Source of the DNA: Cyanidiococcus yangmingshanensis
Lineage: Eukaryota; Rhodophyta; Bangiophyceae; Cyanidiales; Cyanidiaceae
Reading direction: 5' to 3'
DNA length: 64,000 bases
NCBI GenBank assembly: GCA_013995675.1
Contig: VWRR01000011.1
Coordinates: forward strand, 248,001 to 312,000
Within the stretch, counting starts at the first letter, position 1. Each line of letters starts with the position of its first letter. This document shows, one piece after another, positions 1 through 64,000 of the stretch. A program made the position numbers and the translations under genes. The notes beneath the pieces were generated by a model. The model saw only the letters and a program-made list of their open reading frames with translations. It made no database searches and had not been told where the DNA came from.

Positions 1-1403
1 TCAACTCCGTCGTGATGTGCTGTGATCGATGTTTGTGTGGGGCTTGAGCACCTGAAAGTACTTCCACAGAGTTCTAAACCATCGCAGAACCAGCAGCTGA
101 ATGAATTTACTTACAAACAAACACCAGCGTGCCTCTAGTCACGTGCCTGCCGTCTGAAGATGCTAGTGCATCAGGGTATCCGCAGGCATAACCCGGCAAT
201 GGTTTCGGGAAGTCATGACGTTGCCAAGTCCCTCCACAGACGCTCCCAAGAGTTTGCTAGGCTCAGAAAAATTCGATTTGCTTTAGACCAGCGCCAATGA
301 AACCGAAAATACCAAATAGCTCAAACTGCATTTTCAAGAAACACCCTAACGCCTCCGAGGGACACGCCGTCCGCGTCTGCAACTGAGTGCACATCTACAT
401 CGGCATTGTCTTCGAAACCGCTTACATCTGGTTCCTAGTGCTCGACATTCAGATACCGTCTCTCTGCAGGTCAAATCAGGTGGCGGGCTCCGCGGTTGTG
501 GCGACAACACAACATTTGAGTATAATGTGCAGAATATAGAGAAGACACTGTACAACCGAGATGACGCTATACCAGCGCATAAAGCACATCCAGCATCCAA
601 AGCAAGTTGAATGCAGAACGTATTGCTGATATCGGAGGTGCCGGATTCTCACGTTCTTGCCCCTATTTGCCCGCATCTCCGACTCCCTCTGAAGCTGCTG
701 CACTTGGTATAGTCGTCTCTGAGCACTTAAGCTGTCCTTTCCAATTCTCGAAAACCACAGAGCAGAGCAGCTCTCGGAGAACAATAAAATATAGAAAGGA
801 TCAATCTTACGCTAGTGCTCTGTGGCTCAAAGCAGGGGAACTCCAAAAAACTTCAAAAAAGCCCCTTGAAGATGACCTCTTCGTGATCGATCGACTGTTC
901 CAGTGTCCCACCGAACCGAACACTCAACAAAGTCACTGGTAACTAGCTTCGATCAACGTGGTTTCCGATATTTCAAACCCATAGGATTCACCCACGCTAA
1001 GGTACGGAAAGCCGGACTTGGTCCCTGTTTCGGGTCGACCGTGCAACCTTACACGACTCGCATTCGCACAGTTACCGCTGGTCGCGGACCCATCGGCGAT
1101 CCCACTCAGCGAAAACACACTGAAAATTTTTCCTGGTCAAAATACCATGTATGATTGATAGTCGAGAACACCATTTCTCAAGGCGAGCCCCTCAGACAAG
1201 AAGCCAGTACATATCAGTAACAGTTCCAACCATTTCTCATGAAGGACATGCTCAAACAACGGATCCTGTTGTCACGTGACATGCGGCCTCGAGCCCGTCG
1301 ATCGCGCCGCGTCGCGTAGACAACGAAACCTAAGCGGCAAGTTTTCTAATACTTTACTCCGCTCGGCTTGCGTTAGAACAGCTGTTGATCACCACCTGCT
1401 CCA
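1..1403. other. Left-edge stretch without a confident gene
   Basis: Open frames exist on both strands (for example minus 476-784 and plus 607-942), but they overlap each other, match no family I recognise and have no supporting start context. I regard them as chance frames. The last ~130 bases should hold the promoter of the downstream ribosomal P1 gene. A neighbouring gene beyond the left edge cannot be excluded. Confidence 0.5.
1271..1280. promoter_or_regulatory. Palindromic CACGTG box upstream of P1 gene
   Basis: The perfect palindrome GTCACGTGAC lies about 125 bases before the ATG of the ribosomal P1 gene. The CACGTG core is the classic target of bHLH and bZIP factors. The identical decamer recurs at 14626-14635 in the shared upstream region of the FAS1 and trigger factor genes. 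That it is a functional site is inference. Confidence 0.35.
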
Positions 1404-1751
1404 ATGGAATCTTTAGAAACAACCCAACTAGCGCTTGCGTATGCTGCACTACTACTGCACGATGCCGAAGCGGAGGTCAACGCAGACAATCTGAAAGCGG
1501 TTCTGACGGCAGCCGGCATTGACTTGGAAAACTTTTGGTATGGTATGTTTGCGCGGGCTATGAAAGGCGCTGACTTGGATGGAATGATAAGCTCGCTCGG
1601 TAGTGCTCCGACTGTGGTGGCTGCGCCATCTGCGGCCGCGTTACAGGGCAGCGGTACTGCAGGTGCAGCAGCAGCAGCAGCAACAGAAGAAAAGAAAGAG
1701 GAAGCGAAAGAGGAAAGCGATGAAGACCTCGGTTTCGGACTATTCGATTAG
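1404..1751 (+). CDS. RPLP1: 60S acidic ribosomal protein P1
   Basis: This 115-residue protein is a P1-type stalk protein of the cytosolic large ribosomal subunit, which recruits and activates elongation-factor GTPases. The sequence shows an N-terminal helical dimerisation domain (about residues 1-65), an Ala-rich hinge (about 66-92) and a Lys/Glu-rich acidic tail ending in ESDEDLGFGLFD, the conserved C-terminal signature of P-proteins. Length matches the family. The ATG at 1404 is the first in frame and has no competitor. The hinge includes a short CAG run. Ala-Leu at residues 10-15 and the N-terminal form fit P1 better than P2. I see no intron. Confidence 0.95.
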   Translation: MESLETTQLALAYAALLLHDAEAEVNADNLKAVLTAAGIDLENFWYGMFARAMKGADLDGMISSLGSAPTVVAAPSAAALQGSGTAGAAAAAATEEKKEEAKEESDEDLGFGLFD

Positions 1752-2858
1752 GCTCGCGGCCGCCTTGCGCTGCCTACTTTCCTGAACGACAAACCGCACC
1801 GACTGTCAAAACGGTCGGGGGAATGCCCGAGTCGTGTTATTTGCTGTGGTTCATATTTTAGGAAGCCACGCTCGGCTACTGGGGACGCTCAGAGTGCGCG
1901 TGTCAAGACTTTCGGGAAATAGACTGCGTCGCAGATGCAAGGCCTTGAGTTGCCGGGCACCAGCAACTCTTCATTTTGTTTGACAGAATGTGCATGCGAG
2001 CAGATACCCCACTAGGAGTCTACGCATTCCAGTGTAAAAGAGGTTGAGGCTAGCTAAGCCGCATCCAACGTTCGAAGAATCGCGATTTGATCACCATGCG
2101 TTCAAGAGCTGCTTTCGATCGCTTCTGTCGTTCGACATCCCCGCTGACCTGCCGCGAGCATGGAGCCTTCAGCTGCATGCTGAGACTCAGTCAAATTAAT
2201 GGAGCCTTGCAGCATGAATATAGTAAGCAATACTACAAGGTTTTCATTTCTCCGGAGACCCACTTGAGTGGAATTCTCGTTACGAGCTGCAGATGCAACC
2301 AGCGCAAATCCATGACAACTGCGCTCCTTTACCTGTTGTGATGCTGTCATCAGTCAACATCTTAAGTAAATCTGTACTAGACACTGCCGGCTTCAAGTAC
2401 CCCGCCGCTTGCTGATTCTGCAAGATTAGGTTACCCCCCAGACGTTATGAAGTAGATGCGATCTGCCAGCTCTCGAGACAGGAGCAGCACATACGAGTTT
2501 GGCGACATCTCCTTCTCGTACTTCTATCACATTCGCTACGCTATGCAGCATTCGAGTCATGATGGGGTGCTAAACTGGTGCGCGAGCCCCAAGTGCTCCT
2601 ACACTGCGGCTACGATCGCGGGCATCTCGGAGCAGTCGAGCGCCTACCAGGCGCGGCCCGCGACGGAAACTGTCGCCGGGCAAAATTTGTCTCTACAAAG
2701 CTTTCTTTGGCTGGACGAGAGGGACAGGTCTGAAAGTTGTTTTACATTCGACAGCCAAGACAAAAGCAGTGGCCAAATTATCGATCAAATGCCTAGCAAT
2801 TACTTACTCTTTCTAATTCCAGGTAAACTCCTATTGCAGGATAGGTCGGCTGCACTAG
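1752..2858. other. Intergenic, no gene recognised
   Basis: About 1.1 kb between the P1 and dihydroxy-acid dehydratase genes. A plus-strand frame at 2456-2908 is open for 150 codons but overlaps the start of the next gene in another frame and has no recognisable domain. A GT...AG stretch near 2823-2839 resembles a tiny intron, but nothing requires it. Confidence 0.5.
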
Positions 2859-4706
2859 ATGCGCCGTTGCGTAGGCTCCAACGTTGCGGGAAAACGGGAG
2901 AAAAGTAGACTCCAACCTTCTCTAAGATCTTTCACTCTTCGCGCGACTGCGGAAGCACAAGCCACTTCGGGAGGAGCGGCTGAAACTAGTGGACGCGTGC
3001 GCTCTGCCGCTCTGGTCGGCAGTAAACCAGGATCACCTGATTGGATCAAACGGACTGCCGCACGCGCAATGCTGAGGGCAGTTCGTTTCAAAGATGAGGA
3101 TTTCCTCAAGCCCCTCGTCACGGTTTCTTGTCCTTACACTAACGCGACGCCTTGCAACGATCATATGGATGAGCTGGCACGGGTGATTGCAGAACGTATT
3201 GAGAAACGCGGTGGAAAGCCATTGCTGCACGGCACTCCAGTTGTATCTGACGGGGAAACAATGGGCACGCCAGGTATGCGCTATTCCCTAGTTAGTCGTG
3301 ATTTAATCGCAGACTGCATCGAATGCCAGCATGAAGCGTACATGGCGGATGGCCTAATCACGCTTGGCGGTTGCGACAAGACCATTCCCGGAGCGATCAT
3401 GCCGCTGTTACGAAATGACTCAATCGGCGTTTTCTTGTACGGTGGCTCTATCCTTCCAGGCGGTCCTGAACGGAACCTCGATGTTATATCTGCATTCGAG
3501 GCCATCGGTGCTCGCTCGGCGAACCGCATAACGGATGAGCAACTCTTCGAAATTGAGAAGAGTGCATGCCCGGGTGCTGGAGCTTGCGCAGGAGCTTTCA
3601 CGGCGAACACCATGGCTACCATCGCAGTGGCGCTCGGCTTGGCTGTGCCATATTCTGCTGGCCATGTCGCATCGACGTATGAGGGCAAAGTAACGGAAAA
3701 CAAGAAACAAGACTGTCGAGACACAGTGGATGCACTTTTCACGTGTTTGGAGCGAGGAATCACAGCGCGCCAGATAGCAACTCGTAAGGCTTTTGAAAAT
3801 GCAATCGTAGTCGCCATGGCCCTCGGAGGTAGCACGAATGCCGTGCTCCATGTTCTAGCGTTAGCTCATGAGGCCCAGGTCCCGCTGTCTATCGATGAGT
3901 TCCACGAAATCGGCTCTCAAGTTCCACTTCTAGGACAGTTTCGGCCATTCAGCAAGTACGTGATGGCCGATCTCGATCGTATCGGTGGAGTGCCTGTTCT
4001 CATGAAACACTTGCTCGTCAACGGTTTTTTGCATGGCGATTGCCTGACGTGCACGGGAAAAACCTTGGAGGAAAACCTAGCGGATATCCCGGACCAGTTA
4101 CCTGCGGGTCAGGATGTAATCCTTCCGCTAGACAAGCCGTATGCCCCGCCTGGACGGCACATTTTGGTGCTCAAGGGAAATCTCGCCCCCGAAGGAGCCG
4201 TCATCAAGCTCAGTGGGAAAGGACTGCGGCGACATCAAGGTCCGGCCCGTGTCTTCGACTCAGAATCTGCTGCTATCGATGCTATTCTCGCCGGCCGAAT
4301 ACACAAAGGCGATGTTCTCGTTATCCGCTACGAAGGACCCGCGGGCGCTCCAGGCTGCCCGGAGATGCTGTCGCCAAGCGCTGCGTTGGTAGGCCAAGGA
4401 CTCGGTTCTGACGTCGCTCTCGTGACGGATGGGCGCTTTAGCGGCGGCAGCCACGGAATCATGATTGGGCATGTATGCCCAGAGGCTTACGTTGGCGGGC
4501 CGATTGCCTTGCTCGAGGAGGGGGACGAGATCGTCATCGACATTGACGCCCTCACGATTAATGTCGCGGGGCTATCCTCCACGGAGTGGGAGCGCCGCAA
4601 AGCAAACTGGAAGCCAGTTCTCAAACCAGCCCACGGTCTGCTTGCGAAATATCGCATGCTTGTGCAACCAGCGAGCCGAGGCGCGATAACAACCCAAGCG
4701 GAGTAA
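2859..4706 (+). CDS. ILVD: Dihydroxy-acid dehydratase, plastid precursor
   Basis: This 615-residue protein catalyses the third common step of valine, leucine and isoleucine synthesis, dehydrating 2,3-dihydroxy acids to 2-oxo acids. The IlvD/Edd fold is complete. Fe-S cluster and active-site motifs include PCNDH (about residue 98), GGCDKTIPG (about 170), the [16 protein letters not shown] segment (about 238) and CLTCTGKT, followed by the C-terminal block with GRFSGG. The first ~60 residues are basic, Ser/Ala/Arg-rich and lack acidic clusters, as expected of a transit peptide, so plastid import is inferred. The ATG at 2859 gives that extension. The frame is uninterrupted throughout, in contrast to several neighbours. 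Confidence 0.95.
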
Positions 4707-4784
4707 ACAATTGAACGGCAGACGAAACGCCCTAGCAGCCGCTTTGGAGCGAACTAGGTTGACAATACGAACACTTATCCTATT

Positions 4785-5111
4785 CTAGTCTCGCGACAGT
4801 GCCTTGGTCTCAACGACTGTGCAATCTTTCTGTATACACCTGCCTCGCTGTCGTGCCGAGTGCAGCTTTCCCCCAGAGTCTTCGTTGAATAGGGGCTTCT
4901 GCAGCGAACGCATCATCGACCGAGCGACCCTAGCGCAATATTCTGCATCGGTGGCGACCCCTGGTGGCATGCTCCGGACAGAATGGACGAGCGCCTCTGG
5001 AATGGACAAAAACACAATAGGGACTGCAGATCCGTATGATACCAAATCGTACACAGAAACTGAGAAGAGCACTGGGACTGATGGTGGTTTGGGTCTCGCC
5101 TCTGAAGCCAT
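4785..5111 (-). CDS. Hypothetical protein
   Basis: A minus-strand frame of about 108 residues starting MASEARPKPPSVPVL. It contains a moderately hydrophobic stretch (VSVYDLVSYGSAVPIVFL) and a basic C-terminal part. I do not recognise it. It lies tail to tail with the dehydratase gene (78 bases between stops). Overlapping frames on the other strand are also open, so it may be chance. A second minus-strand frame at 5308-5754 could be an upstream exon or unrelated. Confidence 0.25.
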   Translation of the reverse strand: MASEARPKPPSVPVLFSVSVYDLVSYGSAVPIVFLSIPEALVHSVRSMPPGVATDAEYCARVARSMMRSLQKPLFNEDSGGKLHSARQRGRCIQKDCTVVETKALSRD

Positions 5112-5198
5112 GGTGTCGTCGTTCTCGCCGACTGTAGATTGACCTTTCCCAGAGCGCGGGGAACCTTCTCGTTGTAGCAGCCGCCAACGAACCAGCAC

Positions 5199-6289
5199 CT
5201 GCTCGTGAAACGCTCAAAGCCCAGCGAGCCGCTGGTTGGCAGTCGATTCTCTTCCGGTCGCCAACTTAGTCGACAGCAACACAGCTCGTCGCGCTTTCGT
5301 CCGCTCACTAGAGCTCCCGCGCTCTTCCGACAGTCTCTACTAGTACAAGGTGTCGATGCGTCGGATTTAAGTGAAGGGCGGCTGCGCCGTTGTCCGCGGG
5401 TGTTCGTGCAGCGAACTGCATCTTTTTGCAGAGGTTCGAGGCAGCATTGGTGGCCTCTTGTACATTTGGGCGCTTTCGCTGGTCTCTTTTGCTCGCGACG
5501 ACAATTGCCAGCAGTAACCGAGACCACATCGACTCTGGCGTGGCAGACATGCTGCCTTCGCGGTACGTGTTCGCCAGAGGGATCACATCGGAGCGGATAC
5601 CTTGTAGCTTTTGTGCACGGGAAGCATTTCGGGTTGTCTCAAAAGGCCTCATGGTGTCCCGAAGCTTTGGCATCTCATTTCCAGAAAACTTCGATGGAAG
5701 GCTAGAGATAGATATCATCGGAAGAATACATCTCATTGCAAACGCCGGGGTCAATGAGCGGCTGTTCCCCGCTCTGTAAAGGCATGCAGACGTTTCATCA
5801 TATCGATTTCTTACTGAGCGGTAGAGACGTTCGACTCAGAGGATCGTCATTGAACCATACCGAACGCAATGCAGAGCTCCAAAGCGAAGCTATATTCTTT
5901 TCGTCCCGCAAGTTCTGTGGCTCAGTACCAATGGCTGCACTCTAAAAGCTACCCAAACAGCGTAGTATACGCGTCTCCCGGTAATGCCTCTCTTATCGAT
6001 GTTTCTCGTGAGTACAAGGTGAGATCTCATAAAAAATCATGATCCGTTAAAGTCGAGTTCTTTCGTACGTCAGGCACAGAAATCCATGCGCGACGCTCAT
6101 CGAACGATGGCGGACAAATGCTCGGTCTTGGAGTTCGAAGCGCATCTTCGGAGATGATATTGCTCTATTCATATCACATGGAAGTGCGATGAGCGCCCGA
6201 TGATGAGCGTGGACAAGTTTGGTTTCCTAATAGATATTGTACTCTGACGTAAAGACATCTACCGTCTGGGTGCCCAGAACCTCAGCGTC
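5199..6289. other. Unassigned stretch before repeat copy A
   Basis: Several overlapping open frames occur on both strands (plus 5205-5705, minus 5308-5754), none with a recognisable domain. I see no tRNA and no terminal repeats of a transposon. The stretch ends where homology to the second repeat copy begins, at about 6290. Confidence 0.4.
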
Positions 6290-6833
6290 AATTTCTGATA
6301 CATTCGGAATCGGCATTCTGCCCGCAAGTCTCGGTAAGCTCGTCAGCGGTGTTCGCTCTCGGACATCATCAGACAGCGCCGAAAGTGCGGCTATACTCAT
6401 TCAAGGCATGAAACTGGACTGAAAAAGAACAGCTTGGCAGACGAGATTGCGCCCCGAGGAGCTTGTGACTGACAGTAGCGATCGGATATCTTACAATAGT
6501 AGCCACCAGAGATGCACGATGCACCGAGTTGTATCGCAGCGCATGGCACGGACCCCCCACGGTCCAGAGGACAATCGCTGGTGTCCCTGACTGGGAGACC
6601 AAAGCCATTGGCAGAGGTGCAGGTGATCACCCAGGAGAAGCGCTTCCGACTCTCAGTGACGTGAACCTGCTTCAGCGCTTGATATGTGTTGCTCGCGATT
6701 TCCCTGCAGTAGCGTTGTAACGCGCTGGGCCCGCGCGTGCACGTTAGATACAACAAGCAGTCTGGACATGTTCAAGCGACTGTGCTCAGCTCGTGCATCG
6801 CTACATCAATACTCGGTTTCGTTTTACGTCTGG
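6290..6833 (-). repeat. Dispersed ~0.54 kb repeat, copy A
   Basis: This stretch is the reverse complement of 44368-44911 at roughly 97-98% identity by eye; about eight differences in the ~380 bases I compared closely, most of them transitions. Homology fades over ~15 bases at each end and I found no clear terminal inverted repeats or matching target-site duplications. Frames of 119 and 79 codons stay open in both copies, but the 119-codon frame lacks an ATG and neither matches a known protein. It may be a fragment of a multicopy element, a SINE-like unit or a segmental copy. Family not recognised. Confidence 0.85.
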
Positions 6834-7055
6834 AAACGTTTCTATTGAATGGATGTAGAATCTGGCTGTAAAGGTTCATGGAAATACACGCTCATATGGA
6901 GCGGAGAAAAGACGCAAGCATGCAATGTGCATCACAGAGCTCATCACCGACGGCATCGAGGTGGGATTTTGGAGGAAAGCGCGCGCCCGTTGCCCTCACC
7001 CCTTCTGAATGCTCAATGGATTTTAATCTAAACATGTTCTCTGCTAGGCGTTTCC

Positions 7056-7694
7056 ATGGTTTCGGAGCTGGTGTCCGTGGCGGATCGCGCCCTATTACAA
7101 AGGCTCTTCTCAAAAGGTTACCTTTCGAGTGAAGACGCTCAGGTCTCCTACAAAAGCTATCTGGAATCCTTCCGAGGCGGAGACACCAACATCTTTGACT
7201 CTGAGGAAAAATGGGACGAGTGCTGCAAACCAGACGCTTTCGTCGCTCGCCTGAACGAAAGGCTGACTGGGTTGGACATGTTGGTTCGTCTTGCTTCGGG
7301 CAACGACGGAAAGACTTGCCTTGTCTTGTGCAACACAAGGAATGACGTTGCAGCCCGAGAGGCGACACACTCAAATCCCGTGGCGGTGGCGCTGTTGAAG
7401 AAAATTCTAAGGGATGGCTTTTTAAACACGGAGTCTCGAGCTCACCAGGATGGCGTTATATCGCTCTTAGAATGCAAAAGAATGGCCCAAGATATACCTG
7501 GTCGAACGCCTTTACAAGAGGGCGAAGCAGAACTTTTTATTGAGGATCTGGTTGACGGTGGATGGCTGGAAAAACGTCGGGGTAATTCCGCAACAAGCGG
7601 CGATCAGTCTGCGATTTTCCTCTTGCCTGGAGTGCGCTCTTTTGCAGAGCTAAAGGAAATGGAGATGTGGAGGCTTCGTAGACTCCAGATATGA
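7056..7694 (+). CDS. NSE1: Nse1-like SMC5/6 complex subunit without RING
   Basis: This 212-residue protein resembles Nse1 (NSMCE1), the subunit that with Nse3 and Nse4 binds the heads of the SMC5/6 complex in DNA repair. Shared features are the N-terminal helix with ALLQRLFSKGYLSSEDAQ, the middle block ending in NDGKTCLVLCNTRNDVA (human NSMCE1 has a similar EDGRTLYALVN stretch), and a second winged helix with AELFIEDLVDGGWLEKRRG followed by LLPGVRSFAELKEM. Human NSMCE1 continues with a RING-like zinc finger; here the frame stops right after the winged helix and no Cys/His-rich segment follows. The ATG at 7056 is the first in frame. Assignment is from pattern memory, fairly sure. Confidence 0.7.
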   Translation: MVSELVSVADRALLQRLFSKGYLSSEDAQVSYKSYLESFRGGDTNIFDSEEKWDECCKPDAFVARLNERLTGLDMLVRLASGNDGKTCLVLCNTRNDVAAREATHSNPVAVALLKKILRDGFLNTESRAHQDGVISLLECKRMAQDIPGRTPLQEGEAELFIEDLVDGGWLEKRRGNSATSGDQSAIFLLPGVRSFAELKEMEMWRLRRLQI

Positions 7695-8683
7695 AGGTTT
7701 CTTTGAACGTGCCTCTGTCGTGACAAAAATGCTGCATACTAATCGGACTCGATGCGAATGCGACACGAAACTATTGTCTTCGAATTGAGAGCGTAGCGGT
7801 TCCTCCGGACCATGCATCGATTGTGTGTGCTCTCCGGCCCCGTTCCATGGTGGCGCATGAGCATATTTTTCTTGGAGGCAGTGCCGCTGCTTGATCGGCA
7901 GGCGACCGCATGGTAGTTTTTCGGCGGCATTTCCTCATTATATGAACAAGCTGATGCTCATGCATGCAGGCCAGCCGTGCAATTATTTGAAAATTTTGAT
8001 CGCCAAGATGCAGCCAGATTGCTGCAATGTTCACGGAGGATTCTTTAGGCGCATCAAAAACTTTGCCCGCCTCGAAAGCGAAACACAGCGCATGTAATTG
8101 CAGCTACGACAGCACCACGCGGAACAAGTGCAATCGCAACTGCCTTCGCATGGTTTCACAGCAGGGCAATAAAGTCACCCCGCAAACTTTCCAGTATTTC
8201 GAACCATAGAGTGGGAGCCCACGAATCAAAACGCTTTCGCAAAACTCCACGATGTCCCGTGGGGAGGAGGCGCCCCTCAGTAGATCGATGAAGCACGTAT
8301 AGGTCTAAACCCAGACCGAGTCATGCCCACTACCGGACTATCGCTAAACACAAGGCGGCGCCAAGGCTTGAGATCCCGGTCTTTTAAGCTGCAAACTAGC
8401 AGAAATATGGACTGATGGAACCCTTCTGCTGAAAGCAAGGGGTCGCAGTCTCAGACCGAGAGCAACTCAATCGCTAAAGTTCACAGTCAGACTCTGCTTG
8501 CTGCGCAGAGCTACCAAAATTGCCTACCAAACTTTGCTCCCCAGAAAACAGGTGACTCCCTTGACAGACGCGCGTCTCTTGTTGTCGCTCGATTTCAATG
8601 AAACGACTTTCGCCGGTGCAGCAAGATGCTTCAATCTGGCTCGTTTTCGCCACTAAATGGAAAGCTAACATCTTGGTCATTCG
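7695..8683. other. Intergenic, no gene recognised
   Basis: About 1 kb between the Nse1-like gene and the 3' end of the RING-H2 gene. Only short overlapping frames are present. A hairpin-like stretch at 8290-8400 on the minus strand was considered as a tRNA and rejected. Confidence 0.5.
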
Positions 8684-9520
8684 TTACGCGAAGAACAGTC
8701 CCGGGCCAAGGGAGCCGAAAAAAGGATACGGTTGCGTGCTTCGGGTCCTGGGAAGAGGTTCATTTTCTCTTCTTTGGTTCCCCTCACTCTCAGAGTGATC
8801 CGATGCCGAGCGTCCTTGGAGATCGACTTCCGTGGGTGCGGCCGCGCCTGGCCCCAAACCAGCGTTTCTATTACCTTGCGTTTGTCTCAACTCTTGAGCT
8901 ACTTCTTCAAACGGGACAATTTCGTGTTGACAAAGGGGACATCGATTTGCACGTTGTACCCATTTGCTGATACAGTGCGAGTGGAACAAGTGTCCACAGG
9001 GAAGTTTGCGGCTCATATCGCCCTTCATTAGAGGATCGAGACAGATCGAACAACATTGACAATAGACGCCATCTGTACCGCAAGATGATTTCCCTTCAAG
9101 CTGGCTCTCATTGGGCACCGTTGCAAGCGCCGCTGCTGCTGCCGGGTTAGCAGCCCCGCAGCTCGGGCAGCAGGTAAGCGGCGCTGGAGGTGAGGTTTTG
9201 TCAAGTCTGGTGAGGACAAGAGACGCTGGTATTCGAGTTGGCCCCCAGAAACCCGGGCCAGTCATTCCGCCAGGCTGAGGTCGTTGCTCTACGCTCGGGT
9301 TTCCCGGAATACTATACAAGTAGACACCGTCAACGAAAATGGCTCTCTGATTACCAGCGGTGGATGAGTCGCCCGCGTCACCGTTCGCGCGGTTGGCCGC
9401 ACTCTCGCGGTTGACTGCTCGGCGCAGTGCTCGGCGTTCCCGCACACAGGCATAAAGCCAAGCTGCCAGCAGCAAACAAACGCACACCGCAGCCACGATG
9501 CCAAACACGAGTATCGCCAT
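8684..9520 (-). CDS. Membrane-anchored RING-H2 E3 ubiquitin ligase
   Basis: A 278-residue protein with one N-terminal membrane segment (MAILVFGIVAAVCVCLLLAA, residues 1-20) followed by Arg-rich residues, then a Pro/Gly-rich linker, a small CC..C cluster around residue 117, and a C-terminal RING-H2 finger (about residues 157-197: CSICLDPL, CGHLFHSHC, CPLC). This layout is that of ATL/RNF membrane E3 ligases, which ubiquitinate targets at ER, Golgi or endosomal membranes. The frame extends six codons upstream without an ATG, so I start at 9520. The tail after the finger is Ser/Glu/Arg-rich and looks disordered. The substrate cannot be inferred. Confidence 0.8.
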   Translation of the reverse strand: MAILVFGIVAAVCVCLLLAAWLYACVRERRALRRAVNRESAANRANGDAGDSSTAGNQRAIFVDGVYLYSIPGNPSVEQRPQPGGMTGPGFWGPTRIPASLVLTRLDKTSPPAPLTCCPSCGAANPAAAAALATVPNESQLEGKSSCGTDGVYCQCCSICLDPLMKGDMSRKLPCGHLFHSHCISKWVQRANRCPLCQHEIVPFEEVAQELRQTQGNRNAGLGPGAAAPTEVDLQGRSASDHSESEGNQRRENEPLPRTRSTQPYPFFGSLGPGLFFA

Positions 9521-10984
9521 CCCGAGCTGGGATGACAAGAAGCGCCTTCAAAGACAGTCAAAAAGTCTAGATGTCCTTCTCCAACGACGTGCGTTGCTGG
9601 CGCAAGCGCGACCGATGATTACGGTTGCCGTGTCCATCAGTTCGTGATCGAGTGACGCCGAACGCGCTCCTGATGCCGAAAAGGACACAATTAAGGATGT
9701 GCTGATATTGAACTCGACAACATGGCAGCCTGGGGTGATTTAAACTAAACGTTATTTTTTTCGTGATAAATCATTCGGCAAAGAGACACTGAAACTATCT
9801 AAACGCACTACGGTGCAGATTTTCGGCGTGGTTTGTTCAAACGTCCATCAAGAAATCGTTGGATTCTAGAGTGCCACAGAAGGCTCATTGAGGGTAGGGC
9901 CACCTGCATAATCCAGACTGGATTTCTTCCTTTAGAGATCAAAATCTAATATTCCCTTGGGGCCACGCTGAAAATCGTAGACTAGATGGAGGCCTCTCAA
10001 CACTTGCCGCGAGTAGACTTCATTGAGAGGCCTAAAAATTTCCGAGACGAAAGAGGCATCTCTCAGAGGATAGCGAGCAAATCTTCTCACTGCGTTTTTG
10101 AACGCCCATGCATTTCGAGAAACACGACTGAAAAGACAATACGATACACTCACTTTCCAAACCCGAAAGACCTTCGAACTCGCTGCGAACGCTTCAGCTT
10201 CAAGGACGCCTTCATATCTAACAATCTCTGTGCGCTCGAATAAAAGGACCAGTGGTGAAATGCCCCATCTTTTTCGTTGAAGTTTCGGATCAAGTCGTAG
10301 TTTGCGGTTGTGCGCTTGATTTTGCTGTTTTTCGTGAATGCAGAGCATTAGCGACATGTCTCTCGTGCCACAGCGTTCAGTTTCTTCACTCAATGAAACC
10401 TCGAAGTAGCCGACTTAACAGGAATGCGTGCAAGTCGCAGATTTATAATCTAAATATTGCAGATCAAGGAAGAAGTTGTTTCTGTCTGAGCTCGAAATGC
10501 ACGTTCACGAACTGCTTCGAAACATTAGGAACGTCAGCTCCGCACTCGCCTTCGCTTTTACCAATGCCTTGCAAAATTTTTTGTGATGACTTAGCGGCGT
10601 CAAAGGTAAGCGCATATCTCGACTTAACGTGTGGCACTCATCCGATGACAACGATATACGAAAGCATCAAAGGCTCTCGACTGACCGGAACTTTTTCAGA
10701 TTCTTGCCTGGAGTGTGTTCGTTTGGTCTGAATGCAGAGGATCCGTCAATCTTCTCAAATGAAGGCCAGTTTGAAAACGCTGATATCTCGATGCGGCGAG
10801 GCACGCAGGAGATGAAAGAGCCCTTGACAACGCTCGCGATTCCGGCTGAAATGCGAGTAGATAAGTCGCTTCAGCGGTCGCAAATTCCGAACTTGTGCCG
10901 CTTCTGAGAGCGACAAATTTTTTACTCGAAGCGAGGAACTTAATTCAGAATAGAAAGCACGAGCTTTCTTGTAATAAAGGTTGC
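9521..10984. other. Intergenic with one doubtful minus-strand frame
   Basis: About 1.4 kb. A minus-strand frame at 9932-10357 (about 141 residues from its first ATG) is Arg/Phe-rich and matches nothing I know. Plus-strand frames overlap it. It could be a small unrecognised gene, but both strands are open, so I do not call it. Confidence 0.4.
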
Positions 10985-12148
10985 ATGTTTGTGTGCAGCG
11001 GTCCCTTTGAGAGACTGCTTCGAAAAGGGGAGAATCCACGAGTTTGTTTAGGGAAACGCTCTTCACAAAGGCTTCACGAGCCGCTTTCGTCTAGAAAGTT
11101 CCCCATCTGGCGACGGCATTATGGGGTCGCTCCTAAAAACGGAAAAAAATTGGTCTGTGTTGATACTTCACTGAACGTTGAAAGCTTCTCCACAACAGAT
11201 CTTGCAGCAGAGGGAAAGGCGTGCGCACGCCTTTTGCACTTCACAGATATCCACTTCCACACTCCCTCGATTTCCGGGAGCCTACCGACTGTTAAAGAGG
11301 TATTGGGATACGCTAATCTCTATCTAGCCGGACGAAGGAAGGCCTTCGATGCTCCAAAAGCGGCAGCGGCACTCATCCGACTCATGAAAAAAATCGAACC
11401 AGACTTGATGATTTTCAGTGGTGATTTGACCTCTACGGGAACGCTGAGTGAATTCGCTATGGCATACGAGCATCTGAGACCTCTTCTTCAGCACAGCACG
11501 CTCACAAAAACATTGACACAAACTAGGAAAGTGTCATCTCGGCCAGCGCCACTGATCATGGTAGCAGGGAACCACGATCGATACTTGCACAAAAATCTGT
11601 ATGGAATGGAGCTCTTCTTCAGCGAGCAGATGCTTGGCGGTGGGCCAGTATCACCGAGGCGTTTCGATTTCACAATACAGGATGCCAGCGCGGACGCGCG
11701 TGGTTTGGCGAATATCGCAAAGCCCCTAGTCATTATCACTCTTGAACATTGCAGGCCATCGCGATGGAGTAATGGTCATCATTATATTCCAGGTACCCTT
11801 AGTCGTTTGGAGTCGCTTTTAAGAGAGCATCATGCGCGTTCTATTGTCGTTGGACATTACCCGGTGCTGGAGCCCGACGGTAGAACCTTGTATGAGCGGT
11901 TTGGCCGAAGTTTGACTGACGTCAGAGAGCTTTCGTGTATCTTACGCAGGTACCCGCCTCTCGCATATCTATGTGGCCACCATCATGCGGGTTACATCGT
12001 CAGAGACGTGGGGAGCGGCTTTTTGCATGTCAACTGCGGATCCAGCGCTAAACTCGGGTTCTCCCGTGCGCTTGAAATCCATATCGGGCGTTGTGAGGGA
12101 GATAATGGATTCAAAATCCTTGGGATTAACTCACATATGCTCTTGTGA
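10985..12148 (+). CDS. Calcineurin-like metallophosphoesterase, likely plastid
   Basis: A 387-residue protein with the full dinuclear metal set of calcineurin-like phosphoesterases: DIH (about residues 88-90), GDL (146-148), GNHD (195-198), GHYP (290-293) and GHHH (331-334). The spacing resembles the bacterial Icc/CpdA class, which hydrolyses phosphodiesters, but the substrate here is unknown. The frame is open upstream of the chosen start, yet the first ATG at 10985 gives MFVCSGPFERLLRK, a basic leader with Phe at position 2, the form of red-algal plastid transit peptides. Plastid location is therefore inferred. The gene is convergent with the carrier gene, 116 bases between stops. Confidence 0.85.
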   Translation: MFVCSGPFERLLRKGENPRVCLGKRSSQRLHEPLSSRKFPIWRRHYGVAPKNGKKLVCVDTSLNVESFSTTDLAAEGKACARLLHFTDIHFHTPSISGSLPTVKEVLGYANLYLAGRRKAFDAPKAAAALIRLMKKIEPDLMIFSGDLTSTGTLSEFAMAYEHLRPLLQHSTLTKTLTQTRKVSSRPAPLIMVAGNHDRYLHKNLYGMELFFSEQMLGGGPVSPRRFDFTIQDASADARGLANIAKPLVIITLEHCRPSRWSNGHHYIPGTLSRLESLLREHHARSIVVGHYPVLEPDGRTLYERFGRSLTDVRELSCILRRYPPLAYLCGHHHAGYIVRDVGSGFLHVNCGSSAKLGFSRALEIHIGRCEGDNGFKILGINSHMLL

Positions 12149-12264
12149 GTCTCTTCTGCGCCTTTCGCACGCTCCGTTGCGTCCCTTGGGATGTTGGACT
12201 GGTACGCAGCATGAGGTAGGGCGGGAAATTTATCGTTTTTCTGAAAAGAGTCAAGAATCAAGTT

Positions 12265-13473
12265 TCAGTAGCTCGCAGAAAGCAGCTGCGCTATCTGTTC
12301 ATAGCACACAAACGTAATCGCGGAAGATGGCGTGACACGACAGAGATTAGCTACAACCCCGCGATAGAATCCACGTAGGCCGTTCCTCGAATATATTGTC
12401 CGCAGAGCCCTCAAGAGACTCCCGTACGCCTGCATATCCACACCCTGCTGTTGCATTCGAGTGCGTGCAACTTGTAGTGGGTATGTCAAAACAGATGCAA
12501 TCACTTTGGACGCGGTTGCCGCTAGGAGGCTCTCGATGACACTCAGACGCACGATATTATTTCGCTCCGCACTATTCGTGATTGGGCCTTGGATTCTGCT
12601 TGCGTCTGACTCTGAAATGTCTTGATTGCGATGGGATGTCGCTAATCGGCGTCTCATAAAGATGCGCCGAATCCGCTCGTAAGCTGCAAACTGGATAGCG
12701 CCATGAGTGACGAGAAGTATGGAAGGCCCAAGGCCACGGTAGAATCCCCTGAATCCCTCCTCTCGCCACAGAGATCGCACCGTAGTAAGAAGAGCCCCAC
12801 TGGGATAGATCATGGCCGGACCAGTTTGGGGTGAGCTTCGCAACCCTTTTTCTAGTTGTATGCGTGTTTTGAGCAACCATATCGGATTCGTTAAGAGCAC
12901 CGTGATGATGCCGGCAAGCGTCCCAGACAAGAGATGATTCGCGCTTCCGCTCTCAGATAGATAATCCTTCGAGACGTCATGTCCAAGCTGAGCAATCAAA
13001 GTCTTGGCGCGTTGGTAACACGCGAAGTAAATTCCCCATGAAAGAGAGGAGCCAACCACAGCTGGCAAGGCACCCCTGTACAAACCGTTTCTGAGACCCT
13101 CCTCCCGTATTATTGTGGCGACTGCGTTCGCAATAGACCGATAAGAATAGTATCCGCTTTCGTGTCGTAGATCTGTCGCTTGCAGTCGCGTTTTTATCAA
13201 GTCAAATGGATGCAGAACGAGTGTGCTTAAGCAACCACCTGAGACACCCGCGACAGCGTGTGCGAGACCTCTTGGTGCTTTGACAGGCGAAATTATCTCG
13301 CTTTCTTGTCTGCCACCCATTTCTCCGCTCACGGAGACTCCGCTTGCCTTTGTTTGTGCACTATGCTCGGGAACGAACTCTGTGGCGTCGCGCCCACTCC
13401 TTGATCCCCGCGGAGAGTACTCGTCAGAGCCGTCCAAATCAGGTTCACGTGCTTCCGTTACATTTTCCGCCAT
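12265..13473 (-). CDS. Mitochondrial carrier, SLC25A32/Flx1-like (folate/FAD type)
   Basis: A 402-residue member of the mitochondrial carrier family. Three ~100-residue repeats carry the signatures HPFDLIKTRLQ, NPIWLLKTRIQ and YPLQVARTRMQ with following EGLRNGLYRG, EGFRGFYRG and NGLRGFYRG. The NPIWLLKTR form of the second repeat and RVTPSSAITFVCYE near the C-terminus are typical of the SLC25A32/Flx1/NDT branch, which moves FAD, folate or NAD/pyrimidine nucleotides across the inner membrane. The N-terminal ~65 residues are hydrophilic and acidic, longer than usual for the family. The ATG at 13473 is the first in frame. Substrate within the branch is uncertain. Confidence 0.88.
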   Translation of the reverse strand: MAENVTEAREPDLDGSDEYSPRGSRSGRDATEFVPEHSAQTKASGVSVSGEMGGRQESEIISPVKAPRGLAHAVAGVSGGCLSTLVLHPFDLIKTRLQATDLRHESGYYSYRSIANAVATIIREEGLRNGLYRGALPAVVGSSLSWGIYFACYQRAKTLIAQLGHDVSKDYLSESGSANHLLSGTLAGIITVLLTNPIWLLKTRIQLEKGLRSSPQTGPAMIYPSGALLTTVRSLWREEGFRGFYRGLGPSILLVTHGAIQFAAYERIRRIFMRRRLATSHRNQDISESDASRIQGPITNSAERNNIVRLSVIESLLAATASKVIASVLTYPLQVARTRMQQQGVDMQAYGSLLRALRTIYSRNGLRGFYRGVVANLCRVTPSSAITFVCYEQIAQLLSASY

Positions 13474-13985
13474 AAGAACGAGAAGATTTTTCCAGATACA
13501 TAAGCGCGAGGACAGGTTTTACCAGAAAATTTTCCTACTAGTATGAACGAAGTAGGCTGCAGCGCGAAGGTCCCTCTTCGACTGCGAGATACGTTGTCTC
13601 TTGCTACGTGTGCTGAAATCATCTGCGCCTGCCATACGGGGGTTGCCGGGCTCTACGATTGCTCCACGGAAGTTTGAAGAGGAACTTCTCCATCGTTTTC
13701 TTGCGTTACTCTGAACGGCTATCCCTTACATACATAGTTTAATGCTGAAATGCGACGACAGACACATCTTCGCAGGAGGCATCGGAATCAAAGCACTTCT
13801 CTGTTACTGAACTTGGAAGGGGTTCTTCATGGAGAATTCCGTCTTTTATACATACCGATAGCTCTGCGAGTATTCCACCGAGTGGACTCAAATTTCCATC
13901 AATGCTCCAGCCGATACCAACGCAAGCTCTGTCTTTCCATGCTTACCAATCGAATTCTTTCCGGAAGCCACAAAAACAACTACGC
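13474..13985. other. Intergenic, nothing recognised
   Basis: About 510 bases between the carrier start and the FAS1 stop. It should hold the carrier promoter and the FAS1 3' end. No conserved frame or RNA seen. Confidence 0.5.
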
Positions 13986-14525
13986 TCAACCCGAACCGTA
14001 CAAAATCGCACCATGCAAACTAGGTGGGATTAAAACCCCATTGATAATGTGAATCACCCCGAGATCGAAAAAGACGTCGGGCACGATCACTTTGCGTGTA
14101 CCCTCGACGTAAATTGCTGTACTTGTCGCGTTAATCATCAGCGTCTCATTGTCAAAGAGTGTCTTGGCCAAGATGACCCCCTCACCAAGCAGAAAGTGGG
14201 CCGTAATGTTCCCCGGTAAAATATGGTACAGGAGAACGTCCTTCAGAAGCGTCTCGTTCGTGTGAAGCCTAGCCGTTACATTGGCTGGCAAGCTGCTGAA
14301 CGCTGTGTTATCCGGCGCAAACACCGTTATGGCCCTGTGCTCCGCTGCAAGCGCACTCAGCTGTGAGGACAACGTGCTGTTCACCAAGGTGATCAGGGTA
14401 CTTATGTCGGGATGCTCGTGCTCCACCTCGCTCAAAGTCTGTGCTGTCGCAAGCCTTGCATGCACGAACGAGAAAATACAGAAAAACACCAATAAAGCTT
14501 TTGATAGACGTGTGCTGCGAGACAT
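13986..14525 (-). CDS. Secreted single-domain fasciclin (FAS1) protein
   Basis: A 179-residue protein: signal peptide (about residues 1-30, RLSKALLVFFCIFSFVHARL) followed by one FAS1 domain. The domain shows the family blocks ITVFAPDNTAFSSLP (H1), LKDVLLYHILPG, and the C-terminal VPDVFFDLGVIHIINGVLIPP (H2 box). FAS1 proteins mediate cell-surface or matrix adhesion; here the product is probably secreted or wall-associated. Several Asn-X-Ser/Thr sites are present. The frame runs 54 codons further upstream, but the ATG at 14525 places the signal peptide at the N-terminus. It is divergent from the trigger factor gene and shares a short upstream region. Confidence 0.85.
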   Translation of the reverse strand: MSRSTRLSKALLVFFCIFSFVHARLATAQTLSEVEHEHPDISTLITLVNSTLSSQLSALAAEHRAITVFAPDNTAFSSLPANVTARLHTNETLLKDVLLYHILPGNITAHFLLGEGVILAKTLFDNETLMINATSTAIYVEGTRKVIVPDVFFDLGVIHIINGVLIPPSLHGAILYGSG

Positions 14526-14625
14526 GTTTCTAGACCAATGACACAGTGTGCGCGACAAACACAAATCATGTGGCAGAGAAATTCCGACATCGGATCCGTG
14601 GCGTGTCTTCCGGTCGGAGTTCGAT

Positions 14626-14635
14626 GTCACGTGAC
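14626..14635. promoter_or_regulatory. Palindromic CACGTG box between FAS1 and trigger factor
   Basis: The same GTCACGTGAC decamer as at 1271 lies 100 bases upstream of the FAS1 ATG and 80 bases upstream of the trigger factor ATG. A palindrome in a divergent promoter could serve both genes. Function is inferred from the known bHLH/bZIP core only. Confidence 0.35.
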
Positions 14636-14714
14636 ACCCGGGAGGGCCGTGAATCGAAGGAGCGCGCCGGAGCCCCGTCGCCGCCACGGCGTCGGTTGTT
14701 CTACACGAACACTC

Positions 14715-16337
14715 ATGAACCGTGCGGCTCTATTCTTCGTGGGGGGCTGTGGACGATTTATACTTTCAACAAACACAAAATCGGCCGTCTCTTGGATCCC
14801 TCCAAAATTTGCTTGTCATGAGTCGCGATCTCCCGCCAAACTGGGGCACATTCAGCTTGCACGAAGGATTGGTCACGGCCGGGGTCAACGACGAGTGGCT
14901 GGTCACCAGCGCGCTCATGGTGCCGGCGCAACGGCTCATATATACATGGCAGTGGAATCCGAGAGAATTGATTCAAAAGGATCAAAAGTGTCGTTGAGAA
15001 TCAAAGTGGACGGCGAGACAACCAAGGCCGCAGTGGACACGGTTTTGAAGGAGCTCGGAAAAACAGCTAGTATTCCGGGTTTTCGCAAGGGAAAAGTGCC
15101 ACAGAATGTCCTAGTTAGCTACTTTGGGGAGAAAAATATTAATGCTTCTGCACTAGAAGAGGTTGTGAATGAAACTGTGAAGCTTGCATTGCAAGAGGCG
15201 AAAATCCAGTACTTGGGGAACGCGTCCCTCATCGAGAAACCGGAGGATGTCGTGACGCGTTTTACTCCGGGGCAACCGCTTTCGTTCGATATTAGCGTCG
15301 ACGTTTGGCCTGAGGCGAAGCTGAAAGAGTCGTATAAGGAGACGGAAATCGTTGTTGCCCGTTTGCCAGAGGATGATATTGAGGAACTCGTTGAACGGAC
15401 CTTGGATGATTTGCGAAAGCGAACATCGCAGCTCCAGGATGTTCAGAACGGCACCATCGAATATGGAAACACTGTGGTAGCATCCATTCGGTGCTACCGG
15501 ATGCTCCCTGATGGGAAGAGAGGCGATCGTATTCGAGGTGTTGCGTCTGATGAAGAGGTGAACGTTCCCATCGAGAGGGGTCGTTTTTTGGAGGGCTTCG
15601 TTGAGGGCCTAATCGGCGCAAAAGTTGGAGAGGTGCGGCAGATCCCGGTCCGTTTCCCCGAAAATCATAAGGCAACAAAGCTCGCAGGAAAATCTGTGCT
15701 TTTTGAGGTAAGAATTCATTCAATCAAGGAATGCATACTGCCAGAGGTAACTGACGAATGGGCCAAACAGGTCACCGAACAGGAAAATGTCGAAAAACTC
15801 AAAGAAACTCTTCGCGAGAAGCTGGTAGAGGAAAACCAACGGATGCGAGAGCGAAGTATGGACCGCGCAATTGAGGATTTTATCCTTAATATCACGGAAG
15901 TGGACTTACCTGAAAGTCTTATCGAAGAGCAAGTCAAACGGCAGTTTGCGGAGCTTATGGCGGAGCTGAAAACCCAGGGAGTGCCGGACAACAAAATCAA
16001 GGCAATGATTACAAAAGAAAACTATGAACGGTACCGTTCGGGACCAGCTAGAGAGAATGCGGAGAGAAGCCTACGAATCGGTTTCGGCATCTCTAAAATT
16101 GTTGAGAACGAGGGCCTCAAGCTCGATGATTCCGAGATTGAAAAACGGTTGCAGGCTGAGCGAGAGCTGGCCGGCGCCGAGGAATTCGAGGAGAAGCCAG
16201 TTCGCGATCGACTCGTAGCCGTCATGGAACGCGAGATTGCTTTTGATTTCATTCGGAAGAACTGCTCATTCAAATTTGTGAACACTCCCAAACCAGATCA
16301 GAGCAGGTCATCTGTTCCTGCGCAACTCGCAGCCTAG
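14715..16337 (+). CDS. TIG: Trigger factor, plastid precursor
   Basis: A 540-residue bacterial-type trigger factor, the ribosome-bound chaperone that meets nascent chains at the tunnel exit. The N-domain carries GFRKGKVPQ, matching the GFRxGKxP ribosome-binding signature. A central FKBP-like PPIase part runs from about IEYGNTVVASI to the VRIHSIKE segment, and the helical C-domain with VEENQRMRERSMDRAIEDF and PESLIEEQVKRQFAEL follows. The first ~85 residues are basic and begin MNRAALFFVGG, a Phe-containing leader, so the product is the plastid chaperone inherited from the cyanobacterial symbiont. The frame is open upstream to 14538; 14715 is the first ATG after the palindrome. Start is therefore moderately sure. 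No break in frame. Confidence 0.92.
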   Translation: MNRAALFFVGGCGRFILSTNTKSAVSWIPPKFACHESRSPAKLGHIQLARRIGHGRGQRRVAGHQRAHGAGATAHIYMAVESERIDSKGSKVSLRIKVDGETTKAAVDTVLKELGKTASIPGFRKGKVPQNVLVSYFGEKNINASALEEVVNETVKLALQEAKIQYLGNASLIEKPEDVVTRFTPGQPLSFDISVDVWPEAKLKESYKETEIVVARLPEDDIEELVERTLDDLRKRTSQLQDVQNGTIEYGNTVVASIRCYRMLPDGKRGDRIRGVASDEEVNVPIERGRFLEGFVEGLIGAKVGEVRQIPVRFPENHKATKLAGKSVLFEVRIHSIKECILPEVTDEWAKQVTEQENVEKLKETLREKLVEENQRMRERSMDRAIEDFILNITEVDLPESLIEEQVKRQFAELMAELKTQGVPDNKIKAMITKENYERYRSGPARENAERSLRIGFGISKIVENEGLKLDDSEIEKRLQAERELAGAEEFEEKPVRDRLVAVMEREIAFDFIRKNCSFKFVNTPKPDQSRSSVPAQLAA

Positions 16338-17245
16338 TTCGATAGACCATCTCGAATCTGAACGCACGTAAACATTCTAATTCCGCGACGGCTACCCATC
16401 TAGCTTAGGTGCCCCGAGCATAACTGTGTCGGATGTACTGCTGAACCAGCTTGATGTGCAGATGGACGAATCTTTCATATGCGGGGCCTGGAGGAGTGCC
16501 CAAATAAATAGTATAGAGGTAGATTGTTTTCCCAGAGATTTCTCCCAGAATGTTGAGCATTCATCTACGAGTTTGTCTGCTTGTGAGCGCCGCGGCAAAA
16601 TCCTAACTCGCCCGGATGGCCGACAAAAGATGCTAGGCTTAGTTCCTCGCCAATGAAAAAAGACGCAAAAATGATCCGTTCCTAATAAGAAAGGGCCAGG
16701 AAATCTCCGTGCCAGCTCAGAGTACCTCTTCATTCAGCGATGGCCCATTTTCGGGGATGACGCATTCGAAGTTCCTCATTTTCTCAGAAAAGACGTTCGT
16801 GTTCTGATACTCCTTTATGAAAGGGTGAAGCCAGAAACAAACCTGTCGTGAAAAATCGCAGTTGTCTCGGCTCGTACGCGCCCTTCACGAAACAGAGATT
16901 GCGATGCATCAGAAAATAATGACCGCGCCTCTCTCACGCAGGTTCAGGGATACAATATCCGGCAGTGGCGACTGCGCGCTACGTAAAGAGGTGACCGAGC
17001 AGTGTTAGCACGCGTACATATCGTCAAACCACGGAAATACAATCCCAGATCCAGCAGCTGTGCCAGCTCACCTTCTAAACTAGAGAACGGGTATGCGAAA
17101 AGTCTTTGGGGTGCGCTCAATTCCCAGAATCATACAATTGATTCAATGACGCCACGAAGAGCGTGTCTGCTCAAAAAAGCATAATTCTGCTGCCAGATGC
17201 CTCAGCCGGCGTCTGCATTCTGGGATATTTGTCGGAACCAAAAAC
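16338..17245. other. Intergenic, nothing recognised
   Basis: About 900 bases between the trigger factor stop and the OXLD1-like stop. Only short frames are open and no RNA gene or repeat is visible. Confidence 0.5.
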
Positions 17246-17623
17246 TCACTTTTTTCGTTCACTGTGCCGCCTCATATCCTGCTCTTTTAAGCTCTCTCGG
17301 TACTCTTTAAGTTTTTCATAGTATGTTGTCCATACACAGTTCTCACAACCGTTGCCACAGCAGTCATAAGGGCCGGGTTCCTTTGGTGGAGTCAGTGGAT
17401 TTATGTTATCTGCTTCTGAAAGGAGCTCCTTGTTCTGACTTGAAGAACTCTGCCCGTGCTGAAGTTCGTTCGACGCAGCTGCTCGCGTTGCCGACACGAA
17501 ACCGCTTCGTTCAGAGTTTCTTCTGTCCGCGCTTACCCGAGGCGGTTTGTTCTTATTTTGCATGGTGCTGAATTTCCGCGTTCCGAAAAGAATACAACGT
17601 CCAAGACACGTCAATGAACGCAT
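17246..17623 (-). CDS. OXLD1-like mitochondrial small protein (Oxidored-like domain)
   Basis: A 125-residue protein. The C-terminal half contains PPKEPGPYDCCGNGCENCVW followed by TTYYEKLKEY, the hallmark of the Oxidored-like/OXLD1 family: a Cys-rich CC..GC..C motif next to an aromatic helix. Family members are small mitochondrial proteins of unclear role. The N-terminus from the first ATG (MRSLTCLGRCILFGTRKFS) is an amphipathic basic presequence, supporting mitochondrial import. The frame extends to 17683 but without an ATG. The middle is Ser/Gln-rich and probably disordered. Confidence 0.75.
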   Translation of the reverse strand: MRSLTCLGRCILFGTRKFSTMQNKNKPPRVSADRRNSERSGFVSATRAAASNELQHGQSSSSQNKELLSEADNINPLTPPKEPGPYDCCGNGCENCVWTTYYEKLKEYRESLKEQDMRRHSERKK

Positions 17624-17679
17624 CAAGTGGGGCGACTGGTGTGAGCATTTTGCAGCGCTATCCCCACTAGAGCCAAATT

Positions 17680-17907
17680 TCACGAATCGCGTCTAGTACT
17701 CCCGCTGTGATGAAGAGCGCGGCCACAAATCAATGCGCAGCGCAGTATACCAGCGCAATTCGAGGTGTATGGCTTCTCGTACAAGAATATGGCTGCAGAT
17801 TCTTCGAGGTGGGACGCTTTTGAAACAGTTGACAAGGTCACGCCCTGCTCCCTCGTCTCTAGTGCGGCCGATGACAGCAATATTGCAATAAACGCGAGCG
17901 CGAGCAT
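17680..17907 (-). CDS. Hypothetical small secreted protein
   Basis: A 75-residue frame starting MLALAFIAILLSSAALETREQG, which looks like a cleavable signal peptide, followed by ~50 residues with three cysteines. I do not recognise it. It ends just upstream of the OXLD1-like gene on the same strand. It may be a first exon or a chance frame. Confidence 0.25.
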   Translation of the reverse strand: MLALAFIAILLSSAALETREQGVTLSTVSKASHLEESAAIFLYEKPYTSNCAGILRCALICGRALHHSGSTRRDS

Positions 17908-18628
17908 TTTCGTAAGTATTCAGAAAAGCAAGTCGCGAAGTTAAAGCACGCTTTCCTACTCGTTTAGCGAGAGCTCGATGTGTGTGCTTCTATCCCGCCA
18001 TGCTCAATAGGACTGCGATGCCTGCCAGTAAAGAGCTTGGATAAAACTCGAATATTCCTGCATCACGAAAGGCCATATAGCGACCTCATTCCTCTCGCGA
18101 TTCATTCAAATTTGATACGTAAGTATAACTGGAGCCCCAAAATAAGATGCGAAACCTGCCATGCCATGCGTTTGATCTACAGAAATGAAACGGGATCATG
18201 TTTTAGATCAGTTCCTGGAAATGATATCGGTGGCAGAGTATAAAAGTCAAACTGTATTCGGAAACTGAAAATTTGGCCGGTCTCGCCGCTCACCGAACCT
18301 AGGACGTTCGGCAGTGCGGATATGGCATAGCTCCGGCCGAACGGAAGAAACATATCATCTCGATGTCTGATCACCAAGTGCAAGCCCTCTTGAGCGACTA
18401 GCAAACCTCGGTTTTCAGGCCCCGGCGGTTGCACGATCTCGACTGCAGAGAAAGGTTATAAACTCAAGCTAGGCTAAGTGAGAATTCGTGCTTGTTCTTG
18501 GTCGCGGCTCATCAGAAGCCTCGGAGTCTCCTATAGCCTCAGGACTCGTCATATACAGTCATCGCTGAAGTTTAATTCTCTCCAGAGGCGCGATGCATCG
18601 CATTTCAGCTCAAGGCGCGGTTCGAGAT
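17908..18628. other. Intergenic, nothing recognised
   Basis: About 720 bases. Two short frames overlap on opposite strands near 17980-18434. No domain, RNA or repeat seen. Confidence 0.45.
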
Positions 18629-19264
18629 TCATATGACTATTGCTCGAGATTTCCAATATTCAACAGCCTGCATGTACAAATGTCGATTCAAAGGAACGCC
18701 ACTACCCCCTTCACTCAAAATCGCGTTCCGCATGATTGTTATCGGCTGCATAGGAGTCTCGTGAGGTTCGTCTTGAGCTTTGACGCTGATAATACGCCAA
18801 GGGGCCGGCTCTTCTGGAGGATCCTCACCCAGAGCGAGCGCTTCCTTTATGCATTGTTCTCGGGAATATAGAATTACGTCCAGATACCGCGCGATTGAGA
18901 GACTCTCGTTTCCCCCCACGAGGCTAAGCGGAAAGTATCGAACCAAAACAGGAAGCTCTTTTTCCGTTCGCGCCTCGTAACGTGTCCTAAGAAGACGCTC
19001 GTTCTCATCTGTTATGTTCAATACAGAAACGCGTGCGCTCGTAAAGTTGGGCACGAACAGGTGTTTGCAGAATTCAGCGTAGCCTTGCACAAGTGCTGGT
19101 GTATCCCGGAACTCAACTTCGAGCGCCAACCTTTCCTGATAATAAACGTTCACCCGCTGCTCAAACAGCTCTGGCTCGTAGAAGATTCTCGTTCCACTGT
19201 AGCTTGAATTGTTAAACTGGCGGAGAGCAAAACGGTCTAGTTTTAGAAGACGTGCCGACGACAT
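18629..19264 (-). CDS. DUF3228 family protein
   Basis: A 211-residue protein of the DUF3228 family, found in bacteria and plants and of unknown function. It aligns from the start: LDRFALRQFNNSSYSGTRI, then GYAEFCKHLFVPNF, LRTRYEARTEKELPVLVRYF, ARYLDVILYSREQ, MQPITIMRNAILSEGGSGV and the ending YMQAVEYWKSRAIVI, all blocks I recall from plant members. The ATG at 19264 (MSSARLLKLDRF) fits the family N-terminus; longer starts add a non-conserved leader. No transit peptide is evident, so cytosolic. It is divergent from the P5CR gene with only 110 bases between ATGs. Confidence 0.85.
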   Translation of the reverse strand: MSSARLLKLDRFALRQFNNSSYSGTRIFYEPELFEQRVNVYYQERLALEVEFRDTPALVQGYAEFCKHLFVPNFTSARVSVLNITDENERLLRTRYEARTEKELPVLVRYFPLSLVGGNESLSIARYLDVILYSREQCIKEALALGEDPPEEPAPWRIISVKAQDEPHETPMQPITIMRNAILSEGGSGVPLNRHLYMQAVEYWKSRAIVI

Positions 19265-19374
19265 TAGCAAAGTGTCGTAAGCGCCGATGAAAACCGAGAA
19301 TTGTAATACGCTCGAGCTTCTTCGATTTTGCATTCTGGATCAGCGGACCCCAAGAGTCTATCGAGCTATCAGTG

Positions 19375-20202
19375 ATGGAACATTTTAGAATAGGTTTCCT
19401 CGGTGGAGGGGCGATGTGTGAGGCCATTCTCCGAGGGATCTTACATAAAGACGTAGTAAAAGCTTCAAATGTCTGGGTAAGCGACATTGCCGAAACTCGT
19501 TTAGAAGTGATGCGCGGATTCGGCGTTCAAGCTACAACGAGTAGCAGAAAAGTTGTTGAAAACTCTTCCATCGTTATTCTCGCAGTCAAACCGGACACAG
19601 TAGCGCAAGTCCTAGAGGAAGTGCAGGATTTGCTTACCCCAAACCACGTTATTATTTCGATCTGCGCTGGCGTACCGCTGCAAAAGTTGGAGAGCCTGGT
19701 TCCTTCAAACTTGGCGGTTGTGCGGGTCATGCCCAACACCCCTTGCCTTGTCGGAGCCGCCGGGTCTGCATATGCTCTCGGTAAAAACGCCAGCATAGAA
19801 AGCATGCCGTGATCGTAGAGAAAGTTTTTGGGGCGGTCGGTCTGGTAGTTCGTATCCAGGAAAAGCTCTTGGACGCAGTTACCGGCCTTAGCGGCTCGGG
19901 CCCCGCATACGTTTTCATGTTCATGGAAGCGCTTGCTGATGGGGGTGTCTGCGCTGGCCTGCCACGCGAGACTGCGAGAAAGTTAGCCTGCCAAACGGTT
20001 TATGGGGCGGCAAAGATGGCTTTGGAACAGGAGAATCTTCATCTTGCAGAGCTACGCAATCGGGTTGAATCGCCGGGAGGAACAACAATTGCTGCATCTC
20101 GGACATTGGAAAGCTGGCAACTTCCGCGCAACTGTCATTAACGCAGTCGTGACTGCTGCGCAAAGAAGTAAGGAAATGCGAGAGAAGCCTTCCCCATTGT
20201 AG
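19375..20202 (+). CDS. P5CR: Pyrroline-5-carboxylate reductase, frame broken twice
   Basis: The product makes proline by NAD(P)H-dependent reduction of pyrroline-5-carboxylate. Visible blocks are GFLGGGAMCEAILRGI (dinucleotide site), VILAVKP, RVMPNTPCLVGAA, then VEKVFGAVG, AVTGLSGSGPAYVFMFMEALADGG and SPGGTTIA, ending in FRATVINAVVTAAQRSKEM. The coding frame shifts by about -1 near 19800-19811, between the IESMP and IVEKVF segments, and by about +1 near 20114-20117, before KAGNFRATV. Allowing for both, length (~275) and block spacing match plant P5CR. No GT...AG intron explains either shift. Either the sequence has indel errors or the gene is decayed. It converges with derlin, 74 bases between stops. 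Confidence 0.85.
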
Positions 20203-20276
20203 TTTTGAATAGTTGGTCCGTTCTTGGAAAGAGGTATTTCAAAGCAAAATACCGAAATGTTTAAAACATTGGCCTT

Positions 20277-21074
20277 CTAGTTTACACCATCCGTGGCACC
20301 AAGCCTTCGCCCAGCTCCCCATCGATGTCCCCGAATCTGTGAAAATATTGCTTCGTTCCTAACGCGACTTTCGGGCTCTCGTTGTGATATGAAACCACGT
20401 CGAAGCTGTTCGCCGAAAAGTCGATACATGAACTGAGGTGTATTGATGACCTTGCGGTTCTCGCTTCCTTGAAGAGAAGGATAGATGGTATGCAGAAAAT
20501 AAAACAGATGGCCGCAGACCACACCAAGCACACCTGAGATATCAAGGCCGCCCATCAGCAGCGTATTGATAAGTATTAGCGCAAACGAAAGGTAGGCTGC
20601 CGGAACCGCAAAAATGAAAACATGAACTCGTTCTCGAGGAAAGTTGCGAGACCATACGTGCATAATTGCCATCATGAGCGGTCGTCCTAGGGTTGGGATC
20701 GGAGTGACCACCGCGGAAACGATCAACAAAAAGAGGTCAACTACCACAAGCATCCAAGTGTACTCAGCAGCGGAGCCAAGGAAAACGTCAGTCTCCAGCG
20801 CTCTCGAGAAGCGGTACAAAAATACAAGGTCGAACAGGAAACCAATTCCCAGGGGGCCGAGAAGAAGACTAGAAGTAAGTGGTCGCCAGAGCTCCGCCAT
20901 TCGCACAACTCGTTCCCAATCCAGGATAACAGCCCGGGCGGGCACGATTCCAAGTCCACAAGCCACAGTAAGCAAAGAAGTCGCAGAGAGCCAAAACCTG
21001 GTCACTCGGGGTATCGAAAAATAGAAAGTTGTGAGAGACAAGTCTTCTCTACTGCTGTCGCCGAAACTCGCCAT
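20277..21074 (-). CDS. DER1: Derlin (Der1-like ERAD membrane protein)
   Basis: A 265-residue polytopic ER protein of the derlin/rhomboid-pseudoprotease family, part of the retrotranslocation machinery for misfolded proteins. The N-terminus has the family pattern IPRVTRFWLSATSLLTVACG and the W-R block ELWRPLTSSLLLGPLG, followed by several hydrophobic segments to about residue 200 and GVVCGHLFYFLHTIYP. The C-terminal tail ends HRWGAGRRLGATDGVN, an SHP box like that of derlin-1 (WGQGFRLG), which binds p97/Cdc48. No catalytic rhomboid Ser/His pair is expected. The ATG at 21074 is the only plausible start. Frame intact. Confidence 0.9.
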   Translation of the reverse strand: MASFGDSSREDLSLTTFYFSIPRVTRFWLSATSLLTVACGLGIVPARAVILDWERVVRMAELWRPLTSSLLLGPLGIGFLFDLVFLYRFSRALETDVFLGSAAEYTWMLVVVDLFLLIVSAVVTPIPTLGRPLMMAIMHVWSRNFPRERVHVFIFAVPAAYLSFALILINTLLMGGLDISGVLGVVCGHLFYFLHTIYPSLQGSENRKVINTPQFMYRLFGEQLRRGFISQREPESRVRNEAIFSQIRGHRWGAGRRLGATDGVN

Positions 21075-21195
21075 TTTGGGTCTAAAACACCAACGCCCAA
21101 ACGCAGAAATTGTTGGCTATGGAACGATGGAGGACGGTCTTGGAGGTCATGGAAAGAGCGTTTTTCCCAGGACTTTGAATATGAAAGTATTGTAG

Positions 21196-22112
21196 AGTTG
21201 GCTAGGTGGTCCCAAACGTGTCGTCCTTCAACTTAAGCAGGCTCCCTCGGGAAGCTGCGCCCTAAAGCAGAAAAAGGAAACCACTAGTAGACGAAGCGAG
21301 GACCACTCAAAGAGAAGCACCTCGAAAGTTCCGGGGCTCGCTCAGAGAGCTGAGCTCAGCTTTTGTCATCCAGAGGACGATAGTTCAAAGGGAGCACCAG
21401 CGGAGAAGAAAAACGCCGTTGACGATGTTTCCCAGGGAGAAAGCGACGCGACTCTACCCGACAAGGCTGTCACTGGCGGGACAGTGTGGGATGCGAGTCT
21501 CGTTCTGGCAAAGTGGCTCGAGCGTAACCCAATGCTAGTGCTTGGTAAGCGTTGTATTGAGCTGGGCGCCGGTATTGGCTTGGTATCTTCAGTTGCTTGC
21601 TGTTTGGGAGCTGAACTAGTTGTTGCCTCTGATCGAGACGAATTCGTTTGTTTGCTGGACACTAACCTTAGGAGAACGGTAAGGCAAGTTGACGCAGGTA
21701 CGCCCTGAGCTTGAAACGGGTTTGGCGCTTTCCTCGAGACTTGTGGCCGAGAAATACCACTGGGAATCGCCCGCAGATTTTGAACGCTTGCGCAGTATGT
21801 ACAGGCTCTTTCGATGTGATTTTGTGCGCAGATGTGATATACGAAGAATTAGCATCTCAAGCATTGTTTCAGACGCTTATGCGACTCACTGAAGAAAGTA
21901 TTCGAACTGGAGTTGAGCCGGTTATATATCTAGCACAAGATGAGCATTTGCCCCAAGTTTTTGACGATTTTTTGGCCCGAATGAAAAAGTTTTTCCACAT
22001 GGAGAGTGTGAACAATGCAGAACTTGATCCAGTTTACTCAAGCGATCTTATCACAGTGTATGTATTTCGTGCACGACATGCTGTATTTACGGAAAAATCA
22101 AAACCGGACTAA
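21196..22112 (+). CDS. METTL21-type protein lysine methyltransferase, frame shifts twice
   Basis: A seven-beta-strand SAM methyltransferase of the family-16 (METTL21/EEF-KMT) group. The first part reads TGGTVWDASLVLAKWLE and VLGKRCIELGAGIGLVSSVA (motif I), LGAELVVASD; the middle part, in the next frame, has VAEKYHWESPADFERL; the last, in the third frame, has FDVILCADVIYEELASQALF (post-I D-x-x-Y block) and runs to the stop. Two +1 shifts lie near 21679-21697 and 21790-21800. The first coincides with a 19-base GT...AG stretch whose removal would restore frame. No ATG occurs in the first frame after its upstream stop, so the true start is in another frame or exon near 21119-21196. Substrate unknown. 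Confidence 0.65.
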
Positions 22113-23168
22113 AAAATTGGATCGCAGGCACGAAGCAATCGTGCCAGAAAAAACGGATTTCTCCGGTGCATCCCGATCGCGCCTTACTTAATACTGTGCG
22201 ACAGGGTTCCAGATTTGTTTCAGAACTAAAGACACTGCTCATATGATGGATTCCACGACAAGCTTTTTTGCCGAGGATTTTTTTGTCTAGAGCCTCAAAT
22301 ATGTTACGAACGTGCATCAGAAGCTTTGATAGTTCGTGGGAGGTACGCCCACGAGAACAAATCTATGAAAAGTAATCTTAGCCGAAACTCTCAGAGTTTG
22401 AGACAAAGAGACTGGTTTTTGTGTCTATGAAGGCGCTGGCGACAGCCTCGTGAAATCGATTATTTCGCAGACTTTATGCGCACCCTACTTTCCGGCTTTT
22501 GTCTTTAGTTTTGCTATCTTTCAGTCTTCGCTGGCAGGCAACTACTGCACCAAACTCTTCTTATATCCAGCAACTATTGCCAAACTGTCTCTGTCAGTAG
22601 CGAATCATGTCGTCGACTTACGCGTCGCAGCTGGCAAGCGTCTCTGTACCAAAAGGAAACGCGATAAACACCTAGTGGCCAGTACAATAAAACATTACCC
22701 GTGACAATTTTGAACAGTCTTTCATGTGGCAGCGGCTGTTTATGCTTTTTAGGCTGTCTCAAGTTGTATCGAAACTTCTTGAAATTTCGATATCGGCGGT
22801 CCTTTTTCCATGTGAACTCGAAAAGCACATCGCTCTTGATGAATAAAGGAAAGCGAAGCAAGCGCCCTCAGAAACTTTCGTCTACCTTTGCTTTCGGGTT
22901 TCAGAGCGTCGGGTTCCTCTCTTGAAACTGCCAAACTGTGCATCTTTATGAAGGAGACATTTGTGCTTATAGTCGGGCAGACCTCCAGGTTTGTGCGTCG
23001 AAAGCTTTCTGATTAGAAAAGAGTTTTTCATGATCGAGCCTTCTACGGCGATGATAGCGGATTGATAGAAAAGAGCATACTGGAAATAACATCTGAAATA
23101 ATTATATCGAGGAAACTTCGAAAACCCTCGTTTTCAGCATCGTGATTGTTGAAGACCCTCTGCTTGAT
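22113..23168. other. Intergenic, nothing recognised
   Basis: About 1 kb with overlapping short frames on both strands (22450-22704 plus, 22574-22861 minus). Neither carries a recognisable motif. Confidence 0.45.
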
Positions 23169-23726
23169 ATGCAATGTGACAATCTCTGCATAAGGTCTTA
23201 CCCGCGTATAGTATATTTTCAATGGATACCTGACGTTGAGAGGCGCTTAAGGGCACCTCGTCCAGAACCTATTTCTCTGCGTTCTCTGATAACAAGTTAT
23301 TTTTCCAAGAGAAAGCTGCCCTGCTCAACCTCGCCACGTTTGGGAAGTGAAAGTGTTTGGTTGGGAATAGAGACTGCTTTATCCTCACAACAAAGTCACT
23401 CTGCATTCTCTATTATCGATTACACGTTTTGTGAACATTGCGCCCGTTCCGTAAATCGCCTGAGAAGAGAGCTTGCTGGACCAGTCTAACTTGAGTTGCT
23501 TCGCAGCTACGAATTTCTGGGTCATGTAATGCTTAGTCTTGTGTACGGTCGGTTCTACGCAGGAGGTCTAGCTGCCGACGTTAGTTCGAGCTCGCATCCA
23601 GGGGCGCCTTTGGCGGTTATCGACCAAGTTCTTAGCGAACCAGAACGTCTGAAGAGTTTGAGTTCTCCCCAAGTTCCAGTTTACATAGGACTGAGCCGTT
23701 TTTGTTTTTTTAATCGCTTCCGATGA
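23169..23726 (+). CDS. Unrecognised frame with one in-frame stop
   Basis: From the ATG at 23169 a frame runs about 106 codons to a TAA at 23487-23489 and then continues in the same frame for 78 more codons to 23726, overlapping the first bases of the XPD gene. Segments such as RPEPISLRSLITSYF, NRLRRELAGPV and LRSYEFLGHVMLSLVYGRFY look protein-like. I cannot name a family. It may be a decayed gene, a gene with an unseen intron, or chance. Confidence 0.25.
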
Positions 23727-26034
23727 TCGTCGATATTGAAGATCTTTCTGTGCAGTTTCCATACGCGGAGCCCTATCCGGAGCAACTTCAGTACATGAAG
23801 TCCCTCAAGCATGCACTGGATGCTAGTGGCCACGCAGTTATTGAAATGCCATCCGGAACAGGCAAGACTGTGAGCATTCTCAGCCTTGCGAGCGCATACA
23901 TGAGGCGTTGGCCGTTGGCATATCGGCGGCTCGTATACTGCACCCGGACGGTCGAGGAAATGGAAAAAGTGCTGAAAGAGGCGAAACTACTTCTCGAAAA
24001 GTTTCAGACTAGCGCTCGGTCCGGCCCGGAACTTCTCTGCGTAGGTTTGGCTTCTAGAGGCCACCTGTGTGTGTTTGACGAGGTACTTCAAAGTCCACTT
24101 GGGGTGGATAGTGCATGCCGTGCACACACTGCCTCATGGGTTCGAGAGCGCGCGTATCATGGCTCGAGAGGCTTACATAAGAATGACGTCCCGAACGGTC
24201 TATGTCCATTTTTCGAGCGATTTTCATCGGATGCGTCACAAAATTTTATACTTCCAGCAGGCGCAGCGTATTCTCTGTCAGATCTTCGGGAATTCGGAAT
24301 GCGCTCAGGGTTGTGTCCTTATTTTTTAGCTCGCCAGACGGTTCCCTTTGCACATATTGTGGTGTACAGCTACCAGTACTTACTGGATCCCCGAGTTAGT
24401 CGGGTTGTGAGCAGTGATTTCGCTACGGACACGATCGTGGTATTCGACGAGGCGCATAACATTGACAATGTATGCACTGAAGCCTTCAGCGTAGAGCTCA
24501 ACGAGCGCCTGCTTCAACAAGCGGGTCGCAATCTCAACGTACTCTCTGCGCGATTTCATGATATGAAGCTTCGAGGCGCAGAGCGTCTTCGACAGGAGTA
24601 CGAACGACTCGTAAGAGGCGTCAGTCTTGCTGAGCAAGCTCAGCAGCATGCAGATATGCAGATTGCGGCTCTCGCTCTGAGTGACTCCCCCAGAGGAGCA
24701 GCGGAGTTACCCACATCTGGTTCATCAGCCACTGATGATATGAGTGATCTGGTCGCGTGTCCTGAAATCCACTCTATAGGAGCGTTTTTGAAGCTACTAC
24801 GTCAGCTCTTGAGTTTTCTTTGCGGCATTGTAGAGTCTAATCTCACAACAGAAGAATCTGCGCTCCGGTTCACAACTATTCTTTGCGACAGGCTTCAAAT
24901 GGAGCGAAGGGTTCTCCGCGCAGCATCAGATCGACTTATCTCGCTCCTGTGGACGCTCGAAATTTCTGATATTGCCTCGTTCATTTCACTTCAAAGACTA
25001 AGCGATCTGTGTACTCTTCTGGGAACGCATACGTCTGGCTTTATTGTTATCAATGACGCGGAAGAAAGATTGTTCCACTTAGCATGTCTGGACGCCTCTC
25101 TTGCGATGCGGCCAGTCTTGAACAAGTTCAAGAGTGTCGTCATCACTTCGGGGACATTGAGTCCTTTATGGTTCTATCCCCGTCTCCTCAGCTTCCGGGC
25201 GGCGGTTGCAGAATCTTTCCCTATGTCATTGGATCGCGCGTGTCTCTGCCCGGTGGTGGTCACCAGAGGCAGCGATCAGTCGCATTTGAGCTCACAATAC
25301 AGCACACGAAACGACATATCGATAGCAAGAAACTATGGTGAATTGATCATCAGAGTTGCAGAGGTCGTTCCTGACGGCATCGTTTGCTTTTTCCCAAGTT
25401 ATGAATTTATGCAAGAGATTGTCATGCGATGGACAGAGAGCGGCGTTCTGGATCGTCTGCGCGAACACAAATTGGTATTTGTAGAAACCCAAGACGCAGG
25501 CGAGGCCGGGATGGCGATCAACCATTTCCGCCTAGCCTGTGATTCTGGCAGAGGTGCGGTGCTCTTGTCGGTCGCCCGTGGCCGGGCCGCGGAAGGTATA
25601 GACTTCGAAGGCCACTACGGTCGTTGTGCCCTTTTGTTCGGGGTCCCTTTCCAGTACAGTGAATCACGCTTGTTGAGAGCTCGCATTTCTTATCTTCGAC
25701 AGCGCTACCAAATCCGTGAAGATGAATTCTTGTCTTCGATGCGATGAGGCAGGCCGCACAGTGCGTGGGCCGTGTTATCAGGAATAAGCAAGATTATGGG
25801 ATAATGATTTTCGCAGATAGGCGTTATGCAAGACCCGCGCTTCTTCAAAAGCTTCCTCGCTGGATTGCGCAATTTCTGAACGACGCATTTATCGGGCTTG
25901 ATATTGGAACAGCAGTGAACCACTCTGTGCATTTTCTTCTGAGTATGGCTCAACCTACTCAGACTGAAAACCGATCGCGCGCCACAGATCATAGATATAC
26001 GCGGACCTCTCTCTCAGCGTTGCTCGATCGTTAG
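23723..26034 (+). CDS. XPD: TFIIH helicase XPD/Rad3, one frameshift
   Basis: The product (~769 residues) is the 5'-3' Fe-S helicase of TFIIH, acting in nucleotide excision repair and transcription initiation. Motifs: Walker A EMPSGTGKTVSI (residues 41-52), the four Fe-S cysteines in GHLCVFD, DSACRAH, NGLCPFF and SGLCPYF, VVYSYQYLLDP, the DEAH box FDEAHNIDN, SGTLSPLWFYP, VVPDGIVCFFPSY, LLSVARGRAAEGIDF, and the last helicase motif QAAQCVGRVIR. The conserved stretch REDEFLSFDAMRQAAQ is split by a -1 shift at about 25734-25738, so the last ~95 residues lie in another frame. Everything else is conserved to the C-terminal MAQP. An intron cannot explain the shift; an indel in the assembly is likely. 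Confidence 0.93.
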
Positions 26035-27140
26035 ATTGCTCAGGTGGTGCTTCTGACCATATCTCTCTGTATGCGATATTCTGATAGATTCAGGCAGGGT
26101 TTCAGTATGCGCCTGCTGGGTTTTCGAGAGATTTCGTTCTATCAGTTGCCGAGAATCTGAAACATGCTCTCAAACCCGCATCTTGAGAGAGGCAAAGCAG
26201 AAATGGTTTTGAACATAGCTGTAATGCGCTCATTCATACCATAATGCAATGGCCACAGCCTTGGTTTGCGTAATTGCTGCGCGCCTGAACTCTAAAACAA
26301 AACCCAGCTGGCTTTCCTAAAGATTTTTGGCAGGCGAATGTTGTTGCTTGTGCGGGGATTAGCGCTCATGTGACGTGCAAGAACCGATGCACGCTGGGTT
26401 CTAGGCACATCCACTCCTAGTGAATTCACTATTTTACCAAGACGAGTGAAAAGCATCCATTTGGACATGATTCAGTGAGGGGCAAATTTTGCCAACGCGT
26501 AAGGTGTACATTTCGCTTCACAGAAACATCGTGTTTGAGTATCCGTGATCTCTGTCAAGGCTGATCATCACAGATTCGCGTGCTCTCGAATGCTGGATCT
26601 GATACCCATGTTTGCACCATCGAAATCTCAGACAACTACTGGGTCTTGGGTGCATAGGGAGGTGCAAACTCTGAAATCGCTCGAGCTCCTCTGACATGCA
26701 CGCAGAGACAACTAATTAGCAAAACTTGTCTGCAGTTCACGATAATGGCCAGTAGCTGCGGTCAAGTATACCTAGGGCGCCATGGTTTTGTTCGAATTTC
26801 ACAGCTTGCGCTCATCATGGCTCAGGAACGGATGATTATGGAAAGGCCAATTTATCGGACTGAAAACTCGGTGCGGAAACCAAGTTCGTTGTGTGCATCG
26901 CAAGGATGGAGGTAGCTTCGCAGCACTCAGCCTCAACTGCCGGGTCGGAACCCTTTTGAGACCGTCACAGCGCCTTCCAAATTGAGAGACATTCGACCAT
27001 TCAACATAGGATCGTTATACTGATCACTACTCAGTTGACGAACGCCCTCCGCGGAACTGTCGTTGCGTTCTATGCGTGGCCAGAATTCAGGATGCGATTC
27101 ACGCAAATTTCTGAAGAGAAACGTCCAAAGCGCTTTGCCA
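26035..27140. other. Intergenic, nothing recognised
   Basis: About 1.1 kb. The only frame of note is a 76-codon minus-strand one at 26933-27163, which overlaps the stop of the next gene and matches nothing. No RNA gene seen. Confidence 0.5.
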
Positions 27141-28184
27141 TCAAAAAGAATTTTGTCTGACAAACCAGCGTTTCAGTAGTCCCATAATCCGGCTCCAAAC
27201 ACCTACTGATTCTCTGTTTCGAGCGTTATGTTGATTTGCCGGGGAAAAGGTAGTTTCATATCTAGACTCGAGTCCCTCAAGAGCCGGAATGTAAAGACGC
27301 GCCTTCTCTAATCCCGAGTCATCGTCCATGTCCGTGCCGCCAGTATTGAAGCGCATCCAGTTCGCTGCATGGAAGCTGTACACAAGCTGTTTCGCAATAG
27401 CGCGAATATCTGGCTCAAGGCTAGCCTGTAACCGCTTATAGAGTTCATGGGCGTCTTCACGGAGTCCGAGAGCGTCTTTGCATAGTGCAATTTGAAGCAA
27501 AACTTTCCCGCCCACCTCACCTCGTATCTTGGCCAAGTGCTTGACTGCAGAAAGTCTCTCCAGAGCAGCGTTGTATTGGCCCGCAACGAGCATTTTTTCA
27601 GCAGCTTCCAGTGCGTTAACTAGCGCACTCCTTTCCTCCGCAGTTTCCGTTATTTCCGCCCGTTCCCCGCGATAACGGTCCAGGAGGGCTTTCAACCTCT
27701 GCTCTCTTTCGTGAGAAGATTCGTCGTTTTGAGCCGCACCTCCGAGCGGAATAGCACGCCCACCTCCAAATGCTTCAGATATATCTCGCGGCCGGGGAAA
27801 GACCCCCCAAGTTGCAACACGAGGTTTGTAAGTGCTCTCTGCTGCGAAACCCTCGCGGTCGCTATCCGTTTCCGCAGAATCTTGGGCACACATACTCACA
27901 CTTACAAGAGAGCGAGAGAAGTGAACTCGGAAAACTGCCCCGATTGCATTCGGCCTGAAGTCGATGCTCACTGGTGAGACGAAAAACTTTGAGAGCGCCG
28001 GATTAGCATGTGGGTACGCAGCCGTTTCAAACACCCGCGTCCGTCTTTTCGTCCAAGTCGGCTTGGCTATGACAGCTGTCGTTTGGGGGGTTCTCGTTAA
28101 AGGTGGAGCGCCAGCAATTGTTTGGAGGAAAGAGACGCCTGTAGAAAAAGATAGAGAAGTCTCTGCACGACGATAACTCCTCAT
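27141..28184 (-). CDS. LPA-like plastid TPR-type protein
   Basis: The C-terminal ~240 residues match a plant and cyanobacterial family I recall as LOW PSII ACCUMULATION-like (Arabidopsis AT4G28740 type). The signature is KPRVATWGVFPRPRDISEAF followed by GGGR, then a helical repeat-like region (ALEAAEKMLVAGQYNAALERL, LLQIALCKDALGLREDAHELY) and AKQLVYSFHAANWMRF. Plant members are plastid proteins of poorly defined role. From the ATG at 28184 there is a ~130-residue basic leader. It contains FFVSPVSIDFRP at about residue 75, which looks like the usual red-algal transit start, but no ATG sits beside it, so an upstream intron or a different start is possible. Family recall is moderate. Confidence 0.65.
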   Translation of the reverse strand: MRSYRRAETSLSFSTGVSFLQTIAGAPPLTRTPQTTAVIAKPTWTKRRTRVFETAAYPHANPALSKFFVSPVSIDFRPNAIGAVFRVHFSRSLVSVSMCAQDSAETDSDREGFAAESTYKPRVATWGVFPRPRDISEAFGGGRAIPLGGAAQNDESSHEREQRLKALLDRYRGERAEITETAEERSALVNALEAAEKMLVAGQYNAALERLSAVKHLAKIRGEVGGKVLLQIALCKDALGLREDAHELYKRLQASLEPDIRAIAKQLVYSFHAANWMRFNTGGTDMDDDSGLEKARLYIPALEGLESRYETTFSPANQHNARNRESVGVWSRIMGLLKRWFVRQNSF

Positions 28185-28520
28185 ATTAAGCACACAGAGC
28201 GGCCACGCAAGGGTCAAGGAAAAGTTCAATCGCCCAGCAGCCGCTCTTTGCCGTCCAGGTGGGCCGCAAAAGCGTGTCCTCTGCTTCCTGAACACTTAAA
28301 TTGCCTTCTTTGCTTGGCCCAACAGCAAAATCTCAAAAAAGAGGGCCCTTTGCGAACTCAGACACAAAAGGCGCTCAACCCCTCACAAGTCCACAAGGAA
28401 ATGAGTGCCGGAGAAAACATATTTCTCAGTGCGAGTTGTGGCCACGCAGCCGTCGCGGCGTTTTCTTTACGCGTGCGCGTCGCACTGACTTTGCAGGCTG
28501 ATTGGTGCTAGATGGTGTGA

Positions 28521-29072
28521 ATGCCGTGGCCCCAAAGTATTTCAGAGTTCGTGCGAACGTCTCGTTTCGGTTTAACCGGCGTTCCTGCGGTAGAGAACCC
28601 CACAGATGAGCCGTACGCGTTTCGTTACTTTGTTCTTCAGTTCAGAGTGCGGTGCACCCTGCGCGACGACGAATGGCTTGGCGTTTGGGGCTCGCTCCCT
28701 CTACTACACGACTGCTTCAACGCCCCCTTGCCGATGAAAAGGCTACGTCGCTCGCGTGGACAGTCAGAGTGGGCACTACGCGTGCGTTTTCCTAAAGTTC
28801 TCTACGAGGGTAGCGAGTTTACATATATATATTGTTTGTTACGGAAAGTTTCCGCGGACAGTCAATATGAGTCATCATATGAGGTTGTGGGTTGCGAGCC
28901 GTGTCCTTTACGCAAAAGCATCTTAAGTAGTGATATCTTGCCCTACGGTTTCTATGAACACGATGACCGTTGGGGATTTAACGACGGAAAAGTGTACCCG
29001 AGACAGGACCGTCTTGGAGTCCTCGTGTACAAACACCTCTCTCGTGATGCGGCACCATGTCGTATATCGTGA
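28521..29072 (+). CDS. CBM20-type starch-binding protein
   Basis: A 183-residue frame from ATG 28521. Residues ~33-130 have the order of a CBM20 starch-binding domain: YFVLQFRVRCTLRDDEWLGV, WGSLPLLHDCFNAPLPMKRL, a Trp strand (SEWALRVRF) and FTYIYCLLRK before the end. CBM20 domains bind alpha-glucans; red algae store floridean starch in the cytosol. No catalytic domain (amylase, laforin-type phosphatase, dikinase) follows in this frame. An adjacent frame stays open to 29208 (RHHVVYRDTS...), so the protein may be longer if another frame change occurs. It could be a free starch-binding regulator or the N-terminus of a broken gene. Low sequence similarity makes the call tentative. Confidence 0.5.
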   Translation: MPWPQSISEFVRTSRFGLTGVPAVENPTDEPYAFRYFVLQFRVRCTLRDDEWLGVWGSLPLLHDCFNAPLPMKRLRRSRGQSEWALRVRFPKVLYEGSEFTYIYCLLRKVSADSQYESSYEVVGCEPCPLRKSILSSDILPYGFYEHDDRWGFNDGKVYPRQDRLGVLVYKHLSRDAAPCRIS

Positions 29073-29612
29073 TACCTCACAGAGTTCCCGTAGCGCCAAA
29101 AACAGTGCTGAAGCTTATGATTCTGTTGACATTCCTGATTCGTTCGTCGATCTTCGTCCACCAATGACATCCCAGAATCAACCTGACGCCTTCGCGGAGT
29201 ACTCTTGATTATCTTGTCCGCCTGCACCACAACCGACAAGGGGGTTTTCGCTGTAACAGGAGGCGGCTTAAGAAGAACGGCTTGTAACTTGTGTAAAAGT
29301 CTTTTGTGAAAGCTTTTGCATGCTACCCGGAGAGGGCGACCGCCTTAAACCGACGAAGCTGATGGCATCGCTCGATTAGAGCGACTTGCGTATCGTGCTG
29401 AAGAAAACAGCGACTTCATTTGGGAGTCGCGAATTGAGGGACAGCGCAGAACGATCAGTTTGTGCGTTAAGACGGGGCGGCCCCGCGACTCGATCGATAT
29501 ACGTTTCCCATCCATATTATCAGCTGCAGAACCTAAACTAGTTAGATTTGTTTTAAACGTGGTCTTCGAACACAAGCGGGGCGAACGTGCAACACAACGA
29601 CAATCAGACGTA

Positions 29613-29849
29613 ATGAACAACGCCGAGACGCCAGAGAAAGTGCAGGCTTTCAAGGCGTATCTAGAAGAGCAGGGGGTAAATGCTTTCCTTGTGGAAGCAA
29701 TCAGTGATCTTTATTCTGCGCAGCCTAGGCCATCTGATGCGTTAAAGTTCCTTCAACAGCGACTGGATGAGGTAGTCGAGAACAGGAAAGACTCCTCTAA
29801 AGGAACCAGTAAGGATGCTGAAAAAGGGGGAAACAAGCACGGTTCATGA
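29613..29849 (+). CDS. MYCBP: MYCBP/AMY-1-like small protein
   Basis: A 78-residue protein. The stretch VQAFKAYLEEQGVNAFLVEAISDLYSAQPRPSDALKFLQQRL corresponds closely to the core of C-Myc-binding protein (FRRYLEKSGVLDTL...LVALYEEPEKPNSALDFLKHHL in human), a short helical protein with a Dpy30-like fold that works as an adaptor for AKAPs and cilia-related partners. The tail is Lys/Ser-rich and disordered. The frame is open for 51 codons upstream, but the ATG at 29613 puts the conserved helix at the usual distance. Role in an alga without flagella is unknown. Confidence 0.7.
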   Translation: MNNAETPEKVQAFKAYLEEQGVNAFLVEAISDLYSAQPRPSDALKFLQQRLDEVVENRKDSSKGTSKDAEKGGNKHGS

Positions 29850-30319
29850 AGTTCAGACAGCCAGTCTCGAGGGTCGCTAGTCGCGTAAGTGAGCGCTGTT
29901 TCGGGACAGAAAGAGCGAATTTGGTTATCTGTTCTCGTTAAGGCAAAGCTTTAGACGTGGAGAAGATTTGGGGGCGCTGCGCGTGCTAGTTCAGCTTTGA
30001 ACTGCTCGCTTTTTCGAGATGCACGATGCCTGTATTTGAGCGAGGAGTGTGACGTTCCATGAGTCACTGCTTGTTGCCTACCACACTACATGAAATAGAC
30101 CATCGGCGTCATTGCTGGAGTGCGCTGCAACCCTAAACGATTGCTGCATCCATGTATTAATTCATCGTGATATGACAAGAGCTACAAGTTGATGCTAAGC
30201 GATTCTTGGCTTCGTGAGGAAACGAGCTCTCTTCTTTAGCTTACCTACGCTCCTACAGAAAAATAAGAATGATCCACTTTGGTTGCTTGAGAACTTAGCA
30301 CGCAAAAGACCAGTGCGTC
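29850..30319. other. Intergenic, nothing recognised
   Basis: About 470 bases between the MYCBP-like stop and the Rpt1 stop; convergent 3' ends. No frame or RNA of note. Confidence 0.5.
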
Positions 30320-31598
30320 TTAGTTATATACCATGTAACGCCCAGTCGCACTAAATTTCGCATAACCTCGAATCACCTTGTTGATCGCATCCAAGAAATC
30401 CTGCTCACAGACAGTTTTTCTTCGGGCTCGAATGGCAAACATTCCTGCTTCAGTGCACACACTACGAAGATCGGCACCGGTTGTGTTTGGACAGAGACGC
30501 GCTAACAACTCGAAGCGAATACCTCGCTCGCAATTCATGCTTCGAGAGTGGATACGAAGAATCATGGTTCTTCCCTCCAGGTCCGGTAAACTGAATTCGA
30601 TTTTCCGATCAAGACGACCTGGACGCAGAAGAGCGGGGTCAAGAGTGTCTGGTCGATTCGTTGCCATCAGGACCTTGATGTTTCCACGGGCGTCGAAACC
30701 ATCCAGCTGGTTCACAATCTCGAGCATAGTTCTTTGAACCTCATTGTCACCACCTTGGCCATCATCAAAACGAGCTCCGCCAATAGCGTCCACTTCGTCG
30801 AAGAATACAATTGCAGCGCGTTTTGATCGGGCCAGTTGGAACAGTTCACGAACCATCCGTGCACCTTCCCCCACGTATTTCTGGACAAGCTCTGAGCCGA
30901 TGACTCGAATGAAGGTAGCATCAGTCCTATTGGCAACCGCGCGAGGCAAGCAGAGTCTTTCCAGTCCCTGGCGGACCATAGAGTAGAACGCCTTTCGGTG
31001 GATCAATTCCGAGCTCAATGAATCTCTCCGGATGCAACAGAGGCAACTCAACAACCTCTCGTATGCGATCTATCTGCTCCTTGACACCACCGACATCAGC
31101 ATATGTCACATCCGGCTTTTCCTCGACAGTCATCATGGTAACCGTTGGGTCGATGCGTGGGGGCAGCGGGAGTTGGATTTGGTACTTGTTGCGATCAACT
31201 CCGACCCTCATCCCCTCTTCAATATCGGTGGGTGCGACATGCTCACCCAAACCGACGACAAACTTCGCGATCTGACGGATGTTTATGACGTATTTCGCGC
31301 GTTCAGCCCCTTCCTCGATAATCTTTGTACACCTGGCAACTTGCAGGGGTTGTTCTTCCTGCATAGCCTGCTTGTCGGCGACCAAATCCCAAGTGCCAGG
31401 AGCGGCTAAACCTGTGTCAAGCTCACGAACGCCGATGAGTTCGTCTATGCTCTTTGTGCAGTCCTCGATCTCCTTCTCGAGTTGTTTGATTCGATTGCTG
31501 TACGGACCGAGACCGTATGACCGCAGCAACTGAATGTCGCCAGCATCAAGCGGCTTCGTTGTAGTTTCCCCACCTCCGGGATCCGCTTTCCCGACCAT
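30320..31598 (-). CDS. RPT1: 26S proteasome ATPase Rpt1, one frameshift
   Basis: The product (~425 residues) is the Rpt1/PSMC2 subunit of the proteasome base. The order of motifs is that of Rpt1: [49 protein letters not shown], Walker [30 protein letters not shown], Walker [16 protein letters not shown], the SRH block [20 protein letters not shown], and the C-terminal YN residues of an HbYX-like end. Directly after Walker A the frame changes by +1 (an extra T near 30947-30953), splitting the invariant [13 protein letters not shown]. The ATG at 31598 (MVGKADPG) is the first in frame. An essential single-copy gene broken at a conserved block argues for a sequence error. Confidence 0.93.
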
Positions 31599-32903
31599 AT
31601 CGGAGACAATGAGGTGTTCACGGTGCGTCTCGGCACGCAAAGAGCAGTTGCTTCCGTAAACTGCGCTCGGTTCGGCTGAAACGCGGTAAGCCCAAAATAT
31701 TTTCGGACATCGCTTGCATGGCCGGACATGGTTTTTTTATGCGATTCGGGGAAATTTCTGTCGTGTAAGTATGCGATGCGTACGGGTTTCAACTGCTAAT
31801 AGCTCTGATTGTTTTCCTTCCCGTAGAATGCATGGCGATGGAGCGCTGTAAAGCCTGCTGAATCCGTTGCAATCCTCAGCCTCTGTCCGATTTCTGGGCT
31901 AGCATCCTTCTTCGGTATCGACTGAAAACGCACCAGAAACTATGCCGAATTCAGTGCTTTGGGAGATTCTTATAGAACGCAGTGTATGCAGTCTTCAGCC
32001 TAACACAGAGACCTTGTTCCTCCCTGTTTCTCCGACCAATCGACGAAATAGAACTCAGATTTGTCCCTGGAGAAAAAAGGTTCAGAAATATCAGAGACAT
32101 CTCAAACGAGATAGGCAAAGCAAGGGGTTGCTTGGGGGCAAATTTCTCGTCCAGTGCGCTAGAAATCAGAGAGAGGAGTCCGAATCGTGAATGCCTCGTA
32201 ACGAGCTGCGTATCGCATTCAGACTCTTGGGCGCTGGTGTACTCCGTGGGAATACCTGGGACTGCTCTTCCGAAAGACATGCCGGTTGATGTTCTCTAGA
32301 TGCCAATGGAGACCTCAAGAATGCGCCGACTTCATGGCAAGAGACAACTCGGACCCTCTATGAGTCTTCATACTTTGGACTGACTTTGGCGGCTCTATGT
32401 CGCAGAGGTCGATAATTTAGTTCCTGATGCTTTCCATAATGGACCGAAATTTGCTCGAATTCATCCGCAATCGCCCGAAAGGCCCTAAGAGATCTTCAGT
32501 CAGTACTCCTAGTCTTCTACATTTCGGAGGAAAACGAGTCCGCGAAGCGAAATCAGTGGCGCAAGCGCTTGTTATTGCACAGCAAGAAATTCTATGAGAA
32601 CACGCGCATTGCTGCTCGAGTTGCTAAAAATGAGGACGACTTTGCTTCAGCGCAACTCCTAAGATAATAACTGCCAAGTAGCTGGAGCTAGATCATTGCA
32701 GAGAGTCTTCATGCCGAGTGCTGGAAGAATAGCACGTCTATCCTGAGCAGCTGCGAAGAACGCAGATTTTCCAGTGATAGCGCCTTCGGGTTTCCGTGCG
32801 CCGGTAGCAGCATTCTCTGAGGTCTAGGCGCCCAGTCCGTGGCCACTGCTCAAAGCAGAACCGCGCAGGAGCACCAACCGCCCGTTTTTTACTGGCGTAC
32901 ACG
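31599..32903. other. Intergenic with doubtful small frames
   Basis: About 1.3 kb. Frames of ~105 codons overlap head-on at 31951-32280 (minus, ATG at 32280) and 31982-32299 (plus). Each reads passably but I recognise neither, and both cannot be coding. No RNA gene or repeat seen. Confidence 0.4.
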
Positions 32904-33788
32904 ATGGCTTCGAAGCCGAACGAGCTGGAAAGGCGCGGGAGGGCTTTCGTTCCAGCACCTATTGTGGTTCTTGGAGCTTTCCGCCCTGCACGGGCAGCTA
33001 GAAACCGGGGTGGGAAGCTTTTCTTCGGTTCGATTTCCGTAGGCAGTAGTGTTGCTAACTTTTTTTCCAGAGGGTGTAGGTTTGGACTCGGCAGAATCGC
33101 TGTCAGACCTCGAACCACTGCCCGGCCGTCGTAGTCGGTGCAGATTACCTTCCCGTGCGTCAACGCCTGTCTGAGTTTTCCGCACTTTTGGGTAGAGTGG
33201 TGGGCACTGGCCAGTCGCTAAGGAGTAACCAGACGGATTCCGAAACGGAAGGTGTGCTTTGGGTGCAGTGCTCCTCGCACAGGTTTGCTACTGCAGTTTC
33301 GGCTTTCTTATGTCTGTTACTGTTGGGCACGGAGACTTTTTTCCCGAGTGCAGCACTTGCGGGCGGCCTCAAGAATGCCCATAATGGGCCAGGACGGTAT
33401 CGTGTACTATGAAATAGTCACCGGGAAAGGTCGCTCGATTCAGTGCGGCGACCGCGTTGCTGCCCATATCGACGTCTTCGCTAAGGGTATCGAGGTAGAT
33501 ACCACTCGTGACGGCCAGGGTCTTGCTGCGCGTCCTAAAGCGTGGGACCTGTGTACAGAAGGCGTCGGTCCGGGTGCTGCTTTGCGGGGCCTAGACTTGG
33601 GAGTGCGCGGTATGCGAGTCGGAGGCAAACGAGTCATAGACGTGCCACCAGAGCTGGCTTACGGTAGCCGTGGGCATGGCCCGCTCATACCTCCCAATAC
33701 TCCCTTAAGAATCAAGGTGACTTTGCTGAGCGCCAAAAAATGGGGCTCAAATCCCAATGTGAGTCCGCCAGGGAGCAGCGTCTTTTAA
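32904..33788 (+). CDS. Thylakoid-lumen FKBP-type PPIase, parts in different frames
   Basis: The C-terminal ~130 residues (from about 33375) form an FKBP domain: VYYEIVTGKGRSIQCGDRV, GIEVDTT, LRGLDLGVRGMRVGGKRVID, PPELAYGSRGHGPLIPPNTPL. Its canonical catalytic set is only partly conserved, as in many lumenal FKBPs. Just upstream, in another frame, is a hydrophobic lumen-targeting segment with an AxA site (AFLCLLLLGTETFFPSAALA). Further upstream, from the ATG at 32904, is a basic leader containing AFVPAPIVVLGAF, like a red-algal transit peptide. Together this is a bipartite lumen presequence plus FKBP, but the three parts are not in one frame, so at least one indel or intron is involved. FKBP identity is sure; the 5' structure is not. 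Confidence 0.75.
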
Positions 33789-35561
33789 ACGAAAATGCGG
33801 AAATAAGAATTGACCTGGACGGCTACATTCTAAGCGTGAATTTCATTCGTCCGCATGCGATCTTGGGCGATTCATGTATGAGAATGAGATAGTGCGCTCA
33901 ACGTGATCGTGATCGTCCCGATCTAGGAGCTGCGCATGGTTTCGGGTATGCGAGATTGCAAGAGGCACCGAGTTTTGCTACATCGGTGACGCTATAAAGC
34001 CGATTCGGATCCATAGGATTTGACGAGGAGACGAGGCAAAGTTATTCAAAACATTTCAGGGTAGCCGGATAGCTCTATGGGTTTACCCCATGCGATGCAT
34101 TGGACTAAAGCGGCAAGAAAAGGTCGATCCTGAGCTGCGCTTTGAGGGGAGAAATTCTTGACTTGGATCTAGGAACAAACTCGCTGGTGACGAATTATCG
34201 TTTGAATTCATTCCCAGGATCTTTGATAGCAAAGTGTGCTAAGATTTTTCAATAGAATCTAGAGGTTTCTCGAGATTTCACAAGGGCGAGCAGCTGTCTG
34301 CGGGATTGTGACCGTAAATAGCTGTAATTTGATTCGATCTACCATGCCATGACCACATTCCATGTTTTACATGGCATGTTATCCAACTCCATCGGGAGGA
34401 ATAGGCTATTCGTGCCAAAGAGACAGCTTACTTGGACCAAAGCCTTCGGAGTCCTCGTCAAGAATATGCCTCCGCATTCTGCTCGCGATCCACGCCTATG
34501 CGAGGAAACGCGGACGTCTGATGGCGATTCATAAAGCGCCGCTAACCAACGTTGCAGCGCTATGCAACGAATGCTCTCAAAGTTCACTTCATCGGAATAC
34601 GTAACGATTTGTTCGTATGGCTCGTTTTACTTAGGAACACGGGTACTCGACGTTGCTCTTTTGCAGAAGTCAAGTGCCCTCAGGAGTTCCCAAAACGTCG
34701 CTGCGGAGAGAGTCAGACCTAGGAGCTCTCTGAAATAGACCAGACTTCGTGTACAAGCCATTTCATTGAGGACCTCCTTGCCGAGCTAGCGCTGACGAGT
34801 GCAAGGGACCGAATCACATGCGGATGACCCGAAAGTTGAAGCAACAGTAACTGGCTAGCGCCCGAATGCCACTGATTGACCCTTAGAACTGAACTTGTGG
34901 TTCATGTCCGGGATCCGCTTAAAACGAACGAAACGTGTTCGTGAAGTTGAAAGGTGCCTCCAGAGAAAATCGACGCCACAACTTTCTTTCATATTTCATA
35001 CACTGCCCCGGAGCTCGGCACTGCACCCAAGTCCAGTAAGAGCCTCGATTTTAAAGCAGTGATTATGGGTTCAGACAGGAGACGCACGCTCATTTTTCGG
35101 TGACGTCCGCCCTGCGATCAGATGTTCCAGCAGTCTAGCTCCGCCTGATGCAGAGAAAGCGTTTTTTCGCAGACGGGAGCAGCCGCATCAAACAGGATTG
35201 CAAAGTGTAATTCCTGAAAGCACGTGAGAATAGCGCAATGCGCGTGAACGTATTATACTGCGGAAATAGTGTGGAACACAGCGCCTCGCTCACTTAAGCT
35301 AAGAAATGCTCGATGAAGCGGAGAGCGGCTCAGTTACCCTTGAGTAGCAGATACATTTGCCTCGAAATTTAAATTTATTTGGAAGGTACCAAACTGATCG
35401 CGAGGTCTGGGACAGGATGTACGGATCCCTGCCACCGCAGCCAACTATACATGGAAACCCTCCGCCGCCAGGTTGAGCTTTCTCGTGGAAACACGTGAAG
35501 GCAAAGCCAACGAGCTTGTCGCCTTGCGCTAGAGCCTTATCATCATCACAAGCTTCAAGAT
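33789..35561. other. Longest gene-free stretch (1.8 kb)
   Basis: Only short overlapping frames (34339-34604) are present. I looked for tRNA-like B-box sequences and CCA-less cloverleafs on both strands and found none convincing. No internal repeats or similarity to the dispersed repeat. A noncoding RNA gene could be missed by eye. Confidence 0.5.
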
Positions 35562-37873
35562 CTAAGCCGTTTTCGCGGCAGCAGGGACCTTTGCTGGCCG
35601 AGAAACACCCGCTTTTGCGGCAGCGGCAGCAACAGCGCCTCTTGCCCTCGCCGCCACATTTTCGGCAAGGCTTCCAGAATCGCTGAGACCCGCCTCCTCA
35701 GGTTCTAAGCTTGCCTCCTGAGTTCGCTTGTCAACGAGTCGGTCACCCTTCACGATGCGAGCGACTTCCTCCCCGCTGAGAGTCTCCCTCTCTAAAAGAG
35801 CGGCAGCGAGGCGATGCAATTCCTTTTCATGGGTCAGTAGCACTTGTTTCGCGCGTTGGTAGCTCTCATCCAAAAATTGCTTGACCTCTTTTTCAACAAC
35901 GTGCAGCATATCACCACAAACATCGCGCTGAGTATCATAGACCATGTGACCCACCTCCTGGCTCATACCAAATCTGGTCACCATGGCCTCTGCAAGCTCT
36001 GTCGCCTGCTGGAAATCAGACTCTGCACCATTCGTCACGTTCTCGGATCCAAAAATAAGCTCCTCCGCCGCGCGACCGCCCATGCATACATCTAGTTTGG
36101 CAAGCATCTGTTTTCGCGACATGGATGTCATATCCTTATCTGGAAGCTGTGCAACCATACCGAGAGCAATCCCGCGGGGCACGATCGTGGCCTTGTGTAC
36201 AGGAAAGGCGCCTTCAGTGAATAAAGCGACGAGAGCATGGCCGCTCTCGTGATATGCCGTCAGGCGGCGGTTGTCCTCCGATATAACTGCGCTTCTTCTC
36301 TCCGCTCCCATGATGATTTTGTCTTTCGCGAACTCGAAATTTTCCATTGTAACGATAGATGCGCCTTCGCGTGCCGCTTTCAGCGCAGCCATATTCACGA
36401 GATTTGCGAGCTCTGCTCCGGAGAAGCCGGGCGTACTGCGAGCGAGTATTTCCAAGTTCACGTCATCCGCCAGGGGTATTTTTTCAGTATGCAGAGACAG
36501 GATTTCTTCTCGGCCGCGCACATCAGGGTTTGGGACAATAACATGACGATCAAACCTTCCGGGGCGTATCAGGGCCTTGTCCAGGGATTCGGGGAAATTG
36601 GTAGCTCCTATTACAATAATGCCTTCTGCGGACGAGAACCCATCCAATTCCACGAGCAATTGGTTCAACGTCATCTTCATGTACATCTGGTCTTTCGGGT
36701 TGCGCTTACCTCCAATGGCATCGATTTCATCGATGAAAACGATGCATGGAGCTCTTTTTTTCGCTGCATTGAAGAGTTCACGCACCCGTCGAGCCCCAAC
36801 ACCGACAAACATTTCCTCAAACTCTGATCCCGAAGCATAGAAGAACGGAACGCCAGCCTCGCCAGCAATCGCCCTCGCGAGAAGCGTTTTGCCCGTGCCA
36901 GGTGGTCCAACCAGAAGCACCCCTTTAGGAAGCTTGCCGCCGAGACGAGTGAACTTTTGTGGCGCTTTCAAATACTCAACGATTTCAATTAACTCATCTT
37001 TCGCCTCATCGCATCCTTTCACGTCAGAGAAACGCCTTAGGTTCTTGTTGCCCTCCTCAGGCAGAACTTCTTGTTGCATGCTGATTCCCCTCGCGAGACC
37101 GCGCTCCTCCATGACTGCTCCAATGCCAGACATAAGGAGAAAAACCGTGCCAAGTGTTCGTATGGTTTTCCATATTTGAGTCCGAAAAGTTGGCTCCGCT
37201 AGAGTGACTACAAGGGGCTCCTCAGAGCTGCCTGTGCCGCCACTCAACGTGCCACCTAGAAAAGTTCGTGGCGAAGAAGGAACAGCTGCATTTCGCGGAA
37301 GTATGAAATGGACTTTCAGTGCTATAAGCGCCAGCCTGGAGGTTTGCGTCTTCGGCAAAGCGGCCCAACGAGGAAGTCTCTCCTGCAACCCGATACTTGC
37401 GGCTGGTCTCCACTCCTCCAAAGACTCGGGAGTGTGGATTTGTCGCAGCTGCTCCCTTGCGAAGCAACGCTTCCAGGCCACCAGCCGCGTTGGTCCGCTC
37501 TTCAAGCTTACCAACTCGAACAAGCGCTTTCAAGTACTCAAGTTCGGCTCCTTCACCCAAAGCGTACTGTCCAGACTCGAAACGCTGGATAACTTTTTCC
37601 GCACTCTGCAGCGAGCCTTCGCGGTTCAACTGCTCTAGAAACAATAGCTGGCGCCTCCAGTCCTCAGGGTGAGAATCTGCTTCCCGTTCTAGTCGGTAGA
37701 GTTGCCTGCGCGTCCCAAAAGAGCCCAGCGTGGGTGAGTAGTTTCGTTGGGGCACGAGAAAGCGCCGCGTAGTTGTCCTGAACAGATGCTGCCTTTTCCA
37801 AACTCGGCAATTTCACACCACGAAGCACGCTGAACAAAGTTCCTGAGAGTCTACAGACGCCTCCCCTCCACAT
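35562..37873 (-). CDS. YME1: Mitochondrial i-AAA protease FtsH4/Yme1, N-terminal frame shifts
   Basis: An AAA+ metalloprotease of the inner membrane facing the intermembrane space. The main body shows a membrane segment (TIRTLGTVFLLMSGIGAV), Walker [31 protein letters not shown], Walker B CIVFIDEIDAIGG, SRH GATNFPESLDKALIRPGRFD, and the zinc site HESGH. Its closest remembered relative is plant FtsH4. The N-terminal region is spread over two further frames: a presequence-like start at 37873 (MWRGGVCRLSGTLFSVLRGVK), then QLYRLEREADSHPED and VIQRFESGQYALGEGAE with EYLKALVRV, which match the N-domain of FtsH4. Shifts fall near 37700 and 37440-37470. The Ala-rich C-terminal tail is a lineage-specific extension. 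Confidence 0.92.
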
Positions 37874-38044
37874 CCCGCTGAAAGAGTGCTGTGTTGCGTC
37901 GAAAGACCAATTCCGCGCAGCGCGAGATTACCGAGTCGGGGCGTGCGCGACTGCTCTGCGGGCAGGCAGTCTGCGAGAGCGCAGACCGCTGGCGGCACTG
38001 ATCGCCGTGACGTACACGCGCTGCGCACTGCTAGGCAGCGCAGC

Positions 38045-38419
38045 ATGAATGCATATTTACTGGATTGGCATGTTTGTGAATTTCAATCGCAACGAACCCT
38101 GAAGCCAGTAATTCTTTTGACTAGAGCCTCCTCTTTGAAAGCCTGTGTGCTCGGACATGAATCTCATCGAAAAAGTATGGCGGCCCAGACACACGCTCTG
38201 ATTACCTGTTGTTCTCGTGGTGAACTCTTTGACGTATGCTTTCTCGATTATCGAAGCGTTCGGACTTGTAAGCTATGCCTAGAGGCATTGCATTTCAGAG
38301 AGAACTTACTTAGATTTTCGGATCTATCCCAGATTCCAAACAAGTCTCTACATGCAGCCTTGCTCGAGGTCATTCCTAGCAGGTGGCGGCTCGCTGGGGC
38401 CATCATCACGGCATTGTGA
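38045..38419 (+). CDS. Hypothetical protein
   Basis: A 124-residue frame from ATG 38045 (MNAYLLDWHVCEFQSQ), Cys-rich in the middle and ending PSRWRLAGAIITAL. It lies between the FtsH4 start and the GIP1-N stop. I recognise no domain. The opposite strand is also open in part. Low confidence that it is coding. Confidence 0.25.
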   Translation: MNAYLLDWHVCEFQSQRTLKPVILLTRASSLKACVLGHESHRKSMAAQTHALITCCSRGELFDVCFLDYRSVRTCKLCLEALHFRENLLRFSDLSQIPNKSLHAALLEVIPSRWRLAGAIITAL

Positions 38420-38626
38420 CAGGGCGTCCGTGCAGAACTATGCGGCTTTGGGTGGTGTTCTCGGGCGAAGTGCCTGAGAAGCACGAGACCACCATTTCCT
38501 TGACGTTTTCACGTTCTTTTCTCGAGTGTCCGAAAGGCAGTTGGGCGCTTTATGAAGGAGGTTGTTTGCCCATATCGCGAAAGAAACCAAACTCAAAGAT
38601 ATGATGAGGTAGACGCATTGGTGTTC

Positions 38627-40639
38627 CTAGTACGAGGGGTACGTGTTCGATTGTTGGCCGGGAAGCACTCCCTGCGCGTTCCCTGCGTTGCTACCATTAA
38701 ATGGTGACTGAGCTGGGCCGCCAGCGCCACGTTGTCCCTGCCACATGGGATACTGTTGGTTACCATAAGGTTGGGCAGCATAAGGCTGCGCGGCATACGG
38801 CTGACCAGCGAAACCGGAACCACCAAAGGCTTGATTTCCGTAGCCCTGCGCGTTGTACATGACGCCTCCATACGGTTGTGATGCAGTGCTCTGATGAGAA
38901 GCACCATAATATGAACCAAATCCGCTACCGTAGCCACCTCCAAGAGAAATGCTTCCTCCTGGCGGGTAGAAATCAGCATTACGATTACGTCTGATATTTC
39001 TGGCCTGCTCTCCGGAAGCGTTCGCTCCCGCCGGTGCGGAGGAAACACCGTACGCTGTGGCGTACTGCTGAGGGTAGCCGCTACCGCCGTAATACATCTC
39101 AGATTGATTGTAATTAGTCGTCGGCCCCGGGGTCGTCCCGGCAGCGTTCATTGAGGCGTGTTGCGTGAGCGGCATTGATGTCACTTTTGGCTCCGCTGGG
39201 TTTGAAGCATACGACAAAGGCTGATTTGTAATATTCGGGGTGGCTTTCTGAGGATAGGATGTTTCCGCGTATCCGCCATATGGTTGGTAGTATGGGTAAC
39301 CCTGATAGCCATAATTTGGAACATGCCCGGGCATTCCGTACGGGTAGTATCCGTAATAGTTCGGCGGCATACCGTTCACTTGGGTGGGCATTTGTTGCGG
39401 TGGCTGCACATGCTCAGGAGTTGTCGCGTATGCAGGCGGGTTCGTGAATTCACTTGCTGTGTTCACTGCGCTTTCAGAATTTGGTTGCTGACTGTCGTGC
39501 CTCATGCTTTCACGTGGCTGGCCACGAATCATGGCTGCGGGTGGCATCATAGTCCATGCCTCCGTTGAGCTCAGCTTCGCTGATTGATCGGTAGGCAAAG
39601 TCTTGGTCTGCGACGCTGCTGGATTCGTTGCTGGCTGCAAACCTGCTGTCGTCCGTTCAGGTCCGTCGTACGAGATCGGCCTTGATGGTTCTAGTGGGCG
39701 GCCTGTTTGTACAGCACTCTCGGGCACGTCATGCGCCTTGTTGGCCAGTGTTTGCCCGCTCACTGCTAAATTGCCAAAGCCAACACTTAGATGCTGCTCC
39801 TCTTTCTTAAATGGTGTCTCAGCGGTTGAAGCATTAGACACCGGTGGTGCCGTTGTTCGATTGTCTATGTTCGCCGTGCGCCCTTGGCTCGTCTTTTCTG
39901 CGCTCTGCTCTGCGGAGGCTGCGATCGAAGCATTCGAGACGTTTCCGTTAGAGACCCGAGAATCGACTGATACACCGCTCGCCATCGAACGCGACCCTGC
40001 GGAATTTTGGTTCAAAACACCGGGATGCTGCATCCCCTTAGTTGGAGCACCCTTATCTTCCGCAACCTTTTTCGGCTTTAAGCGATCAGCCCAGGTAGGA
40101 CCAGATGGTTTCGGTGGAGCTGCATCTCTTGGCCTCGTGCTAGTCTGTGGAGTCTCTGCACGCTCTCCTGTGGCCTGCTCTTTCGTTCGGTCTTGAGTCT
40201 TGACGCCCCCGGCAGGCTTCCTTTCGTTCGCGCTTTCTCGAGGCTTGACGCCGCTCTTCGGTTTCTGCTGGAAGGGGCGCCTCTGTTTAGTCTTTGAGTC
40301 TGGATCTGCGTCAGTGCCAGTTGGTCGGCTGCCTTGTGCGCGTCCGTGAGTGCCGTCGGCATTGGAACTCTTTTTACCCTGCTGGAGCTTCTTTGAATGG
40401 CTGTTCGAAGGAGCCGAGGCAGGGGTTCTATTTTTCTGCTGACCTCCGGGGCGTCTTTTCTTGTCACCGACTTCATGCCAGGTGTCAACTTTTCCAGAGA
40501 GAAACCTCTCGACTGCCACTTCCTCGTCCATGTTTACCTGCTGAAGCACCCGAAACGCGTCCTCTTTCCCAACATTGCAGATTTCGGCTACGTTTGTAAC
40601 TTTTTGAGCGGCCGAGGCCGGAATACGAATCGAACTCAT
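38627..40639 (-). CDS. GIP1-N (UBA-like) protein with Tyr/Gln-rich tail
   Basis: A 670-residue protein. Residues 1-55 (IPASAAQKVTNVAEICNVGK... with NMDEEVAVERFLSGK and WHEV) match the GBF-interacting protein 1 N-terminal domain, a UBA-like helical unit also seen in UBAP2/Lingerer-type RNA-granule proteins. A long Lys/Ser/Thr/Pro-rich middle with PSGPTWADRLKPKK follows. The last ~230 residues are low-complexity, rich in Tyr, Gly, Gln, Asn and Pro, with short repeats such as QPYAAQPYAAQPYGNQ. Such prion-like tails drive condensate formation, so a role in RNA granules is inferred. The ATG at 40639 places the domain at the extreme N-terminus. No nucleic-acid-binding fold is visible. Confidence 0.78.
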   Translation of the reverse strand: MSSIRIPASAAQKVTNVAEICNVGKEDAFRVLQQVNMDEEVAVERFLSGKVDTWHEVGDKKRRPGGQQKNRTPASAPSNSHSKKLQQGKKSSNADGTHGRAQGSRPTGTDADPDSKTKQRRPFQQKPKSGVKPRESANERKPAGGVKTQDRTKEQATGERAETPQTSTRPRDAAPPKPSGPTWADRLKPKKVAEDKGAPTKGMQHPGVLNQNSAGSRSMASGVSVDSRVSNGNVSNASIAASAEQSAEKTSQGRTANIDNRTTAPPVSNASTAETPFKKEEQHLSVGFGNLAVSGQTLANKAHDVPESAVQTGRPLEPSRPISYDGPERTTAGLQPATNPAASQTKTLPTDQSAKLSSTEAWTMMPPAAMIRGQPRESMRHDSQQPNSESAVNTASEFTNPPAYATTPEHVQPPQQMPTQVNGMPPNYYGYYPYGMPGHVPNYGYQGYPYYQPYGGYAETSYPQKATPNITNQPLSYASNPAEPKVTSMPLTQHASMNAAGTTPGPTTNYNQSEMYYGGSGYPQQYATAYGVSSAPAGANASGEQARNIRRNRNADFYPPGGSISLGGGYGSGFGSYYGASHQSTASQPYGGVMYNAQGYGNQAFGGSGFAGQPYAAQPYAAQPYGNQQYPMWQGQRGAGGPAQSPFNGSNAGNAQGVLPGQQSNTYPSY

Positions 40640-42299
40640 AGTCAGTTCTTGAAATAAGCTATTGCGGTCAATGAAAACAACACTAAGGTTGCTCGGCGGC
40701 GGGCGTCCCGCGCGCTGCAAACAAATCTCCGTCTGGGAACAGGGCATCACACAGCGCTCTCCGCGACCACCACAATATGAAGAAAGACGAGCAACTGCTT
40801 TTGCTCTCTAGGCGCTAAGTATGGCCAGTATCCACTATCCAGACTTTTGTTTAACCAGAATTAGTTTGTTTTGACAGAGTCTAAAGACAACTGGGAGGGA
40901 ATTGTTTTGTTTGATGCAGCCCCCGGTCGTTTCGGCGAGCTTTGATTTGCGGGGTTAGTTGTAGGGCCTGTTGAAGTTTCGGAGAACTTACGCGAGGTCC
41001 GCGGAGATAGATGCCTCTTTTTGTACTGCGCCCACTGGCGTGTTGAGGGACTGCACTGCGGACTCGCTTGGCTTTGAGCGACCGAAGACCTGTGTCTGGT
41101 TCACCGGTTGCGCGTTGAGCGCGGGGGCCCGAGGCGTAAGCGGCGTTTGGCGAGTTGAAGCGGAGCCTGAGCGGGCCTAAGCACCCTCTGCAGCACGAAA
41201 GTTAGGTTTGTGTTTCATATACTGCTGTTAGAGCCGAAACGATGCATCCGAATACCTAGTTAGAACACTGAAGTCGAGTAGAAGAGATTTGCTCGCTGAG
41301 AAGGCAAGAACTCCTGGAACTATCACTCAGCGTCGCTCATGATAGGTATGCTCAGTTTGGAAGCTTCTTAAGGAATGCCTAGATCATGTAGAGAGGTGAT
41401 CATTGCTGATTTTTTTGTTTTTGGAACTTATCGCGAAGAGATCAGCCTTACGTTCGATTTCATTAGGAAATAACGGATCTGCGGCAGCGGCTCGCTTTCC
41501 TCCGAGAAATAATCACGTACGTATATTTGCGACCTCCAAAGAATCACTTTTTCTGGAAAATGCTGGCATTGATTGAAGTAGAACGACACATTTCGTCGCA
41601 ACTGAGGAATCCTACTGACAGTTACTCGGCTTAGTTTCTAGAGTCGCCTCCGTGACAGTTCATTGACTTCGATTTCAGAGAAAATAGAATCTTTAATTCA
41701 GTATATCTTTCGATTACGCAATTTGCTTAAAGGCGTTTTTCTAGACTCTAATGAGTCGATTACGGGCAGGTTACATGATAAAATCTGTCTTTCCATGGAC
41801 ACGGAAGACATTACAGTTAGTTTCACATGATTCAGCACTACGTCATTGGGTCTTCTTTCATGACAAAATGGGCTCGTCTGAAGATGCTGTCCTTTTTGAA
41901 GCATGCTCGTCGTCGCTAGAGTGCCTCTCTGATGTAGGTAGAAAGGCCGCATGACCCCTCGTGAGGTATCTGAGTTTTCGAAGAGCTCTCGCCTCCCTAG
42001 TACAGCTATATTGCAAGGATTTCTGTCTCCGTGCCCAAGTGCAATCTTCCTGGATGGCCATCCCGTCCTACAATTGCCGGAACTGCTCGAAGGCCGACCT
42101 CCTGAACTCGGGTACAGATCAATCGTTCCGTTCGTGCATAGAGCCGCGAAGTCTGCAACATCTGGACTCTCCAGAGGTTCGACTCGTGAACAAAAATAGA
42201 CCGTCTTCGAGCCACACGGTTTTGCTCGAGATAATTCTTCAAACGAAACCACCTAGGATCCCACTACAGGTGGCGAACCGCCGGAATCCTGTTGATACG
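40640..42299. other. Intergenic before phosphofructokinase
   Basis: About 1.66 kb. The phosphofructokinase frame is open back to 41961 on the plus strand, but that part does not resemble any homologue. A minus-strand frame at 41698-42252 overlaps it. A further short plus frame lies at 40971-41180. Nothing else recognised. Confidence 0.45.
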
Positions 42300-43841
42300 A
42301 TGCCGGTGCCATTGGTTGATCTCATTGCGCCTCCGCCCCTGCGCCACAGACCAATGTCAGTTGCACCGCACGTTCTGGCGAACGCTTCGAAAGCTGTGCC
42401 GCTTTGCCTTTTCATGAGCCTACCTGCACGTGTTCCGGCAAATTCGGCAACCGATCAACTCCATCCATACACTCGAATCCTCTACCCTCGTGAAGAGTTA
42501 ACCAAAAACTGTGAAACAGGGCAGATTGGGGTTCCGCACTTGCGGCACTACTTCGAACATACTGGTCGCTTTCCTTCGCCTCTGCTAACGGCTACTGAGA
42601 CGCACTCTCTGGGAAGATCGTTCGTACCGGATGAGGAGACAGTTTTAGTCGATATCGTGGCTCGATGGGGAGACCCCTCTGTTTCGCGAGAGTATATGCG
42701 CTCGGGGCCGAGAGAGTTCGTTGCGTTCCATCCCCAGTCTGTGAAAGCGGCCATCGTGACTTGCGGGGGGCTCTGCCCTGGCATAAACACCGTCGTCAGA
42801 GAAATCTATCTGGCTCTAAAGAATATATATGGCATTCGGGAGATCTATGGTGTTCAAATGGGATACCGCGGATTTTACGCCCCAGACTTGAATACGGTAC
42901 CACTGAGCGACGAGTTTGTTAAGGGAATTCAGCACAGAGGTGGTAGTATTCTTGGAAGTACTAGGGGCGGCTTCGAGTTAAGTCTTATCGTGGATTCCAT
43001 TGCCTCACGAGGCCTCAACCAAGTGTATATAATTGGAGGGGATGGTACTCAACGCGGTGCTTATAAAATTTTTGAGGAGTGCATGCGACGACGGCTAATG
43101 GTTTCTGTGGTTGGTATTCCGAAAACAATCGATAACGATATAGCAATTATCGACCATAGTTTCGGATTCGTTACTGCAGTTCAGGAGGCACAACGCGCAA
43201 TTCGAGCAGCTTATGTTGAGGCTACGTCTGGTTTCAACGGGATCGGACTTGTTCGACTCATGGGACGCAATTCCGGAAACATATCTATGCTTGCCACTCT
43301 CGCTGCAGGAGACGTAGACGTGTGTCTCATTCCAGAAATCGACTTTGACCTCGACGGGCCCCACGGCTTGCTCATCCATTTGGAGAATCTACTGAAACAA
43401 AAGGGATACTGTGTCGTCGTCGTTGCTGAGGGCGCAGGTCTGAAACACATACAGAAAGCCCAGGAATCCGAGCATGAGGTAGATGCTAGCGGAAATGTGA
43501 GAATGCCCAATGTTGGCCTCTGGCTGGCGGAGAAAATCAACTCCTGGTTCAGTAGTCGCGGAAAAGAGGTCAATCTCAAATACATCGATCCAAGCTATGA
43601 AATCAGATCGGTGCCCGCTGTCGCAACAGACAATATCATGTGCACTTTGCTGGCACAAAGTGCGGTCCATGGAGCGATGGCAGGGTTTACAGGATTTACG
43701 TGTGGAACAGTGAATACTCATCATGTTATGATTCCGATGAAGGAAATCATTAGCAAAGGTCGAACACGAGTCGATCTTAGTTCCCGCATGTGGCACAGGG
43801 TGCTCGCATCAACGCTGCAGCCGCCACTTAAAAACAAGTGA
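42300..43841 (+). CDS. PFK: ATP-dependent 6-phosphofructokinase, plant type
   Basis: A 513-residue enzyme phosphorylating fructose 6-phosphate in glycolysis. Motifs are those of plant-type PFK: AAIVTCGGLCPGINTVVREI, GVQMGYRGFY, GGDGTQRGAYKIFEE, VVGIPKTIDNDI, GLVRLMGRNSGNISM, CLIPEIDFDLDGPHGLL, VVAEGAG, and LKYIDPSYEIRSVPA. GGDGT rather than GGDDS at the nucleotide site favours ATP over pyrophosphate as donor. The ATG at 42300 (MPVPLVDLIAPPP) starts a ~100-residue leader before the catalytic core; it is not clearly a transit peptide, so a cytosolic enzyme is the default. The frame is clean to the stop. Confidence 0.92.
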   Translation: MPVPLVDLIAPPPLRHRPMSVAPHVLANASKAVPLCLFMSLPARVPANSATDQLHPYTRILYPREELTKNCETGQIGVPHLRHYFEHTGRFPSPLLTATETHSLGRSFVPDEETVLVDIVARWGDPSVSREYMRSGPREFVAFHPQSVKAAIVTCGGLCPGINTVVREIYLALKNIYGIREIYGVQMGYRGFYAPDLNTVPLSDEFVKGIQHRGGSILGSTRGGFELSLIVDSIASRGLNQVYIIGGDGTQRGAYKIFEECMRRRLMVSVVGIPKTIDNDIAIIDHSFGFVTAVQEAQRAIRAAYVEATSGFNGIGLVRLMGRNSGNISMLATLAAGDVDVCLIPEIDFDLDGPHGLLIHLENLLKQKGYCVVVVAEGAGLKHIQKAQESEHEVDASGNVRMPNVGLWLAEKINSWFSSRGKEVNLKYIDPSYEIRSVPAVATDNIMCTLLAQSAVHGAMAGFTGFTCGTVNTHHVMIPMKEIISKGRTRVDLSSRMWHRVLASTLQPPLKNK

Positions 43842-44367
43842 GGCCGGTCGACGTAACAAGAACAACATTCTCCGCATTTGGACGAACAACTGGGATGCCG
43901 AATGTGATAACATGGTCTTTGAAGGCAAATCCCCTCATTTACTATTCGTCTGTAACGCAAAATCTCCGGGACCCGATGCCCAAGCGATCGCAGTAGCTTT
44001 ATGAGCTGCGCCAGGTGACCATATTGTAACCATCACGACGACAATGCTTTGGAGATCAGGCGAACCACTCAAGCCAAAACATATCAAGGAAAGAGCGAAC
44101 CAGCAGTGACGCTGAACTTGAACCAGAGCCGAAATGACTTGAGCACAAAAGTTATTTCTGCTGGCCAAGCCTGACGATGACCACGCCCATCGAAAGCTTA
44201 CGGATAGTGAAGGGGGGCCTGACACAAATGCCGGCCCTTCATGCTAGCTTTTTGTGAAGACTATCGAGTACGACGCCATGCTGCAAAAGGAGGGTGTCAC
44301 AACTTTGTACGGTTTTCCAAAATAGTAACCTTAACGGTTTAGTATACTCAGACGTACTAAGTACTCC
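43842..44367. other. Intergenic before repeat copy B
   Basis: About 525 bases between the phosphofructokinase stop and the start of repeat homology. Short minus-strand frames only. Confidence 0.45.
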
Positions 44368-44911
44368 CCAGAGGGAAGACGAGACCGAGTATTGATGTAG
44401 CGATGCACGAGCTGAGCACAGTCGCTTGAACGTGTCCAGACTGCTTGTTGTATCTAACGTGCACGCGCGGGCCCAGCGCATTACAACGCTACTGCAGGGA
44501 AATCGCGAGCAACACATATCAAGCGCTGAAGCAGATTCACGTCACTGAGAGTCGAAAGCGCTTCTCCTGGGTGATCACCTGCACCTCTGCCAATGGTTTT
44601 GGTCTCCCAGTCAGGGAAACCAGCGATTGTCCTCTGGACCGTGGGGGGTCCGTGCCATGCGCTGCGATACGACTCGGTGCATCGTGCGTCTCTGGTGGCT
44701 ACTATTGTAAGATATCCGATCGCTACTGTCAATCACAAGCTCCTCGGGGCGCAATCTCGTCTGCCAAGCTGTTCTTTTTCAGTCCAGTTTCATGCCTTGA
44801 ATGAGTATAGCCGCACTTTCGGCGCTGTCTGATGATGTCCGAGACCGAACACCGCTGACGAGCTTACCGAGACTTGCGGGCAGAATGCCGATTCCGAATG
44901 TATCAAGAAAT
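44368..44911 (+). repeat. Dispersed ~0.54 kb repeat, copy B
   Basis: Inverted partner of 6290-6833. Differences between copies are scattered and mainly transitions, and no insertion or deletion occurs in the core, so the two parted fairly recently or are kept alike by conversion. No terminal inverted repeats or poly(A) tail seen. The flanks differ completely from those of copy A. Confidence 0.85.
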
Positions 44912-45994
44912 GACACTACTTTGAGAATACGGAAGCAGAGCCACCTCTCCTGACAGAGTCGGTTGAAATCCAGCAAAACTGTCCGCTCATGTGTCGATAT
45001 AGAACATCTTCTCAAAAGGGATCTCTACGACATAAGATATCCTTTTTTATGTTCCGCCGAAGAGAGAAACTGCATGGTCACGCTTTCGTTGTTTTCAATG
45101 CCTTTCACGATAATACCTTATTCGCCTTCACGCCGCTTCCAATCAAGCAAAGACGTTCATGCCTCTTGCTCGCTTGGCACAACAGCTCGTGAAATAACAC
45201 ATTCGTTTCTCTCCGCTGAGGAAACTTGCTGCTCGTTCAGCGCGGCATCTGTTGATTCTTAAAGGGTCACGAGGCTGTTCCGCATTTAAATATATGTGAT
45301 GACCAACCCCCAGTGGCTGAGAAATTTGTATGTTAGCTTTGCGCCACGAGCTGCATTCGTTCAGGCAAGGTTTTCTCCGGTAGTGCCTCATCTCGTAACA
45401 GCAATGCGCTCTCGGATAATGGCCAGGGATCTCTCCCTTCTGAACGCTGGGGTTGTTACATTGGTACGAATTTAAAAAATGAAACTATTTCGGACACTTT
45501 CTTTCCGCGTGACACAGAACAGAACCGAAAAAACACGGATAAGCAAATAGAGGCTGGCTAGCTACACAGAATCGTCAGAGCAGAATCCCACGGCTCATTC
45601 CTTCGCTCTTGAAACTCACTCCCCTGAAACCTCAGAAACAACTTTTCAGTCTCTCACATGTCCCAGAGAGAATCAGAACATGCGGGCGATCTGGTCTTTG
45701 TGGGGCTCTATGGCTCTACATCTTTTAATAAAAACTCTTCTCTTGACAGAGGAAGCACAACCAGCCCCAGATGGAGCGAAATGCGGGAGCTTCTCGATTT
45801 TTCAGCCGATATTCTCCGTAACGAACAGTTCAAAGGACCGTTCGGGGCTGAGTATTCGGAAGCACTCCGAAGCTTTTCTTTCCCAAGAGCGAGAACTTGT
45901 GGCTCTTTGGGCTACTATATAGTGAGTTAGAGTTATTTTGGTGCGCAGCAGCGGAACAAACAACCGCCTCTTGCTCGTCACGCTCCCTTCGTGG
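44912..45994. other. Intergenic with small doubtful frames
   Basis: About 1.1 kb between repeat copy B and AK6. Plus-strand frames at 45658-45930 (90 codons, ATG start) and 45680-45922 overlap each other; neither is recognisable. The AK6 promoter should lie here. Confidence 0.4.
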
Positions 45995-46609
45995 ATGCCA
46001 AGTCGCTCTAGCGAAGGTCCACTAGAACGCTTGCCGAACCTTTTGGTCACAGGAACACCCGGTACAGGCAAGTCAACGGTTGCATCAAGGCTCCGCAAAG
46101 CGTTTGAAGAAGTAGGCGCTCACGAGGAATCGCCATTTTATATTAATGTAACTGACCTCGTCAAGAACAATTCGAGCGAGTTTGCAGTGGGCTTCGACCA
46201 AGTTCGTGATTGCTTTATCATTGATGAGGACGTGGTGCTTGACTATCTTGAGCCTTTAATGCAGAGCGGAAAGGTCCTGCTGGAGCATCACTCGAGTGAG
46301 TGGTTTCCGGAACGCTGGTTCTCGCGTGTAGTCGTTCTTCGGTGTACTACCAATGAGCTTTACCAGCGACTAGAGGCGAGAGGCTACACCACAGCAAAAG
46401 TTCAAGAGAACGTCCAGGCAGAAATTATGAACATATGTGTCGATGAAGCCTTAGAAAGCTACGACCATGGCATCGTTAGCGTTTTCGAAAATAACTCTGC
46501 GCGGGACTTGGAGGAAATCGTCCGTGATCTTCGTGCATGGTGGCAGGTCAGAAATGTATTTGGCGACATGCGGCAACCTGCTGTTCGCTGGGACAGTACG
46601 GGCACTTGA
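45995..46609 (+). CDS. AK6: Adenylate kinase isoenzyme 6 (Fap7/hCINAP)
   Basis: A 204-residue P-loop NMP kinase/ATPase that acts in late 40S ribosome assembly (Rps14 binding) and nucleotide homeostasis. It shows NLLVTGTPGTGKSTVASRL (Walker A, residues ~14-33), FYINVTDLVKNN, CFIIDEDVVLDYLEPLM, LLEHHSSEWFPERWFSRVVV (family HSSEWFPERWFD block) and LYQRLEARGYTTAKVQENVQ, the short lid typical of AK6. The ATG at 45995 (MPSRSSEG) sits 13 residues before the conserved core. Its last 62 bases overlap the 3' end of the Gid2/Rmd5 gene on the other strand. Confidence 0.93.
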   Translation: MPSRSSEGPLERLPNLLVTGTPGTGKSTVASRLRKAFEEVGAHEESPFYINVTDLVKNNSSEFAVGFDQVRDCFIIDEDVVLDYLEPLMQSGKVLLEHHSSEWFPERWFSRVVVLRCTTNELYQRLEARGYTTAKVQENVQAEIMNICVDEALESYDHGIVSVFENNSARDLEEIVRDLRAWWQVRNVFGDMRQPAVRWDSTGT

Positions 46610-47872
46610 ATCGAGCGTTGCCCCTCGGCAAACGATTCACTGTTTCCTTACACAAAACGTGGCCACAGGGCAACAGATAAGGAGGGTTGCTTTCAGTGCT
46701 TTGCTCTCGAGAGACAGGACAAACAAAAATCGAGTGATACTTGTACTTCTTGCCCAGGTCAATTTCTACGGGTAACTCGTCGCATTGAGACCAAGATTCT
46801 CTGGCTGCGAGAAGCCGGGTCGCCCGGATCAAATGCGGCAGCGCGATTGTCCCGCACGCAACTACACTGTACAGGGGACTTTCATCGCTCAAGTTAAGAA
46901 GCGCCCAAAAACAACGCCGAAACGACTGCATGACGTCATCGCAAAGCGCTGACGTGAAAAGCGATGCATAAGGAGATTGTGATATTCGAGAAGCGAAAGC
47001 GAAACAGGCCATCAGTTGCTGAATCTCTTTCGACTGTGAACGTTGAAAACGACTTAGATGCTGGCGTGCATATGCCAGCGCCTCGCTTAGGCGTCGCTGC
47101 TGAAGATAGGCGATGAATTGAAGGCGATGTAGTTTGAACTCAAGCTCCCGCAATTGGTTTGCAAGCGAAGAACGGACGGAGGCCATGGGAAGGCGCGTGC
47201 CTGAGTCGCCGGTGGAACGTGATAGATCGTCTTCCTTCATCGACGATTGGATATCTGATATAGATTCCTGATCAGTGACATCTGAGTGAATACTAGCATA
47301 ATTTTTCTGGGTCCAGCGAATAGCCGGCTCAAGCTCACCTTTGCGAATAAGGTGCAGGATGCAATGCATTTCCTTGAAGGGAAGTCTGAGTCTATCATCA
47401 AATTTCTGACTAGACTCTTTCGCAAAAGAGTCCGCGATATCGAAGTGTCCCTCCCGGAACAGGTGCTCGCCCACAGCGCGCTCAAGAAGGTCCTTATCGA
47501 GAGGTAGTCCACGACAGACGTGGTGAGCATCAGGTCCGAAGCAGTTTTCCACACCTTTGACGTACCTAGAGATGGCTGCGTTCAACTCCTTTTCGCGTAG
47601 GTATAAGTCTCGAACAGGGCCCCTGTTTGCCTCTCGAGCTCACTCAGAACGTCTAAATATCCGTCTGCGCTTGCCGTAGCCGACGCGGTAGAGCGCTCGA
47701 AACGCAGCATTTCGTCCCGAAGTTTGCGACATGCTTCTGAGTTCGCTGCAGAAAGCTTCTTTTGTTTAGCGGCAAGCCGCGTAAAGTCTGCCGCAACACT
47801 TGCAACCGCAGAAGCCCGCTCCCGCTGAAGCTGCACGTTTGTTTGCTTGGATGCCTCCTCTGAAGTCGACAT
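46548..47872 (-). CDS. RMD5: GID/CTLH E3 ligase subunit Gid2/Rmd5 (RMND5), one frameshift
   Basis: The product (~440 residues) is a RING-like subunit of the GID/CTLH ubiquitin ligase. An N-terminal coiled region starts at the ATG 47872 (MSTSEEASKQTN). The LisH/CTLH part follows (AVGEHLFREGHFDIADSFAK, LRELEFKLHRLQFIAYLQQR and AYARQHLSRF). The C-terminus has VEIDLG..YHSIFVCPVSREQ, NPPYLLPCGHVLCKETVNRL, FKCPYCPSEQ and QIHF, the degenerate RING of RMND5. Near 47585-47590 the frame changes by one base at an A run (A4 where A5 would keep frame), leaving the first ~96 residues in another frame. The 3' end overlaps AK6 tail to tail. Confidence 0.88.
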
Positions 47873-49265
47873 CCCCACGGTGAACCTAAAAGTGCCACAG
47901 CCAAAACAAGCCACCGGTAAGGAAGAAAATTAACGCCAGACGAGAGGTTCTGCGCTGCTCTACCCGAAACTTTTCGGTAGAACGTATTTCAGAACATCGT
48001 ACTCGCGAGTAGACAGCCCGCGCGATGTCGTCCAACTGTCATGCGGTACGCATTCGGGGCAACGGAAGTTACCTGTTCAATCACGCTTCAACAAGCTGGA
48101 TTTTCTACGTTGATAGTGATAGATCATCCAAGAGCTCGGAATTTGGGACGTGTATTCTAGTTTGCTTTCGTGAGCGTAGAGGAAACATAGGGGGATAGCG
48201 AATCGAACACAAGTTTTCCGGCGATCACTTTCGGAAACCTGAAGTAGTGGCAAGTGATGCATATCGGATATCTAGACAACCTAGCTTCTTAAGTACTTTA
48301 TATATTGGCCAAGGTAAACATGCATAGCAATAAATTCGGACCTATTGGGGTAGAAAGTGGATATATGGAACGGAAACGTAGGATTCTTGGAGAGCGAACG
48401 TCCGGAACATATCGACACAAGCCACGCCCTCCGACCAGATTTCGGCTCGAGTTTTTGCGGGCGCCCCGGGCTCCGCAGGGCCTAAGAAAAGCTAGTACAA
48501 CATAAATGCGAATGACCTGTGGATAAAATTTTAGAAATCTTCAACTGTTGCAAACAACTCAGTCAATTCTATGTTGAAGAAGAAACTTTGATTCCGTACT
48601 CTGTTGAAGCCTTTGCCAGTCTCGACAGGAAAGCACAGTCCTGTGCATGTCGTTTGAGCTGAAATAATCACTTTAGAATGTCGAGAACGTTACGATGGTG
48701 TCTCAGGTAGTTAAAAACTTTACCAGAGTTTCGCGGGAGACTCTCGCTACAAGAAACCAGCCCTGAAGCTATCGAAACGGTGCGGCGTCTATGACGTTCA
48801 CGCTCGCCTCGCGCTGCAGCGAGTTAAAGCGGCGCTCAGTTATGGCACTCTGCGTGTTCGTTCGCAACAATTCCTTCGTGGTATGTCGAAACGAAATAAG
48901 TTTGTCCCCTGTGATACCAAAATTGAATCCTGTTCATGCCCGTTTGGGCTATTTAACGACATTTGAGAGTCTCCTTGCTGTCCAAAGAAGTGCAAATACA
49001 GGCTGTCACTCATGTAATACCTGCCCAAACAGGTACTCGAGAGACACGGAGGCGTCACTCTGAACGCAAACGAGCCGCTTCGCTCTATTGCCCGAGGCAT
49101 ATCGCACCCGCTTGTCATGAACATGGCAGTAGCTTCAGATTTGTGGTCCAGCTCGATTCGGGCCGGCTCATGGTTTTCTCGATGCGCGCGGGCCATGCTT
49201 TTCTGGAAGACGCGGGCTCAACGAGTGTCGCATTTCACCGAAACTCACATGGCTAAACGAGAGAG
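47873..49265. other. Intergenic, nothing recognised
   Basis: About 1.4 kb. Frames at 48791-49063 (plus) and 48840-49196 (minus) overlap and are not recognisable. It should contain the promoters of the divergent Rmd5 and GT90 genes. Confidence 0.45.
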
Positions 49266-50592
49266 ATGTGTCTTCGATTCTGTATTCTTTTGGTCTTGAC
49301 GGCCCTGTTTTCGTTCCTATCCTGCGATCTTCAGGCGGGATGGCAGGGAAGTTGCACCGAATTTTCTCTGCGCCACTTCGAGTCACGGTCAAGTTGGCGA
49401 AAACGAGAAGGGCGAGGGCAGACAGCAAAGGGAGTCCAGGATAGAATATACACAAAAGACGAAATATCCGGGCGTTTGGAAAAGCTCGCAACCAAGTTAT
49501 TGGAACCCCTCCAGACGACAACCACAGAGCATATCCATGAAAGGGTTCAGGAGCTGTTTAAGCGTAAGACCTATGTAGCAGCTCCAGCTGGTGCACGAAA
49601 GGTGGACGGTTGTGTAAAATGGCTTATTCTTGACCAGAATGTATCGCTCTCTGTACCAGATAACACCGCCCTGGCTATGCAGACCACGAAACCTTTTTGG
49701 CGCAGCCGCCTACTCTGGACTTGGGATCTATTTCGGTCGGTTGCATTACCCAACCTAAGCATCGAGATAGCACAATGTCTGCATGATTGCGTGCAGACTG
49801 TCCGAAATGACTCACAGCTCGCAAAAATGCCGAGATATGTGGAGCCGGTGCCTTTGCCAGTGTTCAGCCTGATCCAGTGCCGAGGTTTTAGTGATGATAT
49901 ACCCTTACCTGTCTTCGAAGCAGGAAGACCAAACCCGAGAACAATATTTTCCTCTGGTTTGAACGACTGGGACGTGGCATGTGCACTTCATGGGTCTTCA
50001 GCTATCTCGTGGGCACACCGTCAATCAAAAGCAGTGTTTCGTGGGTCATCGCGAAAATCTCTCGAGAGCACGCGAATCACGAAGAAAAAGGGTCGCGACC
50101 GGATGTCGGTGTACGGCAGGGAGGCATTGGCTCAGCATGCGCATCGTCATTCAGAAATATTTGATGTCGTCGTAACAGACTCATCGACGAACTGCAGCTG
50201 GCCGTAGCTTTATGTCGGTTCGAGAACAAACGAACTTCAAGTACTCTATTTATGCTGAAGGCAACTGCGGTTGGGCTGACCGTCTCTGGTGGCAGATGCA
50301 CACACCGCAAGTCGTACTCAAGCAGGAATCACTCTGCGGGCTTTTTTTCGAACAACTTATGCAACCCTTCGTTGACCATATTCCGTGCGCTGCCACTTTC
50401 GAGGATCTCTCCCACAGGGCAAAATGGTTGACGCGACACGACAGGGAAGCGCTAATTATTACGACGAATGCGATGCGTTTTAGTGAAGCTTTCCTGGTGA
50501 GAAAGGCCATCATCGAATACTTCGAGACTTTATTGAAGCAATATTCGGAAATTTGGCGCAAAAACGCTCAACTAATGTGCGAAGCGAGATAG
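49266..50592 (+). CDS. GT90 (CAP10/POGLUT-like) glycosyltransferase, frame changes once
   Basis: A secretory-pathway glycosyltransferase of family GT90. The N-terminus is a signal peptide or anchor (MCLRFCILLVLTALFSFLSC). The core has PLPVFSLIQCRGFSDDIPLP, ALHGSSAISWAHRQSKAVFR then GSS (family FRGS block), STRITKKKG, and after a frame change KYSIYAEGNCGWADRLWW, VVLKQESLCGLFFEQLMQPF and DHIPCAATFEDLSHRAKWL, all typical of the CAP10/KTEL domain. The shift lies between about 50170 and 50212, where another frame (LIDELQLAVALCRFEN) is also open. GT90 enzymes transfer xylose or glucose to glycans or EGF repeats; the acceptor here is unknown. A C-terminal KDEL-type signal is not visible. Confidence 0.8.
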
Positions 50593-51257
50593 TCTCTGGA
50601 TCATTTCGCTCCGAGGCGGGAATTCTGATTCAAAAAGGCGCGGGCTGCGGTCGGACGGCTGGGACCAATCGTCAGATGCGTAGCCAAAAAATCCGGTAAA
50701 ACAATATCAGGTGAAAACGAGAGATGCGCTTTAGCTGGCTGCTCGATACGATCGTTTCGTTTTCCTACGGCTTCCGCATGTGGCCGGTTGCGTACACGAT
50801 CAAGATGTCATCATGTTTTGTCTCCTCAAAAAGTTGCAGGCATCTAGCCGGTGAATTTCCGAGTCGCGCTGATCAAAAGCAGACTTGTGCCTCGCATGTT
50901 TTTCCTTCATAGTCTCACGAGCGATTCTGCACGCAAACAGTAACAGGAAGATTTGAGAAAAAGCATGAGCGTACCCCTCTGCGCGTTGATTCCCCCGGCT
51001 GCCAAAAGAACAGAAAATATCCCTCAAAATTCCAACCCAAATGGTCTTAGCTTCTAAAAGAGCGCCCTCTTTCCCGGCATCTTTCTCTTTTTCATGACTT
51101 TGCCTCTGTCATGAAGTCTCCGTTTGCACTTTGCCGCAATGCTTTTCCCGGAAAACCATTAGGCGTTTTCAGAAACAAATTTTCTCAGCGAGCCGAATCG
51201 CACAGCATACGTCACAGCTTTCCGTTGGCCCGTCCAAGAAACAGAGCGTGCAGTCGT
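50593..51257. other. Intergenic, nothing recognised
   Basis: About 665 bases between the GT90 stop and the stop of the first secreted paralogue. Two short head-on frames only. Confidence 0.45.
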
Positions 51258-51653
51258 TTAGGTGCAGGTTGCAACACCGGTGAAAGTTGAAGCAGTCGTG
51301 CCTCCGCTGCCGCAAGTGAACCGATACAGGAGTCGACCTGCATAGGCACATTCTAGCACCAGATTCCCATTACCTGTTGCTGTCGTGGCACGCAACAAGG
51401 GGTTTCCGCCCAGGTTCAAGCGCTGCAAACGAATGGGATTTTCGTAAGCAATCCCTTTTTCTTTTGCGGAAACCAGCTCACGAAGCTGAGCGACGATGGC
51501 GCGCAGCTCCGTGTTCTCCTTCAGAGCCTGTTGAAACGTTGTCTCAACCGAACTGCTCACCGCTTCGCACACGGCTCCCAGCAAACTCAACGCCAGTGAG
51601 AGCGCTAATAATCCAAAGAATAGCCGCTTGCATGTGTTCCTGATAGAAATCAT
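51258..51653 (-). CDS. Small secreted coiled-coil protein, paralogue 1
   Basis: A 131-residue protein not in any family I know. From the ATG at 51653 there is a signal peptide (RLFFGLLALSLALSLLGAVC), a short coiled-coil (QQALKENTELRAIVAQLREL), a polar middle and a C-terminal block reading LVLECAYAGRLLYRFTCG with an ending FTGVATCT. The same architecture and C-terminal block occur in the divergent neighbour at 51936-52370, so the two are paralogues. The C-terminal cysteines could form disulfides in the secretory pathway or at the cell surface. The frame continues upstream of 51653 into the neighbour's 5' region without conservation. Confidence 0.7.
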   Translation of the reverse strand: MISIRNTCKRLFFGLLALSLALSLLGAVCEAVSSSVETTFQQALKENTELRAIVAQLRELVSAKEKGIAYENPIRLQRLNLGGNPLLRATTATGNGNLVLECAYAGRLLYRFTCGSGGTTASTFTGVATCT

Positions 51654-51935
51654 GTTTAGAAGTTCGTGATTTTCCTGGTATCCCCGAGAAACCAAAATCG
51701 ATGCTCCAAAACGTGTCCACCAAAACTGGATTTGCAATGTGACATTTCTAACAGAATTCAGTCGTGACGCATCGACGTGGCGACGCACACAGAACAAGCG
51801 CTGGTGGCGCGACGGAGCTCGTTGCAGGCAAAACAATCCACCAGACAGAAGATCAACAGATCATCTCCCCCCGCATCCGCCGATCCGCAACCATGCGTCA
51901 TTTATTCTCCAGTTGTCAACCGTATTCCAGCAAGT

Positions 51936-52370
51936 ATGGCGCCACGTGCAGGACTTTGTGTCACCGTAGCGCTAGGTTTATTTTGGGCAATCTTGATTGT
52001 CGTTACCATGAGTGGGATCACGCAAGCCGAGGCACTCGGGTCTGGTTCGTATAAAAGTTTGAGCGAAAATAGGCTTGCGACACTGCGACAGGAAAACGCT
52101 CGCTTGCAAAACGAGGTCCGTATGCTGCTCAACCGCCTGAATCACTTCGACAGCTCCAAAACGAGACAAACTTTAGTATCGCACGGCGATTTGCACGCGG
52201 TCTACCGTTACGGCGAGCTTTTCAACACGACAGTGCGTGCTTCTGGTAGTAGCGGCAGCGCTGCCAGTTCTGTGATAGAGTGTGCGGCCACAGAGCGGGT
52301 ACTTTATCGCTTTTTTTGTCCTCCGGATGTGACGGCCCCAACGACAATGACAGGCGTCATTGACTGCTAG
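51936..52370 (+). CDS. Small secreted coiled-coil protein, paralogue 2
   Basis: A 144-residue protein, head to head with its paralogue 282 bases away. It has a hydrophobic N-terminal segment (VALGLFWAILIVVTMSGI), a coiled-coil (LATLRQENARLQNEVRMLLN), a polar middle and the C-terminal block VIECAATERVLYRFFCPP ending TGVIDC. The shared pattern is [VL]xECAxxxRxLYRFxC...A.T.TGVx.C. I start at the ATG 51936 because it places the hydrophobic segment near the N-terminus; the frame is open back to 51777. Function unknown; surface or wall role is inference from the signal peptide. Confidence 0.7.
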   Translation: MAPRAGLCVTVALGLFWAILIVVTMSGITQAEALGSGSYKSLSENRLATLRQENARLQNEVRMLLNRLNHFDSSKTRQTLVSHGDLHAVYRYGELFNTTVRASGSSGSAASSVIECAATERVLYRFFCPPDVTAPTTMTGVIDC

Positions 52371-52390
52371 CTTTCAGCATATCCCACTGA

Positions 52391-53011
52391 TCACTGGGAT
52401 TCCATAAAGTCGAGCAATTCCCAACCCAAGCGGTTCCGTATTCTTTCTAAACGCGCTTTGTTCGTTCCAAAATCACCAAGCGGTTGCAAAAAAGGGTACA
52501 CGTACGTAACTTTTCTTGAACTTGATCGATAAAGAACCACTTCGTCCATTGGGCGCATCAAAAACTCAATATCATCGACGCCTCCAGGAGGGAACACGCT
52601 GGGGCCAGTCGCATACAGGTAGTATTTCTGCACTTTTTGAACCTCAAGACCCGGCTCGGCCCGTACAGCAGCCTCGAGAGAAGACCAAGCTTCCCCCGGG
52701 TCAGCAGTAGCCTTTGCGTATGACCAGGGCGGGCCGTACTTCGATGGATTTCCAACTGCAGTAGACGAAATACAGTTGTCCTCAGCGGCGCACTTTGCTA
52801 GAGCGATTTCTCGGGTCTCGGGGTTTCGTCGCTGCAGACTCTGTGGTTCAGCCACAGAAGCTCCACAGGCCAAGAGCAACGCAAGAACTGCAGCCGCTAA
52901 CGTCACAGGTCTCGCTGGCGAAACTGATCCGACGACAACCGATCGGAGAATTTTGAGCTTTTGGACTGCAAACTTTCTACGACGATAGGTGAAAACCGGG
53001 GAAACGAACAT
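52391..53011 (-). CDS. DUF1499 protein, thylakoid lumen precursor
   Basis: A 206-residue DUF1499 protein. The domain has the family cysteines in ALAKCAAEDNCISSTAVG, then WSYAKATADPGEAWSSLEAA, YLYATGPSVFPPGGVDDIEF and the ending RLERIRNRLGWE. The N-terminus MFVSPVFTYRRRKFAVQKLK is a Phe-containing plastid transit peptide, and a second hydrophobic segment with an AxA site (VTLAAAVLALLLACGASVA) is a lumen signal, so thylakoid-lumen location is well supported. Arabidopsis relatives are lumenal proteins of unknown role. It ends 20 bases from the stop of the convergent secreted paralogue. Confidence 0.88.
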   Translation of the reverse strand: MFVSPVFTYRRRKFAVQKLKILRSVVVGSVSPARPVTLAAAVLALLLACGASVAEPQSLQRRNPETREIALAKCAAEDNCISSTAVGNPSKYGPPWSYAKATADPGEAWSSLEAAVRAEPGLEVQKVQKYYLYATGPSVFPPGGVDDIEFLMRPMDEVVLYRSSSRKVTYVYPFLQPLGDFGTNKARLERIRNRLGWELLDFMESQ

Positions 53012-54265
53012 CCTATTCTAAAAACTGCAGTTCACCCTCTATAACGAAGCTTTGCAGCAGCAGCACCCGCACTTGCACAAATGACCTATGTACGCACAAA
53101 TCAGACAACATTCAGCTTTATGGAACGATACTCCGCAACTAATGATGGTTGCACCGGGCTCGCGACCAGCATAAATTCTAGAAACTCACACATTGTGGGT
53201 GGCACAATAAAGATCCGAAAAACTCAAGGTCAGTCCATTGGCTCGGACTTGCCAGTATCCAAATGGATTGGATGACGAGCCCTCGGAAGCGGCTGCCTAC
53301 TCTGGATACCGCGTAAATGATATGGTACTTTATTTCCGCACAGAAAAATCAATGATACGATTCCCAGACAATCGTTACGCACAGCGTTGAGCGTTAATAG
53401 GTCTCCGCTCGACTGTGATCGGATCCGGTCTCCGAAGCATTCTCTAGAACGTCTAATGTCCAGACAAATCGTCGCGACTATATCCATTTCTTCGAAACCA
53501 TTTGGGGATCTAAGAATACTCTGCACGCTGATTGCGCAAGCAGCAGCGTCCCCAAATCGTTCGGTCTGATGTTGAAGCCTGAAGGCTGCCCAGCCATGGT
53601 CATGGTCTTCGAGCAGCGAGCAGCGAGCAGCGAGCAGCGAGTTTATTTTCCTGATCAAGCTTGGCATGCGACTTAGCCGAGCTCTACTGTCGTGCCACTG
53701 AGCTTGCAAATTCAGTTCAACACGCTGCAGGTCGAGTCCCATGGTGACCGCCGAAGAGGACTCTCTTCGGACGAGAATCCCTAAAATTGGATGAGTTTGA
53801 GATTTGAAGTTTTTGAGCTTGAGCCCCAGCCGCCCTCTCCCTTTCCAATAAGCGATATAGAAAAGCATTTTTTTGGTTTCGTCAAAGTCAGTTGGCTCAG
53901 TTTCTAGTGCCAAAGCAAGCACGCTTCATAAGTGTCTTATCATCCGCCGATGAAGCACGCAAACAATCCGGTACCCACAGTCCTGCAAGTACCGGCTTTA
54001 CGCATAAGAGTTTGGATCCAATAACCAGTTACAGAAAATCAAACGGTGTTCGTTCTGATCACAGTTCATTCGCACAGGCTTCGCGTGCTGCATCAAGCAG
54101 AATTAATTGTTTCCGGGCTCTCACATATGGACTCGCCACAAATTCAAAGACTCGAAAAATTTCTAGGATTCAAGCGTTTTCGAGCGAGGAAAAAGCAGAT
54201 TCAAGTGAAACACACAATAAGAGCGCGAAAAATATTGCTGTTGGAGACAAGGCCTCTCGATAAAG
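53012..54265. other. Intergenic with doubtful frames
   Basis: About 1.25 kb. A minus-strand frame at 53230-53922 is open for ~230 codons and includes the heptamer microsatellite; plus-strand frames at 53892-54263 and 54046-54369 also run. None is recognised. The long minus frame is the best candidate if a gene exists here. Confidence 0.35.
53611..53641. repeat. Heptamer microsatellite (GAGCAGC)n
   Basis: About 4.5 copies of a GAGCAGC unit in tandem. It is a simple repeat with no sign of a role. Confidence 0.85.
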
Positions 54266-56251
54266 TCAGCAAGGAGCATGTCGACTTGGAACACTACCTC
54301 GAGGGTCGTCTACGGAACCTCTCGGGGTATACCTTCTTTGGAAGAAAATTTCGAGTTCTTTGGCGTTAAGCTGCCGAAATGTCGGGCGGCCGTGAGGGCA
54401 CGTTCGCGGTGCCCGTGTTTCTAACCAAGCATTCACAATCCATTGCATTCTTTCGAGGCTCAAAGGAGTGCCATTCTTCACCGCAGCCTTGCAGGCCAAA
54501 AAGGCAATCTGATCCTCAAGATCAGAAGCAGACTTGAGTGTCTGCAAGAGATATTGAAAGCTTTGCTCCGCCACCCGCTTCACATTGCGAGATTCAAGAT
54601 CCAGGATTCCATTTTCTAGAAACATACGAGGGATACGCTCAACTTTCCACTCCATCGGCCCGAACACGGTCATATGAATTCCCAGAGAATCGCGTATGCC
54701 GTCGACGTCTGTCTCCGCAAAGGGGGCGCGTACGATGATAGGAACCGGGAGTTCGACAGTGTCGCTAGTCAGACGATTTGACTGCGCTGAGAACTTTTCA
54801 TAAAGTACCCGTTCATGCGCAGTGTGCTGTTCGACAATCCAGAGATCGCCAAGTTCAGGATTCGTGGCCAAAATGTAGGTATTTGCAATCTGGGCGACGA
54901 CCTCTAACTTGAGTAATGACGGATGCATGCTTATGTGGGGTAGCCCATCGAATGCGCTGTTCTCTGCTTCCATAGCGTTTCTCGCATATATTCCTGCAAG
55001 CGAATCCGCAGAAGACAACTCTGATAAAGGAATTGAGAAGCAGCGGTCAATGCTTTCTCGTATTCGCTGCAACCACTGGTCCAGATTCTTCAGACGCATC
55101 TCCGTCTTCATTGGACGTATATTCCAATCCACATCTTCACCTGGACATCTCAAATGAACAAAAACGATCGGAAAACGTCCAGATGGTACAGAGCGACGCA
55201 TATGGCTAAGAACAGCACTTTGAAGCTCTGCGTTTTGCACCGCCCTTCCATTCACTGCTACGGTCACGGCATCAGCCCGCACCCGATGATGACCACGGTC
55301 TGGATACGCAAGAACGCAGCACGCATGACGATCCAGAAATGCGCCACATTCCTCGGGCAATATATCGGTAATCTGACTGAACATTCGAATCAGGGCACGC
55401 TTCGCACTCTCCTCCTCGGATTCCTCGTCCAAAAAATGATGGTCGCCGAAGAGTACTAAAACGTTGCGACCACCTTCGCGAACCCTCCACGAAACGGAAG
55501 GATGGCAAAGTGCTGTCGCCTGGACAAACGAAAGCAGCTGTTGTCGTAGTTGGGTTTTGCGTGGCATCGCTGCGAGCCTCATAGCGAATTGTTGGCCTTG
55601 AAATAGACCCCTGACCTGTACGATCGTCCCTGAAGACATTGCCACGGGCTGAACGGGATCAGTCGTCCCATTTCGTGCATTGTAATCAATCATATAGCCA
55701 CACGGGCTACCTTCGCTTGCCGTGCGAATCTGCAGGGACTCACAGAGTTGAGATATTGCCCATAAACCTTGACCTCGAAAACCGAGCGTACGGACTTGAC
55801 CTGTCTCGAGCTCCTCCAGCGAGCGCAGTTTACTCGTGGCATTTTGCAGAATGCAGTTTTCTAGGTCGTGTGGTCTCATGCCGTGCCCGTTATCTCGAAC
55901 CGTTATGTCGCAAACGTCAAAGTTGACCTCGATTTCAATTCGGGTTGCCTCTGCGTCGAGGGAATTTTCCACGAGCTCTCTCACAGCCGCAACTGGAGTG
56001 TCAATCACTTCGCCGCTGGCAATTCGTTGGATAACTTCCTTCGGCAAGACTTCCACTCGCAGTACCAAACGGAGACCCTTATGGAATCGCTTGCGGCGAC
56101 AAAGGAGGGGTTGCTCTGGCCTCACCAAACCGCTTCGTCGAGCTCTCTTTACGACCGAACAAAAGTGTACCGGGAAAGACCGCGTACTAGGCGCTTGCCG
56201 TATGCAACTAGATCCAGTTTTATTCATCTGGTGAACCGGCGAGACAAACAT
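54266..56251 (-). CDS. MUTL: Cyanobacterial-type MutL, plastid-targeted
   Basis: A 661-residue mismatch-repair MutL. The GHKL ATPase part has VIQRIASGEVIDTPVAAVRE, LVENSLDAEATRIEIEV, DITVRDNGHGM and VRTLGFRGQGLWAI. The C-terminal part has VVAQIANTYILATNPE, WIVEQHTAHERVLYE (close to the endonuclease motif DQHA(X)2E(X)4E), ACKAAVKNGTPLS and TCPHGRPT. EQHxAHERVLYE, NGTPL and TCPHGRP are the forms I recall from cyanobacterial MutL, not from eukaryotic MLH1/PMS1. The ATG at 56251 gives MFVSPVHQMNKTG and a ~65-residue basic leader, the red-algal transit form. So this is probably a plastid repair protein of symbiont origin. The frame is intact; the usual GFRGEAL reads GFRGQGL here. Confidence 0.88.
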   Translation of the reverse strand: MFVSPVHQMNKTGSSCIRQAPSTRSFPVHFCSVVKRARRSGLVRPEQPLLCRRKRFHKGLRLVLRVEVLPKEVIQRIASGEVIDTPVAAVRELVENSLDAEATRIEIEVNFDVCDITVRDNGHGMRPHDLENCILQNATSKLRSLEELETGQVRTLGFRGQGLWAISQLCESLQIRTASEGSPCGYMIDYNARNGTTDPVQPVAMSSGTIVQVRGLFQGQQFAMRLAAMPRKTQLRQQLLSFVQATALCHPSVSWRVREGGRNVLVLFGDHHFLDEESEEESAKRALIRMFSQITDILPEECGAFLDRHACCVLAYPDRGHHRVRADAVTVAVNGRAVQNAELQSAVLSHMRRSVPSGRFPIVFVHLRCPGEDVDWNIRPMKTEMRLKNLDQWLQRIRESIDRCFSIPLSELSSADSLAGIYARNAMEAENSAFDGLPHISMHPSLLKLEVVAQIANTYILATNPELGDLWIVEQHTAHERVLYEKFSAQSNRLTSDTVELPVPIIVRAPFAETDVDGIRDSLGIHMTVFGPMEWKVERIPRMFLENGILDLESRNVKRVAEQSFQYLLQTLKSASDLEDQIAFLACKAAVKNGTPLSLERMQWIVNAWLETRAPRTCPHGRPTFRQLNAKELEIFFQRRYTPRGSVDDPRGSVPSRHAPC

Positions 56252-57710
56252 GGCTCTGTAAAGAAACAATCGTTGCACTCGTTCCGCGTGGGGCTGCAAC
56301 TATCGAGTTAAGTTTCGTACGGGTAGCGCTGGACGATGCGCCAGAACGCCCTCGACTGCGGCCTTGTACCTAGGACGACATGCGCGCATACGCGGTGCTG
56401 TTTTCGAAGTGGCACTGACACGTGAGCCTTATGTAAAATTGTATGAATTATCTAGATGCAAGGTTCAAAATTTCAATGAGATATATTCCATTTGTCTCGC
56501 ATCTCAAAAGACTATTCAACCCATTTCCAGCTCTAGCTACTTTGTCAGAGGCTCGGACGGTAGCGCCCTCCGGCTTCGATTCTCGTGCCTTGAAGATAAG
56601 ATTTCGGAATGAATTGCATGCTCTCTGCTGAAAACCTGTTCAGCTGGAAGAGCTGCGAGGATCCAGAAACAAGCTTGATTGTACAATTTGACACATAGTT
56701 ATCTTTTTTTGTGCCGTTACGAAGGCTCAGTAAGCAACAAAATAGGAGCTCCTTGGTGCGGCAGATCTGGGTACAGATATTTCAGCAGCTGAGGTGGCAG
56801 GCATATTAGCGATACTGGGCGACGGAATAGCAGCTGCTCCGGTCACAAACGGGAGTTCTTTGAACTTACGGGCGGATAAATTCAACAGCACCTTTTTCCA
56901 ATATAACATATTATTATCATGTCGAGCGACTTGTTGCATTGCACTTCTCGGAGCCTGCTATGAACGAGCCAACAGAGTTGAGAGTCAGGTTTCAACAAGA
57001 TCCCGAGATTTTTGGTCTGCTGAGTTCAACGCTATCTCCTTTAACTGGAGAAAAGCGTTGAGTGCGTCCAGACTAGCCCACGAGACCTACACATCTGTCT
57101 CGAGTCCACGGACTGGCGAGCCTCTGTGCTGGCAGAAGCGCGCTCGCTTCCGTCTATAGCCGTGCAGAGAGAGCCCTTGTGCAGCCCTATTCGAACGCAG
57201 CACTTTCCGCCGTCACAACGCCAGTGTGTGGGCTTCCCGTGCGCACTGGTCGGCAACTTGCACGGCAGCAAACGCAGCACTTGTCAGCAAAGATCCACGC
57301 ACCCGGCTCAGCGCAGAGAGGCCACACCAATCGCGTTCCGTTGCCAAAAGTCCCGAGTTGCAGGCCAGAGGAGGCAGTCTCTCTCCGTCTCGGCTCACTC
57401 TGTTTGGCGCTCGTGGCGAAAAGCTATCGGCAACGGCGAACAACTCGTTGCTGCGGTGCCGCCAGGTGGGTGAGCTGCGAGACTTGTACGAGAGCCGTGG
57501 CACACAGCTCCCGGGCGCCTCGCCCCAGAGAGAGCGACGAGAAACCTCGAGAGACTCACCGCACAAATGCAAAAACTCTCGAAGCGTCATCGCCAATGAC
57601 TCCAGCCAGGCACAAGATGCATTGGTACCCGCAAAGAATACCCGAACACACGTTCAGTATACCAGTTTAGTCCTATGATCGCATCGAGCACAGGGACGCA
57701 CAACCGCCCC
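56252..57710. other. Intergenic; GC rises from ~57.1 kb
   Basis: About 1.45 kb. Left half is AT-richer with no gene. From about 57.1 kb three frames overlap on both strands, as expected when GC content is high and stops are rare, so I call none. One minus frame (57213-57590, MTLREFLHLCGESLEVSRRS) could be a first exon. Confidence 0.4.
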
Positions 57711-59489
57711 TCAGATGTTGATGTTGAAGGAGACGCCGAGATTGCCCGGCCCCACGCCGCTCGTGAAACCATTCGGGCCCAAGAGTCCGGCCTGCTCATC
57801 GGGCACCATACTGACCTGGACCTGCGTCCGGCCCTGCTGATGCAGAAGCGATAGGTTCACGTTCGTGTCAGGCGGCCGATACGCGACGCCAACATTCCAG
57901 TTCCCCAGCGTGCCTCCATACTGTTGCTGTTGGATCGCCTGCAGCTGCGCCTGCTGCAGCTGCATGTACTGCATCGCCTGGCGCTGCTGTTCCGCCGCTT
58001 GGATTTGCACGTGAATGAGCTGTTTCCGACGAGCGGAAATCTCCGCCATCGTCTGCTGCAGGTCGCTGCGTTCATTCGCGTAGGACCAGTCCGAGCCAGG
58101 ACGAACGCTGTCTTCCGCTTCGCGCTGGAACAAAGCATCCGCCGTGTAGAACGCAAAGTCGCCGGGAATCTCCTCCGATGAAGACGCCGTCTTGAAGTGT
58201 TGCAGCGCATTCTCCCGAATAAGCTGCAACTGCTTCAGGAAAAGAGACTGCAACGAAGCATCCAGGACACTCTCCAGCTCAGCGCGTTTGCGCTCACGCA
58301 CTTCCTGGCCAGCATACGCCTCCGTTGCCGACTCGAAGCCACTCAGGTATTTGTTCAGCAGGTCCTCGGCCCGGCGACCAAAACCGCTGATCTTGTCGCC
58401 CTCCTCCAGCTGGCTGGCAAGCTCACCAAGCTCCTCAGCGCTGTTCCGGAGGATCTCCGAGAAAGCGCCATCGCAGTGGTAGGCCGCCACGAGCGCCTCC
58501 GAGGGGAGCGCCCCGTTCCCGCCAGACGCCAAAGCAAACGCTCCACGGTCAACGCTGGCCATATGCAGCGCCAGCGGCACTGATCCGCGCGACCAACCAG
58601 CCGGCTGGGCGGCAATACCCTCCCATAAGCGTCGGCTGAACGCCGCAAAACCATCCGCAGGCAGGCCCTTGCTGAACTCGGACGAAAGCAAGCCGCCGGC
58701 GTCAAGCATCTCGTGGCGCAGGCGCTGCACTGCCGTATCGTATGCTGAGCTCGAGGCTCGCGGAGTCGGCAGCAACACAACGCGGAGCTCCAGGGCAGCC
58801 CGAAGCGTCTCCACGCTGCGCGACGATGTAGCTGCCGCCCCAGAGGATGAGGTCGAGCTAGATCCGCTACCGCCCGTCTCCTGTTGCCAGTACTCCTCGG
58901 CGTCCAGCCAGAGCGCGTCCGTCACAGCAGCGGTGCTATCGAGCGCATCTCCATCCGCATCGCGCACCACAAACACCACACAGGTGCGCAGGAGGGGTCC
59001 CTCGGCCTGGGACAGTTCCCGAACCATTGTGCGCAGACACCATTGCGGGTCCGAGTCATAGCGCCCAAGGTCGTGGTACCAGACGTTGCAGAGCACAACA
59101 TCCGACACACTGCATATATAGCGCAGGCAACGCTCTTGGAGCTGCTGGCCAGACGCGCCGCCATCGCCACCATCCACCTCTAGCACGAGAATCGTCTCCT
59201 GGTTCGCGGCCAGAGATGCAGAAATACCGCGCGTGGACCAGCGACGGCGATCCGTCGCGCGTACGCGAGACACCGAGAAATGTGTTCCAAACAGCTCGTT
59301 CAGAAGGGTCGACTTGCCCGAGAGTGGGCTCCCGGCACAGCCAATGACGCGGTAGCATTCAGCGCCCACATCGAGCTCGCTCGGAAACCAGGGCGTGCGC
59401 TCTAGCATCCGGCCCTCCTGGTTGACAATAGGCAGAACATCTGCTGAGGCGCCCGCAGACCCAGTCGGTGCCGCGGTTTCCTCGCTCAT
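57711..59489 (-). CDS. Sey1/RHD3-like dynamin-type GTPase without visible membrane hairpin
   Basis: A 592-residue protein resembling the Sey1/RHD3/atlastin class, which fuses ER tubules. Matching parts: P-loop GSPLSGKSTLLNELFGTHFS (about residues 53-72), RWSTRGI (switch I Thr), ILVLEVDGGDG, SDVVLCNVWYHDLGRYD, VVFVVRDADG (the RD base-recognition motif) and KGLPADGFAAFSRRLWEGI, which corresponds to the conserved VPADGF block of plant RHD3. A helical region follows. The C-terminal ~120 residues are Gln/Gly-rich (YMQLQQAQLQAIQQQQYGG) and no pair of membrane segments is seen, unlike Sey1 (~800 residues). It could be a soluble relative or a truncated form. Codon use is strongly GC-ending. Confidence 0.7.
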   Translation of the reverse strand: MSEETAAPTGSAGASADVLPIVNQEGRMLERTPWFPSELDVGAECYRVIGCAGSPLSGKSTLLNELFGTHFSVSRVRATDRRRWSTRGISASLAANQETILVLEVDGGDGGASGQQLQERCLRYICSVSDVVLCNVWYHDLGRYDSDPQWCLRTMVRELSQAEGPLLRTCVVFVVRDADGDALDSTAAVTDALWLDAEEYWQQETGGSGSSSTSSSGAAATSSRSVETLRAALELRVVLLPTPRASSSAYDTAVQRLRHEMLDAGGLLSSEFSKGLPADGFAAFSRRLWEGIAAQPAGWSRGSVPLALHMASVDRGAFALASGGNGALPSEALVAAYHCDGAFSEILRNSAEELGELASQLEEGDKISGFGRRAEDLLNKYLSGFESATEAYAGQEVRERKRAELESVLDASLQSLFLKQLQLIRENALQHFKTASSSEEIPGDFAFYTADALFQREAEDSVRPGSDWSYANERSDLQQTMAEISARRKQLIHVQIQAAEQQRQAMQYMQLQQAQLQAIQQQQYGGTLGNWNVGVAYRPPDTNVNLSLLHQQGRTQVQVSMVPDEQAGLLGPNGFTSGVGPGNLGVSFNINI

Positions 59490-60129
59490 GGATCGAGGTC
59501 AAGGGGCCCTCCAGAGGCAGTGGCAAACAAACACTGAACGACGCCTGTCGCGAAAGCAGGTGTGACCGTCACACCCGGCAGGGACGCTGCTACGCTGTCA
59601 CCGAAAACCAACCAGAAATGTTCTTCGAGCTCAATCAGGCTCAAACGACAAGTCGAGACGAGTCGCTATGTGCAAGTGTTGCGTCAACTAGCCTTTGCGG
59701 AAGCAGAAGCAGTTCAGTAGTAGCAGATGCAATTCAGATGCCTTCCCAGATGCGCCTTGATCGCAGCTCTCTCGCGAACTAGTCCTTGTTGAGCGCTTAC
59801 GCGTCTACTGTTTTCGAGTCTGCCAGCAGACAAACACCCAACCTTTACCTGTCGTAAAGGAATATCGAGCAATCCTGACAGAGACCGGAGAGACAACCCC
59901 CCGCTGTTCGTCTCCTCGGAGCGTCCACAACAACACTCGCACCCAACTACGCGTTGAAACGTTAACGTGTTGAAACGCTGAAACAACCACAAAAACGTCG
60001 CTCAGAGAGTCCTAGTCACTACTATACCCTTCGACACTTCCCAGTATGGAAAAGCACACACACCGAAAAGACAACGTCAAACGAGGACTCGATCCCGCAG
60101 CGTGCAGGGACACTCACGAGTACAAAAGC
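59490..60129. other. Intergenic, nothing recognised
   Basis: About 640 bases upstream of the Sey1-like gene. Short frames only. Confidence 0.45.
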
Positions 60130-60378
60130 TCAAGCGCTCTGGCTCGATAGGACGACGGCGGGCGCCGAAGGCGTTCCACGCGGCCGCCCAGCGCTCACTC
60201 GAATGCGCCTCTGCTGACGAGCCATGCGCGCCGCGTCGACGCGCGCGTCCCCCAGAAACCAATGGCGCTGGCGACGCAAACGACGATCGAAATGGCCCCG
60301 CCAATACACGGAGAGGATCGAGATAACGGCGATCACAGCCATGGTGGCCATAGCACCTGTCATCACTGTTATGATCAT
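60130..60378 (-). CDS. Hypothetical single-pass membrane protein
   Basis: An 82-residue frame from ATG 60378 with one strong membrane segment (TGAMATMAVIAVISILSVYW, residues ~7-26) followed by a very basic tail (RRLRRQRHWFLGD, then Arg/Pro-rich). It lies between the Sey1-like gene and the SNARE gene. No family recognised. High GC keeps other frames open as well, so it is tentative. Confidence 0.35.
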   Translation of the reverse strand: MIITVMTGAMATMAVIAVISILSVYWRGHFDRRLRRQRHWFLGDARVDAARMARQQRRIRVSAGRPRGTPSAPAVVLSSQSA

Positions 60379-60643
60379 TTCTATCGGTCGTGGGCATCGG
60401 TACGCTCAACGTCATCTATGGCTGCGTTCGATCGACGCTGCAGGGCCCATTCCGTGCATCTGTCTGCTCTGGACTCGCTCAGCCCCGAGGCAGGCGCATA
60501 CATGCGTATAATGAGCGTCGGTGATGCTGGCGATGATGCTGGTGCGTTCTGAAATATCAGACACACTCCGATTCGAGGCGCTGTGCGCAGGATAATACCG
60601 GGGTGAGCGTTTTCGCGCTGGGCGATGCACCTCGTAGCGACCC

Positions 60644-60775
60644 GAATGGATGGCCGAATAGCTGGCCGAATAGCTGGCCGAATAGCTGGCCGAATAGCTG
60701 GCCGAATAGCTGGCCGAATAGCTGGCTGAATAGCTAGCTGAATGGCTGATCGAATGGATGGCCGAATGGATGGCC
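60644..60775. repeat. 12-base tandem repeat, 11 units
   Basis: Eleven tandem units of a 12-mer, consensus GAATAGCTGGCC, five of them identical and the outer ones drifted (GAATGGATGGCC, GAATGGCTGATC). On the minus strand it would read as a Ser-Ala-Ser-Tyr repeat, but that frame is antisense to the start of the SNARE gene region and lacks support. It lies 280 bases upstream of the SNARE ATG. Confidence 0.95.
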
Positions 60776-60872
60776 GTTCTGGGCGACGCCGCTGCGCCAG
60801 TCGCTGATTGACGCGTTCGCATCTGCGTCTGTGGAGCGACCGCATTTGAGCAGGATCTTGACGAGGCGCTCT

Positions 60873-61016
60873 GTACAACGGTGTTCGAGTTTGAGTTCGA
60901 GTTCAAGGGAACACCCGACGAGCGCACTTGATTCGGTGAAACTGCTGTTGTGCTGCAGGGTGACCTAACGAAACGCGTTGTACAACGGTGTTCGAGTTCG
61001 AGTTCAAGGAAACACC
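60873..61016. repeat. Imperfect direct repeat upstream of SNARE gene
   Basis: A ~40-base stretch beginning GTACAACGGTGTTCGAG at 60873-60915 recurs at 60980-61016 with one 6-base length difference and one substitution. Both copies lie just before the SNARE ATG and contain short GAGTTC iterations. Could be promoter repeats or slippage products. Confidence 0.8.
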
Positions 61017-61054
61017 TGAGACCCTGCAGTTTGGAAGGCCGGCTTCCTCGTGGA

Positions 61055-62365
61055 ATGGAACCATCTACCTCGCGGTCGGAGGTTGTGGCACTGCCTACCA
61101 CGGGTCGAGCCGCACGGGACCGTGACGCGCTCTTCGGCGCTGATGTGGGCTCCCTCTCGTCGTCCCCATCGTCTGCCTCCCGTCTGCCTCCGAAAGTGGA
61201 CAAGCGTCACCGGCGAGGCAGTCGCTCGCTCACACAAAAGGATAGTGGCGACACGGCAGACGCTCCACCAGCTCGGTCGTCGGGGAGCGCTACGAGTGCC
61301 CCAACGGACGCCCCGCGACGCACGACGAGTGCGAGAAACGGAATATACGAGCCACGCGAAGCAGCGCCCCTCCATGACCGAGGAGCGCGCAAAGAGCGAG
61401 CGGTGGCGCCCCCGACAGCCGAACAGTTTGGGAGCGCTCTGGAGACCCCGTTGAGCCGGGAGGATGAGGTTGCACAACTTCGCCGCCAGGCAACCGATGC
61501 AGCGTTGTGCGGTCGTCAGTCTTCGAGACGGGCACTCCAGCTGGCGCGAGAGGCCCGAGCGATTGGCGTGGACGTGACGATGAAGCTCGGCGAGCAGGAT
61601 GAACAGCTTGACCGCGTACAAAACGACATGGATGAGATTCACGGTCACCTGACGCATAGCGATGAGATTATTCATGATATGCAGAGTTTCTGGAAGAAGC
61701 TGTGGCCATGGGCCCGCGACCGCAACCGCCGCAAGGAGCGATACGAGCCGTCGCTGGACGCGGACTCGGTTGCTGCTGCTGCAACCCAAAAGGAGATTGA
61801 GACCCTGCAGCGCCAGCGCGAGGACGGCACGCTGAACCGGCGCGATCGTGCGGCTACGCGTGACGTGAGTGAGCCAGACCGGGCCGTATCAGGTGGTGCG
61901 GCTTCGCCAGCGACTGTGCCAGCGCACGCTCTCCTCCGAGATGCAGTTGAGACTGACGAGAAACCATCCGGGGATCGCCGTCGGGGAGTGTTCTCGGCGC
62001 TGAGTCGGGTGACTCGACGCGTTCGCGGTCTTGATGATGCAGAGGATCGTCGAGTGTGCGAGCGAACGGCCCTACTGTCGAGTGGTGCTGCCTCGACATC
62101 TGCCGCGGATGCTTCATTGGGCGCGGAGAGCGACGCCATGTCAACGGCGCAAGCGACGGAACAGCCGTGGGATGAGCATGTTCGTGCTCAGGATCGGGAT
62201 CTTGATGACCTGAGTGTTGTTGTGTCGGATCTGCGGACGCTTGCGGTTGGTATTGGGGAGCAAGTTCGACAGCAGAGCGTCAAGATTGATGTGATCACGA
62301 AGGACGTAGATTATGGTCGAGAACGGATCCACGAGAACAACCGTCGTATTCGACGGATGCTTTGA
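61055..62365 (+). CDS. Qbc-SNARE (SNAP-25/SNAP33-like)
   Basis: A 436-residue SNARE with two SNARE helices. The first (about residues 145-210), Qb-like, includes REARAIGVDVTMKLGEQDEQ and LDRVQNDMDEIHGHL. The second, at the extreme C-terminus (about 370-436), Qc-like, includes HVRAQDRDLDDLSVVVSDL, GIGEQVRQQSVKIDVITKDV and ENNRRI. Two Q-helices in one chain without a terminal membrane anchor define the SNAP-25 group, which pairs with Qa and R SNAREs in membrane fusion. The central Gln of each helix sits in GEQDEQ and GEQVRQQ. The N-terminal ~140 residues are Ser/Arg-rich and disordered. The ATG at 61055 is the first in frame. GC-rich codons. Confidence 0.85.
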   Translation: MEPSTSRSEVVALPTTGRAARDRDALFGADVGSLSSSPSSASRLPPKVDKRHRRGSRSLTQKDSGDTADAPPARSSGSATSAPTDAPRRTTSARNGIYEPREAAPLHDRGARKERAVAPPTAEQFGSALETPLSREDEVAQLRRQATDAALCGRQSSRRALQLAREARAIGVDVTMKLGEQDEQLDRVQNDMDEIHGHLTHSDEIIHDMQSFWKKLWPWARDRNRRKERYEPSLDADSVAAAATQKEIETLQRQREDGTLNRRDRAATRDVSEPDRAVSGGAASPATVPAHALLRDAVETDEKPSGDRRRGVFSALSRVTRRVRGLDDAEDRRVCERTALLSSGAASTSAADASLGAESDAMSTAQATEQPWDEHVRAQDRDLDDLSVVVSDLRTLAVGIGEQVRQQSVKIDVITKDVDYGRERIHENNRRIRRML

Positions 62366-63031
62366 GTATTTTTGGAGACGCGTTTTGGGGCTAGGATGTG
62401 CACATTCTGGGCTGTGTGGGCTGTTTGAAACTGCGGTTTTGGTCTGAGATGGGGTTGCGGCTAGAGGACGGAGATTGCTGCCTCTGTGGCTGGTGTCTCG
62501 AGCGACTCTTGGTGACAAACACGGAATCTGCTTCACGACCTAGTGCAAACTCGCCTCTCGGTAAAATTCCGTGATCGAAGTACAATATGTAAAGAGGAAT
62601 CTCTAAAGTGATGAGCAGTGCACAAGTTTCAATCCTTGCCACAATCCGCCAACTTTATCAACTTTTCAGTTCGACTCATTCTCCCTAGCTGCGGCATTGC
62701 CATTGCGTATGAACATACATTCGAAATCTCTACGAATGGAATCGCCACAGCAACAGTTGTGGATAAACACAGGTCAACGATCCGAATTGGAGCGTCACTG
62801 TCTGGATTGCATCCACGAAGCACTGATCGACTCGTTGAAAAGCACGTGCGTAAGGCAATTATCTCGATCGTCCGTGTTCTATTCCGTACTGGTTACGAAC
62901 ACTCTACCTGAATAGATATTGAATCCTCGCTTTTTCTAGAATCGAAATTCTTTCTTCGGTTCTTCACAGCTGCGTTCGGCGAGCTTTGGTTTTATCAAGC
63001 AGAGTGGGAGTGTCTTCAAAAAGTCATAACC
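62366..63031. other. Intergenic, GC drops back
   Basis: About 665 bases between the SNARE stop and the D27-type start. Composition returns to that of the rest of the window near 62.5 kb. Short frames only. Confidence 0.5.
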
Positions 63032-64000
63032 ATGTTCGTGAATCCTGCGCACCAACTTCTTTGCAAAGGTGCCAAACCACGAAACAGGAGAGCTTGCAAG
63101 GCTCGTCAACACGGAGACTGCCGCCGCCAGCTCGAAGCAAACCCAAAAAAAGACGTTTGGCTCAAACTTTCTGCAGAGAACGGGGAGGCGTACAACGATG
63201 GTCTTTTCGCACGTATTTCTATATTCGCTTTTCGCCGGGCAATGCAAGCAGAGACTTGCGACCGCAACGCGAACTATACGCCAAACAAAACCGAGCAAGG
63301 CTATCATGGTCTCCTCCGGGACTGCCGAGACCTGTTATCGGCCTGTTTTTCGTATCGACGGTCGAGAATAGACTCTAACTCAGTTCATGGGTATCCTGCC
63401 AGAGGAAGTGATTCTCTCGAGAGACCCGATGGTGTCGGTCATATGTCAGCATCCGAGTTCCCGTGTCCATTAACGGCTCCAAACCTGCAGGCCACCGAGG
63501 AGGCGGGAAAGGCTGTAAGCGGCGTGTTGTTCCGACTATTTGGGGGCCATGCTGCGCCGAATTTTTTCAAGAAGCACATCGCTTCGAAACGATGGGCCGC
63601 AGCCGCTAATGCCCACCTGACCCCTCTTGCGTTCAAGTGGCTTGTTGGGCCATGCCGAGTAGAGCCCCCAGAAATATGGCAGTCCGCGCACGCACGGGAG
63701 ACTGAGTCTGCACACCCCAGGCCCTTCGTGGACCGCACCGGCGTCTATGTGGAGAAATGCCGCTTTTTGGAACAGAGCAAGTGCAAAGGAATGTGCACAA
63801 AACTATGTCAGCAGCCTGTCCAGAGATTTTTTACGGAAGAGCTTGGTTTGCCACTTCGCATGGAGCCCAATTTTGAAGACTTTAGCTGTAAGATGATGTT
63901 TGGGGTGATGCCACTGCCGCCAGAGGAGGATAATGCACTCGTACAAAGTGGATGTTGCTTCACGGAGTGTCAAACCCTAACCGCAAAGAGCATTGCGGGT
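63032..64000 (+). CDS. D27: D27-type beta-carotene isomerase (DUF4033), cut by window end
   Basis: The frame is open from the ATG at 63032 to the last base (323 codons so far). Family blocks: NGEAYNDGLFARISIFAFRR (D27 has a similar YND..FDR.F...FRR start), GYHGLLRDCRDLLSA, and the DUF4033 core VYVEKCRFLEQSKCKGMCTK then LCQQPVQRFFTEELGLPLRM, EPNFEDFSCKMMFGV. D27 isomerises all-trans to 9-cis beta-carotene in plastids, the first step towards carlactone in plants; algal members may serve other carotenoid or apocarotenoid pathways. The leader MFVNPAHQLLCKGAKPRNRR is a Phe-containing plastid transit peptide, the third of this form here. The extra ~35 residues after the core hold more cysteines. 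Confidence 0.88.
   Translation, partial: MFVNPAHQLLCKGAKPRNRRACKARQHGDCRRQLEANPKKDVWLKLSAENGEAYNDGLFARISIFAFRRAMQAETCDRNANYTPNKTEQGYHGLLRDCRDLLSACFSYRRSRIDSNSVHGYPARGSDSLERPDGVGHMSASEFPCPLTAPNLQATEEAGKAVSGVLFRLFGGHAAPNFFKKHIASKRWAAAANAHLTPLAFKWLVGPCRVEPPEIWQSAHARETESAHPRPFVDRTGVYVEKCRFLEQSKCKGMCTKLCQQPVQRFFTEELGLPLRMEPNFEDFSCKMMFGVMPLPPEEDNALVQSGCCFTECQTLTAKSIAG

Follow-up and report, generated by a model that had tools for sequence, protein, structure and literature searches.

The nuclear genome of the red alga Cyanidiococcus yangmingshanensis encodes a bacterial-type MutL that forms a joint clade with the MutL proteins of cyanobacteria, and our sequence comparisons give good support to its inheritance from the cyanobacterium that gave rise to the plastid. 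In the explanation that we favour, and that we consider fairly probable, this is a nuclear red-algal gene from the plastid ancestor whose product, probably a homodimeric MutL of the endonuclease type, would most likely be imported into the plastid and act there with MutS1a, a cyanobacterial MutS1 encoded by the same genome. The descent, the integrity of the domains, the conserved metal ligands and a partner gene carrying the FxE motif are observed; import, partnership, activity and excision are inferred. Whether canonical MutS-MutL mismatch repair operates in plastids is an open question, and this small genome has a plastid-type MutS1-MutL pair intact beside the nuclear set.

The descent of red-algal MutL from the plastid ancestor is already in print in outline. 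That red algae keep a chloroplastic mutL was stated by Hofstatter & Lahr 2021 (PMC7884376) and repeated by Sloan et al. 2024 (PMC12292046); there, as here, it is a nuclear red-algal gene that groups with cyanobacterial mutL and is held to be plastid-derived. The latter paper relates the possible cause of mutL loss elsewhere to accessory domains gained by MutS1. The passages of the two papers available to us are silent on the motifs of the protein, on its terminal cysteine and on the presence of two MutS1 genes in Cyanidiococcus. The gene is confirmed, with good support, as a member of a published kind; its plastid location is the putative step, and two additions are made, namely an alphaproteobacterial-like MutS1 beyond Galdieria and a terminal cysteine common to the cyanidial MutLs. 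Among titles and the beginnings of abstracts in the open-access literature we found no paper on the function or localisation of red-algal MutL, nor any that deals with bacterial MutLs ending in cysteine, which is weak evidence of absence, and the passages seen of PMC13305816, PMC7487498 and PMC13353863 contain nothing on red-algal MutL or MutS.

Table 1. Features of the MutL gene, with positions in the window (the whole stretch of 64,000 nucleotides analysed), and the locus of MutS1b, with positions on its own contig.
Feature	Position	Strand	Basis or remark
MutL gene, 661 codons + stop	54266..56251	-	ORF, translation, NCBIfam and Pfam profiles
N-terminal leader, residues 1-64 (MFVSP...)	56060..56251	-	alignment, translation
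GHKL ATPase domain HATPase_c_3, residues 88-194	55670..55990	-	Pfam
DNA_mis_repair domain, residues 321-403	55043..55291	-	Pfam
MutL_C dimerisation and endonuclease domain, residues 452-597	54461..54898	-	Pfam, template alignment
Endonuclease motif EQHTAHERVLYE, residues 474-485	54797..54832	-	H476, E480 align with yeast Pms1 metal ligands H703, E707
C587	54491..54493	-	aligns with yeast Pms1 ligand C817
CPHGRP	54383..54400	-	C618, H620 align with yeast Pms1 ligands C848, H850
Terminal cysteine C661	54269..54271	-	end residue in 5/5 cyanidial MutLs found
MutS1b (L017)	1386-4652 of contig C15, genome G000	-	

Identity, setting and descent of the MutL gene

The frame is open from ATG to TGA and its product of 661 amino acids scores 433.5 bits against the NCBIfam model NF000951 (cut-off 391, residues 65-641) and 316.1 bits against TIGR00585 (cut-off 180), while six other MutL models match it below their own cut-offs. 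The three Pfam domains HATPase_c_3, DNA_mis_repair and MutL_C keep their order, all above their cut-offs, and such profile scores exclude chance as the source of the MutL identity. The motifs quoted in the preliminary description, i.e. EQHTAHERVLYE, NGTPL and TCPHGRPT, are all found in the translation. The Cyanidiococcus protein shares with cyanobacterial MutL (NF000951) the domain order, EQHxAHERxLYE, NGTPL, TCPHGRP and the five metal-ligand positions. It differs from the cyanobacterial form by a leader of 64 residues, by a tail RRRY...C in place of RRHWVIGKSHGI and by GFRGQ for the usual GFRGE.

The window lies on contig C3 of an assembly of 12,072,675 bases in 20 contigs. Ten of its ORFs were scanned and gave IlvD, a mitochondrial carrier, a trigger factor, a Der1-like protein, a DEAD_2/Helicase_C_2 helicase, an AAA ATPase, a peptidase M41 (FtsH-type), PFK, a CTLH/RING protein and an RHD3/Sey1-like GTPase. 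The GC content of the MutL gene is 0.513 and that of the window 0.514. The gene sits on a nuclear chromosome, and since its neighbours are eukaryotic and its GC content matches that of the window, it is not bacterial contamination. An AAA ATPase gene at 30320-31598 (minus strand), presumably that of a proteasome regulatory subunit, is divided between two ORFs that overlap, and an intron or a frameshift may be the cause.

Four relatives rank above all cyanobacterial-type matches, with identities of 71% (P0003), 63% (P0004), 39% (P0005) and 38% (P0006). The organism name is carried by P0006, which is Cyanidium caldarium CDCA01G0214, and the other three are called cyanidial from their position in the tree. 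All those with organism names among the next 115 listed matches are cyanobacterial. A search with the cyanidial alignment placed only the same five proteins ahead of the cyanobacterial-type matches among the best 120 listed, a search that split genes may escape. The domains and motifs are kept in the four relatives at 38-71% identity, which implies selection on the cyanidial MutL.

An IQ-TREE phylogeny was built from 57 of 136 rows, with long algal branches and without named Gloeomargarita or Gloeobacter. In this tree the five cyanidial proteins form a clade (100/99) that is sister to 34 cyanobacterial rows (98/97), and the joint clade has support of 100/99; outside it fall the PMS1-like protein and MLH1 of the same genome, eight bacteria of other groups and eight further rows from the same phylum search that are more distant. 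The picture is the same in a second tree of 54 rows, from which the PMS1-like protein, MLH1 and Bacteroides were dropped (cyanidial clade 100/99, cyanobacterial clade 98/96), and the grouping of the cyanidial MutLs with other bacteria is rejected there with p 3.5e-32. The preliminary description had read the gene as a bacterial MutL of cyanobacterial type, and the phylogeny bears this out, with the protein placed neither among MLH/PMS nor as a recent bacterial contaminant. A cyanidial clade sister to cyanobacteria is what endosymbiotic transfer predicts; its position as sister to all sampled cyanobacteria, rather than nested among them, may reflect the long branch.

Two bacterial-type MutS1 genes and the nuclear set

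Seven MutS loci were found in the genome. A search of it with MutL as query matched the MutL, PMS1-like and MLH1 loci only. A bacterial MutS1 in the same genome, suggested by the preliminary description as a thing to look for, exists as the cyanobacterial MutS1a (L016), and a second one, MutS1b (L017), stands beside it. The presence of two bacterial-type MutS1 genes in one genome, one cyanobacterial and the other alphaproteobacterial-like, is new here. Each has all five MutS domains, and the FxE mismatch-reading motif is kept in both, as GDFFETF in MutS1a and GDFFECF in MutS1b. MutS1a passes the cut-offs of NF003810 and TIGR01070; MutS1b passes the former and misses the latter (534.3 versus 641.7).

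The MutS1 tree has 46 rows, for which 19 of the 116 non-cyanidial matches were picked by hand and which include no yeast-type MSH1, and a reduced tree of 34 rows was made by dropping the MSH2-like row, Kozakia, P0126 and nine bacterial rows. MutS1a is sister to all 12 cyanobacterial MutS1 rows, with joint-clade support of 100/99 (46 rows) and 100/100 (34 rows). It thus takes the same tree position as MutL, as joint inheritance predicts, and is the likely partner of MutL. The 12 rows come from a set of 15 cyanobacterial genomes with a MutL; in the other three, i.e. Phormidesmis (G008), Leptothoe (G012) and a Thermosynechococcus MAG (G014), MutS1a has weak matches only (L124, L125 and L123, respectively). 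These three may have MutL without MutS1, if their genome assemblies are complete, and their weak matches may be MutS2.

MutS1b shares 99% identity with CCYA04G1259 of Cyanidiococcus yangmingshanensis and groups with P0125-P0127, which include Cyanidium caldarium CDCA08G2307. This group is sister to Alphaproteobacteria plus the bacterial rows P0128 and P0240, with support of 99/98 (46 rows) and 100/98 (34 rows). The 34-row tree rejects an origin of MutS1b by duplication from the plastid MutS1 (p 0.008), and it also rejects a clade of MutS1b with the four alphaproteobacterial rows alone (p 0.016), so our claim is a position sister to an Alphaproteobacteria-containing clade and not one inside the named Alphaproteobacteria. 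In the passages seen of Sloan et al. 2024 (PMC12292046), Galdieria is the only member of the Archaeplastida with an identified alphaproteobacterial-like MutS1, and a transfer into that genus is a candidate explanation. The occurrence of the type in Cyanidium caldarium and in Cyanidiococcus weakens the idea of a genus-specific event and favours an origin within Cyanidiophyceae that is older than a Galdieria-only transfer.

The remaining loci make up the rest of the MutS and MutL set. L021 is MutS2 (479.5 bits, cut-off 400) and L024 is MLH1 by its Mlh1_C domain (39.4 bits, cut-off 25), with the FERC end in another frame just past its ORF. The endonuclease motifs of L023 (DQHAADE...CPHGRP) mark it as PMS1-like. 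We take L020 to be MSH2, L018 to be MSH6, and L019 and L022 to be MSH4 and MSH5. The genes at L018 and L020 are spread over several reading frames, and introns or frameshifts are likely. No MutS-GIY-YIG fusion was seen in the scanned ORFs of six of the seven MutS loci (all but L018), some of these genes being split between frames.

Leader, compartment and competing explanations

A location of MutL in the plastid is plausible from its sequence, since the basic leader with Phe at position 2 fits such a location, although it proves nothing. Residues 1-64 include 14 K/R and a single D/E, and have no counterpart in 17 cyanobacterial-type rows of the alignment. M1 and M9 are the only in-frame ATGs ahead of residue 125, already a part of the ATPase domain, so translation from an in-frame ATG would have to include a leader; a database prediction of the same protein (P0002) begins at M9, and a start within an upstream exon is possible. 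In three relatives (P0003, P0005 and P0006) a Met coincides with the start of the domain, where the Cyanidium caldarium model P0006 begins, and the leader is therefore evidenced in the Cyanidiococcus MutL alone. In the synonymous test of coding signal the leader falls at percentile 0.17 of the gene pieces and at 0.42 of the non-coding null, and when amino-acid make-up is taken into account as well it drops to percentile 0.0045 of the gene pieces; codon bias is uninformative to unfavourable on the leader.

The preliminary description also took MFVSP for a red-algal transit leader. The MutL does begin with MFVSP, and that part stands, but the idea of a general leader fails: the DNA pattern, written with serine as TCN and thus leaving AGY codons outside the search, has six matches genome-wide (two forward and four reverse) versus 22 in the backward-read control, and we reject it as a genome-wide signature of plastid leaders. 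Two of the six matches are gene starts in the window; of the other four, one stands at the head of a long ORF (L029), one at that of an ORF of 43 amino acids, and two precede frames of 8 and 19 residues. The other gene start in the window belongs to a neighbour at 52391-53011 (minus strand), a DUF1499 protein that begins with MFVSPV and whose sequence, with a hydrophobic stretch behind the leader, resembles that of a thylakoid-lumen precursor.

In the mechanism that we propose, MutL would most likely be imported into the plastid, where MutS1a would recognise mismatches. MutL would bind ATP and then be recruited, and it would nick one strand, after which the error would be cut out and resynthesised. 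An intron-blind search of the assembly, seven contigs of which span 571-849 kb, found no DnaN (PF02768; 10 of 14 controls match) and no RecJ (TIGR00644; 13 of 14 controls match), and two loci bearing UvrD_C were found. Since no beta clamp was found, strand choice would probably not be routed through a nuclear-encoded bacterial clamp, and pre-existing nicks would be the likeliest guide. With neither RecJ nor DnaN found, excision and activation may differ from those in bacteria.

Three other explanations were weighed. The same gene, with the same origin, could serve the mitochondrion or both organelles with MutS1b as its partner. Two bacterial-type MutS1 genes facing the one bacterial-type MutL that was found would fit this, as would the grouping of MutS1b with Alphaproteobacteria, its FxE motif and the statement of Hofstatter & Lahr 2021 (PMC7884376), in the passages seen, that no MutL was traced to mitochondria. 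The starts of the two proteins are also alike, MFVFP in MutS1b and MFVSP in MutL, but this start of MutS1b is absent from its relatives P0125 and P0127. MutL and MutS1a are both of plastid descent, and yeast MSH1 is not known to rely on a dedicated bacterial MutL. We regard a mitochondrial or dual role as unlikely.

It is more improbable still that MutL has been retained without mismatch repair and acts in the control of plastid recombination. The failure to find RecJ and the beta clamp in the assembly would agree with such a role, and so would two changes in the protein, i.e. VELPVP opposite QEMIVP, with the Q missing, and GFRGE altered to GFRGQ. The first, however, is matched by two cyanobacterial MutLs that also have no QEMIVP-like stretch, the second is carried by Thermosynechococcus-type MutLs too, and the catalytic motifs of MutL and the FxE of MutS1a are kept. 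That the gene was acquired recently from a free-living cyanobacterium, or is a bacterial contaminant of the assembly, could be argued from the cyanobacterial names among the 115 matches listed after the four relatives, yet we give it hardly any credence: the five cyanidial MutLs form one deep clade outside the 34 sampled cyanobacteria, the protein has an N-terminal extension, and the GC content and the neighbours of the gene are those of its eukaryotic surroundings.

Endonuclease site, ATPase variant and terminal cysteine

All five metal ligands named for yeast Pms1 in the passages seen of PMC3814310 are kept in the MutL with equal spacings in the alignment to 4e4w and 3gab (Table 1), and because these positions are conserved, the latent endonuclease is probably active. 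The motif pattern is passed by 5/5 cyanidial and 126/129 bacterial MutL rows. A change of D to E at the first motif position, pointed out in the preliminary description, is indeed present and leaves the metal ligands intact. It is rejected as a special plastid change, with E found at this position in 109/109 cyanobacterial rows and likewise in the 115/115 listed matches P0007-P0121; the 22 other rows of that set have D in 10 and E in three, and nine do not match the motif expression.

The C-terminal domain of what we take to be Bacillus subtilis MutL (PDB 3gab, 3kdg and 3kdk) matches the endonuclease domain with a phmmer E of 1.6e-13. The template has D in DQHA, ends where the cyanidial tail starts and alone carries QEMIVP, presumably a clamp-binding motif; the stretch opposite to it is VELPVP in the MutL, and the two cyanobacterial MutLs compared likewise have no QEMIVP-like stretch at that site.

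GFRGQG stands in the ATPase domain in place of the GFRGEA of most cyanobacterial rows. We observed GFRGQ in 5/5 cyanidial MutLs versus 0/115 in the first match list, and later in 4/131 other rows. It is thus rejected as a cyanidial-only trait, the four others (L077, L099, L176 and L177) forming one Thermosynechococcus-containing clade with GFRGQ instead of GFRGE. A tree uniting the four with the cyanidial rows in one clade is weakly rejected (p 0.037), and the shared variant is possibly a convergence in thermophiles.

The last residue is Cys in 5/5 cyanidial MutLs found, versus 1/129 bacterial MutLs (0/115 in the overlapping first match list). The Fisher p of 1.8e-8 is overstated, as the five share ancestry; one gain followed by retention is enough to account for the terminal cysteine. 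The tails run for 13, 20 or 32 residues past the last conserved Tyr, and they differ in length and sequence among three lineages while the three closest relatives share parts. The MLH1 and PMS1-like proteins of the same genome have the GHKL ATPase in common with MutL, and MLH1 also ends with Cys; they differ in lying outside the cyanobacterial clade, and the cyanidial tail is a stretch of variable length ending in C rather than FERC.

Eukaryotic MLH1 ends with FERC, a proposed contributor to the Pms1 site, and according to the passages seen of the same paper, yeast Mlh1 whose terminal Cys (C769) was deleted or replaced gave no mismatch-repair defect, and protein without this residue nicked DNA as wild type does (PMC3814310). 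The parallel between MutL and MLH1 is real in form as judged from the sequences, and a shared function is hypothetical. An AlphaFold model of the MutL (mean pLDDT 65.5, pTM 0.47) has MutL-family N-terminal domains as its best PDB matches and a weak tail, where residues 647-654 stay below 50, and it is therefore not used for structural statements on C661. We speculate, and only tentatively, that the plastid MutL of Cyanidiophyceae may have gained a flexible MLH1-like tail independently. Its terminal cysteine might then reach the metal site of the partner subunit, or act there as a redox switch, giving the homodimer composite active sites as proposed for MLH1-PMS1 and tuned for a compartment with no known activating beta clamp, with one MutL possibly serving two MutS1 proteins that differ in bacterial descent. 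The terminal cysteine is a simple target for point mutants, and the passages seen of PMC13353863 present a related alga, Cyanidioschyzon merolae 10D, as genetically tractable. The sole MutL ending in Cys among the 129 bacterial rows (L054, from UBA2566) has the end GKSHGIQEC.
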